A stretch of DNA of 64,000 nt from Piscinibacter sp. XHJ-5 (GTDB lineage Bacteria; Pseudomonadota; Gammaproteobacteria; Burkholderiales; Burkholderiaceae_C), in the NCBI RefSeq assembly GCF_029855045.1, contig NZ_CP123228.1:2170001-2234000 (forward strand). Reading direction: 5' to 3'. Positions 1 to 64,000 of this stretch are shown one piece after another. A program made the position numbers and the translations under genes. Each line of letters opens with the position of its first letter. Positions within the stretch are counted from its first letter, which is position 1. Below the pieces are notes generated by a model. The model worked only from the letters and a program-made list of their open reading frames with translations. It was not told the origin of the DNA and did not search any database.

Positions 1-168
1 GCCGTGCAGGCCATCAAGGAGCTCGCGCTGCGTGGACAGTCCGATGGCCTGGCCGCCGGCCTGCGCTTCGAGCAGTTCGTGCAGAAGGTGCTGCAGTCCA
101 CCGAGGACGCCGCGGAAGGCCGGCAGGCGTTCGCCGACAAGCGACCGCCGCGGTTCAAGGGGAGCTGA
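1..168 (+). CDS. Enoyl-CoA hydratase/isomerase, C-terminal end (5' cut by window)
   Basis: Only the last 55 codons are present, open from base 1 in frame 1 to a TGA at 166-168. The tail ends in the motif FADKRPPRFKGS, the usual C-terminus of crotonase-family enoyl-CoA hydratases (FxEKRxPxFxGR), as also seen in several complete paralogs in this window. Its stop overlaps the start of the thiolase-like gene (TGATG), so it is the upstream member of the same operon. Its active-site residues lie outside the window, so the substrate cannot be judged. Confidence 0.8.
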   Translation, partial: AVQAIKELALRGQSDGLAAGLRFEQFVQKVLQSTEDAAEGRQAFADKRPPRFKGS

Positions 169-1298
169 TGGGCCTCAGCGGACGGTACGTGATCGGTGGC
201 ATCGGCCACACTGCCTTTGGCAAATTGCCGGGCCGCGACACCGTGTCGATGAACGTCGAGGCTTGCCGCAATGCACTGGCCGAGGCCCGCATCGAGAAGT
301 CGGTGGTGGACGCGGTCTTCGTGAAGGTGCCGAGCTCGGCGCACCAGTTCATGTACGGGCAGAAGGTCGCCGAGGCGCTGGGCATCGCGCCCCGCATGGG
401 CGGTGCCTGGGATCAGGGAGGCGCCGCCAACATCACCTTGCTGTCGTTCGCGATCATGGGGATCGAAGCCGGTCAGTGCGACGTCGCGCTGGTCTGCTAC
501 GCCGACAACCCGCGAACCGGGAATCGCGCGCACTTCGGTCGCCCACGTGGCGATGACGCTGCCTACGGCTGGTTCTCCACTGCAGCGGGCTACGCCATGA
601 TCCACCGGCGCCATGCGATCGAATACGGCACGCGCCCCGAGGACTTCGCCGCGGTCGCCATCGCCTGCCGCAAGCACGGTGCGGCGAACCCGCAGGCCCA
701 GCTGCGCGCGGCCATCGACCTGGACAAATACATGGAATCGCCCTGGGTGGTGGACCCACTGCGCAAGGACGACTGCGCTCTCGTGTCCGATGGCGGCGCT
801 GCAATGGTCGTCATGAGTGCGAAGCGCGCTCGCGAGCTGGGGGTGCCCGAGCCTGTTCCGGTTCTCGGCTTCGGCCATGGGCAGACGTCCTTCGAGCTTC
901 CACAGCGCGCCACGCTCACCTCCACCGAGGCGGTGCGTGCGGGCGGTACCGCGTTCGCGATGGCTGGCTTGCAGCCGAAGGACATCGACGTGGCGCAGCT
1001 GTATGACTGCTTCACGATCACGGTCCTGATGACGCTCGAGGACTACGGCTTCTGCCGCAAGGGCGAGGCGGGTGCCTTCGTCGCCGACGGCGCGATCGAG
1101 ATCGGCGGCCGCCTGCCGATCAACACGAGCGGCGGCCTGCTGTCCGAGACCGGCATGCCGGGACTGCAGCTGGTGATGGAAGGCGTGCGCCAGATGCGCG
1201 GCACCGCCGCGCTGCAGGTGCCGGGTGCGAAGACCTGCCTCGTCAGCAACCAGGGCGGGACCATGCACACCCATGCCACCCTGATCCTCGGTGCGTGA
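168..1298 (+). CDS. Thiolase-like protein, SCP-x/Ltp2 type, paired with DUF35 protein
   Basis: A 376-residue thiolase-fold protein. Canonical thiolases carry a nucleophilic Cys (as in CASGLQA of the gene at 1720), but here the matching region reads GGAANIT (about residues 84-90), so the catalytic Cys is missing. The C-terminal half keeps YDCFTIT (Tyr about 279) and ends NQGGTMHTHATLIL. Such Cys-less thiolase-like proteins, encoded beside a DUF35 protein, include the Ltp2-type retro-aldolases of steroid side-chain degradation. A retro-aldol reaction on a beta-hydroxy acyl-CoA is therefore a reasonable inference, not proven. The start ATG overlaps the upstream stop, and the DUF35 gene follows with no gap. 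A paralogous pair sits at 53498-55040. Confidence 0.8.
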   Translation: MGLSGRYVIGGIGHTAFGKLPGRDTVSMNVEACRNALAEARIEKSVVDAVFVKVPSSAHQFMYGQKVAEALGIAPRMGGAWDQGGAANITLLSFAIMGIEAGQCDVALVCYADNPRTGNRAHFGRPRGDDAAYGWFSTAAGYAMIHRRHAIEYGTRPEDFAAVAIACRKHGAANPQAQLRAAIDLDKYMESPWVVDPLRKDDCALVSDGGAAMVVMSAKRARELGVPEPVPVLGFGHGQTSFELPQRATLTSTEAVRAGGTAFAMAGLQPKDIDVAQLYDCFTITVLMTLEDYGFCRKGEAGAFVADGAIEIGGRLPINTSGGLLSETGMPGLQLVMEGVRQMRGTAALQVPGAKTCLVSNQGGTMHTHATLILGA

Positions 1299-1299
1299 C

Positions 1300-1695
1300 A
1301 TGGACCTGCCCAAGCCCGAACCCACCGACGTGAGCCGCCCGTTCTGGGACGCCTTGCGAGAAGGTCATCTCGTGTTCCAGCGCTGCGCGTGCGGCCATGC
1401 GTTCCTGCCAGCCCGCCGGGAGTGTCCCGCTTGCTTGCGTCCCGACCCGACATGGGAGCGCGCCAGCGGCAAGGGCCGGCTGGTGAGCTGGGTCGTGTAC
1501 CACACCGCCTACCACCCCGCCTTCGAAGGCCGCCTGCCCTACAACGTGGCGCTCGTCGAACTCGTGGAAGGGCCCCGCCTGCTGACCAACATCGTCGACC
1601 CGAACGACGCCCTGGCCGGAGACGCGCCGGTCGAACTCAAGATCGAATGGGAAGGCGAGACCGCACTGTCACGGTTCCGCCTCGCCGCCCGCTGA
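1300..1695 (+). CDS. Zn-ribbon/OB-fold protein (DUF35), partner of thiolase-like protein
   Basis: A 131-residue protein with an N-terminal rubredoxin-like zinc ribbon (CACGHAF...CPAC, about residues 29-46) followed by an OB-fold (VSWVVYHTAYHP onward). DUF35 proteins bind acyl-CoA and complex with thiolase-fold partners, for example ChsH2/Ltp2. All four ribbon Cys are present, unlike the paralog at 53498. The start is uncertain: ATG at 1300 lies just after the upstream stop at 1298, and an in-frame GTG at 1291 would add three residues and overlap it. Co-translation with the preceding gene is likely either way. Confidence 0.85.
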   Translation: MDLPKPEPTDVSRPFWDALREGHLVFQRCACGHAFLPARRECPACLRPDPTWERASGKGRLVSWVVYHTAYHPAFEGRLPYNVALVELVEGPRLLTNIVDPNDALAGDAPVELKIEWEGETALSRFRLAAR

Positions 1696-1719
1696 ACCTC
1701 CCATCCCCGAGCAAATGCC

Positions 1720-2904
1720 ATGCGTGAAGCCGTCTTCGTTTCCACCGCCCGCACGCCGCTCACCAAGGCACACCGCGGCGAATTCAACATCACGCCGGGA
1801 CCGACGCTGGCGGCCTTCGCGGTGCGTGCAGCGGTGGAGCGCGCCGGCATCGATCCCGGCCTCATCGAGGACGTGATCCTGGGATGCGGCAATCCGGAAG
1901 GTCGCCAGTCGCGCAATCTCGGCCGGCAGGCCGTCATCCGCGCCGGACTCCCCGTCTCCATCGCCGGCACCACGGTCAGCCGCTTCTGCGCCTCGGGCTT
2001 GCAAGCCATCGCGGACGCTGCGGCCCGGATCGTGATGGACGGCGATGCGGCGCTCGTGGCGGGCGGCATCGAGAGCATCTCGGGCCTGAAGCCGCCGGTT
2101 CCCGGCCTCGAGGGCGGCAGCGATCCGTGGATCGTCGAGCACAAGCCGGCGTTCTACATGGCGATGATCGACACGGCGGACATCGTGGCGCAGCGCTACG
2201 GCATCGGTCGCGAAGCCCAGGACCGCTTCTCGGCGCAGAGCCAGCAGCGCACCGAGGCGGCGCAGGAGGCCGGCCGCTACCGCGCCGAGATCGTCGCCGT
2301 CACGACCACGATGGCCGTCGCGGACAAGGCCACCGGGGCGGTCAGCGAGCGCGAGGTGACGATCGATCGCGACACCTGCAATCGCCCGGGCACCACGTAC
2401 GAGGCGTTGGCAAAGCTGGAGCCGGTGAAGGGCCCGGGCAAGTTCGTCACCGCGGGCAACGCCTCGCAGCTGTCCGACGGCGCCGCCGCCTGCGTGATGA
2501 TGGATTCGCGCGCCGCCGAGCGCGCAGGCCTCCAGGCGCTGGGCGCCTTCCGTGGCTTTGCCGTGGCGGGCTGCGAGCCCGATGAGATGGGCATCGGCCC
2601 GGTGTTCGCGGTCCCCAGGCTCCTCGAGCGCCACGGGCTGAAAGTCGAAGACATCGGTCTGTGGGAACTGAACGAAGCCTTCGCGTCGCAGGCGATCTAC
2701 TGCCGTGACCGGCTCGGCATCCCGGACGAACTGCTGAATGTCGACGGCGGTTCGATCGCCTTGGGGCATCCCTTCGGCATGACCGGCGCGCGCCTGGCAG
2801 GACACCTGCTGATCGAGGGCAGGCGCCGGCGCACCAAGTACGCAGTCGTCACGATGTGCGTGGCCGGCGGCATGGGTGCCGCGGGACTCTTGGAGATTTT
2901 CTGA
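1720..2904 (+). CDS. Acetyl-CoA acyltransferase (thiolase)
   Basis: A full-length 394-residue thiolase. It shows the nucleophilic Cys in RFCASGLQA (about residue 89), the [11 protein letters not shown]is motif and the C-terminal [11 protein letters not shown]ys motif, so all three catalytic elements of a degradative thiolase are present. It would cleave a 3-ketoacyl-CoA with CoA to release acetyl-CoA. It lies 24 bp after the DUF35 gene in the same direction, followed 48 bp later by a Bug receptor, which suggests one catabolic operon. The family cannot by itself give chain length or substrate. Confidence 0.93.
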
Positions 2905-2952
2905 AGGGTCCATCGCGGGGCTCCAACACTGTTTGTCAACCAAGGAGACAAG

Positions 2953-3909
2953 ATGATTTATCGCAACTTCATCGTGGGGGCGACCATCGCGGCGTCGACC
3001 GCATTCGGTTCGGCAGTCGCCCAGCAAGGCGTCACGAAGATCGTGGTGCCGTTCAACGCCGGCGGTGGCACCGACACGTACGTCCGCATGCTCGCCGAAG
3101 AGATGACCAAGCGCGACATGCGCGTCATCGTCGAGAACAAGCCGGGCGGCAGCGGCGTCATTGCCGCCGACTACGTCGCCAAGGCGAAGCCCGACGGAAC
3201 GACGTTGATCATGTCGTTCGTCGGCATCCTGGGGACCAACAAGGTCCTGTTCAACAAGCTGCCCTACGACCCGCAGAAGGACTTCACCTCCGTGACGCAA
3301 ATCGCCTACCAGCCGACCATCATCGTGGGTCGCACCGAGCTGCCCTATCGCAACATCAAGGAAATGGTGGAGTACGCCAAGGCCAACCCGGGCAAGATCA
3401 ATCGAGGCTCTCCGGGCGCTGCGATCCTGAGCAACCTGGCGCCGGTCGCTTTCGAGAAGTCCATCGGCATCAGCACCAATCACATCCCGTTCAGCGGCGA
3501 TGCCCAGGCGATCCAGGCCATGCTCAGCGACTCCATCGACATCTACGGGACCTCGATCACCAGCGCGTTGCCGCATGTCAAGAGCGGAAAGTTCCGCGTG
3601 CTGGGGGTCATGGACGCGCAGCGCCTGTCGCAAGTGCCCGATGCGCCGACCTTCAAGGAAATGGGCTACGACTTCAGCGCGCCGCTGAACTACTACCTCT
3701 CCGTGACAGGTGGTACGCCGAAGGACGTCGTGGACAAGCTGAACCGCGTCGTGAACCAGGTGATCGCCGATCCGGCTTTCGTCACGCGTGCACGGGCGCT
3801 GGGCCTGGAGCCGCGCGGCGGAAGTCCCGCCGACATGGACAAGACCCTCAAAGGTGAGATCGATCGCTGGGTACCAGTCGTCGAGAGCTTGAACATTCCG
3901 AAGATCTGA
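2953..3909 (+). CDS. Bug/TctC-family periplasmic substrate-binding receptor
   Basis: A 318-residue tripartite tricarboxylate transporter receptor with an N-terminal signal peptide ending near SAVAQQ. The mature part opens with KIVVPFNAGGGTDTYVR, the Bug family signature, and later has VENKPGGSG. Bug proteins bind carboxylates in the periplasm. No TctA/TctB membrane partners are encoded nearby, as is usual for the expanded orphan Bug set of Burkholderiales. A good ribosome site (AAGGAGACAAG) precedes the ATG. It is close in sequence to the Bug receptor at 13543-14508. It ends before a strong palindromic terminator. Confidence 0.92.
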   Translation: MIYRNFIVGATIAASTAFGSAVAQQGVTKIVVPFNAGGGTDTYVRMLAEEMTKRDMRVIVENKPGGSGVIAADYVAKAKPDGTTLIMSFVGILGTNKVLFNKLPYDPQKDFTSVTQIAYQPTIIVGRTELPYRNIKEMVEYAKANPGKINRGSPGAAILSNLAPVAFEKSIGISTNHIPFSGDAQAIQAMLSDSIDIYGTSITSALPHVKSGKFRVLGVMDAQRLSQVPDAPTFKEMGYDFSAPLNYYLSVTGGTPKDVVDKLNRVVNQVIADPAFVTRARALGLEPRGGSPADMDKTLKGEIDRWVPVVESLNIPKI

Positions 3910-3930
3910 GTCGCATCGGATGCGAAATGA

Positions 3931-3956
3931 ACAAGGGGCGCCGCGGCGCCCCTTGT
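3931..3956. terminator. Bidirectional terminator hairpin between convergent genes
   Basis: A perfect 26-bp palindrome with half-site ACAAGGGGCGCCG lies between the ends of the Bug gene (+) and the acyl-CoA ligase gene (-), 22 and 35 bp from their stops. It can form a very GC-rich hairpin on either transcript. There is no clear U tract, so it may act as a hairpin block rather than a textbook terminator. Confidence 0.7.
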
Positions 3957-3991
3957 CTCTCGCTTCGGCCTTGTGCAGCCGCGGGGTCACT

Positions 3992-5920
3992 TCATGCCAG
4001 GGCCTCGTGCGTGGCTTCTTCCCACACCACCTCGTGGCGCAGTGGCAGAGGATCCAGCTTGGCCTTGACCTGGCGAGCAATGTCCTCCTGGGCCGTTGCC
4101 GGCCTGCCGCTCAGCCGAACCGTGATCAGCGTGCCGAGCTTTTCGTGCGCAGCCAGGCTCACGTCTGCCGAGACGGCCAGTTCTCGCAGGAACGAAAGCA
4201 GGCGACGGACGGCGCGTTCGGCTGCGTCCTTGCGCAATGCCGGCTTGAACACCTTGCCCACGGCCGTGAGCGGGATGTCGTCGAGCAGGTAGAGCTGCGT
4301 CGGAACCGCGGCCCGTTCAGGCGTGCGGGCTGCCGCCCACTTCAGCAACTCTGCGGGCGTCACTTCCATGCCCGCCTTGAGCTGCACGTAGGCCACCGGC
4401 AGCTCGCCGGCGTAGCCGTCCGGCTCGCCCACCAAGGCCGCCACCGCCACCGCGGGATGTTCGTAGAGGACCTCCTCGATGCCGAGCGGATCGATGTTGT
4501 GGCCGCCGCGGATGATCAGGTCCTTCGCCCTGCCGGTGATCCACAGGTAGCCGTTGGCATCGATGCGGCCGAGGTCGCCGCTGTTGACCCAGCCCGGCTC
4601 GACGAAGGGCGCATCCGGGGCGCCGGTGACATACCCCGAAAACACGCCGGGTCCGGCCATCGTGACCACGCCGATCTTTCCGCTCTGACAATCGCGAAGC
4701 ACCTTTCCCTTGTCGTCGACGTCCACCACGCGAACACGGCTGTAGGGCAACGGGTGCCCGACGGATCCCAGGTACACCGGTCGCTCCGGATAAGAGATCG
4801 TGTGGCAGCTGGACGCTTCCGTCATGCCATAGGTTTCGAGCACCGGCAGCCCGAACCGGTGCTGGAATGCGTCGGCCACGGGCACCGGGATCGTGGACCC
4901 GCCGCCGCTGACGGTTCGGATGCTGGAGACATCCGCTCCTTCCATCGGGACGTTGAGCACTGCACCCAGCACCGTAGGAACGGCGGCCAGCACTTCCGGC
5001 TTGTAGCGCTCCACCAGCTTCCAGATGTTCGGCATCGCGTTCTTGTTGCGCCAGCCTGCGGCGGACAGAACGACGAGCGTGCCGCCGGCGCACAGCTGCT
5101 GCAGCCCGTGGGTCAGCGCACCGCCCACATGGAACAGCGGCAGTCCCATCAGCAGCGTCGAGGCGGGGCGAGTCCGCCACATCAGTGCGATTCCCCACGC
5201 CTGGTACACCTGGTTGCCGTGGGTCAGGGGCACCAACTGCGGCACGCCGGTGGTGCCGCCCGTGTGGTAATAGGAGGCGACGTCAGTGGGTTGGAACGTG
5301 CGGCCGCTCACCAGCCGGTCGACGGGTTGCCTCGCCACCAGGGCATCGAAGTCGATCGTGCCTTCGGGTTGCAGGCCCGAGCTGCCGACCACCAGGACGG
5401 CCTTCAAGTCCGGCAGGTCGGCACTGAACGACTTCACCTTCTCCCAGGTGTTGAAGCCCTCGGCGGGACCCAGTGTGATCAGCACCTTCGTGCGCGCGGC
5501 TCGCAGGATGTGGGCAATGTGCCCGGGTTCCAGGAACGCGTTGACCGGGTTGGCGATGGCGGCCGCCTGGGTGCCGTAGAGCGCGTAGAAGGCCTGCGGC
5601 ACCAGTGGCAGCAAGAGACTCACCACATCCTTCGGCTGCACCCCGAGCGAGTGCAGGGCATTGGCCACCTGTGTCACGCGGCCGATGAAGCCTTCGTGGG
5701 ATAGGCGCACGGGGTCGTCCTCGGCGCTGGCATTCGCGAGGAACAGGATGGCGGGCGCCGTCGGGTCGATCTCGGCACCGCGTCGCAAGGCTTCGTAGGT
5801 GCTGGGCGCGGCGATGCGTTCGTCGTACGGCACGGATTCGAAGGCGCGGACGTCGGCGTCCGTCGCGAGGCTGGGCCACTGGTCTCCAATGACGCGGTCT
5901 AGCGAATGCAATCCGGGCAT
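3992..5920 (-). CDS. AMP-dependent acyl-CoA synthetase/ligase
   Basis: A 642-residue ANL-superfamily enzyme that activates a carboxylic acid to its CoA thioester through an acyl-adenylate. The P-loop motif YYHTGGTTGVPQ and the YGMTEASS motif are present, as is the hinge region WITGRAKDLIIRGGHNIDP. The C-terminal lysine motif is AVGKVFKPALRK. It is longer than typical members (about 520-560 residues) because of an N-terminal extension of about 70 residues. It is transcribed convergently with the Bug gene and divergently from the alcohol dehydrogenase operon. The substrate is not predictable. Confidence 0.92.
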   Translation of the reverse strand: MPGLHSLDRVIGDQWPSLATDADVRAFESVPYDERIAAPSTYEALRRGAEIDPTAPAILFLANASAEDDPVRLSHEGFIGRVTQVANALHSLGVQPKDVVSLLLPLVPQAFYALYGTQAAAIANPVNAFLEPGHIAHILRAARTKVLITLGPAEGFNTWEKVKSFSADLPDLKAVLVVGSSGLQPEGTIDFDALVARQPVDRLVSGRTFQPTDVASYYHTGGTTGVPQLVPLTHGNQVYQAWGIALMWRTRPASTLLMGLPLFHVGGALTHGLQQLCAGGTLVVLSAAGWRNKNAMPNIWKLVERYKPEVLAAVPTVLGAVLNVPMEGADVSSIRTVSGGGSTIPVPVADAFQHRFGLPVLETYGMTEASSCHTISYPERPVYLGSVGHPLPYSRVRVVDVDDKGKVLRDCQSGKIGVVTMAGPGVFSGYVTGAPDAPFVEPGWVNSGDLGRIDANGYLWITGRAKDLIIRGGHNIDPLGIEEVLYEHPAVAVAALVGEPDGYAGELPVAYVQLKAGMEVTPAELLKWAAARTPERAAVPTQLYLLDDIPLTAVGKVFKPALRKDAAERAVRRLLSFLRELAVSADVSLAAHEKLGTLITVRLSGRPATAQEDIARQVKAKLDPLPLRHEVVWEEATHEALA

Positions 5921-6120
5921 GGCTGTCTCACAAGGTTCTTATAACGGAATTGAGTCCGCCTCTCGGAATATCGCCAACTTTAGGCTGGATGCCTGTGCGA
6001 CGTCAAGGAAACTCTGCTGGATCGGCAGGCATTGGAGTCCACTGGACGCAATGGATTCCATTCCGACACTATACTGGCTCGACCGGCTCGCGGTGGGCAG
6101 GTTTCCAGCAGGAGAAGAGA
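5921..6120. promoter_or_regulatory. Divergent intergenic promoter region with palindrome
   Basis: A 200-bp gap between the divergent ligase (-) and alcohol dehydrogenase (+) genes. It holds an 11-bp inverted repeat ATGGATTCCAT at 6051-6061, a possible -10 element TATACT at about 6070-6075, and an AGGAGA ribosome site at about 6110. This suggests a regulated promoter for the rightward operon. The operator is inferred from symmetry only. Confidence 0.4.
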
Positions 6121-7212
6121 TTGATCAAAGCTGCCGTCGTCGAGGCCTTCGGGGAGCCGCTCGCCATCCGCGAGATCGAGATCGCTGCACCGGGCCGCGA
6201 CGAGGTGCTGGTGCGTACGGCAGCAGTCGGGCTGTGCCACAGCGATCTGCACTATTTGCAGGGCATGCGGAAGTTTCCGCTGCCAGGGGTCCTCGGGCAC
6301 GAGGTGAGCGGGATCGTGGAAGCCGCAGGCGATGGCGTGAAAGACCTGAAGCCCGGCGACCACGTGGTCGGCGCACTGTCGGTGTTCTGCGGTACCTGCA
6401 AGCAGTGCCTCGGCGGCCGCTTCGCGCTGTGCGCCGATCCCGAGGTCAAGCAGCCGCCTGGCAAGGCGAAGCGACTCGCCCGCGAGGGGCAGACGGTCAG
6501 CCAGGTGTTCAACCTGTCGGGCTTCGCGGAAAAGCTGCTGGTGCACCGGAACGCACTCGTGAAGATCCGCGAGGACATGCCGATGGACCGCGCGGCGCTT
6601 CTCGGATGCGCCGTCATCACGGGCACCGGGGCGGTGTTCCGCGGCGCCCGGGTGCCTGCCGGCTCATCGGTGGCGGTAGTCGGGTGCGGCGGCGTGGGCC
6701 TGGCAACCATCAACGGCGCGAAGATCGCGGGGGCAGCGCAGATCATCGCGATCGACAACTTCACGTCGAAGCTCGAACTCGCCCGCAAGTTCGGCGCCAC
6801 CGACACGATCCTTGCCAGTGATGGCGATGTCGTGGCGCGGGTGCAGGAACTGACCCATGGCGGCGTCGAGTTCTCGTTCGAGTGCATCGGGCTGCCAGCC
6901 ACCGTGGAGCAGTGCTTCCGGATGCTGCAACCGGGTGGGACCGCCACGGTGGTCGGACTGTTCGCGCCCGGCGTGAAGGCGTCGATCGAGGGCTGCGAGT
7001 TCTTCCTCGAGAAAAAGCTCCAAGGGACAGCCCTGGGATCCGCACGCATCCGCGAGGACATTCCGCGCTTGGTGGAGCTCTACATGCAAGGGCGATTGAA
7101 CCTCGACGACCTCGTGTCGCGCCGGATCCGGCTGGAGGACATCAATGAAGGCTTCGCCGCGATGACGCGCGGCGAAGTGGCGCGCAGCGTCATCGTGTTC
7201 GATACGGCATGA
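6121..7212 (+). CDS. Zinc-dependent alcohol dehydrogenase (MDR family)
   Basis: A 363-residue medium-chain dehydrogenase. It has the catalytic zinc site GLCHSD (Cys39) with GHE (His60, Glu61), the structural zinc cysteines C90, C93, C96 and C104, and a Rossmann GCGGVG motif for NAD(P). It would oxidise an alcohol or aldehyde adduct. The chosen start is TTG at 6121, preceded by AGGAGAAGAGA and giving the normal MDR N-terminus (IKAAVVEAFGEPL). The in-frame sequence back to 5950 has no family similarity. The stop overlaps the ATG of the hydrolase gene (ATGA). Confidence 0.9.
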   Translation: MIKAAVVEAFGEPLAIREIEIAAPGRDEVLVRTAAVGLCHSDLHYLQGMRKFPLPGVLGHEVSGIVEAAGDGVKDLKPGDHVVGALSVFCGTCKQCLGGRFALCADPEVKQPPGKAKRLAREGQTVSQVFNLSGFAEKLLVHRNALVKIREDMPMDRAALLGCAVITGTGAVFRGARVPAGSSVAVVGCGGVGLATINGAKIAGAAQIIAIDNFTSKLELARKFGATDTILASDGDVVARVQELTHGGVEFSFECIGLPATVEQCFRMLQPGGTATVVGLFAPGVKASIEGCEFFLEKKLQGTALGSARIREDIPRLVELYMQGRLNLDDLVSRRIRLEDINEGFAAMTRGEVARSVIVFDTA

Positions 7213-8111
7213 CGCAGGAGATCCCACGTACGCCCGAGGCGTTCGCCAGCGCCAACGGCCTTCGGCTGTGCTATCAGACCTTCGGCGACCCGGCGCATCC
7301 GCCGATGGTGCTCATCATGGGAATGGGCGCGCAGATGGTCGGCTGGGACGAGGACTTCTGCGAGATGCTGGCGGGGCGCGGATTCTGGGTGATCCGCTTC
7401 GACAACCGCGACGCAGGCAGGTCGACAAACTTCCACCATGCGGGCATGCCGGACGTCGCCTCCGCGCTCACCCGGGCGTGGATGCGACTGCCGGTCACTG
7501 CGCCATACCTGCTCGACGACATGGCCTTGGACGTGGCGGGCCTGATGGATGCGCTGCACATTGAAGAGGCGCACCTGGTCGGCGCGTCGATGGGGGGAGG
7601 GATCGCGCAGGCACTGGCGATCCGTCGGCCTCAGCGCGTGCTGTCCCTGACCTCGATCATGTCGACCACGGGCGATCCGGCATTGCCGTCGCCCCAGCCG
7701 TCGGCGATGGCAGCGGTGTTCAAGCCGCCGCCGAACGATGTGCGAGGTTACGTCGCGCAGTACGTCCAGACGTGGAAGGTCCTGCGCGCCGGCGAGTTCC
7801 CCGAGGAAGAGGCGCGTGACCGCGCACGGGCGGCGCGCAACCATGAGAGGGGTCTCAATCCTGGCGGTGCTGCGCGCCAGCTGGTGGCCATCCTGGCTTC
7901 CGGCAGCCGTCGTCAGGCGCTGCGCAGGGTGGTGGCTCCCACGATGGTGATTCACGGCGACGCGGACCCGCTGGTACCTCTGGCCGCGGGTGAGGACACC
8001 GCGCGACACATTCCCGGCGCCGATCTGCTGGTGCTGGAGGGCATGGGGCATGCGATGCCGATGCGCTTCTGGCCGCGCATCGTCGAAGGCATCGTCCAGG
8101 TGGCGCGCTGA
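7209..8111 (+). CDS. Alpha/beta hydrolase
   Basis: A 300-residue alpha/beta-hydrolase fold protein. It has an oxyanion-side region (MVLIMGMGAQM), a nucleophile elbow GASMGGG (Ser near residue 130), an acidic residue in VIHGDADPLVP and a C-terminal His in EGMGHAMP. It resembles esterase or lactonase-type hydrolases of catabolic operons. Its start overlaps the dehydrogenase stop by 4 bp, so the two are translationally coupled. The likely role is hydrolysis of an ester or lactone intermediate, but the substrate is unknown. Confidence 0.88.
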   Translation: MTQEIPRTPEAFASANGLRLCYQTFGDPAHPPMVLIMGMGAQMVGWDEDFCEMLAGRGFWVIRFDNRDAGRSTNFHHAGMPDVASALTRAWMRLPVTAPYLLDDMALDVAGLMDALHIEEAHLVGASMGGGIAQALAIRRPQRVLSLTSIMSTTGDPALPSPQPSAMAAVFKPPPNDVRGYVAQYVQTWKVLRAGEFPEEEARDRARAARNHERGLNPGGAARQLVAILASGSRRQALRRVVAPTMVIHGDADPLVPLAAGEDTARHIPGADLLVLEGMGHAMPMRFWPRIVEGIVQVAR

Positions 8112-8170
8112 ACGTTCGCCAGCACCGGCTTGCCTTGACAGGCGAGGTCGGTGAATCGAGAATGCCAAAA

Positions 8171-8184
8171 TGGAACGTGTTCCA
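8171..8184. promoter_or_regulatory. 14-bp inverted repeat TGGAACGTGTTCCA before enoyl-CoA hydratase
   Basis: A perfect inverted repeat with 6-bp arms (TGGAAC, GTTCCA) around a 2-bp centre ends 14 bp before the start of the hydratase at 8199. It looks like a TetR- or MarR-type operator and resembles, with a different spacer, the GAAC-N3-GTTC sites elsewhere in the window. It is identified by symmetry only. Confidence 0.4.
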
Positions 8185-8198
8185 CGAGACGACCCACC

Positions 8199-9008
8199 AT
8201 GACAGCAGACTACACGCGCTACCGTTACCTGGACATCCGGCTGGAGCAAGGCATTGCCACGCTGGTGCTCAATCAGCCTGACAACCGCAATGCCATCCAT
8301 GCCGAGATGCACGCGGAACTGGAGCAGGTCTGGCTCGACCTGGCGGCTGATCGCGAGGTCAACGTCATCGTGCTGACGGGAGCCGGCAAGATGTTTTCCG
8401 CCGGCGGCGACATCAAGCGCATGGTGAATCGCTACGGCACCGACGAGGGCTGGCAGTTCTCTATCGACACGCCGGCATCCACCAAGCGGCTGTTCCAGAA
8501 CATCCTGGAGGTCGAGAAGCCCATCATTGCCGCCATCAACGGGGATGCGGTCGGGCTGGGCGCGACGCTGGCACTCTTCGCCGACTCGACCATCATTGCG
8601 GAGTCGGCGAAGTTCGGCGACTCGCACGTGAAAGTGGGGCTGGTCGCGGGCGACGGCGGGGCGGTGATCTGGCCGATCCTGGTCGGTCCGAACCGCGCGA
8701 AGGAGTTCCTGATGCGCGGCAAGCTCATGAGCGGCAAGGAGGCCCATGAGATGGGCCTGCTGAACCACGTCGTGCCGGCCGAAGAAGTCATGGCGCGCGC
8801 CATGGAGATCGCCCGCGAGCTGAACGAGCTGCCCCCGCTGGCGATTCGCTGGACCAAGCTGTCGATCAACAAGTGGATCAAGCATCAGCTCAACCTGATC
8901 CTGGACGCGTCGATCGCCTACGAGATGCTGTCCATCAACTCGCGCGACCACCACGAGGCCGCGAAGGCCTTCCTCGAGAAGCGTCCGCCAGTCTTCCAGG
9001 GCAAGTGA
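8199..9008 (+). CDS. Enoyl-CoA hydratase/isomerase family protein
   Basis: A 269-residue crotonase-fold protein. The oxyanion-hole segment GAGKMFSAGGDIKRM and the second segment GDAVGLGATLALFAD are present. The start at ATG 8199 gives a normal family N-terminus, whereas the open frame extends further upstream without similarity. It shares an uncommon signature (VKVGLVAGDGGAVIWP) with the hydratase at 49452, which marks them as paralogs of one subfamily in the two catabolic clusters. Its stop overlaps a possible GTG start of the next gene. It would hydrate or isomerise an enoyl-CoA. Confidence 0.9.
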   Translation: MTADYTRYRYLDIRLEQGIATLVLNQPDNRNAIHAEMHAELEQVWLDLAADREVNVIVLTGAGKMFSAGGDIKRMVNRYGTDEGWQFSIDTPASTKRLFQNILEVEKPIIAAINGDAVGLGATLALFADSTIIAESAKFGDSHVKVGLVAGDGGAVIWPILVGPNRAKEFLMRGKLMSGKEAHEMGLLNHVVPAEEVMARAMEIARELNELPPLAIRWTKLSINKWIKHQLNLILDASIAYEMLSINSRDHHEAAKAFLEKRPPVFQGK

Positions 9009-9019
9009 AGGCGGGCGTC

Positions 9020-10186
9020 ATGGAAGCGAACACGCAGCAGCGCGATTGGAACGGGCTGTCGGACGAGGAATTCCGCGAAGTTGCAGCCGACTTCTTCGCC
9101 AGCCATGTGCCGCAACACCTGCGTCACCTGAGCCGTCGCCCGCGATGGGCGGAGGTCAAGGAGTGGTACCTCACGATGTCGAACCACGGTTGGCTGGTGC
9201 CGTCGTGGCCGAAGGAATGGGGCGGCATGGGGCTGTCGCAGTCGAAGGTGCTGGTGTATCTCGAAGAGCTGGAGCGCAGCGGCGCCCCGCGCGTCATGGA
9301 CCAGGGGCTGATGAACATCGGCCCGTTGTTGATCGCGCGAGGGACTGACGAACAGCGCCAGCGGTTCCTTCCGAAGATCTTGTCGGGCGAGCACACGTGG
9401 TGCCAGGGCTATTCGGAACCGAACGCGGGCTCCGACCTCGCCAGCCTGCGTACGGAGGCGCGCATCGAAGGCAACGAGTTCGTCATCAACGGCCAGAAGA
9501 TCTGGACCAGCGTGGCGTTCGACGCGAACCACATGTTCGCGCTCGTTCGCACCGACAAGACCGTCAAGAAACAGGCGGGCATCAGCTTCCTGCTGATCGA
9601 CATGCGCCAACCCGGCGTGACCGTGCGTCCGATCCGCAACATCGCCGGCCATGATGAGCTGTGCGAAGTCTTCCTCGACAACGCGCGGACGCCGGTCGCC
9701 AACCTCGTGGGCGAGCTGAACCGCGGCTGGGACATCGCGAAGGCCTTGCTGGGCTTCGAGCGCATCTGGTCCGGGTCGCCGCGGCAGTCGATGCTGGCGC
9801 TGCTGCGCCTGGAGAAACTCGCGCGCGCGAATGGGAAGATGGACGACCCCGTGTTCGTCGACAAGTACACCCAGGTCACGATGGATGTGCTCGACAGTGC
9901 GTCCGCCTACGAGCGCTTCGCGCAGATCATGCGCACCGGCGGCAGCTTCGGCTTCGAGGTGTCCATGCTCAAGATATGGGCCACCGAGACCTGCCAGCGC
10001 GTCACCGAGCTGATGGTCGAGGCGGCCGGCGACCTCGGCGCGCTCGGCGGCGAAGTGGACGTGGACGGCGAAGCCATCGACATCCTGTACCCCTTCCTCG
10101 ACTGCCGGGCCTTCACGATCTACGGCGGATCGAGCCAGGTCCAGCGAAACATCCTCGCCAAGAACGTGCTCGACCTGCCGGCCTGA
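9020..10186 (+). CDS. Acyl-CoA dehydrogenase
   Basis: A 388-residue FAD-dependent acyl-CoA dehydrogenase. The substrate/FAD motif YSEPNAGSDLASL and the downstream ING-QKIWTS segment are typical, and the C-terminal FAD contact YGGSSQVQRNILAKNVL is present. It introduces the alpha,beta double bond of beta-oxidation. The ATG at 9020 is used here. An in-frame GTG at 9005, overlapping the hydratase stop, could add five residues. It is followed 14 bp later by a second, divergent dehydrogenase, and such pairs often form a heteromeric enzyme. Confidence 0.92.
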   Translation: MEANTQQRDWNGLSDEEFREVAADFFASHVPQHLRHLSRRPRWAEVKEWYLTMSNHGWLVPSWPKEWGGMGLSQSKVLVYLEELERSGAPRVMDQGLMNIGPLLIARGTDEQRQRFLPKILSGEHTWCQGYSEPNAGSDLASLRTEARIEGNEFVINGQKIWTSVAFDANHMFALVRTDKTVKKQAGISFLLIDMRQPGVTVRPIRNIAGHDELCEVFLDNARTPVANLVGELNRGWDIAKALLGFERIWSGSPRQSMLALLRLEKLARANGKMDDPVFVDKYTQVTMDVLDSASAYERFAQIMRTGGSFGFEVSMLKIWATETCQRVTELMVEAAGDLGALGGEVDVDGEAIDILYPFLDCRAFTIYGGSSQVQRNILAKNVLDLPA

Positions 10187-10200
10187 GAAAACACATCACC

Positions 10201-11349
10201 ATGCAGGACATATCGATCACGGAAGCCGCGGAACAGCAGCAGATGCTGCGCGACAGCGCTGCCGACTTCGTGCGCGGCCGCGCCGACATGAAGCAGCTGC
10301 GCGAGCGTCGTGGCACGCTGCCCGGCTACGACCCCGCGACGGTGCAGCAGATGGGCGAACTGGGCTGGTTCGCCATCCTCGTGCCGGAGGCGCACGGCGG
10401 CCTCGGGCTCGCCCTGGCCGACATGGCCGTAGTGCTCGAGGAACTCGGCAAGGGATTGATGGCCGAGCCGATGGTTGCCGCGGTGCTCGCGGCTCGCGTT
10501 CTGGAACACGGCACGAACGAGGCGTTGAAAGCGCGGCTCTTGCCCGGCCTCGCGGACGCGAGTGAACGTCCATGCGTCGCATGGCAGGAGGACCGGGGAG
10601 GTGTCGATGCGGCGGGCTCAGAAACGCGAGCGCGCATCGAAGGCGATGCGGTCGTGCTCACCGGCACGAAGCGTTTCGTGGCCGGTGCGGCCGGTGCGTC
10701 GGGCTTCATCGTGTCGGCGCAGTCCGATGCCGGCCTGAGCCTCTATTGGGTCGACGCAGGCGCGTCCGGTCTGTCGGTGCGCCACGAATGGCGGGCCGAC
10801 GAGACGCCTTCGGGCGTGGTCGAGCTGGCCGGCGTTCGCGCCAGCGCGTCGGATGCGCTGTGCGCGCCCGGCGCCGAGTCGCACGCGGCGCTCGAGCGTG
10901 CCGTGGAAGAAGCGGCCGTGATGGCCAGCGCCGAGATGCTCGGCGTGATGGAAGCGGCGCTGCAGATGGCCCTCGGCTACATGCGCACGCGGGTGCAGTT
11001 CGGCAAGCCGATCGGAAGCTTCCAGGCGCTGCAACACAAGACCGCAGACCTGTATGTGCAGCAGGAGCTCTGCCGAGCTGTGCTCGACGATGCGGTGCGT
11101 GCGCTGGACGGCCGCGTGCCGGCGCAGGAGCGCAGCCAGCTGGCGAGTCGTTGCAAGGCGCGCGCCAGCGACGCCGGGCTGCGTGTGACGCGGGAGGTGA
11201 TCCAGTTGCACGGCGCGATCGGCTTCACCGACGAATACGACGCCGGGCTGTACCTCAAGCGTGCGCTGGTGCTGTCGGCTTGGCTCGGCAACGCCAGCGC
11301 ACACCGCCGCCGGTTCGCGCAGCTCGCGCGGGGTGCGGTGGCGGCCTAG
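10201..11349 (+). CDS. Acyl-CoA dehydrogenase, second subunit type
   Basis: A 382-residue dehydrogenase homolog. It has RMRTRVQFGKPIGSFQ-type sequence (YMRTRVQFGKPIGSFQALQ) and QLHGAIGFTDEY, characteristic of the family C-terminal domain, but a weaker middle region than its neighbour at 9020. This pattern (one regular and one divergent dehydrogenase side by side) is found in heterotetrameric acyl-CoA dehydrogenases of steroid catabolism (FadE-type pairs), so a joint enzyme is plausible but inferred. The same pairing recurs at 44267-46849. It is the last gene of the rightward operon. Confidence 0.88.
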   Translation: MQDISITEAAEQQQMLRDSAADFVRGRADMKQLRERRGTLPGYDPATVQQMGELGWFAILVPEAHGGLGLALADMAVVLEELGKGLMAEPMVAAVLAARVLEHGTNEALKARLLPGLADASERPCVAWQEDRGGVDAAGSETRARIEGDAVVLTGTKRFVAGAAGASGFIVSAQSDAGLSLYWVDAGASGLSVRHEWRADETPSGVVELAGVRASASDALCAPGAESHAALERAVEEAAVMASAEMLGVMEAALQMALGYMRTRVQFGKPIGSFQALQHKTADLYVQQELCRAVLDDAVRALDGRVPAQERSQLASRCKARASDAGLRVTREVIQLHGAIGFTDEYDAGLYLKRALVLSAWLGNASAHRRRFAQLARGAVAA

Positions 11350-11364
11350 ACGCTGCGGCAGCGT
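11350..11364. terminator. Small hairpin between convergent genes
   Basis: The 15-bp sequence ACGCTGCGGCAGCGT forms a 7-bp stem in the 20-bp gap between the dehydrogenase (+) and the acyl-CoA synthetase (-). There is no U tract. It could weakly terminate both transcripts. Confidence 0.4.
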
Positions 11365-11369
11365 GCCCG

Positions 11370-13526
11370 TCAGTCAGGCATGCGCTTCGCGATGAGCGCA
11401 TCCACCGCCACGAGGCGGGGTCCTGCGCAAATCAGCGGATTGACGTCGAGTTCCGAGATTCGGTCGCGCTGGTCGTGTGCAAATTCTGAGATGCGTGCGA
11501 CCACGTCGGCCAGGCGGTCCAGGTCGACCGGCTCCGCGCCTCGAAAGCCTTGCAAGGCCCGCTGGCCTCTCAACTCGGCCAGCATCTCGCGCGCTTCCTG
11601 CCGGTCCACGGGCGCCAGGCGAACCGCCGTGTCCTGCATCAACTCGACGAACACGCCGCCGAGACCCACGACCACCAGCGGTCCGAAATGCGGATCCACG
11701 CGCGCGCCGACCATGATCTCGGTACCCCGCGGCACCATGGGCTGCACCAGCACCCCGTTGATACGCGCCGGCGGCGACACCGCTTGCGCCCGTTCCATGA
11801 CCGCGTCGAATGCGCTTCGCACATCGTCCTCGGTGCTCAGGTCCAGCCGGATGACGCCGGCCTCGGTCTTGTGCGGGATATCGGGCGATTCCACTTTCAT
11901 GGCCACCGGCCATCCGCAAGAACGCGCGGCGGCCACCGCCTCTTCGGCGTTGCGGGCCAGTGCGTCGCGCACCACGGGTATGCCATAGCGCGCAAGGACC
12001 TCCTTGCCCTCGCGTTCGGTGAGCGTGGAGTTTGGCGCCAGGTCGATCAAGTTCCCGGCGAGTTCTTTCGAATCCGGACTCGACAGGCGGCTGATGTGTC
12101 GGCCTTCGTGCGCCAACCAGTCGGCGCGTCGGTGCCATGCGGCCAGCGCGGTCATGCAGTGCCGCATCGAGCGAAAGAGCGCGACGTGCTCGTTGTGCTG
12201 CGCCTCGGTCGCTCCGGGTCCTTCGAGGTGCTGCGTCAGCCACACCGCGCAGGAGATCTTGCCGTGATCCGCCGCGGCCCGGCCCATGATCTCGATCCGT
12301 GCCGTGGCCGGTGCGTAGGCGTAGGTGTGCGGCACGACCAGTGCGCCGTACTGCGGGTCGGCCATCAAGGCTTCGAAGCACTCGTGCAGATGCTCTGGCG
12401 TCGACAGGACTTGGGCCGTCATGTCGCACGGGTTGCCGGGCGCACCGTACTCCGGGATGAGACGCTCGAGCACTGCCATCGTCTGGGGCGCGGGATGCGG
12501 AAGGTCGATGCCCCCTTCCTCCGCCTTGTCGGCCAGCATGATGCAAGCGCCGCCCGACACGGCGGCCACTGCCACGCCGCGGGCCTTGGGCGCGGCTGCC
12601 TTGGCGAAGAAGGCGCAGGTGTCCAGCAGTGCTTCCACCTCGTCGACCATGACGATGCCGGCGCGCGCGAAGGCAGCGCGATAGGCGGCCTGCGAGCCCG
12701 CCACCGAGCCGGTGTGAGACACCGCGGCCTGCGCGCCTCGCTCGCTGGTGCCGAGCTTGTGCACCACCAGCGGCTTGCTCGCCTCGTGACACAGCTTTGC
12801 GGCCTGCAGGAAGCGTTGAGGATCGGCCATGCCTTCGAACAGGCAGGCCACGGCCTTGCATCCGGGGTCCGCCGCGAGGTAGGCCACCTGGTCGGCGACG
12901 TCGACGTCCACGGCGTTGCCGCAGGTGAGCATGTGGCTGAGCGACAGGCCGTGCTCCTGCGCCTGCGCCAGCGCCGCGCCGACCGCACCCGACTGGCTCA
13001 CCAGCCCGATTGCCCCGTGTCGCGGGGCGCCCTTGAACGAGGCCGTGCCGAAGGTGCCGATGACGCCGAGCCCGTAGTTCATGTAGCCCACGCAGTTCGG
13101 CCCGACGATGCGCATGCCTGCCTCGCCGCCGAGCGCGAGCAGGCGCTGCTGCAACTGCGCGCGCTCGGCCTGCCCGGTCTCCGCATAGCCGGAGGCGAAG
13201 ACGACCACGCCGCCGACGCCGCGGCGCGCGCATTCGGCGACCACCGATTCCACCGCATCGCGAGGCACGGCCACGAAGACGCAGTCCGGTGTCTCGGGCA
13301 GCGCGGCGATGGACGGATAGCAGAGTGTCTCGCCGATACGGTTGTACTTGGCGTTGACCATGTACATCGATCCCGCGAAGCCGCCGAGCCGGGCGATGTT
13401 GGCCCAGGTGATCGATCCGAAGGACGCGGGATTCGTCGAGACGCCGACCACGGCGATGCTGCGCGGCGCGAACGTGCGCTGGAGCTCGTCGGGCCGGTAG
13501 AGGGCGCGGGAAGCGACGGCGGTCAT
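11370..13526 (-). CDS. NDP-forming acyl-CoA synthetase (fused alpha/beta, ATP-grasp)
   Basis: A 718-residue protein with a CoA-binding domain (RSIAVVGVSTNPASFGS, residues about 20-150), a succinyl-CoA-ligase-like domain (LVSQSGAVGAALAQ), the phospho-accepting His region (AVSHTGSVAGS) and a C-terminal ATP-grasp domain (LTEREGKEVLARYGIPVVRD). This is the full acetate-CoA ligase (ADP-forming)/Pat-like architecture without a GNAT domain. It would make an acyl-CoA with formation of ADP and phosphate, a second mode of acid activation beside the AMP-forming ligases here. It lies just upstream, in the same direction, of the Bug gene at 13543. Confidence 0.9.
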   Translation of the reverse strand: MTAVASRALYRPDELQRTFAPRSIAVVGVSTNPASFGSITWANIARLGGFAGSMYMVNAKYNRIGETLCYPSIAALPETPDCVFVAVPRDAVESVVAECARRGVGGVVVFASGYAETGQAERAQLQQRLLALGGEAGMRIVGPNCVGYMNYGLGVIGTFGTASFKGAPRHGAIGLVSQSGAVGAALAQAQEHGLSLSHMLTCGNAVDVDVADQVAYLAADPGCKAVACLFEGMADPQRFLQAAKLCHEASKPLVVHKLGTSERGAQAAVSHTGSVAGSQAAYRAAFARAGIVMVDEVEALLDTCAFFAKAAAPKARGVAVAAVSGGACIMLADKAEEGGIDLPHPAPQTMAVLERLIPEYGAPGNPCDMTAQVLSTPEHLHECFEALMADPQYGALVVPHTYAYAPATARIEIMGRAAADHGKISCAVWLTQHLEGPGATEAQHNEHVALFRSMRHCMTALAAWHRRADWLAHEGRHISRLSSPDSKELAGNLIDLAPNSTLTEREGKEVLARYGIPVVRDALARNAEEAVAAARSCGWPVAMKVESPDIPHKTEAGVIRLDLSTEDDVRSAFDAVMERAQAVSPPARINGVLVQPMVPRGTEIMVGARVDPHFGPLVVVGLGGVFVELMQDTAVRLAPVDRQEAREMLAELRGQRALQGFRGAEPVDLDRLADVVARISEFAHDQRDRISELDVNPLICAGPRLVAVDALIAKRMPD

Positions 13527-13542
13527 TTCGCAGGACCTGTCG

Positions 13543-14508
13543 TCACATTGTCTTGGCCAGGCCCAGGCCGGTGATCACCGGCGCCCACTTGTCATATTCG
13601 GACTGGATGAATTTGGCCAGGTCTTGCGGTGTGCCGCCTCGACGCACCACGCCCAGCTGGCTGGCGCGTGCCGCGAAGTCCTTGTCCTGGAGGATCTCGT
13701 TCACGGTCTTGTTCAGCTTCTCGACGGTGGCAGGCGGCGTGCCGGCCGGCGCCATGAGGCAGTACCAGGCGTACGCGTTGAGCGGGTGGCCGGCCTCTTG
13801 CAGGGTCGGCACGTCTGGCAACTGCTCCAGGCGCTGGTCGTCGAAAACGCCCAGCACGCGCAGCTTGCCGGCCTTCACGTGCGGCAACACGATCGTGAGC
13901 GAACCGACGTACACATCCACCTGGTCGCCCAGCAGCGCCTGGATCGCCAGGGGGTCGCCGGTGTAGGGGATGTGCGTCGTCTGGATGCCCGCCGCCTTGT
14001 CGAGCATCACGCCGGCGAGGTTGGTGATGTTCCCTGCGCCGACCGAGGCGCGATTGACCTTGCCCGGATTGGCCTTGGCATAGGCGACATAGTCCTTCAG
14101 CGTGCTGAACGGCGCACTGGCGCGCGCGATCAGGATGCTCGGCTGGTAGCCGATGTGCGACACCGGGGCGAAGTCCTTGGCGGGGTCGTACGGCATCTTC
14201 TGGAACAGCACGACATTGTTGGCCAGTGTGCTGTTGGAACCCATGAAGAGGGTGAGCCCGTCCGGCTTCGAGCGCGCCACGGCGTCGCCCGCGATCATGC
14301 CGGACGCGCCGGGCTTGTTCTCCACGAAGGTGTGGATGCCGCGCTTGGTCATTTCTTCGGCGATCAGCCTCACATAGCCGTCAGTGGCTCCGCCGGCATT
14401 GAACGGCACCACGATCCTGGTGATGTTGGCTTGCGCGAAGGCGCCGATACCGGTGACGAGAAGGGCGCTGCCGCACAGCACGCGGCGCATGAGGCGGGTG
14501 AACGACAT
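13543..14508 (-). CDS. Bug/TctC-family periplasmic receptor
   Basis: A 321-residue Bug receptor. The start at 14508 gives a signal peptide (MSFTRLMRRVLCGSALL...GAFAQA) followed by RIVVPFNAGGATDGYVR. It is clearly paralogous to the receptor at 2953 (both share the NAGG(G/A)TD-YVR segment and an AEEMTKR stretch). It is transcribed ahead of the NDP-forming synthetase with a 16-bp gap, so uptake and activation of the same acid is a fair inference. Upstream lies a GAAC-N3-GTTC palindrome at 14619-14629. Confidence 0.92.
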   Translation of the reverse strand: MSFTRLMRRVLCGSALLVTGIGAFAQANITRIVVPFNAGGATDGYVRLIAEEMTKRGIHTFVENKPGASGMIAGDAVARSKPDGLTLFMGSNSTLANNVVLFQKMPYDPAKDFAPVSHIGYQPSILIARASAPFSTLKDYVAYAKANPGKVNRASVGAGNITNLAGVMLDKAAGIQTTHIPYTGDPLAIQALLGDQVDVYVGSLTIVLPHVKAGKLRVLGVFDDQRLEQLPDVPTLQEAGHPLNAYAWYCLMAPAGTPPATVEKLNKTVNEILQDKDFAARASQLGVVRRGGTPQDLAKFIQSEYDKWAPVITGLGLAKTM

Positions 14509-14618
14509 GGCGATGCAGTCTCCGAATTGGAATAGGTCCGGCAACGTGTTCCGTCGCGTGGAAAGGCGTCCATTTTGGGCGGGAAATGCCATGATCGTCA
14601 AGCGTTGTTCCGTTTGAC

Positions 14619-14629
14619 GAACCTGGTTC
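14619..14629. promoter_or_regulatory. GAAC-N3-GTTC palindrome upstream of Bug gene
   Basis: GAACCTGGTTC lies 111 bp upstream of the Bug start codon, in the gap before the small HTH gene. It fits the consensus GAAC-N3-GTTC found at 33700, 49390, 57149 and 57224. Its distance to the Bug start leaves room for a promoter and leader. Confidence 0.4.
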
Positions 14630-14666
14630 CATTTGCAAGAATCACTGTCAACCCGGGTGCACGACC

Positions 14667-14864
14667 ATGAATCTGGAAGAAGCGGTACACCGGCCCGCCG
14701 CGCAGCGAGGCCGTGCCGCCAGACAGTGGATTCCGATCGACTGGATCGCTGTGGAGCGGGACTATCGGGCCGGCGTCCTGTCGCTGCGCGAAATGGCGCA
14801 CAAGCATCGGTGCTCACACTCCTCGATCGCAAATTTTGCAGAGCGGCACGGTTGGATGCGCTGA
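14667..14864 (+). CDS. Small helix-turn-helix protein, phage terminase small-subunit-like remnant
   Basis: A 65-residue open frame starting at ATG 14667. The core IDWIAVERDYRAGVLSLREM followed by HKHRCSHSSIANFAERHGW looks like the N-terminal HTH found in phage terminase small subunits and related prophage proteins (pattern: IDW-x3-E-x-YRAG-x-LS-x-RE). Those proteins are usually more than twice as long, and here the frame stops right after the HTH, so it is probably a truncated prophage remnant. There are no other phage genes around it. It sits at the left edge of the mosaic region, just before repeat copy A. Confidence 0.5.
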   Translation: MNLEEAVHRPAAQRGRAARQWIPIDWIAVERDYRAGVLSLREMAHKHRCSHSSIANFAERHGWMR

Positions 14865-14978
14865 ACGCGAAGGCGCGCCTCGACTGATCCACCTCTCGTC
14901 GCCAGGGAGTCCCGTATGCGTCACACGGTCATCGCTCCTTTCGACAGGGCGGATCGAGCTCAGGCATTTCGCCGCGAC

Positions 14979-15365
14979 TTAGGGCCACGGAGGGGGACAG
15001 GAACGACAAACGAAGAGCTCAGGCCTGCCTACCGGAGCGTGCGAACCAACAGCGAACAAGAACTGCTGCCAGGTGATTGACTGCCAAGTGTCGGTGTTCG
15101 CCACGGGAAGGAGTCGTCCGCCGCTCTCGGCTTGGCGGGGTGCCGCGATGCATCCACCGGCGTGGCCAACTTCGAGTCGCCTGTGGCATCGCGAAAGGGG
15201 CGCTGCTGCTGTTGGCCCACGGCCAAAGTTGAATGACGACCACCTCTCGGTTTGTGCAAGCCCAAGCGGGGCGCGTAGATCAACCCCATGCATACGTCAG
15301 CGGTGTGGCGCTCAGCTGACCTTCGACAACGACGACTCGTCGGCGGGACCCGGCCAGTTGCTGTC
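14979..15365. repeat. Direct repeat copy A (387 bp), pair of 28927-29319
   Basis: The 387 bp from TTAGGGCCACGG to CCAGTTGCTGTC recur at 28927-29319 in the same orientation with only two substitutions (at about 15234 and 15290) and one 6-bp gap. Sequence identity stops sharply at both ends. On the minus strand both copies hold an open frame of about 105 codons in which the 6-bp difference is in frame, but it resembles no known protein and may be chance. The nature of the unit (non-autonomous element, remnant, duplication) is unknown. Confidence 0.9.
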
Positions 15366-15727
15366 ACTCACTCACCAAGAAAGGCGTGTCGCCAACGCCG
15401 GTCCCAAGGTACGGCAGACGGAGGTCTGCGACCCGTGCGTGGTGACAAAATCTCCGAAGCAGTCACTCATGACCTTGATGCCAGTCGGCATCAAGGGCCG
15501 GCGGTACGTCTGCGGAACCAAGGGAGCGCACTGGCGCTGCCGAGTCTGGAAGCGACGATCGACAAGCTTCGGCGAAGGACTGGTGATGGCCGCGACTGCG
15601 AGTTCGCGCCCGCGCGCGACAGCGGTCCTTCGATGGTGATCGCCTGGGTGGCCAATGGCAGCTGTCAGCGAGCTTTGGGAACACGCAGTCCCGGCCATTT
15701 TGCTGTCGTTGGTGAAGGTCAGTTACC
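15366..15727. other. Intergenic stretch with degenerate short repeats, no gene recognised
   Basis: No convincing gene is seen. A hairpin with 10-bp arms (CCTTGATGCC) and a 4-nt loop lies at 15473-15496. On the minus strand, segments such as AACGACAGCAAAATGGCCGGG (split here: AACGACAGC near 15700, ATGGCCGGG near 15690) echo part of repeat copy A (GACAGCAACTGGCCGGG). This resembles the decayed intergenic repeat tracts common in Comamonadaceae-type genomes. Confidence 0.35.
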
Positions 15728-16876
15728 CTAGGAAAGTCCGTCGTGGCTGGCTTGGCGTAGCAACTGCAGGCGGATCATCTCGGCCATCTCGCGCTGCGAG
15801 TCGAGCGGTGCCGACGAAAAGTCGCACATTGGATCTGCTGAGCCGCCCAGACCGAACAACTCGTCGATGGAGCCGATCGAGGTTTCCTGCGGTAGAGAGG
15901 CCGGATCGGGGCTCGCCGGCGCGAGCGGACCGGGAAGTGGCATCGCGAAGGGATCGAAGTCGTCCGGCAGGCGGCTGCCCGATTGTCCGGCTGGCGCGCT
16001 GGGACGTTGCGGAGGCGAAGGCGTCACCGACGGCAGGGGCGTCTCAGCAGGCGCTGGGACCGGCGCCAGCAGATCGGCGAAAGAATCCCCCTCTGCGGCG
16101 GCCCTCGCCGCCTCCCATCGCACCCCAATGACGTAGTCGCCAATATGAAGCACGTCACCGGCTGCGATCGGCGCTTGCTCGCCTGTGCCGAGCGCCCGGC
16201 CGTTGAGGGCGATCGCGCTGGCGCCGCGGTTGACGACGCCGTACCTGCCCCCGCCAAACACCACGGCCGCCTGGACCCGCGAAATCCTGCGCTCGATGTC
16301 AGGCAGCACGAGTGAATTGCTGTTGGATCGACCGATGGTGCCGCCGCGTTCGTCGAACGAAACCTCCACAGGTTGCGCCAGCGGTAGTCCGTTGCGAGCA
16401 AGCAGGGTCAGGATCGGACGCCTCGCTCCCCCCAGGAACTCCGGTCGCGGGAGATCGTCATCTTCGCGGGAACGGCCCGCCGGCACTGCGGTGGTTAGCG
16501 CGCGAGGCGGCGCCATTTTGGAGTGAGTCGCGTCGGCGAGCGCCGCGAGGTCAATCCACTGGTATTGGTCCAGGCCGGGTGGCAGGGGGGTCTTGTCCAG
16601 CAGGACGGGCACCAGGCGCTTTCCGGTCGCCAATGCTGCCCGATATTCGCGCTCCACTTCGCGCGAATCGCTCGAATGCCGGCACCAGAACAGGACTACG
16701 TACGTCGCCGTCCGCAGCGCCTCCTCGAGCTTGCCGCGCCACAACTCGCCCGGTTCGATGCTATCGAGATCGAGAAACACCATGCCGTGACCGCCAAGTC
16801 GCAAGAGCTTGATGATCGGGACAACAATGGGCTCGTCATGCCGGCTGTACGACACGAACACTTCGAATTCGGGCAT
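15728..16876 (-). CDS. TIR-FHA fusion protein (TagH-like FHA)
   Basis: A 382-residue protein. Residues 3-112 form a bacterial TIR domain: FEVFVSYSRHDEP (box 1), FLDLDSIEPGELW, and S71-x-x-V-x-x-E77, where E77 fits the catalytic Glu of TIR NADases. Residues about 152-255 form an FHA domain: GGTIGRSNSNSLVLPD, RRISRVQ, LNG. The pThr-binding Arg and Ser are kept, but the usual His of SxxH is Gln. The FHA and the following LPDDFDPFAMP and SIDELFGLGG motifs resemble type VI secretion protein TagH, whose long C-terminal domain is absent. No T6SS genes are nearby. The start at 16876 has a GGGAGAGAG ribosome site; longer in-frame starts exist. A nucleotide-hydrolysing defence or signalling role gated by a phosphoprotein is inference. 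Confidence 0.8.
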   Translation of the reverse strand: MPEFEVFVSYSRHDEPIVVPIIKLLRLGGHGMVFLDLDSIEPGELWRGKLEEALRTATYVVLFWCRHSSDSREVEREYRAALATGKRLVPVLLDKTPLPPGLDQYQWIDLAALADATHSKMAPPRALTTAVPAGRSREDDDLPRPEFLGGARRPILTLLARNGLPLAQPVEVSFDERGGTIGRSNSNSLVLPDIERRISRVQAAVVFGGGRYGVVNRGASAIALNGRALGTGEQAPIAAGDVLHIGDYVIGVRWEAARAAAEGDSFADLLAPVPAPAETPLPSVTPSPPQRPSAPAGQSGSRLPDDFDPFAMPLPGPLAPASPDPASLPQETSIGSIDELFGLGGSADPMCDFSSAPLDSQREMAEMIRLQLLRQASHDGLS

Positions 16877-17385
16877 CGGCTCTCTCCCATGGGCACCGAC
16901 CACCTGCATGCTACCGACGATGGCCCGATGGATCCAGACGCTGAGTTTCGGAAGCTTCATCGGACGATCGCCACGACGCGAGCCCAGCGTCAGCAAGGTG
17001 TCGGCGGCGCCAGTTCGTGACCAACGGATGCAGCCGTTCGGCCCCGAATGTGTCGCGATCGTCGATCGGCATCAGCGAACGACCGCTGTCACCTTGACGT
17101 GGGCGAAGGTCAAGTGCCGAGGTAGACGGGTCGTTCGCCGGGAAAACCGCCGCCGGCTCCTATGGGTCGGTCACGCTCGGTCAGCCGCCGGATCTGGCAG
17201 ACAGGAATGCGGCCCCGAGCGGCGCTCAACGGATGAGCGACAGGTTGTTGCCAGTCAGCCGTCGTAGGAACGCGCGAGTCGGTCGCCGGGGCCCGGCCAC
17301 TTCCAGTCCCTCAAGCGGCGGGAAATTCACGTCGGCAACGACCGCTTTCAAGGGCGGCAGACATTGCTCGGGGTCCGCGCACGAT
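16877..17385. other. Intergenic stretch without recognisable gene
   Basis: About 500 bp between the TIR-FHA start and the transposase fragment. No frame with family similarity was found. Short motifs such as GAACGACCGCTGTC (about 17081) and CAACGACCGCTTTCAAGGGC (about 17337) resemble the decayed GACCGCTTT-type intergenic repeats of related genomes. The leftmost part would carry the promoter of the minus-strand TIR-FHA gene. Confidence 0.35.
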
Positions 17386-17625
17386 TGGGCAGAACCCGCG
17401 ACGCTTGCAGCTGAAGGCCAGCAGCTTGTCGTGGCCGCACTCGCCGCAGCGCAGCCTCAGGAAGCCGTGCGCCAGGATGCCGCACTCAAGGAAGGCGTCG
17501 AACTCGACCTTGATGAACCGCGGCAGCTCCGATCTGGTACTGGCCTCGGTGTGCGCGATGAAGCTGGCCGCATGCTGCTGCACCAGGCGGTACAGCGTGG
17601 TCTGCTCGGGGCGGATGGGCTTGCC
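17386..17625 (-). pseudogene. IS91-family transposase, N-terminal fragment
   Basis: About 80 codons on the minus strand match the N-terminal zinc-binding region of IS91-type transposases: PEQTTLYRLVQQH, LPRFIKVEFDAFLECGILAH, LRLRCGECGHDKLLAFSCKR and RGFCP. The similarity ends abruptly after FCP, where the family normally continues SCGARRM, and the catalytic Tyr region is absent. Upstream the frame runs antisense into the P-type ATPase fragment, so both ends are broken. It is evidence of past mobile-element activity in the mosaic region. Confidence 0.8.
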
Positions 17626-18083
17626 GGCGACCGAGGTGGTTCCGGGCGACATCGTGCGACTCACCCTTGGGGCCGCGGTGCCGGCGGACGCGACCATGGT
17701 CACCGGCGCGGCGATGATCGATTCATCCATGCTCACGGGCGAGTCGCTTCCTGTCGAGGCGGGCCTCGACACTCCGTGCCCGGCTGCTTGCGGCGTTGCT
17801 GATCGCGGCTGGATACTCGATGGCGCTGCCTGCCAGCGACCTGGTTCGGCTAGCGCTCACGGCCCTGCTCGCGAGCATCCCGGTCGCACTGCCGGCGACT
17901 TTCACTTTGTCCGCGGCCTTCGGTGCGCGCGTCCTCGCGCAGCACGGCGTGCTGCTGACGCCGTTGTCGGCTGCGCACGAGGCCGCCGCAATGGATGTGC
18001 TGTGCGCCGACAAGACCGGAACGCTGACGCGTAACGCGCTGGAGGTGGTCGACGTGGTGCCACCCTACCGACTTGTCCCTTGA
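17626..18083 (+). pseudogene. P-type (proton-efflux type) ATPase fragment with internal deletion
   Basis: The first part encodes ATEVVPGDIVRLTLGAAVPAD and SSMLTGESLPVEAG (actuator domain, TGES motif). After about 17764 the similarity shifts frame to ASIPVALPATFTLSAAFGAR, then LSAAHEAAAMDVLCADKTGT. The phosphorylated Asp of DKTGT is present, followed by a stop at 18083. The transmembrane region between TGES and IPVALP is mostly missing, and the N-terminus, nucleotide-binding domain and C-terminal membrane helices are gone. The wording of the motifs fits plasma-membrane H+-ATPase-like enzymes of bacteria. It abuts the IS91 fragment at 17625, so a rearrangement probably broke it. Confidence 0.85.
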
Positions 18084-18251
18084 CGATGCCTATCGGTGGA
18101 ATATCATCGAAGAGGGCACTGAGGGTTCCGACATGAGCGCTGCGTCTGTCTCTGCCTTACTGTGGCCATTCGTATGTGGGAAGACTAGCTTCGTCGTCAT
18201 GGGCGTCCGCCAAACAGGCGCGCCCGCAACGAACGACATCGAGGAGTCCAC

Positions 18252-20192
18252 ATGCCTTTCACGTCCATCGCGCGCGTCCTCGTAGGCGCCGCACTCGCGC
18301 TGTCACTCACCGCGGCAAACGCCGCCGTCAGCGTACGAACCATCCAGAGCAGCGGCATCGCGCGGCTGCAGGCGTTGCCGATGGCCGGCGGCGGCCTGCA
18401 GTCGCCCGAGCTCTCACCCGCCTTCGCCGGCCGCGAGGAAGACGAAGGCGTCGCCGCCCACGGCGGCAAGAGCGACGAGGCGCGCGACAAGAAGGCGCTG
18501 CGCGCGGCGACCAAGCGGGTCGTCAACCGATCGATCGCAACCGCACGCGGCCTCGGCGTCGGCATCGCGCCGGTCGGTGTCCAGCAGGGCGACGCGCTGA
18601 AGACCTGGGACGGGCTGCGCTTCTTCGACCAGCGCTTCGCCAACGGCGGCAATCAGTTCAGCGTCGAACCTCCCGACCAGGCGCTCTGCGTCAGCGAGCA
18701 GTTCGTCGTCGAGTCGGTCAATGACGTCATCCGCTTCTACGACAAGAGCGGCGTGCCGGTGAGTGGCGTCATCGACCTCAACACGTTCTACAGCTACCCG
18801 GCGGCGATCCAGCGCACGAATCCGCCGGTCTTCGGGCCGTTCATCACCGACCCAACGTGCTACTACGACCCGGATGTCCACAAGTTCTTCCACGTCGTCC
18901 TGACGCTCGACGTCAACGAGAAGACTGGCGCCTTCACCGGCGACAACCACCTCGATCTCGCCGTTAGCAACGACTCCGATCCGCGCAACGGCTGGACAAT
19001 CTACCGGATCCCGGTGCAGAACACCGGCCTGCCGGCCGACACGCCGAACCATCCGAACTGCCCGTGCATCGGCGACTATCCGCACATCGGCGCCGACAAG
19101 TACGGCATCTACCTGACGACGAACGAGTTCCCGTTCGCCGGCGGCTTCAACGCGGCGCAGATCTACGCGCTGTCGAAGAAGCAGCTCGCGGCGAGCGCTG
19201 CCAACGTCAATCTCGTTCTGTTCGACACGAGCGAGTTCCGCTTCCAGGGCAATCCTGGCTTCACGGTCTGGCCGGCAGTCTCGCCGAGCCAGGACTACGA
19301 GACGCGCTTCGGCGGCGTCGAATACCTGATGAGCTCGGTCGCGGTATTCTCGCCGTCGGGCAACGGCAACCGCATCCGCGTTTTCGCGCTGATGAACACA
19401 AGTGCGATCGACAGCGATCCGTCACAGATCTCGCTGGTCGACACCGCCGTGCACGTCAGCCTCTACGGCGTTCCGCCGCCGGCGGCACAGAAGCGCGGGC
19501 CGGCGCCGCTCGGGGAGTGCCTGAACGACCGCTCGATCAACCTCGGCGGCGGCTTCATTGGATGCTGGCAGCTCTTCGTCGACCCGCCGGCGCCGACCGA
19601 GCTCGTCCCAGAGCTCGTCGACACCAACGACTCGCGCATGCAGCAGGTGTTCTTCACGGGCGGGCGCCTGTACGGCGCGCTCGACACGCCGGTCAACATG
19701 CCGGGCGGACGCCAAGCAGGGATCGCCTACTACGTGATCCGCCCGTATCCGCAGGCCGGCTCGCTGGCCGCGGTGCTCGAGAACGAGGGCAAGTTCGGCG
19801 TCGCCGGCAACAGCGTCAGCTACCCGGCGATTGCCGCGCTGCCCGACGGACGCGGGATCATCTCGTTCACGCTGGTCGGGCCGGACTACTACCCTTCGGC
19901 GGCGTACATCCGTTTCAACGCCAGCGGTCTGAACGGCAACGTTCGCGTCGCCGGCGCCGGCCTGGGCCCGGAGGACGGCTTCAGCGGCTACGTGTCTCTC
20001 GGCGATTCGACCGTTGCGCGCTGGGGAGACTACGGCGCCGCGGCGCTGTCGCAGGGCACGTTCTGGATCGCGTCGGAGTACATCGGTCAGGTCTGCACAT
20101 TGCAGGAATTCCTGGCGACGAACTTCACGTGCGGCGACACGCGCGGGGCGTTCGGCAACTGGTACACGCGGATCTCCGCGGTGGCGCCTTGA
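18252..20192 (+). CDS. Secreted protein of unknown function
   Basis: A 646-residue protein with a clear signal peptide (VLVGAALALSLTAANA, cleavage near residue 24) and a GAGGAG ribosome site. I do not recognise the family. The mature part looks globular and extracellular: it has Tyr/Asn/Gly-rich segments such as GDNHLDLAVSNDSDP, a paired-Cys segment PNHPNCPCIGDYPHIG and a C-terminal Cys pair (VCTLQEFLATNFTCGD), suggesting disulfides and possibly a beta-propeller-like fold. The gene is intact and complete, unlike the fragments on both sides. Weak hairpin sequence (CCGCTC...GAGCGG, 20202-20221) follows its stop. Confidence 0.7.
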   Translation: MPFTSIARVLVGAALALSLTAANAAVSVRTIQSSGIARLQALPMAGGGLQSPELSPAFAGREEDEGVAAHGGKSDEARDKKALRAATKRVVNRSIATARGLGVGIAPVGVQQGDALKTWDGLRFFDQRFANGGNQFSVEPPDQALCVSEQFVVESVNDVIRFYDKSGVPVSGVIDLNTFYSYPAAIQRTNPPVFGPFITDPTCYYDPDVHKFFHVVLTLDVNEKTGAFTGDNHLDLAVSNDSDPRNGWTIYRIPVQNTGLPADTPNHPNCPCIGDYPHIGADKYGIYLTTNEFPFAGGFNAAQIYALSKKQLAASAANVNLVLFDTSEFRFQGNPGFTVWPAVSPSQDYETRFGGVEYLMSSVAVFSPSGNGNRIRVFALMNTSAIDSDPSQISLVDTAVHVSLYGVPPPAAQKRGPAPLGECLNDRSINLGGGFIGCWQLFVDPPAPTELVPELVDTNDSRMQQVFFTGGRLYGALDTPVNMPGGRQAGIAYYVIRPYPQAGSLAAVLENEGKFGVAGNSVSYPAIAALPDGRGIISFTLVGPDYYPSAAYIRFNASGLNGNVRVAGAGLGPEDGFSGYVSLGDSTVARWGDYGAAALSQGTFWIASEYIGQVCTLQEFLATNFTCGDTRGAFGNWYTRISAVAP

Positions 20193-20245
20193 GGCCGTGA
20201 GCCGCTCACCCACACGAGCGGTGCGAGAGAACGCGCCACCCCGGC

Positions 20246-20299
20246 TCAGCGCCGGAGCGCGATAGACAGCATCAGCAGGCCGATCAGCACGGGCTGGGG
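20246..20299 (-). pseudogene. Possible tail of an exosortase-type C-terminal sorting signal
   Basis: Read on the minus strand, 20299-20246 gives PVLIGLLMLSIALRR and a stop. A hydrophobic helix followed by Arg-Arg at the C-terminus is the layout of PEP-CTERM/IPTL-CTERM sorting tails. No upstream gene is attached: the sequence runs straight into the lactonase fragment. It is probably a remnant, and the call is tentative because it rests on 17 residues. Confidence 0.25.
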
Positions 20300-20502
20300 T
20301 GCTTCTCTCGGGCGACTTCGTCCATCTCACGGCCAACTGGGAGGCGAAGCGCGTGCCATCGATCAACCATGACGCCGAGAAGAGCCTGCGCTCCATGAAC
20401 GAGATGGACACCTTCATCAAGGCCAGCGGCGCCAGGTTGTTGATCAACCACGATCGGGAGCAGAGCGCCTCCATCCCGAAGTCACCCGCCTTTCTCGATT
20501 AG
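20299..20502 (+). pseudogene. Metallo-beta-lactamase-fold (AHL-lactonase-like) C-terminal fragment
   Basis: A 67-codon frame encodes LLSGDFVHLTANWEAKRVPS, MNEMDTFIKASGARLLINHD and PKSPAFLD. This matches the C-terminal part of MBL-fold hydrolases of the N-acyl-homoserine lactonase type, including the metal-binding Asp of SGD and the late His of NHD. The N-terminal HxHxDH metal site is missing, because the sequence upstream of 20299 is unrelated, so the gene is inactive. Its stop overlaps the end of the winged-helix gene on the other strand. Confidence 0.7.
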
Positions 20503-20909
20503 AGATATCGGATCAGCAGCGTGAAGCGGTAGCCGCGTCCTGGCACCGTGGCCAGCGCCTGGGCGCCGAGGCGCTTGCGCAGCCCCGATACATGCTGGCG
20601 AAGGTTGTTCTCCTCGAGCACCAGGCCGGGCCAGACGCGGGCCAGCAGTTCGTCGTCCGACACGACACGATCGTGCTCCGCCACCAGCACCAGCAGCAGG
20701 CCGAAGGCGCGCGCGCCGACCGGCAGCGGCGCGCCCTCGGCCAGCAGCAGGCGCTGCGCCGGCCGCAGCTCGAACCGGCCGAAGCGGCACGCCTCAGCGG
20801 GGGCAGGGGGTCGACATTGGGTGCCGAAGATTGGCGAGCGATCGGTTTCACAACGATTCACGGCGCCGAGATGGTGTGAGGGAAGCGCACTGGACACACT
20901 GCCCTTCAC
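20499..20909 (-). CDS. Winged-helix (OmpR/CadC-type) DNA-binding protein, probably truncated
   Basis: A 136-residue frame. Residues about 40-128 form a Trans_reg_C winged helix: FGRFELRPAQRLLLAEG, VVSDDELLARVWPGLVLEEN and LRQHVSGLRKRLG, ending PGRGYRFT. In full-length regulators this domain is followed by a long sensor or ATPase/TPR domain, but here the frame ends seven residues later at a stop next to the lactonase fragment, so truncation is likely. The start (GTG 20909 or further in) is uncertain. Divergent from the DUF1566 gene, it could once have controlled it. Confidence 0.65.
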   Translation of the reverse strand: MKGSVSSALPSHHLGAVNRCETDRSPIFGTQCRPPAPAEACRFGRFELRPAQRLLLAEGAPLPVGARAFGLLLVLVAEHDRVVSDDELLARVWPGLVLEENNLRQHVSGLRKRLGAQALATVPGRGYRFTLLIRYL

Positions 20910-20938
20910 GCAAACCCACCCTCTCGATGGAGCTAAGG

Positions 20939-21547
20939 ATGAACTTTCGCAAACTGACGATCGCCATGTGCTGCATGGCCGCTCTCGCCGCCTTGTACGA
21001 GACGGCGCAAGCCGCGGCCGCCGCGGGCGGCACCGACCTGCGTGGCGTCACCCAGAACTGGGACAAGGTCCTGCCCTCCGAAACCGGCGCCGGCTGTCCC
21101 AACTGGTCGACCCGCTTCACCTGCGTGATGAACAACTCGGCGGTGCGCGACAACGAAACCGGCCTGGTCTGGACCCACCCGCTTCATTGGCAAGGTCAGC
21201 CGTGGCCGATGTCCTGGCACCACGCGAAACTCGAATGCGCAAATCTGGCCGTCGGCAACCGCAAGGGCTGGCGCCTGCCTTCAGTGACCGAACTGGCCAG
21301 CCTCATCGACATGAGCAACCCGGCCGAGGTCAAGCTGCCCGCGAACAGGCCCTTCATCTACCAGCAAACTCCTCAAGGCCACGCCTATTGGACGTCGACC
21401 CCGCTCAAGCAACCCTTGTCGGACCTTGCGCCGGAAGTCTATGTCGTCGGTTTCCAGGGTGGCTGGGTCGCCACGATCGACGCCACGTATTTTCAAGGTC
21501 TTGTCTGGTGCGTTCGCGGCGGCCAACCGCCTGCAAGCGGCTACTGA
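20939..21547 (+). CDS. Secreted DUF1566 (Lcl C-terminal) domain protein
   Basis: A 202-residue protein with signal peptide (MNFRKLTIAMCCMAALAALY, cleaved near AQAAA). The mature region has the DUF1566/Lcl pattern: VRDNETGLVWTHPLHWQ, then the cysteine of AKLECANLAVGNRKGWRLPS, then ELASLIDMS, and the end GLVWCVRGG. DUF1566 domains occur in secreted and surface proteins, and their exact role is unclear. An alternative ATG at 20927 would add four residues. It lies 28 bp upstream of the methyltransferase, but a functional link is not evident. Confidence 0.8.
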   Translation: MNFRKLTIAMCCMAALAALYETAQAAAAAGGTDLRGVTQNWDKVLPSETGAGCPNWSTRFTCVMNNSAVRDNETGLVWTHPLHWQGQPWPMSWHHAKLECANLAVGNRKGWRLPSVTELASLIDMSNPAEVKLPANRPFIYQQTPQGHAYWTSTPLKQPLSDLAPEVYVVGFQGGWVATIDATYFQGLVWCVRGGQPPASGY

Positions 21548-21575
21548 TCCGAACCCAGCCACCAGGAGACCTGCC

Positions 21576-22388
21576 ATGTCCACCCCCATCGACCTCCACA
21601 CCCTCAAAGCCCGCCAGCAGGCCGCCTGGGCCAGCGGCGACTACGCCGTCATCGGCACCACGCTGCAGATCGTCGGCGAGCACCTCGCCGAGGCCTGCGA
21701 CCTGCGCACGGACGAGCGCGTGCTCGACGTGGCTGCCGGCAATGGCAATGCCACGCTGGCCGCGGCGCGCCGAGGCTGCATCGTCACGTCCACCGACTAC
21801 GTCGGCAGCCTGCTCGAACGCGGCGCCGAGCGCGCCCGCGCCGAACGCCTGCAGGCCACCTTCCAGGTCGCCGACGCCGAGGCCCTGCCGTTCGACGACG
21901 CCAGCTTCGACGCGGTGCTGTCGACCTTCGGCGTGATGTTCTCGCCCGACCAGTCGCGCGCCGCCGCCGAGCTGGCGCGCGTGTGCCGCCCCGGCGGCCG
22001 CATCGGCCTGGCGAACTGGACGCCCGAGGGCTTCATCGGCCAGGTCTTCAAGACCCTGGGCCGCCACCTGCCGCCGCCGGCGGGCGTGCAGCCGCCATCA
22101 CGCTGGGGCGTCGAGGCCAACCTGCACGCCCTGTTCGGCGAGACGGCCGGCGCCATCTCGGTGACGCCGCGCATCTTCAATTTCCGCTACCGCTGCGCGG
22201 CGCACTTCATCGACGTCTTCCGCACCTGGTACGGCCCCATCCACAAGGCGTTTGCCGCGCTGCCGGCCGACGCTGCGCAGGCCCTGGAGCGCGATCTGAC
22301 GACGCTGCTGACGCGCATGAACCGCGCCGGGGGTGCCTCGCTGGTCGTGCCCAGCGAATACCTCGAGGTCGTCGTCACGCGGCGATGA
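21576..22388 (+). CDS. Class I SAM-dependent methyltransferase
   Basis: A 270-residue methyltransferase with motif I VLDVAAGNGNATLAAARRG, STDYV (acidic-loop strand), VADAEALPFDDASFDAVLST and an LARVCRPGGRIGLANWTPEG segment typical of the UbiE/Methyltransf_11 group. The start at 21576 follows a CAGGAG ribosome site. Its stop overlaps the start of the hydrolase (ATGA). The substrate is not predictable. A second methyltransferase of the same broad class occurs at 24525. Confidence 0.9.
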   Translation: MSTPIDLHTLKARQQAAWASGDYAVIGTTLQIVGEHLAEACDLRTDERVLDVAAGNGNATLAAARRGCIVTSTDYVGSLLERGAERARAERLQATFQVADAEALPFDDASFDAVLSTFGVMFSPDQSRAAAELARVCRPGGRIGLANWTPEGFIGQVFKTLGRHLPPPAGVQPPSRWGVEANLHALFGETAGAISVTPRIFNFRYRCAAHFIDVFRTWYGPIHKAFAALPADAAQALERDLTTLLTRMNRAGGASLVVPSEYLEVVVTRR

Positions 22389-23278
22389 ACACCATGGTCA
22401 CCGCCGCGATCGACGAGCGCCCGGTCCTGCCGGCCGTGCCCTTCCACCGCGAAGCCGGCAGCGGTCCGGGCGTGGTCTGCATCCACTGCAACGCGAGCAG
22501 CTCGTCGCAGTGGCGGCCGCTGATGGACCGGCTGGCGCCGCGCCACCGCGTGCTGGCGCCGGACACCCACGGCGCCGGCCGGGGTCCGGCCTGGCCGACC
22601 GACCGCCCACTGACGCTGCACGACGAAGTGGCGCTGCTGGAGCCGGTGTTCGAGCGCGCCGGCGCGCCGTTCGCGCTGGTCGGCCACTCGTACGGCGCGG
22701 CCGTCGCGCTGCTCGCCGCATTGAAGCAGCCCGAGCGGGTGCACGCGCTGGTCCTCTACGAGCCGACGCTGTTCGCGCTGGTCGATGCCGCGTCGCCGGC
22801 GCCGAACGCGGCCGACGGCATCCGCGAGACGGTGGCGCGCGCCGCCGCAGCGCTGGCCGCCGGCCATCGCGCGGCTGCGGCCGAAGCCTTCATCGACTAT
22901 TGGATGGGTGTCGGCGCCTGGGCCGCCAAGCCCGAGTCGCAGCGCAGCGCGATCGAGGCCGCCATCGTCAACGTGCAGGGTTGGGGCGGGGCGCTGCTCG
23001 GCGAGACCACGCCGCTCGCTGCGTTCCGGGCGCTGGACATGCCGGTGCTGCTGATGCAGGGCAGCGAAACAACGACCTCGGCGCGGGCCGTCAGCAATCT
23101 GCTCGCACGAACACTGCCCCGGGGCGAGACGCAGACCTTTCGCGGGGTCGGCCACATGGGCCCGATCACGCACCCGGCAGTGGTCGACACGGCCATCGCG
23201 GACTTTCTGCGGCGCCATCCGGCGCCCCCTGGTGGGCCGGTGATCGCCCGAACCATGCGATCGTTGTGTTCGAACTGA
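22385..23278 (+). CDS. Alpha/beta hydrolase
   Basis: A 297-residue hydrolase. It has a strand VVCIHCNASSSSQW (HC replacing the common HG), nucleophile elbow VGHSYGAAVA (Ser about 102), acidic MPVLLMQGSETT and His GVGHMGPITH. It overlaps the methyltransferase stop by 4 bp, so the two are co-translated. It may cleave an ester or act as a haloperoxidase-like hydrolase; the family does not decide. The last 20 residues (PPGGPVIARTMRSLCSN) look unlike the family end, and the C-terminus may be altered by rearrangement. Confidence 0.85.
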   Translation: MNTMVTAAIDERPVLPAVPFHREAGSGPGVVCIHCNASSSSQWRPLMDRLAPRHRVLAPDTHGAGRGPAWPTDRPLTLHDEVALLEPVFERAGAPFALVGHSYGAAVALLAALKQPERVHALVLYEPTLFALVDAASPAPNAADGIRETVARAAAALAAGHRAAAAEAFIDYWMGVGAWAAKPESQRSAIEAAIVNVQGWGGALLGETTPLAAFRALDMPVLLMQGSETTTSARAVSNLLARTLPRGETQTFRGVGHMGPITHPAVVDTAIADFLRRHPAPPGGPVIARTMRSLCSN

Positions 23279-23553
23279 AGACCACACGACCGGCACCAAC
23301 GGGGCACCCGATGCGCAGTGGGGCAGGCCCCCGGCCTCGGGCATTGCGACGGTCATCGCCTCCAGCTTGCCGATCTGCGCGACTTCTACTCGACATCCTG
23401 CGCGCTCTTCCTGCCGCGGCGAGAGGCAGGCGATGCCGTCATCACGACGGCTTGGGCGGCCTGTTGGTCTCCATCGCAGCGATAGCGCAGGCGCGAGCGA
23501 GCCACTGTCAGAACGTCCGCTGTAGAGACAACCCCGGCGATGACGCGGTGTGG

Positions 23554-24525
23554 CTACACCGGGTGCTGCGGATGCTGCGGATGCCATGGCGCAATGGCTG
23601 GTCGCGCTGCCGTATCGACGGACAACCTGAAGATGTCCGGCCGGTGGTAATGCCCGGCCGCATCGAACTGCCGCCGCGCGGCGCGTACCTGGTCGAGGTC
23701 GACCTCCGCGGTGAGGATCGCCTCCTGCTCGCGCAGCGGCCCGGCCAGGATCTTCCCGTCGGGTCCGACGATCACGCTGTTGCCGACTTCCACCCAAGCA
23801 CCGGCCGCGCTCTGGAAGCCGGGCCAGATATCGTTGCGACCAGTCAGGTTGGTGGGAATCTGCTCGGCCCGCAGGCAGGGGTTCACGCCGACGACGAAGC
23901 AGCGTCCTTCGCGCGCCACGTGCTGCATGGTCGCGACCCAGGCATCGCCGGTGGCCAGCGTTGGCGCGGCCCAGATGTCCACGCCCTGCGCGTAAAGCCA
24001 GAAGCGCGCGAGCGGCATGTAGTTTTCCCAGCAGGTCAGGCCGCTCAGACGCCCGAATGGCGTGTCGACCACCGGCAGCGTGGAGCCGTCGCCCATGCCC
24101 CACACCGTGCGTTCCGAGCCGGTGGGCACCAGCTTGCGGTGCTTGGCGAGCAAGGCGCCGTCCGGGCCGAAGTACAGAGTGGTGTTGTAGAGCGTGCTGC
24201 CGTGAGCCTCGCGTTCGTGCACGCCGATCACGACGTACGCATCGGCGTCCCGCGCGGCAGCCCCCAGTGCCGCCGTCACCGGCCCCGGCACGACGACGGC
24301 TTGCTGCACCAGGAGCGAGTACCACCGGGCGTCGCCGTCCCAGATCGGGCGGGTGTCGATCCAGATCGGTGTGCCCGGGATGAAAGCTTCGGGCAGCACC
24401 ACGATGCGTGCGCCTTCGCGCGCGGCCTGGCCGATCAGCGCCACCGCCTTGTCGACGCAGGCGTCGCGGTCCAGCAGCACGTAGCTGGCCTGCACGGCAG
24501 CGACCACGGTGCGTTGCGGCAGCAT
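23554..24525 (-). CDS. Nitrilase
   Basis: A 323-residue nitrilase-branch carbon-nitrogen hydrolase with the catalytic triad visible: Glu46 in VVLPEAFIPG, Lys131 in KHRKLVPT and Cys165 in LTCWENYMP. The CWENYMP motif is that of true nitrilases, which turn a nitrile to the acid and ammonia. An in-frame GTG directly before the ATG at 24525 is also possible; GGGAGGAACC is the ribosome site. The start overlaps the stop of the methyltransferase. The C-terminus repeats His-Pro-Gln (PQHPQHPV). Confidence 0.92.
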   Translation of the reverse strand: MLPQRTVVAAVQASYVLLDRDACVDKAVALIGQAAREGARIVVLPEAFIPGTPIWIDTRPIWDGDARWYSLLVQQAVVVPGPVTAALGAAARDADAYVVIGVHEREAHGSTLYNTTLYFGPDGALLAKHRKLVPTGSERTVWGMGDGSTLPVVDTPFGRLSGLTCWENYMPLARFWLYAQGVDIWAAPTLATGDAWVATMQHVAREGRCFVVGVNPCLRAEQIPTNLTGRNDIWPGFQSAAGAWVEVGNSVIVGPDGKILAGPLREQEAILTAEVDLDQVRAARRQFDAAGHYHRPDIFRLSVDTAARPAIAPWHPQHPQHPV

Positions 24526-25373
24526 CACTTGGTTCCTCCCGCCACGAGCAGCTCGCAGGGGCCGACAAAACCTTGCGGCGTCTCGAAGCGGCGCAGCGCG
24601 GTGGCGATCTCATCCCACACCGATGCATGCTCATCGACCGGCACCGACGAGAGCATCTGGTGCAGAGCGCCGAACGACTCCTTCTCGAAGCGCACGCAGT
24701 CGGCGGCCGACGGCAAGTGCAGCGGTGCCGTCACGGCTTGCACGCTCACGTTGCGAAAGCCCGCCTGCTCGAGCGCGCCCTGCAGCACGCCGGCATCGCC
24801 GAGGCTGAAAGGTCCCGGCTGGCCCGGCTCGGGTGCCGGTAGAAGGGCGCGCTTTCGGATGATGCCCACCGGCACCGAGAAGAACTGGTTGCGGTCTGCG
24901 GTCGAATAGACGATTGCGCTGAAGCGCCCGCCCGGCCGCAAGGCATTGCGCGCTCCAGCCAGCGCACGCCGCTGATCGGGGAAGTAGATCAGCCCGAGGC
25001 GGGAGATGACCGCATCGAACGAGGCCGGGGGCAGGTCGCCGAGGGCCTCGCCATCGAGTTCCTGCGTGTCCACCTTCACGCCCGCCTGCGCAGCGGCGCG
25101 CGTTGCGTAATCGAGGATGGCCGGCGATATGTCCGTCGCCACGACGCGGCCCCCGGGGCCCGTGCGGCGGGCCGCCGCGATGCTCTGGCCGCCTGCGCCG
25201 GCAGCCACGTCGAGCACGTGGCTGCCGGGCCCGACGCCCGCGATGTCGAGCATCTGCTCGGTCGCTGCGCCCAGCCAGTCTTCCAATGCGGGGCCCCAGC
25301 GGTGCCAGGCCTCGGCCGCCACCTGCCACTGCTCGCGCGTCGTGGCCTTGTATTGAAGCGGGTCGAATGTCAT
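24525..25373 (-). CDS. Class I SAM-dependent methyltransferase
   Basis: A 282-residue methyltransferase. Motif I is VLDVAAGAGGQSIAAARR, followed by VVATDISPAILDYA and VISRLGLIYFPD. The start at 25373 has an AAAGGAGATCG ribosome site. It is the first gene of a two-gene operon with the nitrilase and is divergent from the LuxR-STAND regulator, with 123 bp between them. This is a regulator-plus-enzymes layout. The substrate is unknown. Confidence 0.9.
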   Translation of the reverse strand: MTFDPLQYKATTREQWQVAAEAWHRWGPALEDWLGAATEQMLDIAGVGPGSHVLDVAAGAGGQSIAAARRTGPGGRVVATDISPAILDYATRAAAQAGVKVDTQELDGEALGDLPPASFDAVISRLGLIYFPDQRRALAGARNALRPGGRFSAIVYSTADRNQFFSVPVGIIRKRALLPAPEPGQPGPFSLGDAGVLQGALEQAGFRNVSVQAVTAPLHLPSAADCVRFEKESFGALHQMLSSVPVDEHASVWDEIATALRRFETPQGFVGPCELLVAGGTK

Positions 25374-25496
25374 GTTTGCGATCTCCTTTGGGCAGCCAGT
25401 GTTTGCCAACGGCGCTGCGCGCGCATCCGTGGCCACTACGGAAACTGAGCTCCGTGGCCGGCACGCCCCGCTGAGCGGCTGCCGCATACTTGATCC

Positions 25497-28247
25497 ATGG
25501 CGCCCCCTGCGGTCACCGATCTCACCAAGCGCGAGCGAGAGGTATGGTCGCTGGTCGCCGCCCACCTGACGAACAAGGAGATCGCCGACCGCCTGTTCCT
25601 CTCGGTGCGCACGGTCGAGTCGCACGTCTCCTCGCTGATCCAGAAGCTTGACGTGGCCGACCGGCGCGCGTTGGCGCGTTACCCAGGGCTGGCCCCTGTG
25701 GGCGGTCGGTGGACCGGCTCGCGCTGGCCGGCGCCGGCCAGCAGCTTCATCGGCAGGACGGCGGAGTGCACGGCGCTACGCGAAGCCATTGCCGCGCACC
25801 GCATGGTGACGATCACCGGTCCCGGCGGCGTCGGCAAGACACGGCTGGCGCTCCACGTCGTCGAGCCCTTGGCTGCCATGCGCCGCGATGGCGGCTGTTT
25901 CGTCGATCTGGTGCATGTGAGTGATCCGGCGATGGTGCTGGGTGCGATCGCCTCGGCCGCCGGCGTGGTGGCGCCAGTGGGCGGCTCGCTTGCGGATGCG
26001 CTGTCGACGGTGCTCGCCGGCAGCGACGCGGTGATCCTGTTGGACAACTGCGAGCACCTGATCGACGCAGTGCGCGATGCCGTGGCCCGGCTGATCCGGT
26101 CATGCTCATCGCTGGCCATCGTCGCCACCAGCCGCCTGCCGCTGCGCGCACCGTTCGAGTGGGTATTTCCAGTGCCTGGGCTTTCGTTGGCCGAGCGTGA
26201 TGGCGACGCGGCGCGCCTGTTCGAGGAGCGCGCGCAGTCCGCCGGGGTCACGGTGCCGTTGGACGCGCATCAGGTCGCGGCGCTGTGCGCGTCGCTGGGC
26301 GGCATGGCTCTGGCGATCGAACTGGCGGCGGCGCGCTGCCCGGCCCTGGGGCTCGACGGATTGATCGCAGGGCTCGATCAACGGCTGCGGCTGCTCACCT
26401 TGGCCGATGGCGGCGATCGTCGGCATGGCTCGCTGCGCGAGGCCATTGCGTGGAGCTACCGGCTGCTGCCGGCGCCCGACCGCGATCTTCTGGCAACGGT
26501 GTCGGTCTTCGCGGCGTGGTTCGACGTCAGCGCAACGCTGGCCGTGCTCGAAGCCGGAACCCGTCGCTTCGACGCAGCCGATTCGCTGGCGCGACTGGCG
26601 GATCACAGCCTGGTGCTCGTCGAGCCCGGGCAGCCGACGCGCTACCGCCTGCTGGAGACGATCCGCCAGTTCGGCGCCGAGCAACTGAATGCGCTCGGCC
26701 GTAGCGAGAAGGTGCACGAGCGTCATCGCCGATGGTGCGGCGTCGCGCTGGCCCAGTTGGCCCAACAGCCGCGCGACGAGGCCTGGTGCGAGCGGCTGGA
26801 TGACCTGGCTGCCGATGCGCGTGCGGCTGTGATGAACGCCGACAGCACACGCAGCGTGCCGGCCGCGCAGCAGGCCGCTCGCCTGGCAGAGCAGCTGGCG
26901 GGACAGGTGCTGCTGCGTGGAAGGCCTCAAGAGGCGCAAAGCGGCTACGAGCAAGCGGCCGCGCTGGACGTGGATCCCGTCCAGCGAGCGCGCTTGCTTC
27001 GACTGGCTGCGGGTGCCGCCGCCTGCAGCCTGGTAGGCAACGACACACTGCGCCTTCTGCGAGAAGCCGCCGACCAGGCCCTGGCCAGCGGCGAGCCGTG
27101 CGCTGCTGCAGTGGATCTGGCCGCGAGGGTGATGTTTGTGCGCTGGGCGCCAGGCATCCTCGCATCGCCGCCCGAGCGAGGCGCCGACGAAGTGTGGCTG
27201 GCCGAAGCCGAGTCGCTGGCCGGCGACGCCGCGGCGCCACGGGCCGTGATCGCCGTGGCCGCCGCGCTCGGCCTGCCCGACGACGATGCGCGAGTCGACG
27301 CGTTGATCGAGCAGGGCATCACCCTGGCCCGGCAAGCGCAGATGCCGCTGATCGAGAGCGTCGCCCTGGACAGGCTGTGCGCCTCGCACCTCGCGCGGGC
27401 CGAACTCCTGCGGTCGATCGAGAAGACCGCCCTGCGGGAGGACCTGCTGATCCGCCAGGGACTCGACGCCTCGACGGCCTACCACTTCAACGACTACTTG
27501 TTGATGGCATCGGAGCTCTGCCTCGCTGCCGGCCAACTCGAATCGGCGGCTGCGTATGCCGACCGGCTGGCCGCCCTGGACTGCTACCGCGACTATCCGC
27601 ATCCGGCACTCGCGCGGCGAATCAAGGTGGACGCGATGGCCGGCGACTTCCAAGCTGTGGTCGAGCGCGGCGAGCAATTCCTGGCCGCCTGGCAACGCGC
27701 GGGCCGCCCGGTCTCCGGCACGCTGGGCGTGACGGCGTACGCGGTTGCAATGGTGCATGGCATGCGGGGTGACGAGGCCAGGCGCAGGCAGTGGATCGAA
27801 CTGACCAAGACGCTGACGTCCCATGCCGTGCCCCTGAACACATGCGCCTGGGCGCAGGCGATGGACGCGCTGCTGGCGCTCGACCGTGGACAGCCGGAGA
27901 TGGCCTTTGCGCGCCTGTCATCGGACGTCGACGACCGATCGGTCTGGAGTTCCTCGGTGTTGCGCATGTGGCGCCCCTGGTACGCGGCCCTATGGGCAGA
28001 GTCGGCGGCATTGGTCGGGCACTCGAGCGCTGCGGGGAGATTGGAGCGCGCCGCTGCAGCCACGCGGGAGAACGAAGTCGCTGCGACGATCGTGAGGCGC
28101 GCAGCTGATCTCCTGGCGGGGCGCCCCTCTTCGCTGCGCGAGCATTCCAACATCTTCCTTCGGCTTGGCTGCGACTATCAACGACGACGAACCGAGGCGC
28201 TGGCACATGGCGGCAGTAGTCCCGGTGCCTCAAGCAGCGCAGATTGA
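25497..28247 (+). CDS. LuxR-HTH/STAND ATPase transcriptional regulator
   Basis: A 916-residue protein. Residues about 6-65 form a LuxR-type HTH (LTKREREVWSLVAAHLTNKE, then LSVRTVESHVSSLIQKL) placed at the N-terminus. It is followed by a STAND/NB-ARC-like ATPase with Walker A TGPGGVGKTR and Walker B VILLDNCEHL, then a long helical C-terminal half that probably forms TPR-like repeats. Most LuxR-type MalT regulators have the HTH at the C-terminus, so this order is the reverse. It is divergent from the methyltransferase/nitrilase pair and likely controls it. The sensed signal is unknown. Confidence 0.88.
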   Translation: MAPPAVTDLTKREREVWSLVAAHLTNKEIADRLFLSVRTVESHVSSLIQKLDVADRRALARYPGLAPVGGRWTGSRWPAPASSFIGRTAECTALREAIAAHRMVTITGPGGVGKTRLALHVVEPLAAMRRDGGCFVDLVHVSDPAMVLGAIASAAGVVAPVGGSLADALSTVLAGSDAVILLDNCEHLIDAVRDAVARLIRSCSSLAIVATSRLPLRAPFEWVFPVPGLSLAERDGDAARLFEERAQSAGVTVPLDAHQVAALCASLGGMALAIELAAARCPALGLDGLIAGLDQRLRLLTLADGGDRRHGSLREAIAWSYRLLPAPDRDLLATVSVFAAWFDVSATLAVLEAGTRRFDAADSLARLADHSLVLVEPGQPTRYRLLETIRQFGAEQLNALGRSEKVHERHRRWCGVALAQLAQQPRDEAWCERLDDLAADARAAVMNADSTRSVPAAQQAARLAEQLAGQVLLRGRPQEAQSGYEQAAALDVDPVQRARLLRLAAGAAACSLVGNDTLRLLREAADQALASGEPCAAAVDLAARVMFVRWAPGILASPPERGADEVWLAEAESLAGDAAAPRAVIAVAAALGLPDDDARVDALIEQGITLARQAQMPLIESVALDRLCASHLARAELLRSIEKTALREDLLIRQGLDASTAYHFNDYLLMASELCLAAGQLESAAAYADRLAALDCYRDYPHPALARRIKVDAMAGDFQAVVERGEQFLAAWQRAGRPVSGTLGVTAYAVAMVHGMRGDEARRRQWIELTKTLTSHAVPLNTCAWAQAMDALLALDRGQPEMAFARLSSDVDDRSVWSSSVLRMWRPWYAALWAESAALVGHSSAAGRLERAAAATRENEVAATIVRRAADLLAGRPSSLREHSNIFLRLGCDYQRRRTEALAHGGSSPGASSSAD

Positions 28248-28430
28248 TTGACGGCTGCGTGCCTGCTCACGTTCTTCGCGAAGCGCGATGACCCTTTACC
28301 CGATTCAGAAGCGGCCCAGAAGCAGAGACTTCCGGCTTCTCGGATTTCGCCGTTGTGTGTTGGCTCGAATTCGATTCGGCTGAGGGCCCGGATTGCCTCG
28401 CTGCTGCCGGCGCATAAGGAAGGACCGGAC

Positions 28431-28600
28431 AGTGAGGTCTGGGCGACCGGCTACGACCGCGACTTTTCATGGGTGGAGTTGCCGGTATTGGACTCGGCCG
28501 GCGCGCCCATCCACACGCGCGGTGTGACGGCGATGCAAGGTCTCTACGTTTCGGCATGCCGTGGTTGCACAAGCGCAAGTCGACGTTCCTGGGCGGGTCG
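28431..28600 (+). pseudogene. Flavin monooxygenase (CzcO-like) C-terminal fragment, frameshifted
   Basis: The frame reads VWATGYDRDFSWVELPVLD, IHTRGVTAMQGLY, then after a one-base shift FGMPWLHKRKSTFLGG. This is the end of putative flavoprotein monooxygenases of the CzcO/K+-transport-annotated group, which carry ATG-Y/F and LPWLHKR-S motifs. The FAD and NADPH Rossmann domains are missing. The preceding 180 bp (28248-28430) shows no recognisable gene. Confidence 0.75.
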
Positions 28601-28926
28601 AGGTCGTGCGAACTCTGTTAGGTGCAGGGGCACCAGTCGCAGCGGAAGGTCAACTCGAACCAACACTTCACAAGACTGTACGAAGCGGCAACGTAGAAGT
28701 CGTGCGACTCCTGCTTGACGCAGGAGCTAACGTCTCAACGAACAGGCGGACTTCGCGGAAGCTCCGATCCATGTCGCTGCGGAGGAGGGCCATCCCGAGG
28801 TAGTGGAGCTACTGTTGTCGAGGGGCGCAGACGCGCTGCTCAAGAGCACTTTTGGTGGAACAGCACTCGATATCGCACTGGCTGCAGGGAAGGAGGCATG
28901 CGGTGCGTTGCTTACCTCAAGGCACT
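28598..28926 (+). pseudogene. Ankyrin-repeat protein fragment, frameshifted and cut by repeat copy B
   Basis: Three to four ankyrin repeats are recognisable: VEVVRTLLGAGA, NVEVVRLLLDAGANVSTN and, after a frameshift near 28745, IHVAAEEGHPEVVELLLSRG and LDIALAAGKEACGALL. The 5' part is replaced by the monooxygenase fragment, and the 3' end stops exactly where repeat copy B begins at 28927. The gene is not functional. Confidence 0.8.
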
Positions 28927-29319
28927 TTAGGGCCACGGAGGGGGGACAGGACAGGAACGACAAACGAAGAGCTCAGGCCTGCCTACCGGAGCGTGCGAAC
29001 CAACAGCGAACAAGAACTGCTGCCAGGTGATTGACTGCCAAGTGTCGGTGTTCGCCACGGGAAGGAGTCGTCCGCCGCTCTCGGCTTGGCGGGGTGCCGC
29101 GATGCATCCACCGGCGTGGCCAACTTCGAGTCGCCTGTGGCATCGCGAAAGGGGCGCTGCTGCTGTTGGCCCACGGCCAAAGTTGAACGACGACCACCTC
29201 TCGGTTTGTGCAAGCCCAAGCGGGGCGCGTAGATCAACCCCACGCATACGTCAGCGGTGTGGCGCTCAGCTGACCTTCGACAACGACGACTCGTCGGCGG
29301 GACCCGGCCAGTTGCTGTC
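28927..29319. repeat. Direct repeat copy B (393 bp), pair of 14979-15365
   Basis: The second copy of the repeat, in the same orientation, about 99% identical. It carries a 6-bp addition near 28945 (one G and a GACAG duplication). Its left end interrupts the ankyrin-repeat fragment, and its right end runs into unrelated sequence at 29320. Together with copy A it brackets about 13.6 kb of accessory DNA. Confidence 0.9.
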
Positions 29320-29438
29320 CTTCGAGCTTGGTAACAGAAGCGGTCATTCGGCGACGTGCTCGCCCCATCTGCTGCCTTGCAACCTTGGAGTCCCGTCGCT
29401 TCGACAGAGGAGCGCACGGTGACCTCTTCCGTGGACTC

Positions 29439-30185
29439 TCAGTGCGGGTGGGCGACATCGACCACAAGTCGCGGCGCGTCGTGTCTCAGTTCCACACCCC
29501 TTCCGAACGCGTGCAAGCCGTTGACATCCAAGACATGAATGCTGCCGTACTGCATGCGCACGAAGCCGGCCGCCTGCAGCTCGTGCAGGGCACGATTCGC
29601 GATCTGACGCGACAAGCCGCAAAGGCGTGCGATCTCCTCTTGCGAGATGCGCAAGGCGTCTGAGGTGACCGAGCAAAGTGTCGGGTTGAACAGCTCTGCC
29701 ACGCACACTGCCACCTGTGCAGTGGTTGACTGCATTCGACAACTCTCCACGACAGCAACGAACTGGCCGAGTCGAGCGTTCAGCTGCCGCACGAGGAAAT
29801 GGTTGAACGCCAGGCTGGTTTCAAAGAGCCAGTCAAACGTCTTCACGGGCATCAGCGCGATCCAGCTGTCTCGCAGCGTGACCACTTCGTAAGGCCTGAG
29901 TTCGCGCTTGAGCATCGACCCCTCTCCCAGCCACCCGCCGGAGGAGACGCCGATGAAAGTCGTGCTGCGGCCGTCCGCGGAAACGGTGTCGACCTTCACC
30001 ATTCCGTCCAAGACGCCGAGCCAATGTTCGGCGGGCTCGCCTTCCTGAAACACGACAGACCCGGCGGTGTACTTGATCACCTGAGTCTCTGCCTCCACGC
30101 GCACCAGCTGCTCGGCAGTGAGGTGCTTGGCCCACGGAGCTTCCAGAAGGCGGTCGCGCAGTACGAGGGAGGAGGAGGAGGGCAT
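29439..30185 (-). CDS. Crp/Fnr-family transcriptional regulator
   Basis: A 248-residue regulator. Residues about 35-135 form a cyclic-nucleotide-binding-like domain (SVVFQEGEPAEHWLGVLDGM, WLGEGSMLKRE). The C-terminal Crp-type winged helix reads ISQEEIARLCGLSRQIANRA. The start at 30185 follows AGGGGAAACC. The motif that contacts cAMP in Crp (RxE...RT/S) is not obvious, so the ligand may differ. It is divergent from the tannase-type esterase with 157 bp between starts, so mutual control is likely. About 120 bp without features separate its end from repeat copy B. Confidence 0.88.
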   Translation of the reverse strand: MPSSSSLVLRDRLLEAPWAKHLTAEQLVRVEAETQVIKYTAGSVVFQEGEPAEHWLGVLDGMVKVDTVSADGRSTTFIGVSSGGWLGEGSMLKRELRPYEVVTLRDSWIALMPVKTFDWLFETSLAFNHFLVRQLNARLGQFVAVVESCRMQSTTAQVAVCVAELFNPTLCSVTSDALRISQEEIARLCGLSRQIANRALHELQAAGFVRMQYGSIHVLDVNGLHAFGRGVELRHDAPRLVVDVAHPH

Positions 30186-30342
30186 GGTTTCCCCTAGCCG
30201 AAAGACGCGGCGAATGTACACCGATGGACAGTCAATCGGCGGCGCGGATTCCAGAATCATTCGAGTCAACGATCCGTCGACCGCGGGATCGGCGGCCCGA
30301 CATGCGCGCCATGCATCTGCCGACAACAAGAAGGACTGAGAC

Positions 30343-31926
30343 ATGAACGTTGGAAACTGCAAGATGAGCCGGACACACGTGGTATCGCTCGTCGCTACGG
30401 GCTTGTGCGCCTTGCTGCTGTCGGCATGCGGCTCGGATGACGACGCAGCGGTGCCGGCAGCGCCCGTGGTGACTGCCCAGCAGGCCTGCGCTGCACTGTC
30501 CGGCAAGACGATTGCGGGCGCGACGCTGGCCGCCGTTGCGGTGCCCGCGAGCGGAGCGGTACCGACCTATTGCAAGGTCAATGGCACCATCGCACCGTCG
30601 TTGAACTTCGAGATGCGTCTGCCGGATGCCTGGAACGGCAAGCTCTACTACGGTGGCGGCGGTGGCTACAACGGCTCGATTCCCGCGTTGTCCTTGCCGG
30701 CACTCGCTCAAGGCTACGCATCGGTCGCCAGCGATTCGGGCCACCAGGGCAGTGCGCTGTCCGCCAGCTTCGCCTTGACCGACACCTTTGCGGCCCAGCT
30801 CTTCGGTAGCCTCTCGGTGCCGACGGTGATGTCGACCGCGCTCGAGACGGTGACTGCAGCCTACGGCGTGCCGCCGTCCAAGTCGTACTTCGAAGGCTGC
30901 TCCAACGGCGGGAGGGAGGCACTGATGAACGTGCAGCGCTATCCGAACCTGTTCGACGGCGTCATCGCGCGCGCACCCGCGTACAACTGGGTCGGATTCA
31001 TGGGCGCGTTCAACCGCACGGCCAAGGCCCTGGCGGCTCCCGGAGGCGCGTTCAGCACCGCCAAGACGGCGCTGTTGGCGAAGCATGTGCGCGATGCCTG
31101 CGACGGACTGGATGGCATCGTCGATGGCGTCGTCTCAAACGCCGCAGCTTGCACGCCGGCGCTCGTCAACGTGACCGTCCTGCGCTGTGCCGGCGGCGCC
31201 GATACCGGCGACACCTGCCTGTCGGATGCTCAGCTTGCGGTGGTGACTTCGTGGACGACCGACGCCGTGTTCTCCGGCAGCAGTACCTTCCGCAATGCTG
31301 GCTGGCCCTTGACCGGAAACGAGGACGATCCGGGCGCATGGGCCGCGTGGGAAACGGGCGGCGGCAACGTCACCGGTGCGCTGCAGTTCCTGTTCCAGGA
31401 CACGACGGTCAAGAACTATCTCGCGCGCGACCAAGCGGCGAATTCGCTGACCTACGCACCGTGGGACCAGAACCAGAATGCGCTCTATGCGATGGCCGCG
31501 CTTAACGACGCGACGAACACCGACATTCGACCATTCATCAACAGTGGCGGCAAGCTGATCCTGTGGCATGGCGGCAATGATGGGGCGCTCAGCGTGAACT
31601 CCACCGCCGAGTACGTTGCCAACATGCGAGATGCCGTCGGCGCGACGAATGCCGATGCATCCACTCGCTTCTACGTTGCGCCCGGCGTCGATCACTGCGC
31701 AGGTGGCCCGGGAGCGGACAGCGCCGACTTGCTGACCGCGCTGGATCAGTGGGTGACGAGGGGCGCCGCGCCTGCCACGCTGACTGCAGAAAAGCGCGAT
31801 GCCTCAGGAGCGTTGACCTTCGCTCGGCCGTTGTGCCAGTACCCGCAGTACCCGCGCTACACGGGCCCGGCCAACGACGCTTCGGCGGCGAAGTTGGCAA
31901 CGAACTACACCTGCACGGCGCCCTGA
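30343..31926 (+). CDS. Tannase/feruloyl esterase family lipoprotein
   Basis: A 527-residue protein with a lipobox LLLSAC (Cys29), so it is probably a lipid-anchored envelope protein. The family CS-D-HC catalytic arrangement is present: Cys186-Ser187 in FEGCSNGGRE, Asp413 in WHGGNDGALS, and His451-Cys452 in GVDHCAGG, where the two Cys pair to hold Ser and His together. A lid calcium-binding-like segment CDGLDGIVDGVV is visible. Members cleave aromatic esters such as feruloyl or galloyl esters, or related polyester fragments. It probably feeds an aromatic or hydroxy acid to catabolism, under control of the divergent Crp-type regulator. Confidence 0.92.
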   Translation: MNVGNCKMSRTHVVSLVATGLCALLLSACGSDDDAAVPAAPVVTAQQACAALSGKTIAGATLAAVAVPASGAVPTYCKVNGTIAPSLNFEMRLPDAWNGKLYYGGGGGYNGSIPALSLPALAQGYASVASDSGHQGSALSASFALTDTFAAQLFGSLSVPTVMSTALETVTAAYGVPPSKSYFEGCSNGGREALMNVQRYPNLFDGVIARAPAYNWVGFMGAFNRTAKALAAPGGAFSTAKTALLAKHVRDACDGLDGIVDGVVSNAAACTPALVNVTVLRCAGGADTGDTCLSDAQLAVVTSWTTDAVFSGSSTFRNAGWPLTGNEDDPGAWAAWETGGGNVTGALQFLFQDTTVKNYLARDQAANSLTYAPWDQNQNALYAMAALNDATNTDIRPFINSGGKLILWHGGNDGALSVNSTAEYVANMRDAVGATNADASTRFYVAPGVDHCAGGPGADSADLLTALDQWVTRGAAPATLTAEKRDASGALTFARPLCQYPQYPRYTGPANDASAAKLATNYTCTAP

Positions 31927-32346
31927 TCAGGCACCTGGGCACGTACTTTCCTGAGGCCCTCGTACGGATCGATCGTCTGCATCACGAGCGGATCGGTTGC
32001 ACTGGAGCGACGTCCTCCCCCTCTTTCGACACATCGTCGACGCCGGCGCGCAATGCACGCGTGTCCGGCATGCCTTGCTTGACCGGTGCGGGAAGTCCGC
32101 TATCGCTGCGCGAGGCGGACGCCTGCACGCCCACGGTAGGGCACAGACGGATGACGGAGGCCGATGGCGACAGTCGGATTGGCGCACGGCGATGCGATCA
32201 CGCCATTGCTGAAGAAGTCGATCGCGCACTGCACGCGCATTGCCTGCAGCACCAGGGCCCGTGTAGATACGACCTCCACCGCATCTGCGAGAACGCGGTA
32301 CGGTCCGACCTGGCGAATCAGGGGTGGGTAGCACATCCAGTGCGAC
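31927..32346. other. Intergenic region, no recognisable gene
   Basis: About 420 bp between the esterase and the promoter of the CaiB gene. A minus-strand open frame at 32100-32348 (VLQAMRVQCAIDFFSNGVIA) has protein-like composition but no family I recognise and no convincing start, so it may be a decayed gene. No terminator with a U tract was seen after the esterase. Confidence 0.3.
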
Positions 32347-32349
32347 ATG

Positions 32350-32378
32350 TTCGTATATTGGCATGACGGTCATATAAT
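32350..32378 (+). promoter_or_regulatory. Promoter with overlapping palindromic operator before CaiB gene
   Basis: A perfect -10 hexamer TATAAT lies at 32373-32378, with a weak -35 (TTCGTA, 32350-32355) 17 bp upstream. The 11-bp palindrome ATGACGGTCAT at 32363-32373 overlaps the -10, placed to repress. The 10-mer TGACGGTCAT occurs again at 57194-57203 in the promoter region of the DUF1302 operon. The AT-rich composition stands out from its surroundings. Confidence 0.55.
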
Positions 32379-32406
32379 GGAACGCCATGCCAACATGGAG
32401 GCTTCC

Positions 32407-33645
32407 ATGTCCCGCAAGCCACTGTCCCATATCCGAGTCCTGGATCTTTCCCGGGTGATCGCCGGCCCGTTGGCAGCGCAGATCCTCGGCGATCTGGGCG
32501 CCGAAGTCATCAAGGTCGAACGCGTAGGCGCCGGCGACGACGCGCGCAGGATGGGGCCGCCCTTCCTCAAGGACACGGAAGGGCGCGATACGCGCGAGAC
32601 GCCGATCATCCTGGGCTCCAACCGCAACAAGAAGTCGATCACCCTCGACCTCGCCCAGGCCGATGGGCAGGCGATCGCCCGCAGGCTGGCGACGATCTCC
32701 GATGTGCTCATCGAGAACTTCAAGGTGGGCGACCTCAAGCGCTATGGCCTCGACCAGGAAAGCCTGCGCTCGCTGAACCCGCGTCTCGTCTATTGCTCGG
32801 TGACCGGCTTCGGCCAGACCGGCCCGTACGCGCCGCGCCCCGGCTACGACTCGATCTTCCAGGCGATGGGCGGGCTCATGAGCGTCACCGGCTACCCGGA
32901 CGAGGAAGGCGGCGCGCCGGTCAAGACCGGCCCGTCGATCGCGGACTTCATCGCCGGGCAGTTCGCCGCGATCGGCGTCATCACGGCCCTGTACGACCGC
33001 GATGCGAACCGCGAGGCGAGCCGCGGCCGTGGGCAGCACATCGACGTCGCCCTGCTCGACTCGGTGATCGCCTCGCTGTCGCACTACACCGCGCAGTACC
33101 TGGCGACCGGCGAGGTGCCGGTGCGGCGCGGCACCCAGGGCAACGGCGGGTTGCCGTCGCAGATGTTCCCGTGCGCGGACGGTGCGGTAATGGTCGTGTG
33201 CGGCAACGACGAGCAATACCGGCGCTTCTGCCAGGCCCTCGGTCATCCGGCGCTGGCCGACGACGAGCGCTTTGCCGGCAACCCCTCGCGTGTGCGCAAC
33301 CGCAGGGCGCTGGCCGACACGTTCGACGCCATCACCCGGACCTGGCGCCAGTCCGAGCTGCTCGCCGCCCTGGAAGCCGCCGGTGTGCCAGCCGGGCCGA
33401 TCTACGACCTTCGGCAGGTGTTCGAGGATCCGCAGGTCCGGCACCGGGGCGTCGCGGTGGAGGTGCCCCACCCGCTGGCCGGCCGCGTGAAGATCTGCAC
33501 CAACCCCATCAAGTTCTCCGACACGCCGATCACCGACTACACGGCGCCTCCAGTCCAGGGACAGCACACCGAAGAAGTACTCAAAGGCTTGCTCGGCATC
33601 GATGACACGGAGCTGCGGCGCCTGGCCGCCGCGGGAATCATCTGA
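32407..33645 (+). CDS. CaiB/BaiF-family CoA-transferase
   Basis: A 412-residue class III CoA-transferase, moving CoA between carboxylic acids. The N-terminal LGDLGAEVIKVERVGAGDD motif and the catalytic Asp region GPSIADFIAGQF (Asp about 177) are present, as is RGRGQHIDVALLDSV. The start at ATG 32407 follows GGAGG, with ATG 32347 a longer alternative that would overlap the promoter. It begins the second catabolic cluster under its own TATAAT promoter. Confidence 0.92.
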   Translation: MSRKPLSHIRVLDLSRVIAGPLAAQILGDLGAEVIKVERVGAGDDARRMGPPFLKDTEGRDTRETPIILGSNRNKKSITLDLAQADGQAIARRLATISDVLIENFKVGDLKRYGLDQESLRSLNPRLVYCSVTGFGQTGPYAPRPGYDSIFQAMGGLMSVTGYPDEEGGAPVKTGPSIADFIAGQFAAIGVITALYDRDANREASRGRGQHIDVALLDSVIASLSHYTAQYLATGEVPVRRGTQGNGGLPSQMFPCADGAVMVVCGNDEQYRRFCQALGHPALADDERFAGNPSRVRNRRALADTFDAITRTWRQSELLAALEAAGVPAGPIYDLRQVFEDPQVRHRGVAVEVPHPLAGRVKICTNPIKFSDTPITDYTAPPVQGQHTEEVLKGLLGIDDTELRRLAAAGII

Positions 33646-33699
33646 CCCCGGTCTCCGGCAAAGGGGCTTGAGTGGTGCGGCGCGTTCGTTTATATTATC

Positions 33700-33710
33700 G
33701 AACATTGTTC
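33700..33710. promoter_or_regulatory. GAAC-N3-GTTC operator before enoyl-CoA hydratase gene
   Basis: GAACATTGTTC is a perfect palindrome 34 bp before the start of the hydratase at 33744. It sits in an AT-rich segment (TTTATATTATCGAACATTG) that could contain the -10 box. The left flank GTTTATATTA is repeated, on the opposite strand, beside the operator at 49390 (GTTTATATTACC). This strongly suggests one TetR-type repressor. Confidence 0.6.
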
Positions 33711-33743
33711 ACAAAATAAGCGCCGCAGACCGGAGACAAGCCG

Positions 33744-34577
33744 ATGACCGACGACGCGATCCGCTGGCAACTCGCCGACACCGGTGTGCTGACCCTGACC
33801 TTGGCCCGGCCGGAGGTGAAGAACGCTCTCGACACCGCGGCGCAGGCGCTGCTTCTGCGCCGCGTGCACGACGCGGCGCGGCATCCCGGCGTCAAGGTCG
33901 TGGTGCTGGCAGGCGAGGGCGGGTCGTTCTGTACCGGTGCCGACGTCCGCTCGATGGGTGCGCCGGACCCGGACGACGCCATCGCTGCCGAGCATGGCCA
34001 CAGCGAAGCGTGGATGGCGGCCGAGGCGCGCATCGACCGCTTGAAGCATCTCGCCCGCGCCGCCCAGTGGCTTCACGACATGGGCAAGCCCACGATCGCC
34101 AGGCTGCGCGGCCCGGCGGCCGGCCTGGGCTTCTCGCTGGCGCTCGCCTGCGATTTCCGCCTTGCCGCGGACAACGCCTTCCTCGTCACCAGCTTCTCGA
34201 AGATCGGCACCTCGGGCGACTATGGCGGCAGCTGGTTCCTCACGCGGCTGGTCGGCGCTTCGCGCGCCAAGGAGATCTACATGCTCTCCGAGCGCATCGG
34301 TGCGGCGGAGGCGCTGGCACTGGGCCTCGTGAACCGCGTGCTGCCCGACGCCGAGCTCGACGCGGCCACCGAGGCCTTCGCGCTCAAGCTCGCGCAGGGT
34401 CCGACGCTCGCGTGGCGCGCCATCAAGGACAACATCCATGCCGCAGCAACGCAGACGCTCGACGCATGCATGGACCTCGAGGCTCGCAACATGATCCGGT
34501 GCCGGGTGAGCGATGACTGCCGGGAAGCGCTGGCCGCCTTCGGGCACAAGCGCGAGCCGCGCTTCTGCGGGCGCTGA
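33744..34577 (+). CDS. Enoyl-CoA hydratase/isomerase family protein
   Basis: A 277-residue crotonase-fold protein: GEGGSFCTGADVRSMG gives one oxyanion segment and LRGPAAGLGFSLALACDFRL the other. The start at 33744 follows GGAGACAAG. The region after the second segment (FSKIGTSGDYGGSWFL) carries an acidic residue where hydratases place the second catalytic Glu. It is first in a run of same-strand genes (hydratase, hydratase, MFS, thiolase, NMO, Bug) downstream of the operator. Confidence 0.9.
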   Translation: MTDDAIRWQLADTGVLTLTLARPEVKNALDTAAQALLLRRVHDAARHPGVKVVVLAGEGGSFCTGADVRSMGAPDPDDAIAAEHGHSEAWMAAEARIDRLKHLARAAQWLHDMGKPTIARLRGPAAGLGFSLALACDFRLAADNAFLVTSFSKIGTSGDYGGSWFLTRLVGASRAKEIYMLSERIGAAEALALGLVNRVLPDAELDAATEAFALKLAQGPTLAWRAIKDNIHAAATQTLDACMDLEARNMIRCRVSDDCREALAAFGHKREPRFCGR

Positions 34578-34582
34578 ACGCC

Positions 34583-35380
34583 ATGGAGCCGAAGACCTCC
34601 GACCGTCCTTCCGACATGACGCCGCTCACGCGCGAAGGCGCCGTGGCGGTGATCCGGCTCAGCTACCCGGCGCGCCGCAATGCGTTCGGCATGCAGATGC
34701 GCACCCAGCTTCGCGACCGACTGCGTGAAGCGATGGCCGACGAGGCGCTGCGCGCGATCGTCATCACGGGCGAGGGTGGGCACTTCTGCGCCGGCGGCGA
34801 CATCAGCGAGATGGCGCAGCGCAGCCTGCTGCAGAACCGCGAGCGCTGGAACGTCGTCGTCGACCTGATCCGGCTGATCGCCACCGGGCCCAAGCCCGTC
34901 GTCACCGCCGTCGAAGGTTCCGCGATGGGTGCAGGCTTCTCGATCGCCGCGCTCGGCGACTACCTCGTCTGCGCGCGCGACGCGAAGTTCGGCGCCGCCT
35001 TCGCGCGCATGGGCCTGATGCCCGACATGGGCGCGCTGTGGAGCCTGCAGCACCGCGTGGGCCGCGCAAAGGCGCGCGAGATCCTCGGGCTGGCACGTCC
35101 GTTCGATGGTGCCGAGGCTTGTCGCATCGGCCTCGCCAACGAACTGTGCGAGCCCGGACAGGCGCTCGAACGCGGGATCGCGGTTGCGTCAGAGTACGCA
35201 GCGCTGCCGCCGGTGACCAGCGCGCTGCTCAAGAGCACGCTGGCCCAGGGCGTGGACTCGCTCGAGGCGGCGATTCGCAGCGAAACCGAGTTCCAGGCGG
35301 TCGCGATGGGCACGGCGGACCATCACGAGGCGGTGCGCGCCTTCATGGAAAAGCGCTCTCCGCGGTTCGAAGGCGCCTGA
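34583..35380 (+). CDS. Enoyl-CoA hydratase/isomerase family protein
   Basis: A 265-residue crotonase-fold protein with GEGGHFCAGGDISEMAQ and EGSAMGAGFSIAALGDYLV. ATG at 34583 lies 5 bp after the preceding hydratase. A second in-frame Met at 34616 would remove 11 poorly conserved residues. The C-terminus has the classic FMEKRSPRFEG ending. It is probably a hydratase or isomerase on a different intermediate from its neighbour. Confidence 0.9.
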   Translation: MEPKTSDRPSDMTPLTREGAVAVIRLSYPARRNAFGMQMRTQLRDRLREAMADEALRAIVITGEGGHFCAGGDISEMAQRSLLQNRERWNVVVDLIRLIATGPKPVVTAVEGSAMGAGFSIAALGDYLVCARDAKFGAAFARMGLMPDMGALWSLQHRVGRAKAREILGLARPFDGAEACRIGLANELCEPGQALERGIAVASEYAALPPVTSALLKSTLAQGVDSLEAAIRSETEFQAVAMGTADHHEAVRAFMEKRSPRFEGA

Positions 35381-35487
35381 CGGCATGCGATGTGACAAGC
35401 GCCGCGGCGCGTGCCTCTCTCGTCCGCCCGGCTGCGCGCTCGTGACCGCGGCACCTGCCACCGAATGAACGCGACTGGAGGGAAACG

Positions 35488-36927
35488 ATGCCCCCACCGA
35501 ACTTGAGCCCCGTCCGGTTGCGCGTGATCCTCGCCGTGCTGGTGATCACCGAGATCAACAGCGCCTTCGAGGTCGGGATGATGTACGGCATCCTCGGCAC
35601 GCTGGTGCGCGAGTTTCGCGACCCCGTCGGCGTCGGCTGGCTCATCACCGGATTCCTGCTCGTCGGTGCAGCGTCCGCGGCGCTGTGCTCGCGGCTCGGC
35701 GATCTGTACGGCCGGCGCCGCCTGGTGCTGGTGATGTTGTTCTTCGCGACCTGCGGGTCGCTGGTCAGCGCCCTGACCGACAGCCTCGGCGGGCTGATCG
35801 CCGGACGCGCACTGCAAGGCGTGGCCGCCGGCCTGCTGCCGTTGTGCATCGGCCTCGCGCGGGAGCTGTTCCCGGCCGGGCGGGTTCCCGTGGTCATCGG
35901 CTGGCTGGCCGCCGTCGCGAGCTTCGCCGCGAGCGTCGGCATTCTCTGCGGCGGCTGGCTGGCCGACAACGTCGGCTGGCGCTCGACCTTCTGGATCGGC
36001 GCCGGTCACGCGGTGGTGTCGATCGCCTGCGTGGCGCTGCTGCTGCCACGCTCGCAGCGACGCCCACGGATCGGCCGGCTCGACATCCTGGGCGGCGTGC
36101 TGTTCGCACCGGCGGTGGCGGCCATCCTGTTGGCCGTCACGCGGGTCAAGGCCTCGGGCTTGGGCGATCCGGTGACGCTCGGCTTGGCCGCCGCCGGCAT
36201 CGCCATGGGGGTGGCCTGGGTACGGCGCGAGCTGCAACACCCCGACCCGCTGCTCGACGTGCGCCAGTTCCGCCGGCGGCAGATCGGCCTCGCGATGCTG
36301 CTGATGCTTCTGTTCGGCCTCGGCACGTCGCAGCTGATGCTGGTGGTGCTGCTGATCGCGCAGCAGCCGGCGTGGGCCGGCATCGGGCTCGGCCTGACCG
36401 CCACCGCGGCGGCGTTGATCAAGCTGCCGGCCGCCACCGCGGGCCTGTTCGGCGCCCCCTGGAGCGGCCATCTGGCGGCGCGGCACGGGGCGCGGCGCGC
36501 CGCGATCGTCGGCACCGCCGTCATCAGCCTGAGCTGGATCGCGATGTCGCTGTGGCATCACACGGTCTGGCAGCTCGTGGTGCTCACCTTCATCGCCGTG
36601 GTGGGCGGCTCGATGCTGTATGCGGCGATTCCCAACCTGATCGTCGAGGTGGCGGCGACAGAGCGCACCAGCGAGCTCAACGGCATGTCGCACGTTCTGC
36701 GCACCGTCGGCACGGCGATCGGCACCCAGGCGGTGACGATGCTGCTGGCGAGCGCCACGGTTGCCGATCCGTCGGACGGTGCGGTCCATCACCCCGCGCC
36801 TGCGGCCTATATGCTGGCCTTCGTCGCCATCAACCTCTCCGCGGCCGTGTCCATCGTGGTCGCGCTCGCGCTGCCGCGCCGCTGCGGCCCCGTGCCGGCC
36901 GGAGCGGCGGCGGCTGCGGCTCATTGA
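35488..36927 (+). CDS. MFS transporter, 14-helix (DHA2) type
   Basis: A 479-residue membrane protein with about 14 hydrophobic segments. The loop 2-3 motif A reads GDLYGRRRLVLV, and GRALQGVAAGLLPLCIGLAR fits motif C-like helices of drug:H+ antiporters. GGAGGGAAACG is the ribosome site. In a catabolic cluster it may import or export the acid substrate or a toxic intermediate; direction cannot be told. The stop overlaps a possible TTG start of the thiolase. Confidence 0.9.
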   Translation: MPPPNLSPVRLRVILAVLVITEINSAFEVGMMYGILGTLVREFRDPVGVGWLITGFLLVGAASAALCSRLGDLYGRRRLVLVMLFFATCGSLVSALTDSLGGLIAGRALQGVAAGLLPLCIGLARELFPAGRVPVVIGWLAAVASFAASVGILCGGWLADNVGWRSTFWIGAGHAVVSIACVALLLPRSQRRPRIGRLDILGGVLFAPAVAAILLAVTRVKASGLGDPVTLGLAAAGIAMGVAWVRRELQHPDPLLDVRQFRRRQIGLAMLLMLLFGLGTSQLMLVVLLIAQQPAWAGIGLGLTATAAALIKLPAATAGLFGAPWSGHLAARHGARRAAIVGTAVISLSWIAMSLWHHTVWQLVVLTFIAVVGGSMLYAAIPNLIVEVAATERTSELNGMSHVLRTVGTAIGTQAVTMLLASATVADPSDGAVHHPAPAAYMLAFVAINLSAAVSIVVALALPRRCGPVPAGAAAAAAH

Positions 36928-36938
36928 AAGCCCTGAGC

Positions 36939-38144
36939 ATGAGAAGAGCCGCGATCGTCTGCCCCGTGCGCACCGGCGTCGGCGCGTTCGGTGGCAGCCT
37001 GAGGGCGCTGACAGCCGACCAGCTCGCGTCAGCGGTCCTGAAGGCGCTGCTCGAGCGCAGCCGCATCGACCCGGCGCGCATCGACGAGGTGATCTCGGCG
37101 CAGTCTTACTCGAACAGCGAGGCGCCGTGCATGGGCCGCTGGGCGGCGCTCGATGCGGGCCTGCCGCTCGACGTCGCCGGCTACAACCTCGACCGCCGCT
37201 GCGGCTCGGGGCTGCAGGCCGTCGTGAATGCCGCGATGCAGGTGCAGACCGGCGCGGCCGACGTCGTCGTCGCGCTTGGCGTCGAGAGCATGAGCAACAT
37301 CGAGTACTACAGCACCGACATGCGCTGGGGCTCGCGCGCCGGCTCGGTGAGCCTTCACGACCGGCTGCAGCGCGGCCGCGAGCGCTCGCAGCCGGAGCAT
37401 CGCTTCGGCTTCGTCTCCGGCATGCCCGAAACCGCCGAGAACCTGGCGCGCGAACACGGCATCACCCGCGAGCAGAGCGATGCATTCGCGGTGCGCAGCC
37501 ACCAACGCGCGGCCGCGGCGTGGGCGGCTGGCCGATTCGACGACGAGCTGGTGCCGGTGAGCGTTCCGCAAAAGAAGGGTGAACCGCTGAGCTTCGCCCG
37601 CGACGAGGGGGTGCGTGCGGACACGAGCCTGGAGGCGCTCGCAGCGCTGAAGCCATTGCTGAAGGGCGGCACGGTGACTGCCGGCAATGCGAGCCAGCAG
37701 AACGATGCGTCCGCGGCCTGCCTGGTGGTCGCCGAAGACAGGCTGGCCGAGCTCGGCCTCGAACCGATGGCCTGGTTCGGTGCCTGGGCCGCCGCGGGCT
37801 GCCACCCGGCGACGATGGGCATCGGCCCCGTGCCCGCGGTGCGCAAGCTGTTCGCGCGCACAGGCCTCGGTTTCGACCGCATCGACGTGGTCGAGCTGAA
37901 CGAAGCCTTCGCCGCCCAGGCGCTCGCCGTGCTGAAGGGCTGGGACCAGCCGCTCGCGGAGATCGACGAGCGGCTCAATGTGAACGGCTCGGGCATTTCG
38001 CTGGGCCACCCGATCGGCGCCACCGGCGTTCGCATGCTGGCCACTGGCCTGCACGAGCTGAAGCGCCGGCGCGGGCGGCGGCTCCTTGCAACCATGTGCA
38101 TAGGCGGAGGACAGGGCCTGGCCGCACTGTTCGAACGCCCGTGA
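36939..38144 (+). CDS. Acetyl-CoA acyltransferase (thiolase)
   Basis: A 401-residue thiolase with nucleophile Cys in DRRCGSGLQAVVNAA, His in GHPIGATGVRML and the second Cys in MCIGGGQGLAALF. The start at ATG 36939 is chosen because the MRRAAIVCPVRTGVG N-terminus is normal; TTG 36924, overlapping the MFS stop, would extend it by five residues. It cleaves a 3-ketoacyl-CoA. Compared with the thiolase at 1720 it belongs to the same broad class but is not a recent copy. Confidence 0.92.
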   Translation: MRRAAIVCPVRTGVGAFGGSLRALTADQLASAVLKALLERSRIDPARIDEVISAQSYSNSEAPCMGRWAALDAGLPLDVAGYNLDRRCGSGLQAVVNAAMQVQTGAADVVVALGVESMSNIEYYSTDMRWGSRAGSVSLHDRLQRGRERSQPEHRFGFVSGMPETAENLAREHGITREQSDAFAVRSHQRAAAAWAAGRFDDELVPVSVPQKKGEPLSFARDEGVRADTSLEALAALKPLLKGGTVTAGNASQQNDASAACLVVAEDRLAELGLEPMAWFGAWAAAGCHPATMGIGPVPAVRKLFARTGLGFDRIDVVELNEAFAAQALAVLKGWDQPLAEIDERLNVNGSGISLGHPIGATGVRMLATGLHELKRRRGRRLLATMCIGGGQGLAALFERP

Positions 38145-38158
38145 ACCCCTCGACCACC

Positions 38159-39139
38159 ATGCTGAACACTCGCATCACCGACCTGCTGAAGATCCGCCAT
38201 CCCATCGTCCAGGGCGGCATGCGCGGCCTGGGGCTCGCGCCGCTGGCCGCGGCCGTTTCCAACGCCGGCGCTCTCGGGATGCTGTCGGCGCACACGCATC
38301 CCGACGCGCCGAGCCTGCGCCGCGAGATCGAGCGCACGCGCGCGCTGACCGGCGCGCCGTTCGGGGTCAACCTCACCGTGCTGCCCTCGCTCGGCTCGCG
38401 CGATTTCGACGGCTACGCGCGCGTGATCGTCGAGACGGGCGTACCGGTCGTCGAGACGAGCGGCGGCAACCCGGCGAAGTACATCGCGCTGTTCAAGCAG
38501 CACGGCATCACCGTGCTGCACAAGGTGTCGTCATCGTTGCGCTTCGCGCTGAAGGCGCAGGACCTGGGCGCCGACGCGGTCACGCTGCATGGATTCGAAT
38601 GTGCCGGGCATCCGGGCGAGGACGACATTCCCGGCCTGGTGCTCATTCCCGCGGCGGCGCGAGCCCTTCGCCTGCCGGTGCTGTGCTCCGGCGGCGTTGC
38701 CGACGGCCGGGGCCTGGCGGCGGTGCTCGCGCTGGGCGGCGAGGGCGTGGTCATGGGAACGCGCTTCATGCTGACGCAGGAGTGTTCGCTGCACGACGCC
38801 GTGAAGGAGCGCCTGCGTGCGGCAGGCCTGCGCGATACGGCGATGGTCGGCCGCACCGTGCGCGATCCGGCGCGCGTCTGGCGCAATGCCTTCGTCGAGC
38901 AGGTGCTCGCGGCCGAGAAGCAGGGGAGCGCCGGTCCCGAAGAGTTTCACCAGCTCGTCGACGCCGAACGGTGGATCGCAGCCTCTCGCCGCGGCGATTC
39001 CGAAGGCGGCGCGTTCCCTGCAGGACTGTCGCTGGGCCTCATCGACGACCTGCCCACCGTCGCGGATGCGGTGTCGGCGATGGTCGCGCAGGCCGAGGCG
39101 GTGATCCGCGATCGACTGGGCGGCATGCTGCGCGCCTGA
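38159..39139 (+). CDS. Nitronate monooxygenase-like FMN enzyme
   Basis: A 326-residue NMO/2-nitropropane dioxygenase-fold TIM barrel. It shows HPIVQGGMRGLGLAPLAAA, then VTLHGFECAGHPGEDDIPG and the phosphate-binding end PVLCSGGVADGRGLAAVLA with VVMGTRFMLTQE. In acyl-CoA clusters such genes are often FMN enoyl reductases or oxygenases of unknown substrate rather than nitronate enzymes. The start could also be GTG 38141, overlapping the thiolase stop. Confidence 0.85.
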   Translation: MLNTRITDLLKIRHPIVQGGMRGLGLAPLAAAVSNAGALGMLSAHTHPDAPSLRREIERTRALTGAPFGVNLTVLPSLGSRDFDGYARVIVETGVPVVETSGGNPAKYIALFKQHGITVLHKVSSSLRFALKAQDLGADAVTLHGFECAGHPGEDDIPGLVLIPAAARALRLPVLCSGGVADGRGLAAVLALGGEGVVMGTRFMLTQECSLHDAVKERLRAAGLRDTAMVGRTVRDPARVWRNAFVEQVLAAEKQGSAGPEEFHQLVDAERWIAASRRGDSEGGAFPAGLSLGLIDDLPTVADAVSAMVAQAEAVIRDRLGGMLRA

Positions 39140-39151
39140 AGGAGACAGACC

Positions 39152-40112
39152 GTGACCCGCTCGATCCTGCTCGTGGCAGCCCTGCTTGCCCTGGCCGCCG
39201 CGAACCCCGCCCGCGCACAGGAGTGGCCGAAGGCCAGGCCGGTGCACCTCGTCGTGCCTTTCGCGCCGGGCGGCGCCACCGACGTCCTCGGACGGCTGAT
39301 CGGCGGCGAGCTGGCCAAGGTGCTGGGCCAGGCGGTGGTGGTCGACAACAAGGCGGGCGCCGCCGGCTCGATCGGCACCGACCTCGTCGCCAAGTCATCA
39401 CCCGACGGCTACACGATCTGCTTCTGCACCACCGGACCGCAGGCGATCCTGCCTCACCTGACGAAGCTGCCCTTCGATCCGCGAACCGACCTGGTGCCCG
39501 TCGTGCACATCCACAACGTTCCGAACGTGCTGCTGTCACGCAGCCGGTTCGAGGCGAGCAGCGTCAAGGAACTGGTTGCGCGGGCCTTGGACAGGCCGGG
39601 CACGATCACCTATGCATCGACCGGGCAGGGCGGGCCGCAACACCTGGCCGGCGAGCACTTCCAGAAGCTTGCGGGCATCAAGCTCGTGCACGTGCCGTAC
39701 AAGGGCGAGAACCCGGCATTCGCCGACCTCGTTGGCGGACAGATCGACCTGGCGATAGGCTCGATCGCGGTGGCCGAGCCGCTGCTGGCCGCGGGCAAGA
39801 TCAAGGCGATCGCCGTCACGGGCACGAGGCGCTCGCCCTTGCTGCCGAACGTGCCGACGGTCGCCGAATCGGGGTTCCCGAACTACGAGGCCTTCACCCT
39901 CGTGGGCCTGAACCTGCCGGCCGGCACGCCACGGGACATCGTCGACCGGCTCAACACGGCCGCCAACCAGGTGCTGGCGACTCCCGCGGTGCGGGAAAGA
40001 ATGCTGGCGATGGGTGTGGAGCCGGTCGGCGGCACGGCCCGGGGCTACGCCGACTTCCTCAAGTCGGAATACGAGAAGAATGGCCGCATCGTCAAGGAAG
40101 GCAGCATCGCGC

Positions 40113-40123
<11 letters not shown>
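39152..40123 (+). CDS. Bug/TctC-family periplasmic receptor
   Basis: A 323-residue receptor with signal peptide (SILLVAALLALAAANPARAQ) and the signature HLVVPFAPGGATDVLGRLI, followed by NKAGAAGSIG. The start is GTG at 39152 after AAGGAGACAG. It differs clearly from the two receptors at 2953 and 13543, being of the more common Bug subgroup. Its last 11 bp overlap, tail to tail, the end of the convergent ligase gene, leaving no room for a terminator. Confidence 0.92.
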
Positions 40124-41716
<1,593 letters not shown>

Positions 41717-41717
<1 letters not shown>

Positions 41718-42604
41718 CACGCGGGCGGGCGCGCGAGCAGGCAGCGCAGCGTCGCCACGAGCGCCAGCGGCTGGTCGAGCATCAGGTGATGGTGAGCATC
41801 CGGGAGCTCGATCAGGCTGCGGCAGCGCGGGAGCATCGCTGCGATGCGACGTGCGCGGGGCGCGTCCAGCAATGCGCTGTGCTCGCCGCGAACCAGGTCC
41901 ACCGGCACCTCGACCGCGCGCGCGTAGTCGTCCATCGGCAGACCCATCAAGTCGAGCGGCAGCGCGGGGTCGAACTGCCAGGTCCAGCCGCCGTCGACCT
42001 CGCGCAATGACTGGCTGGCGAGGTAGGACTTCAGGTAGCCGAGATGAGGCTGGTCGGGCAGCAACCGAAAGCGCGATTCGGCGAGCCGGCGGTCGGCATA
42101 GGGCCGAGGGTTGCCGACCGCCAGGCGAGGAAACGGCGCATCGCCGCGCATCGCGATGTGCGAGTCGAGCACGATCGCGTGCGAGATCAGCCGGCGCGTG
42201 CGGACACAGCCCTCGAGCAAACGTCCTCCGCCGAAGCTGTGCGCGGCGACGGTCACGCCGCCCTGCGGCGACTGCGGGGCCAGCTGCTCGACTGCGGCGA
42301 TGACGTCGTCGGTGAACGCTGCGGTGGTGTAGATCGCGCGCGAGCCGCTTTCGCCCATGCCGGCCAGGTCGAGCGCGAACACCCGGTGGGTGGCGCAGAA
42401 CCACGGCGCGATGAAGTCCCACCAGTGCGCATTGCCGCGGTAGCCGTGCACCAGCAGCAGCGGCGGCTTGTCGCGCTCGCCGGCATTCCAGCCGGCCATG
42501 TGGAGGCCGGTGCCGTCGCGGCTGGTCAACGCGTGGGCGCTGCGCGGCTGCGCCACGGCTTCGTGAAACCAGGCGGGCGCGCCGTCCTCCAGCGGCATCT
42601 TCAT
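41717..42604 (-). CDS. Alpha/beta hydrolase
   Basis: A 295-residue hydrolase with LLLVHGYRGNAHWWD (oxyanion strand), nucleophile elbow VAAHSFGGGRLLE (Ser about 127), LVRGEHSALLD (acid) and a late His in PDAHHHLMLD. It overlaps the SDR stop by 4 bp and the ligase start by one base, so all three are co-translated. It may open a lactone or ester, or hydrolyse a C-C bond; the family alone does not decide. Confidence 0.88.
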
Positions 42605-43449
42605 CGCGTGCGCAGCGCGTCCCACTGCCCGTCGTCCCAGTCCTGCATCGCGCGGAAGGTCGGCCCGCCGGCGCCTTGCATCCATCGGCCGCCGTCCATC
42701 ACGATGAGGTCGCCGGTGAGGTAGCCCGATCCGTCGGCGGCGAGGTAGGCGTACAGGTCGGCCAACTCGCTGTGCTTGCCGAAGCGGCGCAGCGGCACGC
42801 CGCGTTCCTGTGGCTCGACCTGGCTGCCGGGCGGATACAGGCGCTCCCACGCACCTTCGGTCGGGAACAGGCCCGGCGCGACGCAGTTCAGGCGGATGCC
42901 TTTCGGGCCCCATTCGACGGCCAAGCTGCGCGTCATTGCCAGCACTCCGGCCTTCGCCGCGGCCGACGGCGCCGTGAACGACTGGCCGGTCATCACCGGC
43001 GTGGAGACCGTGGAGATCACGTTGCCGGGGCGGCCCGCCTCGATCCATCGCCGGCCGGCAGCGATCGTGCAGTAGAACGTGCCGTGCAGCACGATGCCCA
43101 GCACCGCGTCGACCGCGCGCGGCGAGAGCCTGTCGGTGCGCGCGATGAAGTTGGCCGCGGCGTTGCACAGCAGCACGTCGAGCGGGCCGCGGGTCCAGAT
43201 GGTGTCCATCATCGACTCGACTTGCGCGGCATCGCGGACGTCGCACGCGACGGTGTCGACGCGCGCGCCCGCGACGGCGGCACGGAACTCATCGGCGGTG
43301 GCATCGAGCACTTCCTTGCGGCGGCCGCAGATCACGAGGTGCGCGCCCAGGTCGACGAAGTGCCTGCCGATGCTCTTGCCGAGCCCGGTGCCGCCGCCGG
43401 TGATCAGGATCTTCTTGCCCGCCAGCAGGTCGGCTTTGAACATGGTCAT
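42601..43449 (-). CDS. Short-chain dehydrogenase/reductase (2,4-dienoyl-CoA reductase-like)
   Basis: A 282-residue classical SDR: ITGGGTGLGKSIGRHFV for NAD(P), CNAAANFIARTD after the NAG-type motif, and C-terminal NCVAPGLFPTEG. The strand GGGTGLG plus AANF and the position usually holding YxxxK (FTAPSAAAKAG, with Ser/Ala instead of Tyr) match 2,4-dienoyl-CoA reductase-type SDRs, which lack the normal Tyr. The start at 43449 follows GAGGATCACC. It suggests reduction of unsaturated CoA intermediates. Confidence 0.88.
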   Translation of the reverse strand: MTMFKADLLAGKKILITGGGTGLGKSIGRHFVDLGAHLVICGRRKEVLDATADEFRAAVAGARVDTVACDVRDAAQVESMMDTIWTRGPLDVLLCNAAANFIARTDRLSPRAVDAVLGIVLHGTFYCTIAAGRRWIEAGRPGNVISTVSTPVMTGQSFTAPSAAAKAGVLAMTRSLAVEWGPKGIRLNCVAPGLFPTEGAWERLYPPGSQVEPQERGVPLRRFGKHSELADLYAYLAADGSGYLTGDLIVMDGGRWMQGAGGPTFRAMQDWDDGQWDALRTR

Positions 43450-43460
43450 GGTGATCCTCG

Positions 43461-44255
43461 TCAGCGCCCGACGAAGCGCGCGACGCGCTTCTCGACGAAG
43501 GACCTGCGGCCCTCCGCCGCATCCTCGGTGCCATAAAGAAACGTGTTCCTCGCGGTGACATGGGTCGCGGCGTGGATCCAGCCCTGGCCCTGCGCGATGC
43601 GCGCGTTCTCGATCGTTGCCTGCACCGCGAGCGGCGCCTGCTCCGCGACTCGCTGCGCGAAGGCCAGCGCGCGCTCGAACTGCTGGCCGGCCGGAACGAC
43701 TTCCTGCACGAGGCCGATGCGCAGCGCCTCGGCGCTGTCGAACTCGTCGCCGGTCAGTAGCCATTTCATCGCGTTGCCCCAGCCCGCGCGCTCGACGATG
43801 CGGAAGCTGCCGCCGGCGCCGGGCATGATGCCCCGCCTGACCTCCATCTGCGCGAAGCGGCAGTCGTCGGCGGCGATCACCACGTCGGCGGCGAGCATCA
43901 GCTCGATCGCGATGGTGAAGCACAGCCCCTGCATGGCCGCGACGACCGGCTTCCTGCGCCAGGGCTCGCGCATCTGCACCGGATCGACCAGGTGCAGCGG
44001 CACGTAGGGCTTGCCTTCCTTGCGGTACTCGGCCATCAGCGGCAGGTCGATGCCGGCGGAAAAGTGCCCGCCCTTCGCGTGGAGCAGTCCGACAAAGAGG
44101 TCGGGAGAGCTCTCCAGCAGCGTGTAGGCCTCGCCGAGCTCGCGGAACATCTTCGGCGTCACGCCGTTGCGCTTCTCGACACGGTCCAGGCCGATCAGCA
44201 GAACCGCGCCGCGCTTCTCGACGACGACCTGGCCTTCGGGGTGGCGTTCGCTCAT
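43461..44255 (-). CDS. Enoyl-CoA hydratase/isomerase family protein
   Basis: A 264-residue crotonase-fold protein. The first oxyanion segment is GGHFSAGIDLPLMAEY and the second MQGLCFTIAIELMLAAD; both vary from the common AGGDI and GxxxGGG forms, so activity may differ from plain hydration. It ends SFVEKRVARFVGR. The start at 44255 follows AAAGGATCC. It lies between the acyl-CoA dehydrogenase and the SDR in a minus-strand operon. Confidence 0.88.
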   Translation of the reverse strand: MSERHPEGQVVVEKRGAVLLIGLDRVEKRNGVTPKMFRELGEAYTLLESSPDLFVGLLHAKGGHFSAGIDLPLMAEYRKEGKPYVPLHLVDPVQMREPWRRKPVVAAMQGLCFTIAIELMLAADVVIAADDCRFAQMEVRRGIMPGAGGSFRIVERAGWGNAMKWLLTGDEFDSAEALRIGLVQEVVPAGQQFERALAFAQRVAEQAPLAVQATIENARIAQGQGWIHAATHVTARNTFLYGTEDAAEGRRSFVEKRVARFVGR

Positions 44256-44266
44256 CGTGGATCCTT

Positions 44267-45382
44267 TCAGAGGAATTCGCCGTAGGCCTCGACCTGGTGC
44301 TCTGTGTTGCCGAGCGTCATGTCGATCGCCGTCAGGCGCTTGAAGTAGTGGCCGCAGGCCATTTCGTCGGTCATGCCCATGCCACCGTGCAGCTGCGTTG
44401 CCTGCTGGCCGACGAAGCGGCCCGAGCGCCCGGCCATCGCCTTGGCGGCGATGGCGCCGCGGCGGCGCTGCGCGCGATCGTCGGCGTCGGCGCCGGCTGC
44501 GGCCATCAGCGCGAGCGCGCGCGCCTGCTCCACGGCGATGCGCATGTCGGCCGCGCGGTGCTGCAGGGACTGGAAGCTGCCGATGGGCTTGCCGAACTGC
44601 ATGCGCGTGCGCAGGTGCTCGCACGTCAGCTCGGTGAGGCGGTCCATCGCGCCGACCGCCTCGGCGGCCAGCGCCGCGAGCGCTTGATCGACGGCCCATT
44701 CGAGCAGCGGGTAGCCTGCGCCGACCGCACCGATCACCTGGTCGTCGGCGACCCGCACCTGGTCCAGGCGAAGCTCGGCGACGCGCCGGTGATCGATCGT
44801 CGGAAAGCCTTGGGCGTGCACGCCGGCGGCAGCAGCGTCGACGATGAACAGCGTGACGCCCTCGGCGCTGCGTGCGGGGACGATGAGCCAATGCGCGCTG
44901 TCGCCGTGAGGCACCACGCACTTCGCGCCGTCCAGCACGAAGCCGCCGTCACGCCGTTCGGCGCCGGTACGGATGTCATTCAGGTCGTAGCGCGCCTGCG
45001 GCTCCAGGGCCGCGAGCGCGAAGCGCTGCGAGCCGTCGGCAATGCAGGGCAGCCAGCGCGAACGCTGCGCCGCGCTGCCGAAGCGCGCGATCAGACGCGG
45101 CGCGACGACGCCGGTGTCGATGTAGGGTTCGAGCACGAGCCCGCGCCCGAGCTGTTCCATCACCATCAGCGTCTCGACCGGTCCACCGCCGATGCCGCCG
45201 TGCTCGACCGGCACGTTCAGCCCGAACAGGCCCATGCCGGCGAGCGTGTCCCAGAGCTCTTGCGAGAAGCCGCCGTTCTTCGCCAGTCGCTTGCGCCGCG
45301 CCTCGAACTCGTACTCGGCGGCGACGAAGCGGCCCACCGTGTCGGCGAGCATGCGTTGTTCGTCATCGAGGGTGAAATCCAT
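44267..45382 (-). CDS. Acyl-CoA dehydrogenase, second subunit type
   Basis: A 371-residue acyl-CoA dehydrogenase homolog with HLRTRMQFGKPIGSFQSLQ and QLHGGMGMTDEM. The N-terminal half keeps VPVEHGGIGGGP. It partners the regular dehydrogenase at 45653, echoing the pair at 9020/10201. Its ATG at 45382 lies two bases beyond the edge of the 272-bp multi-arm palindrome, which therefore supplies the whole leader. The bases just before the ATG (CACTAGAA) form no good ribosome site. Confidence 0.9.
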   Translation of the reverse strand: MDFTLDDEQRMLADTVGRFVAAEYEFEARRKRLAKNGGFSQELWDTLAGMGLFGLNVPVEHGGIGGGPVETLMVMEQLGRGLVLEPYIDTGVVAPRLIARFGSAAQRSRWLPCIADGSQRFALAALEPQARYDLNDIRTGAERRDGGFVLDGAKCVVPHGDSAHWLIVPARSAEGVTLFIVDAAAAGVHAQGFPTIDHRRVAELRLDQVRVADDQVIGAVGAGYPLLEWAVDQALAALAAEAVGAMDRLTELTCEHLRTRMQFGKPIGSFQSLQHRAADMRIAVEQARALALMAAAGADADDRAQRRRGAIAAKAMAGRSGRFVGQQATQLHGGMGMTDEMACGHYFKRLTAIDMTLGNTEHQVEAYGEFL

Positions 45383-45384
45383 TT

Positions 45385-45656
45385 CTAGTGTCGTGAGTTG
45401 GAAATACGTGGCATTTCGATTCGACCAGATGGTGATGATCGGGCGGCTGCGCGAAGGGGCCAATACTGGACGTATTGGCCCCTTCGCGCAGGCGCCCGAG
45501 GGCGCCATCTGGTCGAACCGAAGGCGGGCCCAAACGGGGCGATCGCCGCGTTGCAGAGTCGGGTCCATACCCCCGGTATGGACCCGACTCCGCGCCTTGC
45601 GCTCATCCCCGTTTGGGCCCGTCGAAACGCCACGTATTTCCAACTCACGACACTAG
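45385..45656. repeat. 272-bp multi-arm palindromic element (cloverleaf-like)
   Basis: Outer inverted repeats of 28 perfect bp (45385-45412 and 45629-45656, ends CTAGTGTCGTGAG) extend to about 33 bp with one mismatch. Inside are two independent arms. The left arm has stems 45420-45432/45505-45517 and, within it, a perfect 19-bp hairpin 45448-45466/45472-45490. The right arm has stems 45525-45539/45607-45621 and a perfect 15-bp hairpin 45556-45570/45576-45590. Both ends are CTAG, perhaps a target duplication. It fills the gap between two dehydrogenase genes exactly: the upstream stop TAG lies in its end. No coding sense was seen. It is probably a MITE-like element with strong RNA folding. Confidence 0.9.
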
Positions 45657-46849
45657 GCTCCCACGATGGCTTTGCCGATCAGGCCGCGCTGGATCTCATT
45701 GGTGCCGCCGTAGATGGCGACCTTGCGCAAGTCGAGGTACAGGCCCGTGAGCGGGTTCAGCTCCGCGCCGCCTGCCGTCGCACCGGCGTGGTCCGGCGAG
45801 AGCGCATCCTCCACGTGAGGCACGGCATACGGCCCGGCGCACTCCATCAGCAGTTCGCCGAGCTCGGCCTGGATCTCCGAGCCGCGGATCTTCAGCATCG
45901 ACGGCTCGGCGCCCAGGCCCTGGCCCGCCTGCTCCAGCGAGACGAGCCGCGCCAGCGCCCACTCGTGCGCGTGCACGTCGATCTCGATCTTCGACAGCTT
46001 GTCGCGAAAGCGCGGGTCGTCGATCAGCGGCCGTCCGCGCTTCGTCTGGGAGCGCGCGACCTCCTTCAGGCGGCGCAGCAGCCGCTTGCACATGCCCAGC
46101 CCGGCGATCGCGGTGCGCTCATGACCGAGCAGGTACTTGGCGATGGTCCAGCCGGCGTCCTGTTCGCCGATCAGGCCATCGAGCGGAACCCTCACGTCCT
46201 CGAGGAAGACCTCGTTGATGTCGAAGCCGCCGTCCAGCGTCTTGATGGGGCGCACCGTGATGCCGGGACTGTCCATGCGGATCAGCAGCAGCGAGATGCC
46301 TTGCTGCGGCTTGCCGTCGGTGCCCGTGCGCACGAGCGCGAACATCCAGTTCGCCCACTGCGCGAACGAGGTCCAGGTCTTCTGCCCGCTGACGACGTAG
46401 TGGTCGCCGCGGCGCACGGCGCGCGTCTTCAGGGAGGCGAGATCCGACCCCGCGCCCGGCTCCGAGTAGCCCTGGCACCACCAGTCGTCCATGGTCAGGA
46501 TGCGCGGCAGGAAGCGCTGCTGCTGCGCGGGCGTGCCGAACTTCATCAGCACCGGCGCGATCATCGACAAGCCGAAGGGCATCTGGCGCGGCGCGCCGGC
46601 GACGAAGCACTCTTCCTCGAAGATGTTGCGCCGGACCGCGTTCCACCCGCAGCCGCCATGGGCGACGGGCCAGCCCGGCGCGCCCCAGCCATGTTCGGCA
46701 AGGATGCGCTGCCAGCGGACATAGTCCTCTCGCTCGACGCGCAGGAAGCCCAGCACCTTGCGGCGGATGTCGTCGGGCAGGCGTGCGGCGACGAACTCGC
46801 GCACTTCGCGCCGGAACGCGTCTTCCTCGGAAGTGGGGCCAAGGTCCAT
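45653..46849 (-). CDS. Acyl-CoA dehydrogenase
   Basis: A 398-residue dehydrogenase with YSEPGAGSDLASLKTRAV (FAD/substrate loop), GQKTWTSFAQWANW and C-terminal IYGGTNEIQRGLIGK. It forms the regular partner of the divergent dehydrogenase at 44267. Its TAG stop is formed by the terminal CTAG of the palindromic element, so the insertion may have set or changed the C-terminus (ends GLIGKAIVGA, which looks normal). It starts 2 bp after the upstream hydratase. Confidence 0.92.
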   Translation of the reverse strand: MDLGPTSEEDAFRREVREFVAARLPDDIRRKVLGFLRVEREDYVRWQRILAEHGWGAPGWPVAHGGCGWNAVRRNIFEEECFVAGAPRQMPFGLSMIAPVLMKFGTPAQQQRFLPRILTMDDWWCQGYSEPGAGSDLASLKTRAVRRGDHYVVSGQKTWTSFAQWANWMFALVRTGTDGKPQQGISLLLIRMDSPGITVRPIKTLDGGFDINEVFLEDVRVPLDGLIGEQDAGWTIAKYLLGHERTAIAGLGMCKRLLRRLKEVARSQTKRGRPLIDDPRFRDKLSKIEIDVHAHEWALARLVSLEQAGQGLGAEPSMLKIRGSEIQAELGELLMECAGPYAVPHVEDALSPDHAGATAGGAELNPLTGLYLDLRKVAIYGGTNEIQRGLIGKAIVGA

Positions 46850-46851
46850 GC

Positions 46852-47673
46852 TCAGCGCCCGGTGAAGCGAGGTGGGCGCTTTTCCTTGAAGGCGAGCTTG
46901 CCCTCCTGGAAGTCCTCGCTGAGGTTGGCGCGCAGCATCTCCTCGCTGTCGGCAATGAGCGCCTCGTGCAGGCTCTGGAACGGCAGGTTCCAGAGCTGCC
47001 GCTTCATCACCCGCAGCGATCGCGGCGAGCAGGCCGTGGCGAGCTCGCGCGCATAGGCGTACGTGGCTTCGGCGAGACGCTCGTGCGGATGAAGCTGACT
47101 CGCGAGCCCGACGCGCAGAAGCTCCTCGCCGCGCACCTTGCGTGCCGACAGCAGCAGCTCGGCCGCGGCGGCCGGCCCCACGACGTTGCGCAGCGCCCAG
47201 GCCATGCCGTATTCGGAGGCCAGGCCGATGCGCGCGAACGCGGTGGTGACCACCGCATCGTCGGCGGCGATGCGGATGTCGGCGAACAGCGCATGCACCA
47301 GCCCCAGCCCGGCGGTCGCGCCATTGAGCATCGCGATGATGGGCCGATCGATGGCCGGGAAGTACGCGGCCCGGCTCTGGTAGTCGGGCCGGCGGCTGAA
47401 GTCGTAGGGCCGCGCCAGCTTGGTGAGAAGGGAACGCGGGAAGTCGCCGTCGTGCTGGCCCTTGAAGCCGGTGACATCGCCGCCCGCGCAGAAGGCACGG
47501 CCGGCGCCGGTGAGCACGATGACGCGCACCGCGTCGTCGCGCTCGGCCTCGTGCATCGCGTGCCAGACCTCCTCGGCCATCACGTCGGTCCACGCGTTGA
47601 GCGCCTCCGGCCGGTTCAGCGTGATGGTCGCGACCCGGTCGCTCACCTCATAGAGGACTTGCTGGTACTTCAT
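46852..47673 (-). CDS. Enoyl-CoA hydratase/isomerase family protein
   Basis: A 273-residue crotonase: GAGRAFCAGGDVTGFKGQH and NGATAGLGLVHALFADIRI for the oxyanion hole, ending FKEKRPPRFTGR. The N-terminus overlaps the end of the CaiB gene by 26 bp, a longer overlap than usual in this cluster; if the ATG at 47673 is right, translation of the two genes is coupled. It acts on an enoyl-CoA made by the neighbouring dehydrogenases. Confidence 0.9.
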   Translation of the reverse strand: MKYQQVLYEVSDRVATITLNRPEALNAWTDVMAEEVWHAMHEAERDDAVRVIVLTGAGRAFCAGGDVTGFKGQHDGDFPRSLLTKLARPYDFSRRPDYQSRAAYFPAIDRPIIAMLNGATAGLGLVHALFADIRIAADDAVVTTAFARIGLASEYGMAWALRNVVGPAAAAELLLSARKVRGEELLRVGLASQLHPHERLAEATYAYARELATACSPRSLRVMKRQLWNLPFQSLHEALIADSEEMLRANLSEDFQEGKLAFKEKRPPRFTGR

Positions 47674-48904
47674 CGAGTCTCCTCACGGCGGTCGGCTTTG
47701 TGCCGGTGACCTCGGCGATCTTCTCGTCCGTGTAGCCGAGCGAACGGAACACTTCGTGGTTGTGCTGTCCGAGTGTCGGCGGTGGCAGGCCCGGCATCGC
47801 GGGCGTGGCGGAAAACTGCGTGGCCACCTGCGTCGTCACCATCGCGCCTTCGGTCGGATGCTCATAGCGCCGGATGAAGCCGGTCTCGTTCAGGTACGGG
47901 TCGCGCAGCAGGTCGTCGAAGCGGGCCATCGTGCCGTTCGGGATGTCGATGGCGTCGAGCAGCACGTGCCATTCGGCGGTGGTCTTCAGCTTCATCTGCT
48001 CGGCGACCACGCCATACAGCGTGTCGATGTGACGGGTGCGGGCGGTGACCGTGCGGAAGCGCTCGTCGTCGACCAGCTCGGGGCGGCCGATCGCCGGCAG
48101 CAGCCGCTTCCACTGCTCGTCGTTGACGGCCAGCACGCAGATGAAGCTGTCCTGCGTCTCATAGGGACGGCGGTGCTCCGAGAGCAGCCGCACGTAGCCG
48201 ATGCCCGAGCCGAGCGGCGGATCGAAAGCCGCGCCCCACAGGTGCTCCTGCAGGTTGAACGCGACCAGCGTCTCGAACATCGGAACGCACACCTCCTGCC
48301 CGAGCCCTGTGCGTTCGCGGGCGAACAGCGCCATGCCCACCGCCGAAGCAAGCGCATGGCCGCAGAACTTGTCGACCATCACCGTCGGGAGGTAGCGGGC
48401 ACGCCCCACCGACTTGAGCATCAGGTCGGCGATGCCGGATTCGCCTTGCAGCACGTCGTCGAACGCGGGATCGTTGGCGCGGGATCCACCTGGCATGTAG
48501 CCGGGCGCGAAGGCGTAGACGATGCGCGGGTTGCGGTCGGCAATACGGTCGTGGCCGATGCCCAGCCGTCGGGCCGCCGAAGGTCGCATGCTGTGGACGA
48601 ACACGTCGGCCGTCGCGACCAGGTCGAACAGGGCTTCCAGGGCTGCCGGCCGCTTCAGGTCGAGCGTGACGCTGCGCTTGCTGCGGTTGATGTTCATGTG
48701 CATCGCGGACATGTTCGGATGCCGCGATGGACCGGTCTGGCGGTTGGGATCGCCGAGCGGCGTCTCGATCTTGATGACCTCGGCGCCCAGGTCGCCGAGG
48801 ATCATGGTCGCCAGCGGGCCCAGCACATTGACCGTCAGGTCGACCACACGCACGCCGGCGAGCGGGCCCGGGCCCGCTCGCCCACTTGTCGTGGCCGCCT
48901 TCAC
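47648..48904 (-). CDS. CaiB/BaiF-family CoA-transferase
   Basis: A 418-residue class III CoA-transferase. LGDLGAEVIKIETPLGDPN and NINRSKRSVTLDLKRP are typical, and the likely catalytic Asp lies in VMVDKFCGHALAS. It differs considerably from the paralog at 32407. Start is GTG 48904, overlapping the MaoC stop (GTGA). It moves CoA onto the substrate acid or between intermediates, an alternative to the ligases. Confidence 0.9.
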   Translation of the reverse strand: MKAATTSGRAGPGPLAGVRVVDLTVNVLGPLATMILGDLGAEVIKIETPLGDPNRQTGPSRHPNMSAMHMNINRSKRSVTLDLKRPAALEALFDLVATADVFVHSMRPSAARRLGIGHDRIADRNPRIVYAFAPGYMPGGSRANDPAFDDVLQGESGIADLMLKSVGRARYLPTVMVDKFCGHALASAVGMALFARERTGLGQEVCVPMFETLVAFNLQEHLWGAAFDPPLGSGIGYVRLLSEHRRPYETQDSFICVLAVNDEQWKRLLPAIGRPELVDDERFRTVTARTRHIDTLYGVVAEQMKLKTTAEWHVLLDAIDIPNGTMARFDDLLRDPYLNETGFIRRYEHPTEGAMVTTQVATQFSATPAMPGLPPPTLGQHNHEVFRSLGYTDEKIAEVTGTKPTAVRRLDEVPASPL

Positions 48905-49374
48905 CGTGCCTCGCCTGCCGGGCGGCGTTTGATCATGCGCATCGGGGTGTACACCATGACCGCCTCACCGCGCTGGTTCACCACCGTGTTCCGCGTGCGG
49001 ACCAGGCCGCGCCCGGGTCGCGTTTCCGACGGCCGCGATTCGATGACCTCGCACTCGACGTGGATCGTGTCGCCCGCAAAGGTGGGCCCGAGGATCTTCA
49101 GGTCCATGCCGAGAAAGGCGAGTCCCGTCCCCTGGTTCGCCGTCTGCGCGAGCAGTCCTTCGACGAAGCAGAACACCAGCGAGCCCGGCGCGAGCCGACC
49201 CTCGAAGCCGGCGTCGCGGTGCAGGAACTCCGTGTTCGTGAACAGCACCTCGGTCATGCCGATGGTGTTGATGAAGTTGACGATGTCCGGCTCGGTGACC
49301 GTGCGGCCGACCGTCCTGAACTGCCTGCCCTGCGGCAGGTCCTCGAGGTAGTAGCCGAGTCCGACTGTTTCCAC
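48901..49374 (-). CDS. MaoC-like (hotdog) dehydratase
   Basis: A 157-residue single-hotdog protein: YYLEDLPQGRQFRTVGRTVT at the start, NFINTIGM in place of the FA-xx-GDxNPxH hydratase motif, then GSLVFCFVEGLLAQT. Without the Asp/His dyad in its usual form, hydratase activity is doubtful; a mesaconyl/thioesterase-like or scaffolding role is possible. The start chosen is GTG 49374 after ATGGAAGCGCC. First gene of the long minus-strand operon, 16 bp from the operator at 49390, and divergent from the hydratase at 49452. Confidence 0.8.
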   Translation of the reverse strand: METVGLGYYLEDLPQGRQFRTVGRTVTEPDIVNFINTIGMTEVLFTNTEFLHRDAGFEGRLAPGSLVFCFVEGLLAQTANQGTGLAFLGMDLKILGPTFAGDTIHVECEVIESRPSETRPGRGLVRTRNTVVNQRGEAVMVYTPMRMIKRRPAGEAR

Positions 49375-49389
49375 GGCGCTTCCATTTCT

Positions 49390-49400
49390 GAACGATGTTC
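49390..49400. promoter_or_regulatory. GAAC-N3-GTTC operator in divergent promoter
   Basis: GAACGATGTTC lies between the MaoC operon (-) and the hydratase operon (+). It reads GAACATCGTTC on the minus strand, identical to the site at 57224. AT-rich boxes (GGTAATATAAACG, 49401-49413) follow on the right. The position lets one regulator control both the 7.7-kb minus operon and the plus-strand genes. Confidence 0.6.
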
Positions 49401-49451
49401 GGTAATATAAACGCCACTGCGCGCCGGAGTCAATCAACAAAGGACCGAGAC

Positions 49452-50270
49452 ATGAGCGAATCGCCCGACCGTTACAGCCGCTATTCCCGCCTCAAGTTCG
49501 ACCGGCCGCACCCGCGGGTCCTGCGGATCACGCTGAACTCGCCGCTGAAGATGGGTGCGATGGATGCGCAGATGCACCGCGAGGTGTCGGAGGTCTGGGC
49601 CGACGTCGACGCCGACGACAGCGTCAACGCGGTCATCGTCACCGGCGACGGCAAGAGCTTCTCGGCGGGCGGCGACCTCAACCACGAGCGCAAGGTCTGC
49701 GACGACTACGCGCTGCGCATGCAGGCGATGACCGAGTCGCGCAACCTGGTCTACGGCATGCTGAACTGCCGCAAGCCCATTGTCGGCGCGGCGCGCGGAT
49801 GGGCTGTTGGAGCCGGGCTCGCGCTGCTGATCCTGGCGGATGTGTCGATCGCGTCGAAGACGGCGATGTTCTCGGACGGCCACCTGAAGATCGGCGTGGC
49901 GGCCGGCGACCACGCGGCCATCGTCTGGCCATTGCTCTGCGGCATGGCCAAGGCCAAGTACTACCTGATGACCGCGGAGAACTTCAGCGGTGAGGAGGCC
50001 GAGCGCATGAACCTCATCTCGCTCGCGCTCGACGACGACAAGGTCGAGGGCCGGGCGATCGAGGTGGCCGCGCGGCTGGCCGAAAGCGCACCGGCAGGCC
50101 TGCGCTGGACCAAGCAGGCGCTCAACCACTGGATCCGCCAGGCCGCGCCCATCTTCGATGCCTCGCTGGCGCTCGAATTCATCGGCTTCGCGGGGCCGGA
50201 GGGCAAGGAAGGCATCGATGCCTTCCTGCAGAAGCGCCGGCCGAGCTTCGATCCAGATTCACCGGTGTGA
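49452..50270 (+). CDS. Enoyl-CoA hydratase/isomerase family protein
   Basis: A 272-residue crotonase with GDGKSFSAGGDLNHERK and ARGWAVGAGLALLILADVS. It shares KIGVAAGDHAAIVWP with the hydratase at 8199 (KVGLVAGDGGAVIWP), marking a common subfamily. The start at 49452 follows AAAGGACCGAG. It leads the plus-strand operon under the divergent operator. The C-terminus is slightly unusual (RRPSFDPDSPV). Confidence 0.9.
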   Translation: MSESPDRYSRYSRLKFDRPHPRVLRITLNSPLKMGAMDAQMHREVSEVWADVDADDSVNAVIVTGDGKSFSAGGDLNHERKVCDDYALRMQAMTESRNLVYGMLNCRKPIVGAARGWAVGAGLALLILADVSIASKTAMFSDGHLKIGVAAGDHAAIVWPLLCGMAKAKYYLMTAENFSGEEAERMNLISLALDDDKVEGRAIEVAARLAESAPAGLRWTKQALNHWIRQAAPIFDASLALEFIGFAGPEGKEGIDAFLQKRRPSFDPDSPV

Positions 50271-50310
50271 TGCCGTGCCATCCGACGCACGCACCGCGCA
50301 TCGAGCGACC

Positions 50311-50380
50311 GCCGCGGATCGGCTTTGCCGATTGGCCAGCGGTGCCGCCTTGGAGGGCGGCCGAAGGCCGTAGGGGTGGT
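50311..50380 (+). repeat. Dispersed REP-like repeat, copy 1
   Basis: The 70 bp between the hydratase stop and the ligase start (GCCGCGGATCGGCTTTGCCG... to TAGGGGTGGT) align with the reverse complement of 56986-57065 (GCCGTGGATCCGGCTCTGCCG... to TCGGAGGTGG). Short inverted repeats inside (GATCGGCTTTGCCGAT) can form hairpins. It resembles intergenic repeats common in Comamonadaceae-type genomes. It also supplies the ligase upstream region. Confidence 0.7.
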
Positions 50381-50382
50381 CC

Positions 50383-51939
50383 ATGAACACGCTCGGCGAA
50401 CTTCTGGCACGGAATGCGCGCATTTACCCGGATCGCGAGGCGCTCATCTGCGGCGCGACGCGTCACAGCCATCGCAGCCTGTACGACACGGCGCTGCGCG
50501 TGGCCGATGGCCTGCACCGGCTGGGCCTGCGGCGACAGGACCGCGTTGCGATCCTGTCCATGAACAACGTGCAGTATCTCGAACTGCTGGCCGCTGGCGA
50601 CGTGGCTGGCTACATCGTCGCGGCAATGAACTTCCGCCTGGCCCCGCCGGAGATCGAATGGCTGCTCGGTGACTGCACGCCGCGCATCCTCGTGTTCGAG
50701 GCGCGGTACACGGCCACGGTGGACGCATTGCGGGGCCGGCTCGAGGGCGTCGAGCACTTCGTCTGCATCAGCGATGAGACTTCGACGACCACGCCTTCGT
50801 GGGCGCTGTCGTGGCAGTCGGTCGTCGGCGAGGGCAATCCGCAAGGCCCGCCGTTTCGTTCGCAACCCAACGACTACGGCGCACTCGTCTACACCAGCGG
50901 CACGACGGGCCGGCCCAAGGGCGCGCTGCGCTCGCAGTGGCGCTGGGTGGCCACGGCCCAAGGAGGCTCGCACAACAGTGAGTTCAACTCCGACACACGT
51001 GTGCTTCTGACCACGCCGGCCTTTCATGTGGGCGTGATCGGCTATGCGACGCAAGCCTGGTGGAACGCCGGAGCCGTCGTGCTGCACAGAAGCTTCGATG
51101 CGGTGCATGTGCTGCGGGCGATCGAGAGCGAGCGCATCACCTTCACCTTCGTCGTCGCGGCAATGCTGCAGGCGCTGCTCGATGTGCCGGACTGCGGACG
51201 CTACGACCTCGGCAGCCTGCGCAACGTCGTCGCCGCGGCCGCACCGGTACCCGTCCCGCTGCTGCGCCGGGCGATCGAGCGCATGGGCCCGATCTTCTCG
51301 GTGCAGTACGGCGCCACCGAGACCGCCGGCACCGTGATGCACCGCCGCGACGTCCGACCCGAAGGCAGCGAGCGCGATCTGAAGCGCCTCGCCTCGGTCG
51401 GCCACCCGGGACCCCGTTCGCGGCTCAAGGTCGTCGACGATGCCGGCCACGAGTGCCCGGTCGGTGTGGCCGGGGAGGTGCTCACCTTCACCGACGAGCG
51501 CTTCGACGGCTACTGGAACAACACCGCGGCGACGCTGGAGGTGTTGCGCGACGGCTGGTATCACACCGGCGACATCGGCTTCCTCGACGAGGACGGCTAC
51601 CTGTTCCTCGTTGACCGCAAGAAGGACATGATCATTTCGGGCGGCGAGAACATCTACAGCCGCGAGGTCGAGAACGCCGTGCTCGCCCATCCTGCCGTGC
51701 AGGACTGCGCCGCAATCGGCGTGCCCGACGGAAAGTGGGGCGAGGTGGTGCGCGCGGTCGTCGTGCTCAAACCCGGCCAGTCGCTGAGCACCGACGCGCT
51801 GATCGCCCACTGCAAGACGCTGATCGCCAGCTACAAGTGCCCGAAGCAGGTCGACGTGGTGGCCGAGCTGCCGCGCACCGGCACAGGCAAGGTGAGCAAG
51901 ATCGAACTGCGCCGTCGAGCGCAGCAAGAGGAGCGCTGA
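50383..51939 (+). CDS. AMP-dependent acyl-CoA ligase
   Basis: A 518-residue ANL enzyme with P-loop ALVYTSGTTGRPKGALRSQW, QYGATETAGT, TGDIGFLDEDGYLFLVDRKK, IISGGENIYSREVE and the C-terminal catalytic Lys in RTGTGKVSKIELRRR. All motifs are intact, so an active acid:CoA ligase is expected. The start at 50383 immediately follows REP-like copy 1, and the next hydratase starts 3 bp after its stop. Confidence 0.93.
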   Translation: MNTLGELLARNARIYPDREALICGATRHSHRSLYDTALRVADGLHRLGLRRQDRVAILSMNNVQYLELLAAGDVAGYIVAAMNFRLAPPEIEWLLGDCTPRILVFEARYTATVDALRGRLEGVEHFVCISDETSTTTPSWALSWQSVVGEGNPQGPPFRSQPNDYGALVYTSGTTGRPKGALRSQWRWVATAQGGSHNSEFNSDTRVLLTTPAFHVGVIGYATQAWWNAGAVVLHRSFDAVHVLRAIESERITFTFVVAAMLQALLDVPDCGRYDLGSLRNVVAAAAPVPVPLLRRAIERMGPIFSVQYGATETAGTVMHRRDVRPEGSERDLKRLASVGHPGPRSRLKVVDDAGHECPVGVAGEVLTFTDERFDGYWNNTAATLEVLRDGWYHTGDIGFLDEDGYLFLVDRKKDMIISGGENIYSREVENAVLAHPAVQDCAAIGVPDGKWGEVVRAVVVLKPGQSLSTDALIAHCKTLIASYKCPKQVDVVAELPRTGTGKVSKIELRRRAQQEER

Positions 51940-51942
51940 ACC

Positions 51943-52704
51943 ATGTTCGAACTCAACCTGCGCGGCCGCGTGGCCGAGGTGACGATGTGCCGGCCTCCGG
52001 TCAACGCGATCAGCGAGGAGTGGGGCGTGGCCTTCACCGAGTTGCTCGACGGCCTGGACGCGCGCGACGACTGGAGCGTGCTGCACCTGCGCAGCAGCCA
52101 GAAGGTGTTCGCCGCCGGTGCCGACCTGGCGCAGATCCAGTCCTGGATCACGGCGGAGCGGCCCGACGCGACGCTTTCCAGCTACATCGGCAAGCTGCAG
52201 GCCGTCTATCGCAGGCTCGAAAGCCTGTCGCGCGTCACGCTGGCCGAGATCGGCGGCGCTGCGCTCGGTGGCGGCCTTGAGCTCGCGCTGTGCTGCGACC
52301 TGCGCGTCGCGGCCGACGAGATCAAGGTCGGCTTGCCGGAGGTGGGCATCGGATTGATCCCCGGCCTCGGAGGCACGCAGAGGCTCACGCGCCTCGTGGG
52401 CCGCGGCACCGCCGCACGCCTCGTACTCAGCGCCGAGCCGGTCGATGGCGCGTCGGCGTGCGCGCTCGGCATCGTCCAGTGGAGCGTGCCGCGCGAGCGC
52501 CTCGCCGCGGAAGCAGCACGCATCGCCGACCGCATCGCTGGCCTGCCGCTGCCGGCCCTGAAAGTCGCCAAGGAGCTGATCGGCGCGCACGGCGCCGGTC
52601 ACGACGCCGGCTACACGCTCGAGCGCGAGCTCGGCGGACGGCTGCTGCTGACGCCCGAAGCGCAGCAGCGCATCACTGCCTTCATCCAAAGGAGATCTTC
52701 ATGA
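51943..52704 (+). CDS. Enoyl-CoA hydratase/isomerase family protein
   Basis: A 253-residue crotonase. RSSQKVFAAGADLAQIQSW and EIGGAALGGGLELALCCDLR form the oxyanion hole, and GLPEVGIGLIPGLGGTQRL carries both catalytic-Glu positions in standard form (PE and PG-GGTQR), so this is the most classical hydratase of the window. It ends TAFIQRRSS. Its stop overlaps the SDR start (ATGA). Confidence 0.92.
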   Translation: MFELNLRGRVAEVTMCRPPVNAISEEWGVAFTELLDGLDARDDWSVLHLRSSQKVFAAGADLAQIQSWITAERPDATLSSYIGKLQAVYRRLESLSRVTLAEIGGAALGGGLELALCCDLRVAADEIKVGLPEVGIGLIPGLGGTQRLTRLVGRGTAARLVLSAEPVDGASACALGIVQWSVPRERLAAEAARIADRIAGLPLPALKVAKELIGAHGAGHDAGYTLERELGGRLLLTPEAQQRITAFIQRRSS

Positions 52705-53486
52705 GCAACACCGACTGGCGCGCAGTCACCGACCTCACCGGCAAGACCGTCGTCGTGACCGGCGGTGCTTCCGGCATCGGCCGCGCGTCCGCGCGGCAGT
52801 TCGCGAGTGCCGGGGCCCGCGTCGTCATCGGCGATATCAACGAAGCCGATGGGCAGGCCACCGCGCTGGACATCAAGGCCGGCTTCGGCCAGGCCGATTT
52901 CCTGCGGCTCGACCTGACTGACGGCGCCGCCATCGACGGCTTCGTCGATGCCGCGATGAACCGCCTGGGCGGCGCTCCCGACATCATCGCCAGCATCGCC
53001 GGCGTGGATCGCGTGAAGCCCTTCCTGGAGAACACGCCCGAGGATTGGGAGCTGCTCACGAAGATCAACTACATCGGGCCGGTGCGCATGATTCATCGCT
53101 TCCTGCCGCACATGATGGAGCGGCGCGGCGGCAAGATCGTCACGGTTGCCAGCGATGCCGGGCGCGTCGGCTCCAGCGGCGAGACCTTCTACGCCGGCAC
53201 CAAGGGCGCGGTCATCGCCTTCACGAAGTCGCTGGCGCGCGAGACGGCGCGGGCGGGCATCACCTGCAACTGCGTCGCCCCGGGTCCCACCGACACACCG
53301 CTGTTCAACGGCACCATCCCCGAGGGCACGAAGCTGCGCGACGCGCTGATCAAGGCGATTCCGCTGCGCCGGCTCGCCCAGCCGATCGAGATCGCCCACA
53401 CCATCGTCTACCTCGCGACGCCTGCCACCGACTTCATGACCGGCCAGGTCGTGTCGATCAGCGGCGGGCTCACGATGCACGGCTGA
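52701..53486 (+). CDS. Short-chain dehydrogenase/reductase
   Basis: A 261-residue classical SDR with VTGGASGIGRASARQF (NAD binding), the catalytic Ser-Tyr-Lys set (VASDAGRVGSSG, YAGTKGA), NCVAPGPTDTPLF and the end SISGGLTMHG. Typical of 3-hydroxyacyl-CoA or cyclic alcohol dehydrogenases. The ATG at 52701 overlaps the hydratase stop. It probably oxidises the hydroxyacyl-CoA made by the hydratase. Confidence 0.92.
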   Translation: MSNTDWRAVTDLTGKTVVVTGGASGIGRASARQFASAGARVVIGDINEADGQATALDIKAGFGQADFLRLDLTDGAAIDGFVDAAMNRLGGAPDIIASIAGVDRVKPFLENTPEDWELLTKINYIGPVRMIHRFLPHMMERRGGKIVTVASDAGRVGSSGETFYAGTKGAVIAFTKSLARETARAGITCNCVAPGPTDTPLFNGTIPEGTKLRDALIKAIPLRRLAQPIEIAHTIVYLATPATDFMTGQVVSISGGLTMHG

Positions 53487-53497
53487 AGGAGCGGCTC

Positions 53498-53893
53498 ATG
53501 CATCCCGAAAAGGAGTATCTCGAGCACCTCGCCGCCGGGCGCTTCATGCTGCAACAGGCATGCTGCCCGGCCGGCAACGTGCTTGACGCGGACGGCCATG
53601 TCTTTCCGCCGCGGATCGCGCAGCCGGGTAGCGGCGTGACCAGGCTGGAATGGGTCGAGGCCTGCGGCCGCGCGACCGTGTATTCGACGACCGTGATCCG
53701 GCAGAAGCCGCCGGCGCCGAACTACAACGTGGCCTTGATCGACCTCGAGGAGGGCGTGCGCATGATGGCCCGTGTCGACGGGATCGCGCCCGAGATGGTG
53801 ACGATCGGGATGGCGGTGCGAGCCCGTGTGATCCGCGAGAACGACCAGCCGCTGGTCGTCTTCGTACCGACAGAGGGCGACAGCCATGCATGA
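53498..53893 (+). CDS. DUF35 OB-fold protein without intact zinc ribbon
   Basis: A 131-residue protein with a DUF35 OB-fold (YSTTVIRQKPPAPNYNVALI, RVIRENDQPLVVFVP). In the ribbon region only CCPAGN...HVFPPR remains, so the four-Cys ribbon seen at 1300 is degraded. The 3' end overlaps the thiolase-like gene by 8 bp. As with Ltp2 partners, it probably forms the acyl-CoA-binding subunit of the complex with the next gene product. Confidence 0.85.
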   Translation: MHPEKEYLEHLAAGRFMLQQACCPAGNVLDADGHVFPPRIAQPGSGVTRLEWVEACGRATVYSTTVIRQKPPAPNYNVALIDLEEGVRMMARVDGIAPEMVTIGMAVRARVIRENDQPLVVFVPTEGDSHA

Positions 53894-55040
53894 ACGCTTT
53901 CCGCGCGGCCGGTCTGCCGTCGTGGGCGCGGCCACCTTCGGCTGCGGCGAGGCGCCCGGCTGGTCGAACATGGAGCTCGCGCACCAGGCGGGCGTGATGG
54001 CGCTGGCGCAGGCCGGGTTGCTGCCGCGTGACGTGGACGGGCTCTTCACCTGCATCATGGACGAGGCGCTGTCCGGCTTGAGCTTCGCCGAGACGCTGGG
54101 CGTGCATCCGCGCTTCCTCGACAACAACCGCACCGGGGGCTCGTCGTTCCAGGTGCACGCGATGCTGGCAGCGATGGCGCTCGACGCCGGGCTGTGCGAG
54201 GTGGCGCTGATCGCCTACGGCAGCAACCAGCGCTCTGCTGCCGGCAAGCTCGTGCAGTCGTCACGGCCCTCGCCGTGGGAGGCGCCGTACAAGCCGCTGC
54301 GTCCGATCTCGTCGTACGCGCTGGCCGCGGCACGCCACATGCACCAGTACGGCACGACGAAGGAGCAGCTCGGCGAGGTGGCGATCGCCGCGCGCCGATG
54401 GGCGCAGCTCAACCCGGAAGCCTTCGTGCGCGAGCCGCTCTCGATGGACGACTACCTGAGAGCACGGCCGGTCGCCGATCCGTTCAACGTGCGCGACTGC
54501 TGCCTCGTCACGGACGGCGCGGCCGCGGTCGTGATGACGCGCGCCGACCGCGCGCGCGACATCTGTCCGCGACCGGTCTACGTGCTCGGCGCGGCGCAGG
54601 GCACGACGCACCGCGAGATCGCCAGCATGCCGGACCTCACCGTCACAGCACTGGCTGAAGCCGCGCCGCGCGCGTACGCGCAAGCCGGCGTGAGTCCGAA
54701 GGACATCGACGTCGTCGAGCTCTACGACGCGTTCACGATCAACACCATCCTGTTCCTCGAAGACCTCGGCTTCTGCGCCAAAGGCGAGGGTGGCGCTTTC
54801 GTGTCGGGCGGCAGGATCGCACCTGGCGGTGCGCTGGCCGTCAACACCAACGGCGGCGGCCTGTCGTGCGTTCATCCCGGCATGTATGGTCTGTTCACGA
54901 TCGTCGAGGCGACGCGGCAGCTCATGGGCCAGTGCGGCGACCGCCAGGTGAAGAACGCGCAACTCGCCATCGCGCAGGGCAACGGCGGCGAGCTTTCGCA
55001 CGAGGCGCTGCTGGTCCTCGGCAGCCCCGAGACGCTATAG
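53886..55040 (+). CDS. Thiolase-like protein, SCP-x/Ltp2 type
   Basis: A 384-residue thiolase-fold protein, paralog of that at 168. The canonical Cys site is replaced (NNRTGGSSFQVHAML), and ELYDAFTINTILFLEDLGF keeps the Tyr motif. With the preceding DUF35 gene it forms the second candidate retro-aldolase pair of the window. The 8-bp overlap signals tight co-expression. The substrate is unknown. Confidence 0.82.
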   Translation: MHERFPRGRSAVVGAATFGCGEAPGWSNMELAHQAGVMALAQAGLLPRDVDGLFTCIMDEALSGLSFAETLGVHPRFLDNNRTGGSSFQVHAMLAAMALDAGLCEVALIAYGSNQRSAAGKLVQSSRPSPWEAPYKPLRPISSYALAAARHMHQYGTTKEQLGEVAIAARRWAQLNPEAFVREPLSMDDYLRARPVADPFNVRDCCLVTDGAAAVVMTRADRARDICPRPVYVLGAAQGTTHREIASMPDLTVTALAEAAPRAYAQAGVSPKDIDVVELYDAFTINTILFLEDLGFCAKGEGGAFVSGGRIAPGGALAVNTNGGGLSCVHPGMYGLFTIVEATRQLMGQCGDRQVKNAQLAIAQGNGGELSHEALLVLGSPETL

Positions 55041-55049
55041 GACTCATCC

Positions 55050-55919
55050 ATGCTCGACTACCACGCCTGCAAGAACTGGCGCTTCGACGAGATCGTGCAC
55101 CGCTATGCCGAGCGCGACACGATGCTGTACGCGCTGGGGCTCGGCTGCGGCGGCGATCCCACGCACCGCGGCGAGCTGGGGTTCGTCTACGAAGGACGGC
55201 TCCAGGCCGTGCCGACGATGGCCACCGTGATGGGCTCGCCCGGCATCTGGTGGAAGGACTCGCGCACCGGCGCCGATGCGGTCAAGCTCGTCCACGGCGA
55301 GCAGGATCTGCGTCTGTTGAGACCGCTGCCCGTGGCGGGCACGCTGGTGGCGCGCAACCGGGTGCTGTCCCTCACCGACAAGGGAGCCGGCAAGGGCGCG
55401 ATCGCCGTCGTCGTGCGCGAGCTCGCCGACGCCGCCAGCGGCGAGATGGTGGCGGAGTCTCGCAACGTCACGTTCCTGCGCGGCGACGGCGGCTTCAGTG
55501 CAGGGAGCGGCGTCTCGGATCCGGGGCCCGATCCGCTGCCGCCGGTGCCCGAGCGGCCGGCCGATGTGGATGTGGCATACACGACGCTCCCGCAGGCCGC
55601 GCTGCTGTATCGGCTGAGCGGCGACTACAACCCGCTGCATGCCGATCCGGAGTTCGCTTCCCGCGCCGGCTTCGACCGCCCGATCCTCCACGGCCTGTGC
55701 ACCTACGGCATGGGCGCACGCGCCGTGATCGAGAAGGTGCTCGGGTTCGATGCGGCGCGCCTGCGGCGCATCGCGGTCCGATTCACGTCGCCGGTGTGGC
55801 CCGGCGACACGGTGCGCTACGAGCTGTGGCGCGAGGGCGAGCGCATCGTGCGCTTGCGCGCCACCGTCGATGCGCGAAAGGCCGTCGTGCTGGCCAACGG
55901 TCTGGTTGAAATCGAGTGA
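55050..55919 (+). CDS. MaoC-family (hydratase 2-like) enoyl-CoA hydratase
   Basis: A 289-residue double-hotdog protein. The C-terminal half has the hydratase 2 motif YRLSGDYNPLHADPEFASR, with the Asp-His dyad, followed by PILHGLCTYG. The N-terminal hotdog lacks it, as in (R)-specific hydratases of peroxisomal MFE-2 and steroid-degrading enzymes. It produces (R)-3-hydroxyacyl-CoA, suited to a retro-aldolase. It starts 9 bp after the thiolase-like gene. Confidence 0.92.
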   Translation: MLDYHACKNWRFDEIVHRYAERDTMLYALGLGCGGDPTHRGELGFVYEGRLQAVPTMATVMGSPGIWWKDSRTGADAVKLVHGEQDLRLLRPLPVAGTLVARNRVLSLTDKGAGKGAIAVVVRELADAASGEMVAESRNVTFLRGDGGFSAGSGVSDPGPDPLPPVPERPADVDVAYTTLPQAALLYRLSGDYNPLHADPEFASRAGFDRPILHGLCTYGMGARAVIEKVLGFDAARLRRIAVRFTSPVWPGDTVRYELWREGERIVRLRATVDARKAVVLANGLVEIE

Positions 55920-55956
55920 GCGACGCGAAGGTCTATTCACGGGGGCCTTTGGCGCT

Positions 55957-56058
55957 CTCGGCGCAGCGGTGGCCATCGCCGACGTCGTGGCCTTTCTGAT
56001 CGGCGATGGCGCACGTGCCATCACCGGCGCTGCCATACCGGTCAGCGGCCGCATTTGA
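55957..56058 (+). pseudogene. SDR C-terminal remnant
   Basis: Between the MaoC gene and the next hydratase, one frame reads IADVVAFLIGDGARAITGAA then IPVSGRI and a stop at 56058. This is the end of a classical SDR (pattern ADxVxFLxSDxAxxITGxxxxVxGG). The rest of the gene is absent. The preceding bases (55920-55956) carry no clear similarity. Confidence 0.65.
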
Positions 56059-56081
56059 CTGGGACAGAAGAGGAGACCGCC

Positions 56082-56981
56082 ATGGCCAAGTGGCTCGCAT
56101 CCACCGAGTGCATCCGTTTCGACGTCGCCGACCGCGTCGCACACATCACGCTGCACCGCCCCGACAAGCGCAACACCTTGACGCCGCAGACGCTGGCCGA
56201 ATTGCATGCCGCGCTGCTCGAGGCCGACGACCGGACGGACGTCAACGCGATCGTTCTCGCCGGTGCCGGCAAGGACTTCTGCGCGGGCTACGACCTGGCC
56301 GGCGCCTATGCGGGGCAAGGCATGAGCGAGGGGCCGACTTATCGCAGCGTCAACGGCACGCTCGATGACGACGCCTGGCAGCTCGAGCAGACGCAGAAGC
56401 AGACCATCGCGATGTTCGACATGCACAAGCCGGTCATCGCACGGGTGCAGGGCAATTGCCTGGCCGGCGGCACCGACCTCGCGCTGATGTGCGACATGGT
56501 GATTGCCGCCGACGACGCGCGCATCGGCTTCCCGGCGGCGCGCGCCAACGGCACGCCTCCGCAGAACATGTTCGTCTACCACGTCGGCCCGCAGTGGGCC
56601 AAGCGCCTGCTGATGACCGGCGACTGGATCAGCGGCACCGATGCGGCCCGCATCGGCCTGGTGATGGACAGCGTCCCCGCCGATGAGCTGGATGCGAAGG
56701 TGGCCGAGCTGGCGCGCCGCGTCGCGGCAGTCGATGCGGAGCTGCTGGCGGCGCACAAGCGAGTGGTGAACCTGGCGCTCGAGCTCAGCGGCGCCCGCAC
56801 GATGCAGCGCCTCGGCGCCGAGTTGGATGCGCGTGCCCATCTGTCGCGCGGACCGCGCCGCACCCAATTCCGCGCCGACATGGCCGAGCACGGCCTGAAG
56901 ACGGCCCTGAAGAACCGGGATGAGCCCTTCGGCGACGGTCAGGTCCGGCTGGGCTCGGAATCCGCCCGCAAGCCTGCTTGA
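56082..56981 (+). CDS. Enoyl-CoA hydratase/isomerase family protein
   Basis: A 299-residue crotonase, longer than usual by about 30 residues. GAGKDFCAGYDLAGAYAGQG is followed by an insertion before QGNCLAGGTDLALMCD. Start at 56082 follows AGAGGAGACC. The C-terminus (GDGQVRLGSESARKPA) lacks the common FxEKRxP ending. It is the last gene before REP-like copy 2 and the DUF1302 promoter region. Confidence 0.88.
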   Translation: MAKWLASTECIRFDVADRVAHITLHRPDKRNTLTPQTLAELHAALLEADDRTDVNAIVLAGAGKDFCAGYDLAGAYAGQGMSEGPTYRSVNGTLDDDAWQLEQTQKQTIAMFDMHKPVIARVQGNCLAGGTDLALMCDMVIAADDARIGFPAARANGTPPQNMFVYHVGPQWAKRLLMTGDWISGTDAARIGLVMDSVPADELDAKVAELARRVAAVDAELLAAHKRVVNLALELSGARTMQRLGAELDARAHLSRGPRRTQFRADMAEHGLKTALKNRDEPFGDGQVRLGSESARKPA

Positions 56982-56985
56982 ATTA

Positions 56986-57065
56986 GCCACCTCCGAAGCG
57001 CCCTCGGCGCTCCCCTTCAACGGGGGCGCCGCCGGCCGACCGGCAGAGCCGGATCCACGGCGGCC
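56986..57065 (-). repeat. Dispersed REP-like repeat, copy 2 (inverted relative to copy 1)
   Basis: Begins 5 bp after the hydratase stop with CCACCTCCGAAGCGCCCTCG and runs to GGATCCACGGCGGCC. Its reverse complement aligns with 50311-50380. The two copies bracket the block 50383-56981 in opposite orientation. It may also fold to protect or terminate the hydratase mRNA. Confidence 0.7.
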
Positions 57066-57339
57066 GCTTGATGCGTCGGTTCATGCCATCGGGTGCCGCC
57101 TGGCGCCGTGGAAGACTGATACGAACTGTCATCTCGGTTCGCATAGTAGAACGCAGTTCACAAATATCGGGTAAGTCCCAATGTAGAGTGGATTGACGGT
57201 CATGTGACGGTTAACAAGAATACGAACATCGTTCGACTATAAGTATCGACAGAGCGACGATCAGGGGAACGTCGTGGAGACAACGAGGTGCGTGCACCGC
57301 GCGCCTCGCCGCAGACACTGCTCACACAAGGAACCAAGA
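57066..57339 (+). promoter_or_regulatory. Promoter/operator region of the DUF1302 operon
   Basis: An unusually AT-rich leader. It holds two GAAC-N3-GTTC palindromes: GAACGCAGTTC (57149-57159, followed by ACAAATAT like the ACAAAAT after the 33700 site) and CGAACATCGTTCG (57223-57235). Between them, TGACGGTCAT at 57194-57203 repeats the 10-mer of the CaiB promoter palindrome. ACTATAAG (57236-57243) may be the -10. A possible ribosome site AAGGAACC precedes ATG 57340. Confidence 0.6.
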
Positions 57340-59064
57340 ATGACGATCGCTCGAAGCTACAGGGGCAAAGTGCCCCACCGCGGGTTCGCCGTCAAGGCCG
57401 TCTGCTTCGCGGCCGCCTCGGCTCTGGCCGGACCGGCCGCGGCGCTCAAGCTCGGCTCGGACAACCCCGATCTCGAGATGGTGCTGGACACGACCGCCCG
57501 CTACAACGCCGCGTGGCGAACCGGCGAACGCGATCTGCGCCTGGTGGGTTCGCCGGCCGTCGACGAGGGCAACTGGCTGTTCGACAAGAACGACCAGGTG
57601 CTGTCGCGCATCGACCTGTACAGCGAGTTCGACCTGACCTGGCGCAAGGACGTGGGCCTGCGGGTCAGCGCCGCGGCCTGGGGTGACACGAACTTCCCGG
57701 ACAAGAGCCGCAGCGACCCCCGCTTCGCCGCCGCACCGAACTACCCGAACAACGACTTCACGCCGTACATCGACCGCCACTACAAGGGGCCCTCGGGCGA
57801 ATTCCTCGATGCCTTTGCGTGGGGGAACGTGCGGCTGGGCAGCACGTCGATGAACGTGAAGGTGGGCCGCTTCGCCTGGCTGCCCGGCGAGTTCCTGTTC
57901 AGCAACGGCGGCAGCTTCACCTACTCGATGGCGCCCAACGACGGTCGCAAGTCGGACCTGAGCCCGGGCTCGTCGGCCAAGGAGACGGCGCTGCCGATCG
58001 GACAGCTCGCGGCAACCTGGCAGCTCAACAACGAGTTCTCGGTCATGGGGCAGTACACGGCCGAGTTCCGCTCGTCGCGCATCTCCGAAGGCGGCACCTT
58101 CTGGTCGGTTGGCGACACGGCGCTCGAAGGCCCGCCGTTCATCTCCAACCCCGCGGTGCCGCGCGTCGCGCCGTTCCTGGGCGACAAGGGAGACGTCGCG
58201 CTGGGCGTGAAATGGAGCCCGGCGAAGCTGGACGGCGACTCCTTGGGGCTGTGGGTGCGCAAGTTCGACGACAAGACGCCGACCTGGCAGAACCAGGTCC
58301 GCATCGATGGCGCTGCGCGCAGCGGTCGCGCCGTCTACGCCAAGGGCATCGAGCTGGTCGGGCTGACCTACAACACCGGCGCCTTCGGCCTGAGCACCGG
58401 CTTCGAGCTGAACTACCGCCGGAAGATGCCGCTCAACGTGCGCAGCGGCTTCGCCTTCGGCACGGGGACCGGGCTCGTCGACGATCCCGGCATGGAGGGT
58501 CCGCGCGGCAACACCATTCATTTCCTGGCCAGCTCCGTGGTGACGCTGAACAAGAACGCGCTCTTCGACTCGGGCTCCATCGCGCTGCAGTTCGATGCGA
58601 TGCGGCTGCAGAAGATCACGAGCGGCGCGAGCCTCTACAACGGCGAGGGCGGCAATACGGCCTGCGTCGACGAGCTCGTGCTGCGCGGCTGCTCGACCCG
58701 CCACGCCGCCAGTATCGGCGCCAACTTCACGGCCACCTGGCAGCAGCTATTCCCGAGCGTCGACCTGTCGGTGCCGGTCTTCCTGACCTACGGCCTGAAA
58801 GGGAACGCGGCGGCCGTGGGCGCAGGCATCACGCCGGAGGGATCGTGGCTGTTCCGGCCTGGCGTGCGGGTGGAATGGCTCGTGGGTCAGTACAAACACC
58901 AGTTCGACCTGAGCTATACCGCACGTGGAGGGAAGACGGGAGAATTGGACAACGGCGCCGGCGCCGTCAACGGCCACGGTGGAGCCGCCTTGTTCAACGC
59001 GTCGGGGCTCGCCAATTTCCGCGACCGCAACTACCTGAGTTTCACGTACCAGACCGCGTTCTGA
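57340..59064 (+). CDS. DUF1302 outer-membrane protein
   Basis: A 574-residue protein with signal peptide (FAVKAVCFAAASALAGPAAA) and a mature region of alternating beta strands rich in Tyr, Asn and Gly, ending in the Phe-final strand YLSFTYQTAF, a typical outer-membrane barrel C-terminus. DUF1302 proteins are proposed channels or lipid-related porins and are usually encoded next to DUF1329, as here. The start at 57340 gives the signal peptide. Probable role: passage of a hydrophobic substrate across the outer membrane. Confidence 0.9.
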   Translation: MTIARSYRGKVPHRGFAVKAVCFAAASALAGPAAALKLGSDNPDLEMVLDTTARYNAAWRTGERDLRLVGSPAVDEGNWLFDKNDQVLSRIDLYSEFDLTWRKDVGLRVSAAAWGDTNFPDKSRSDPRFAAAPNYPNNDFTPYIDRHYKGPSGEFLDAFAWGNVRLGSTSMNVKVGRFAWLPGEFLFSNGGSFTYSMAPNDGRKSDLSPGSSAKETALPIGQLAATWQLNNEFSVMGQYTAEFRSSRISEGGTFWSVGDTALEGPPFISNPAVPRVAPFLGDKGDVALGVKWSPAKLDGDSLGLWVRKFDDKTPTWQNQVRIDGAARSGRAVYAKGIELVGLTYNTGAFGLSTGFELNYRRKMPLNVRSGFAFGTGTGLVDDPGMEGPRGNTIHFLASSVVTLNKNALFDSGSIALQFDAMRLQKITSGASLYNGEGGNTACVDELVLRGCSTRHAASIGANFTATWQQLFPSVDLSVPVFLTYGLKGNAAAVGAGITPEGSWLFRPGVRVEWLVGQYKHQFDLSYTARGGKTGELDNGAGAVNGHGGAALFNASGLANFRDRNYLSFTYQTAF

Positions 59065-59082
59065 ACTCTCGAGGACATCGCC

Positions 59083-60435
59083 ATGAAGCTTCATCACATC
59101 GCAGTTGCCGCCCTGTTCGCCGCCGGCATGGTCCAGAACGCAGTCGCCCAGGAGGGCGAGCGTCTGCCGTGGGGCGCACTGAAGGCCGGCAACAAGGACG
59201 GCACGATCCCGGCCTGGGAAGGCGGGTTGCCGGCCTCGGCCAGTCCGGCGGGATTCAAGAAGGATTCGGGCTTCTGGGCCGATCCCTACGCGGCCGACAA
59301 GCCGCTGTACTCGATCACCGCGAAGAACATGGAGCAGTACGCCGACAAGCTCAGCGAAGCGACGAAGGAGCTCCTCAAGCGCAACCACGGCTTCCGCGTC
59401 GACGTGTATCCCTCGCGGCGGCCGGTGAACTACTCGCAGTTCTTCATCGAGAACACGAAGCTCAATGCCGCCGGCCGCTGCAAGACCATCGAGAACGGCG
59501 AGGCCGTGACCGGCTGCTTCGGCGGCACGCCGTTCCCGGTGCCGAAGAACGGCCACGAGGCGATGTGGAACCTGATCCTCGTGAACAAGGGCGCGTCGTC
59601 GTGGACCTACGGCCAGGGCTGGTACGTCGACGCCAGCGGCAACAAGGTGATGACCGCCGAGGTCAACAACCGCAACCAGAACGACTACTTCAACGCGACG
59701 CTGACCGCCGAGCAGTTCTATGCCAAGGGCGGCCAGTACTTCATGAACAACAACACCTACACCGCACCGGCGCGGATCACCGGTGAAGGCAATCTCCAGC
59801 GCAAGTACATCAACCCGGTGGCCACGCCGGACAAGACCTGGGGCTACACGCCGGGCCAGCGCCGCGTGCGGCTGTCTCCGGACGCGGCGTACGATTTCCC
59901 GGTGGCCACCGCGGCCGGCGCGATGCTGTACGACGAGATCTACGCCTTCTCCGGCAAGCTCGACCGCTTCGACTGGAAGCTCGTCGGCACGAAGGAGATG
60001 ATCATTCCGTACAACGCCTACAAGTACCTCGCGGGCAAGGCGGAAGACGTGATGACCCGCGGCGCGCCCAATCCGGACGTGATGCGCTGGGAACTGCACC
60101 GCGTGACGGTGGTCGAGGCCACGCTCAAGCCCGGCGCGCGGCATGTGGTGGCCAAGCGGCGCTTCTACTTCGACGAGGACAACCCCGACGCGGTGGTGGT
60201 CGACGCCTGGGATGCCAACGGCAAGCTCTCGCGCGGCACCTTCAATCCGTGTGCCTGGGCCTACGACAAGCAGGCGGTCATCCACGGCGGGACGTTCTAC
60301 TTCGATTTCGGCACCGGCGCCTACTACAACTCGTCGATCCTGGGCAGCTACAAGGGCCTGTTCATCGCGACCGACACGGTGGACGCCGACGCCTTCTATA
60401 GCCCCGACGGCCTGGCGCGGCGAACCCAGCGCTGA
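59083..60435 (+). CDS. DUF1329 periplasmic/outer-membrane associated protein
   Basis: A 450-residue protein with signal peptide (MKLHHIAVAALFAAGMVQNA...AQ). Segments such as LPWGALKAGNKDGTIPAWEG, RRPVNYSQFF and VRLSPDAAYDFPVATAAGA are family hallmarks. DUF1329 proteins have a LolB/LolA-like fold and are thought to carry lipids or hydrophobic compounds between membrane partners. It follows DUF1302 by 18 bp. Confidence 0.92.
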   Translation: MKLHHIAVAALFAAGMVQNAVAQEGERLPWGALKAGNKDGTIPAWEGGLPASASPAGFKKDSGFWADPYAADKPLYSITAKNMEQYADKLSEATKELLKRNHGFRVDVYPSRRPVNYSQFFIENTKLNAAGRCKTIENGEAVTGCFGGTPFPVPKNGHEAMWNLILVNKGASSWTYGQGWYVDASGNKVMTAEVNNRNQNDYFNATLTAEQFYAKGGQYFMNNNTYTAPARITGEGNLQRKYINPVATPDKTWGYTPGQRRVRLSPDAAYDFPVATAAGAMLYDEIYAFSGKLDRFDWKLVGTKEMIIPYNAYKYLAGKAEDVMTRGAPNPDVMRWELHRVTVVEATLKPGARHVVAKRRFYFDEDNPDAVVVDAWDANGKLSRGTFNPCAWAYDKQAVIHGGTFYFDFGTGAYYNSSILGSYKGLFIATDTVDADAFYSPDGLARRTQR

Positions 60436-60437
60436 GC

Positions 60438-61523
60438 GTGCGCCCGCTGCTCCTGCTCGCCCTGTCGTCGTTGCTGGCCTGGCCGGCAGCGCGCGGGGCC
60501 GAGGGCGCCTTCGTCGATCCGCTCGATGCGCCGGCGCGGCTGTCGCCGCGGGCCGCCGGCGCGCCGGTTCATGCGCTGGCACGCGTCGACGACGACCATG
60601 TCGTGGGCGTCGGCCCGCGCGGGCACATCCTGCGCTCGTCGGATCGCGGCAAGACCTGGGTGCAGCAGCCGAGCCCGGTCAGCACCGACCTGCTGGCCGT
60701 GCATTTCCCGTCGGCGCGGCAGGGCTGGGCGGTGGGGCATGACGGGGTCGTGCTGCACAGCGTGGACGGCGGCGTGAGCTGGAAGCGCGTGCTCGACGGG
60801 CGCACGCTCGGCGCAGCGATGGTCGCCTGGTACGAGCGCAAGGTCGCGCAGGGCGAGAGCGGGCTTTCCAAGGCGCTCGAGGAAGCTCGCAAGCTTGCGG
60901 CCGACGGGCCCGACCGGCCGCTGATGACGGTGCACTTTCGCAGCGAGCGCGAAGGCTGGATCGCCGGGCAGTTCAACCTGATCCTGTACACGGCCGACGG
61001 CGGCGCGACGTGGGAACCGTGGCTCGACCGCACCGAGAACCCCGAGGGCTACTCGCTGCACGCGATCGGCGCCGCCGGCGACGATGTGCTCATCGTCGGG
61101 GAGCTGGGCCTGGTGCTGAGGCTCGACGCTCCATCGCGGCGCTTCCAGCGTGTCAAGACAGCCTATCCGGGCACGTGGTTCGGCATGGCCGCGGCGAAGC
61201 ACGCCGTCGTTGCCGGCGGGCTGCGCGGGTCGGCTTGGCGCAGTCTCGATGCGGGCGCGACCTGGAAGCCCCTCGCCACCGGCGTGCCTGCGGCCATCAA
61301 TGGCGGCCTGTTCCTGCCCGACGGCCGCCTGGTGCTGCTCGGTGCGCAGGGGCAACTGCTGCTGAGCGGCGACCAGGGCGACAGCTTCGTGCCGCTGCGG
61401 ACCGACGCCCCGCTGCCGGGCGCGTTCGCCGCGGCCGCCGTCGAACCCGGCTGGCTGCTCGTCGCCGGCCCGCGCGGCGTGCGCCGCGTAGCGCTTCCGC
61501 CCGGCCGAGGTGATTTCCGATGA
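60438..61523 (+). CDS. YCF48/BNR-like beta-propeller protein
   Basis: A 361-residue protein with signal peptide (RPLLLLALSSLLAWPAARGA) and several BNR/Asp-box-like repeats: RSSDRGKTWVQQ, HSVDGGVSWKRV, YTADGGATWEPW, RSLDAGATWKPL. This is the Ycf48-like propeller family, frequently encoded between DUF1329 and RND genes. GTG start at 60438, 3 bp after DUF1329; the stop overlaps the RND start (ATGA). Probably a periplasmic assembly or adaptor subunit. Confidence 0.9.
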   Translation: MRPLLLLALSSLLAWPAARGAEGAFVDPLDAPARLSPRAAGAPVHALARVDDDHVVGVGPRGHILRSSDRGKTWVQQPSPVSTDLLAVHFPSARQGWAVGHDGVVLHSVDGGVSWKRVLDGRTLGAAMVAWYERKVAQGESGLSKALEEARKLAADGPDRPLMTVHFRSEREGWIAGQFNLILYTADGGATWEPWLDRTENPEGYSLHAIGAAGDDVLIVGELGLVLRLDAPSRRFQRVKTAYPGTWFGMAAAKHAVVAGGLRGSAWRSLDAGATWKPLATGVPAAINGGLFLPDGRLVLLGAQGQLLLSGDQGDSFVPLRTDAPLPGAFAAAAVEPGWLLVAGPRGVRRVALPPGRGDFR

Positions 61524-63961
61524 AGATGACCAACGACGCCTTCGAGATCGTGACGAGCCGGGAGGCATTCGACGCGCGCTCGGGCAACGTCCTCGAGCGC
61601 CTGATCTTCAACCACCGGCTGGCCCTCCTGCTCGCCTTCGCGCTCGTCTCGCTGTTCCTGGGCTGGAAGTCGACGCAGCTCACGGTCAACGCCAACTTCG
61701 AGCGGATGATCCCGAGCTCGCACCCCTACATCCGCAACTACCTCGACAACAAGAGCGAGCTGCGCGGCCTCGGCAACCAGATCCGCGTCGTCGTCGAGAA
61801 CACTCGAGGCGACATCTACGACCCCGACCACCTGAAGCTGCTGGCGCAGATCAACGACACGCTGTATGCCATGCCGGGCGTCGACAGGCCCTGGCTCAAG
61901 TCGCTGTGGACGCCGCTGCTGCGCTGGGGGGAAGTCACCGAGGAAGGCATGCGCGGCGGGCCGGTGATGCCCGACCGCTTCGACGGAACGCCCGCCAAGC
62001 TGGAGGAGCTCAAGGCCAACATCGCCCGCTCCAGCGCGGCGGCGCGCATCATCGCCGACGACCAGCGCTCGTCGATGATCCAGGTGCCGCTGCTCGACCG
62101 CTACCCCGACAGCGGCAAGCCGCTCGACTACCTCGCCTTGTCGCGCGATCTCGAGGAGAAGGTACGGGCGCGGGCCGACGGCAAGTCCCGCGTCTACATC
62201 GTCGGCTTCGGCAAGCTGGCCGGCGACCTGATCGAGGGCCTGACCACCGTGATCTCGTACTTCGCGATCTCGGTGGCCATCGCGGCGCTGTTCGTGTTTC
62301 TCTACACGCGCTGCATCCGCAGCACCGTCGTGCTGGTGGTCACCGCGGTGCTCGGCGTGATGTGGCTGATGGGGTTGATGCAGCTGCTCGGCTACGAGCT
62401 CGATCCGTATTCGATCCTCGTGCCCTTCCTGCTGTTCGCGATCGGCCTGTCTCACGGCGCGCAGAAGATGAACGGCATCATGCAGGACGTCGGCCGCGGC
62501 ACGCACAAGTACGTCGCCGCGCGCTACACCTTCCGGCGCCTGTTCCTGGCCGGCCTGACCGCGCTCCTGACCAACGTGGTCGGCTTCATGGTTCTGATCG
62601 TCATCGACATCCCGGTGATCCGCGACCTGGCGGTGATGACGAGCATCGGCGTCACCGGACTGATCTTCACGAAGCTGGTGCTGATTCCGGTGCTGTTGTC
62701 GTACACCGGCGTGAGTCCGAGGGCCGCCCAGCGCTCGCTGAAGGTCGACGCCGACGAGCATGCCGGTCGCACGGCGATGGGCCGCGTCTGGTCGGCGCTC
62801 GAGCTGTTGACCGAACGCCGCTGGGCCGTGGTGGCCATCGCCTGCGCCGCGATCCTGAGCGTCGGCGCGCTCAGCCTGCGCACGGGTCTGAAGATCGGCG
62901 ATCTCGACGAGGGGGCGCCGGAGCTGCGCCGCGACTCGCGCTACAACCTCGACAACGCCTATGTCACGCGGCACTACGGGCTGTCGAGTGATCAGTTCGC
63001 CGTGATCGTCAAGACGCCGAAGAGTGCCTGCGACCGCTACGCCGGCCTCGTCGATGCCGACCGGCTGGGCTGGGAGCTCGAGCACGTGGACGGCGTCAAG
63101 GCGGTAACCTCCTTCGCCGAGCAGACGCGGCGCGCCGTGGCCTCGTTCAGCGAGGGCTACTTCAAGTGGAACACCCTGGCGCGCGACCCGCAGATCCTGG
63201 GTCCTGCGGCCAACCGCGTGATCCAGGACAACCCCGACGCGATGAACCCGAACTGCTCGGTGTTCCCGGTCGTGGCCTACCTGAGCGACCACCGCGCCGA
63301 CACGCTGGACCGCGTGCTCAAGGCGACCGAAGCATTCGCTGCCACGCACGACCGCGCCGACGCGCGGTTCCTGCCCGCGGCCGGCAGCGCCGGCATCGAG
63401 GCGGTGACGAACATCGTCGTGCACTCGTCGTTCTACATCATGCACGCGGTCCTGTACTGTGCGGTCGTCCTGTTGTGCTTCGTCACCTTCCGCTCTTGGC
63501 GCGCGGTGCTGGTCGCGCTGGTGCCGCTGGCGATCACGTCGATCCTGTGCGAGGCCATCATGGTCGTGATGGGCATCGGCGTGAAGGTGGCGACGCTGCC
63601 GGTCATTGCGCTGGGGGTGGGCGTCGGCGTGGACTACGCGCTGTACCTGCTGTCGATCCAGCTCGCGATCCAGCGACGTGGCGGCAGCCTGCGCGAGGCC
63701 TACACGCGATCACTGCAGTTCACCGGCAAGGTGGTCGCGCTGGTGGGTGCGACGATGGCCGCCGGCGTCGTCACCTGGGCGTGGTCGCCGATCAAGTTCC
63801 AGGCGGACATGGGCATCCTGCTGACATTCATGTTCCTGTGGAACATGCTGGGGGCGCTGGTGCTGATCCCGGCGCTGTCGCATTTCCTGCTGCGTGACGC
63901 GGCCGAGGTGACCCGCGGACCCCGGGTTGCACCCGGGCTGCAAACCGCCGAGTCTTCGTAG
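61520..63961 (+). CDS. MMPL/RND-superfamily transporter
   Basis: An 813-residue integral membrane protein with the usual RND layout: one helix (LALLLAFALVSLFLGW), a large periplasmic loop with ANFERMIPSSHPY, five helices including LGVMWLMGLMQLLGYEL, then the repeated half ending in LPVIALGVGVGVDYALYLLS. The GVGVDYALY motif in the second half carries the proton-relay-type Asp of MMPL proteins. It is expected to move lipids or hydrophobic acids using the proton gradient. The last about 12 codons (GPRVAPGLQTAESS) are encoded by a REP-like palindrome. Confidence 0.92.
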   Translation: MKMTNDAFEIVTSREAFDARSGNVLERLIFNHRLALLLAFALVSLFLGWKSTQLTVNANFERMIPSSHPYIRNYLDNKSELRGLGNQIRVVVENTRGDIYDPDHLKLLAQINDTLYAMPGVDRPWLKSLWTPLLRWGEVTEEGMRGGPVMPDRFDGTPAKLEELKANIARSSAAARIIADDQRSSMIQVPLLDRYPDSGKPLDYLALSRDLEEKVRARADGKSRVYIVGFGKLAGDLIEGLTTVISYFAISVAIAALFVFLYTRCIRSTVVLVVTAVLGVMWLMGLMQLLGYELDPYSILVPFLLFAIGLSHGAQKMNGIMQDVGRGTHKYVAARYTFRRLFLAGLTALLTNVVGFMVLIVIDIPVIRDLAVMTSIGVTGLIFTKLVLIPVLLSYTGVSPRAAQRSLKVDADEHAGRTAMGRVWSALELLTERRWAVVAIACAAILSVGALSLRTGLKIGDLDEGAPELRRDSRYNLDNAYVTRHYGLSSDQFAVIVKTPKSACDRYAGLVDADRLGWELEHVDGVKAVTSFAEQTRRAVASFSEGYFKWNTLARDPQILGPAANRVIQDNPDAMNPNCSVFPVVAYLSDHRADTLDRVLKATEAFAATHDRADARFLPAAGSAGIEAVTNIVVHSSFYIMHAVLYCAVVLLCFVTFRSWRAVLVALVPLAITSILCEAIMVVMGIGVKVATLPVIALGVGVGVDYALYLLSIQLAIQRRGGSLREAYTRSLQFTGKVVALVGATMAAGVVTWAWSPIKFQADMGILLTFMFLWNMLGALVLIPALSHFLLRDAAEVTRGPRVAPGLQTAESS

Positions 63962-63978
63962 CCCGGGTGCAACCCGGG
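63921..63978. terminator. REP-like inverted repeat at the 3' end of the RND gene
   Basis: CCCGGGTTGCACCCGGGC (63921-63938) and GCCCGGGTGCAACCCGGG (63961-63978) are perfect 18-bp inverted repeats around the stop codon (TAG 63959-63961). The GTAGCCCGGGTGCAACCCGGG form is a common REP motif. It can fold into a stable hairpin that ends or protects the operon mRNA. The left arm lies inside the coding sequence. Confidence 0.75.
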
Positions 63979-64000
63979 AATCGTCGGTCACTCTTGCGCT

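What the first reader, a model, noticed from the sequence alone, without database searches (positions are those of the whole stretch)
15728..16876. TIR domain fused to a TagH-like FHA domain, outside any type VI locus
The protein joins an N-terminal TIR (catalytic-type Glu77 kept) to an FHA domain with pThr-contact Arg and Ser, plus TagH-like LPDDFDPF and SIDELFGLGG segments. FHA domains read phosphothreonine and bacterial TIRs degrade NAD, so a kinase-gated NADase would be a new type of defence or effector device. It is intact, has a good ribosome site, and lies among mobile debris, the usual place for defence genes. A degraded His (Q202) in the FHA is a caution.
Basis: partly seen in the sequence, partly recalled or inferred. 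Interest (0 to 1): 0.85.

Follow-up and report, generated by a model that had tools for sequence, protein, structure and literature searches.

The report
Split TIR domain carrying phosphothreonine-reader insert
A bacterial gene encodes a likely NAD-destroying TIR domain whose last helix appears to have been moved to the far end of the protein, with a phosphothreonine-reading module like that of a type VI secretion regulator inserted where many relatives carry a membrane anchor, so it may be a new kind of switched cell-death or defence protein.

Summary
The gene is intact: minus strand, ATG 16876, stop 15728, 382 aa, TIR plus TagH-type FHA. The pairing recurs in five distinct proteins (window, P0002, P0005, P0121, P0133), all keeping the FHA Arg and Ser and the TIR Glu. 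The 'degraded' Q202 is ordinary for TagH (60 of 70), but a loop Asn usual in TagH is lost in four of five.
New: the FHA and TagH-like linker seem to sit inside the TIR. In the predicted structure the C-terminal helix (356-378) takes the place of the TIR's last helix. Relatives carry a two-span membrane hairpin there (43 of 66 with exactly two spans), and a model of one also puts its C-terminal helix in the TIR. So this looks like a split-TIR family with an exchangeable insert, the hairpin here replaced by the front part of TagH. The genome has one T6SS with kinase, phosphatase, TagF and TagH, 3.2 Mb away.
Best reading: a soluble TIR NADase recruited to a T6SS-type phosphoprotein complex. NADase activity, phosphothreonine gating and T6SS docking are inferred.

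The parts
15728..16876 (-). TIR-FHA gene, 382 aa plus stop
   Evidence: ORF; Pfam TIR_2 and FHA over cut-off
16882..16888 (-). ribosome-binding-like GGGAGAG, 5 nt before the ATG
   Evidence: read directly
16523..16876 (-). residues 1-118: TIR domain without its last helix
   Evidence: Pfam match 6-112, reaching profile position 110 of 122; model pLDDT 83-96 in ten-residue blocks
16646..16648 (-). Glu77, aligned to the catalytic Glu of SARM1
   Evidence: phmmer alignment (that this Glu of SARM1 is the catalytic one is recalled); invariant in the 38 family sequences of alignment A6
16109..16429 (-). residues 150-256: TagH-type FHA domain, inserted in the TIR
16328..16330 (-). Arg183, pThr-contact Arg
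   Evidence: kept in 5 of 5 TIR-FHA proteins and 70 of 70 TagH (the pattern used allows R or K)
16280..16282 (-). Ser199, pThr-contact Ser
   Evidence: kept in 5 of 5 and 70 of 70 (the pattern used allows S, A or T)
15947..15970 (-). LPDDFDPF, TagH linker motif 1
   Evidence: pattern in 52 of 67 TagH-like proteins, 0 of 1340 shuffles
15842..15871 (-). SIDELFGLGG, TagH linker motif 2 (short helix 337-340 in the model)
   Evidence: pattern in 51 of 67, 13 of 1340 shuffles
15743..15811 (-). residues 356-378: C-terminal helix that completes the TIR fold (alphaE)
   Evidence: pLDDT 94 and 92 for residues 361-370 and 371-380; structural alignments run to residues 373-382 in all 32 TIR rows among the 50 shown
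17386..17583 (-). IS91 transposase zinc-binding fragment (debris upstream)
   Evidence: PF14319 E 1.9e-10
17621..17761 (+). P-type ATPase fragment (debris)
   Evidence: PF00122 E 3.1e-14

Best explanation
It is a soluble member of a family of split TIR proteins. The TIR fold is made of residues 1-118 plus the C-terminal helix 356-378; between them sits an exchangeable targeting module. Many relatives carry a membrane hairpin there; this one carries the front part of TagH (FHA plus two linker motifs) and lacks the C-terminal domain of TagH. Most likely working: the TagH-like module docks the protein on a phosphothreonine-marked T6SS-type complex (target of the PpkA-like kinase), docking several copies side by side lets the TIRs assemble, and the assembled TIR cleaves NAD+ to stop the cell's growth, as a damage or infection response. 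Shown by computation: both domains, their recurrence, retained Arg/Ser/Glu, TagH character of the insert. Supported by models and topology: the split TIR (about 0.8). Inferred: NAD cleavage, pThr gating, T6SS docking, biological role.
Against: The loop Asn of the FHA is Ser here and kept only in P0002 of the five. The residue four before the catalytic Glu is Glu, where NADase TIRs usually have Trp (recalled); of 63 family TIRs read, 33 have Phe, 20 Glu and 2 Trp there. The gene is not linked to the T6SS, and its FHA is closer to other bacteria's TagH than to its own genome's. The fusion is very rare: own genome only, in surveys of 299, 399, 369 and 398 genomes, with at most 5-7 candidates scored per genome. 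In the P0140 search 11 of the 50 rows are not TIRs but related folds such as DNPH1 that also end in such a helix. 9 of 66 relatives have one span and 14 none at the same threshold, and by eye L071 joins a normally placed last helix to two hydrophobic stretches.
Confidence: 0.45

Rival explanations
1. The insert is a docking module only: the TagH linker motifs (and an FHA fold no longer reading phosphothreonine) hold the TIR at the T6SS or a TagH partner, with no phospho-switch.
For: P0003 and P0004 keep linker motifs without FHA; loop Asn lost in 4 of 5 TIR-FHA proteins; the FHA branches of the four TIR-FHA proteins in the tree are long, 1.15-2.25 against a median of 0.076.
Against: Arg and Ser of the pThr pocket kept in 5 of 5 despite fast evolution.
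Confidence: 0.25
2. A stand-alone antiphage or abortive TIR that took up an FHA to sense phage-encoded or host kinase activity, unrelated to the T6SS.
For: An FHA-bearing kinase is part of a phage-defence module (KKP; passages of PMC11341870); rare, patchy spread; mobile debris beside it; a hairpin relative on a Methylomagnum plasmid sits among GTPase, toxin-antitoxin and restriction-modification annotations.
Against: The linker motifs are TagH-like and I know of no role for them outside the T6SS; no defence neighbour among the ten ORFs scanned with Pfam; PADLOC gives only weak TIR similarity, best E 5.2e-6.
Confidence: 0.15
3. A non-enzymatic TIR adaptor or scaffold in T6SS regulation, competing with TagH for TagF or phospho-TssL.
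For: A TagH-like module without the C-terminal domain could act as a decoy; Trp before the catalytic Glu is missing.
Against: Catalytic-type Glu invariant across the 38 family members of A6, of which 7 have a TagH part.
Confidence: 0.1
4. A T6SS cargo effector.
For: TIR plus T6SS-derived segment.
Against: Only TIR and FHA over cut-off, no PAAR, VgrG, MIX or Rhs domain in the protein; no such gene recognised by Pfam among the ten ORFs scanned beside it; the shared part is a cytoplasmic regulator, not a spike part.
Confidence: 0.05

Closest known systems
TagH / Fha (TIGR03354, PF20232), T6SS-associated FHA protein
   Same: FHA, Gln after SRx, LPDDFDPF and IDxLFG linker motifs
   Different: No T6SS_FHA_C domain; FHA and linker lie between the parts of a TIR; not in a T6SS locus; scores 68 bits against a cut-off of 120.25
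TIR NADases (SARM1 TIR, AbTir, SPARTA TIR-APAZ, TIR-STING)
   Same: TIR fold, catalytic-type Glu; close structural matches to the first three
   Different: Last TIR helix displaced to the C-terminus by an insert of over 200 residues; the sensor is an FHA, not a nucleotide receptor, Argonaute or ARM domain. TIR-STING also has an insertion in its TIR, but a small strand pair in the CC loop (passages of PMC9402430)
Bacterial TIR proteins with two membrane spans (P0006, P0139, P0140, WP_221067486.1 of Methylomagnum)
   Same: Same TIR subfamily, C-terminal helix, same insertion site
   Different: Insert is a membrane hairpin instead of FHA plus linker
KKP kinase-kinase-phosphatase defence (PMC11341870, passages seen)
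   Same: FHA used in phosphorylation-based defence
   Different: FHA is fused to a kinase there; no TIR is mentioned in the passages seen

Membership tests
TIR-domain NADase effectors | TIR fold | tested here: met
TIR-domain NADase effectors | catalytic Glu in helix alphaC | tested here: met
   Glu77 by alignment to SARM1, invariant in the 38 sequences of A6
TIR-domain NADase effectors | Trp four residues before the Glu (recalled feature) | tested here: not met
   Glu73 in that place; I do not know it to be strictly required
TIR-domain NADase effectors | NAD+ cleavage | not testable with these tools
   needs assay
TagH / Fha of T6SS | FHA with TagH linker motifs | tested here: met
TagH / Fha of T6SS | C-terminal T6SS_FHA_C domain | tested here: not met
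   no match; the genome's two PF20232 matches lie elsewhere
TagH / Fha of T6SS | reaches TIGR03354 cut-off | tested here: not met
   68 against 120.25 bits
TagH / Fha of T6SS | encoded in a T6SS locus | tested here: not met
phosphothreonine-reading FHA | pocket Arg and Ser | tested here: met
   5 of 5
phosphothreonine-reading FHA | loop Asn | tested here: not met
   Ser in the window protein; Asn in 1 of 5 TIR-FHA, by eye on the loop strings, against 53 of 61 TagH by a loose pattern
phosphothreonine-reading FHA | binds a pThr peptide | not testable with these tools
   needs assay
Thoeris (ThsB/ThcB) | reaches ThsB or ThcB model cut-off | tested here: not met
   PF08937 15.6 against 21.2 bits; NF058526 14.5 against 220
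Thoeris (ThsB/ThcB) | ThsA-type partner gene beside it | tested here: not met
   no such Pfam match in the ten flanking ORFs scanned
T6SS cargo effector | PAAR/VgrG/MIX/Rhs delivery domain | tested here: not met
   only TIR and FHA domains over cut-off; cargo effectors need not have one

The most novel reading that the evidence does not exclude
A phospho-switched split TIR: phosphothreonine binding (or T6SS docking) by a module inserted next to the last TIR helix, a helix used in TIR assembly, directly gates NAD destruction, linking the T6SS threonine-phosphorylation alarm to cell suicide; and the wider family is a set of TIRs with a plug-in site for sensors or anchors.
Probability: 0.2. Interest if true: 0.85.

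Novelty: new variant of a known kind. Interest (0 to 1): 0.62.

Why it matters
TIR effectors are known to be switched by nucleotides, guides or receptor domains. A TIR with an FHA placed inside its fold would be a phosphorylation-switched version and would tie cell-death enzymes to the T6SS kinase pathway. The split-TIR layout with an exchangeable insert gives a simple, testable rule for a family of otherwise unexplained bacterial TIR membrane proteins.

Tried and rejected
Degraded FHA: rejected as to Q202, since Gln is the TagH norm in the sample (54 of 61; 60 of 70 with later hits); that sample was gathered by similarity to the query and is biased.

Fusion with the genome's own TagH: not supported, its FHA groups elsewhere, but branches are long and only 102 columns were used; P0133 was found later and is not in that tree. 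One origin of the TIR-FHA proteins: neither shown nor rejected (AU p 0.26 for the five, 0.42 with the two linker-only rows, 0.45 with P0135 and P0136 as well); the quick tree put these nine in one weak clade (SH-aLRT 83), the careful tree did not.

Relatives in genome contigs, viral contigs and phages: none; the window's own genome may be left out there. Plasmids: 10 records, none with both domains. Neighbours of the other four TIR-FHA genes were not seen: they come from metagenome sources, and scans of metagenome contigs are capped at 0. Congeneric empty site: the gene at 18252-20192 has no match in the 4 other genomes of the genus searched, and window 9000-14900 gives only short scattered DNA matches in them. 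T6SS loci of three genomes with TagH close to the profile (G416, G355, G706) showed no TIR gene by a crude motif tag. Foldseek itself ranks FHA structures first and the first TIR only at rank 43. The 'viral' fold library was not searched (one search failed).

Print (open-licence PMC only): no paper with 'TIR-FHA' or three like phrases. Broader listings showed no such fusion by title or abstract start. A TIR survey (PMC7075850) has no 'FHA' in its main text; a conflict-systems paper (PMC7159879) names FHA and TIR apart in the passages seen. For a split TIR: no paper holds all six terms; of 8 papers with a phrase only TIR-STING bears on it, with another, small insertion.

Candidate caps: one search scored 7996 candidates and listed 120 of 169 hits; one search scored 7998; 7800. 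Span counts by hydropathy: two, one, none = 43, 9, 14 at 1.6; 46, 6, 14 at 1.4; 37, 14, 15 at 1.8 (n = 66). In an outside set (11 of 369 genomes; TIR ORFs of nine loci read) the two with two spans (L069, L070) seem, by eye, to have the last helix displaced, and the seven with one or no span over the threshold seem to have it in the usual place; L071 among these has a second hydrophobic stretch by eye, which goes against a strict rule.

Full report
Observation. The gene lies on the minus strand, 15728-16876 with stop, 382 aa, with ATG at 16876 and GGGAGAG five bases upstream; no sigma-70-like site was seen on its strand nearby. Pfam finds TIR_2 (78 bits, residues 6-112) and FHA (33 bits, 180-246), both over cut-off; the TagH model TIGR03354 matches residues 156-314 at 68 bits, under its cut-off. 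Codon-position G+C of the open frame (0.71, 0.51, 0.75 for the longer TTG-start version) is gene-like, with a lower third position than most long ORFs of the window. Upstream of the gene lie an IS91 transposase fragment and a P-type ATPase fragment; the nearest long gene on its other side encodes a TctC receptor.

Recurrence. Searches of a 5.8-billion-protein collection gave four more TIR-FHA proteins: P0002 (44% identity over 98%), P0005, P0121 and P0133. P0121 has only TIR in its precomputed Pfam list; its FHA is read from the motif and from 51% identity to P0005 along the length. All five keep the pocket Arg and Ser; the position after SRx is Q, H, Q, H, Q. In 70 TagH-like proteins it is Q in 60 and H in 10, so Q202 is no decay. 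The loop Asn, N in 53 of 61 TagH by a loose pattern, is kept only in P0002. Two relatives, P0003 and P0004, have a TIR 84 and 81% identical to this one and the two TagH linker motifs but no FHA. P0002 lacks motif 1, and P0121 and P0133 have at most a remote form of it.

Rarity. In surveys of 299 genomes of the family, 399 of the order, 369 of the class and 398 of the phylum (the window's genome counted in each; sets may overlap; E limits 1e-20 to 1e-27; 5-7 candidates scored per genome) only the window's own genome had a match over both domains. None of 10 plasmid records had both; phages and viral contigs gave none.

The split TIR. AlphaFold2 on 46 sequences gave TIR 1-118, FHA about 150-256 and a C-terminal helix 356-378, pLDDT 94 and 92 for residues 361-370 and 371-380 (mean 79.0, pTM 0.50). 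In the structural alignment 32 of the 50 rows shown are TIRs or TIR-bearing proteins, the other 18 FHA domains; all 32 run to model residues 373-382 with 120-133 residues aligned, more than the 118 available in front, so the C-terminal helix stands where the last TIR helix belongs. The Pfam TIR match stops at profile position 110 of 122. Of 66 related TIR proteins, 43 have exactly two hydrophobic spans after the TIR (threshold 1.6), followed by a 19-72 residue tail; two spans bring the tail back to the TIR's side. A tail-helix pattern, written from these tails, is shared by this protein and some hairpin relatives (12 of 66; 0 of 6600 shuffles); P0005, P0121 and P0133 do not match it. A model of hairpin relative P0140 (259 aa, pLDDT 82.4, 38 sequences) has a C-terminal helix at 233-257, and all 50 rows shown, 39 of them TIRs and 11 other folds of like build, reach into it. 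The two models share alignment members, so they are not fully independent. I conclude, with about 0.8 confidence, that the TIR is interrupted between its last strand and last helix by an exchangeable insert: hairpin in many, TagH front part in five, linker only in two.

T6SS link. The genome has one sheath gene and a T6SS cluster with IcmF, TagF, TagH, a PP2C and a Ser/Thr kinase with HAMP and a just sub-cut-off sCache match, 3.2 Mb from the gene; a second TagH away from that cluster lies at 3.86 Mb. The FHA of the window protein is nearest to TagH P0007 and P0010, not to its own genome's TagH, which lies in another supported group. In passages of PMC5995506, Fha binds phospho-TssL in Agrobacterium, PpkA acts through a threonine of Fha1 in Pseudomonas, and TagF binds Fha; any of these could be a partner. 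What the two linker motifs bind is unknown to me.

TIR chemistry. The nearest PDB sequences are SARM1 TIR. Glu77 aligns to its catalytic Glu (identity of that Glu recalled) and is invariant in 38 relatives. Against activity, the Trp that usually stands four residues earlier (recalled) is Glu here, as in 20 of 63 relatives. Close TIR packing switches NAD cleavage on in TIR-STING (passages of PMC9402430), and AE/BE contacts do so in enzymatic TIRs (passages of PMC8635717); the displaced last helix belongs to that AE surface (recalled naming), so an insert next to it is well placed to control assembly. This is inference.

Verdict. Observation confirmed; interpretation partly supported. I file it as a new variant of TIR effectors, not as a TagH and not as Thoeris. 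Function is inferred; confidence in the full mechanism 0.45.

Noticed in passing
G000:C1:3856.7-3857.8 kb (locus L008, 9714-10823): A second TagH (369 aa, FHA plus T6SS_FHA_C) stands beside a FecR-like gene although only one sheath gene was found in the genome, so it looks like an orphan TagH.
   Followed up: partly
L067 7971-8648 (Methylomagnum ishizawai plasmid pRS11DPr5): TIR with a hydrophobic hairpin-like stretch and C-terminal helix-like tail, near two GTPase genes, toxin-antitoxin genes and a short gene annotated as a type I restriction subunit.
   Followed up: partly
L063 4649-5359 and L064 4348-5505: Short TagH-like FHA proteins near a GroEL-like gene in two genomes, seen by motif; no domain scan was run on them.
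   Followed up: no
L065 4559-5572: A 337-aa TagH-like protein with SIDELFGL in what looks by eye like a T6SS locus, followed by a PP2C-like gene; may be a shortened TagH.
   Followed up: no
window 17311-18083: IS91 transposase and P-type ATPase fragments on opposite strands next to the TIR-FHA gene.
   Followed up: partly
window 18252-20192: 646-aa ORF with a signal-peptide-like start by eye, no Pfam match at E 0.01 and no match in the four other genomes of the genus searched.
   Followed up: partly
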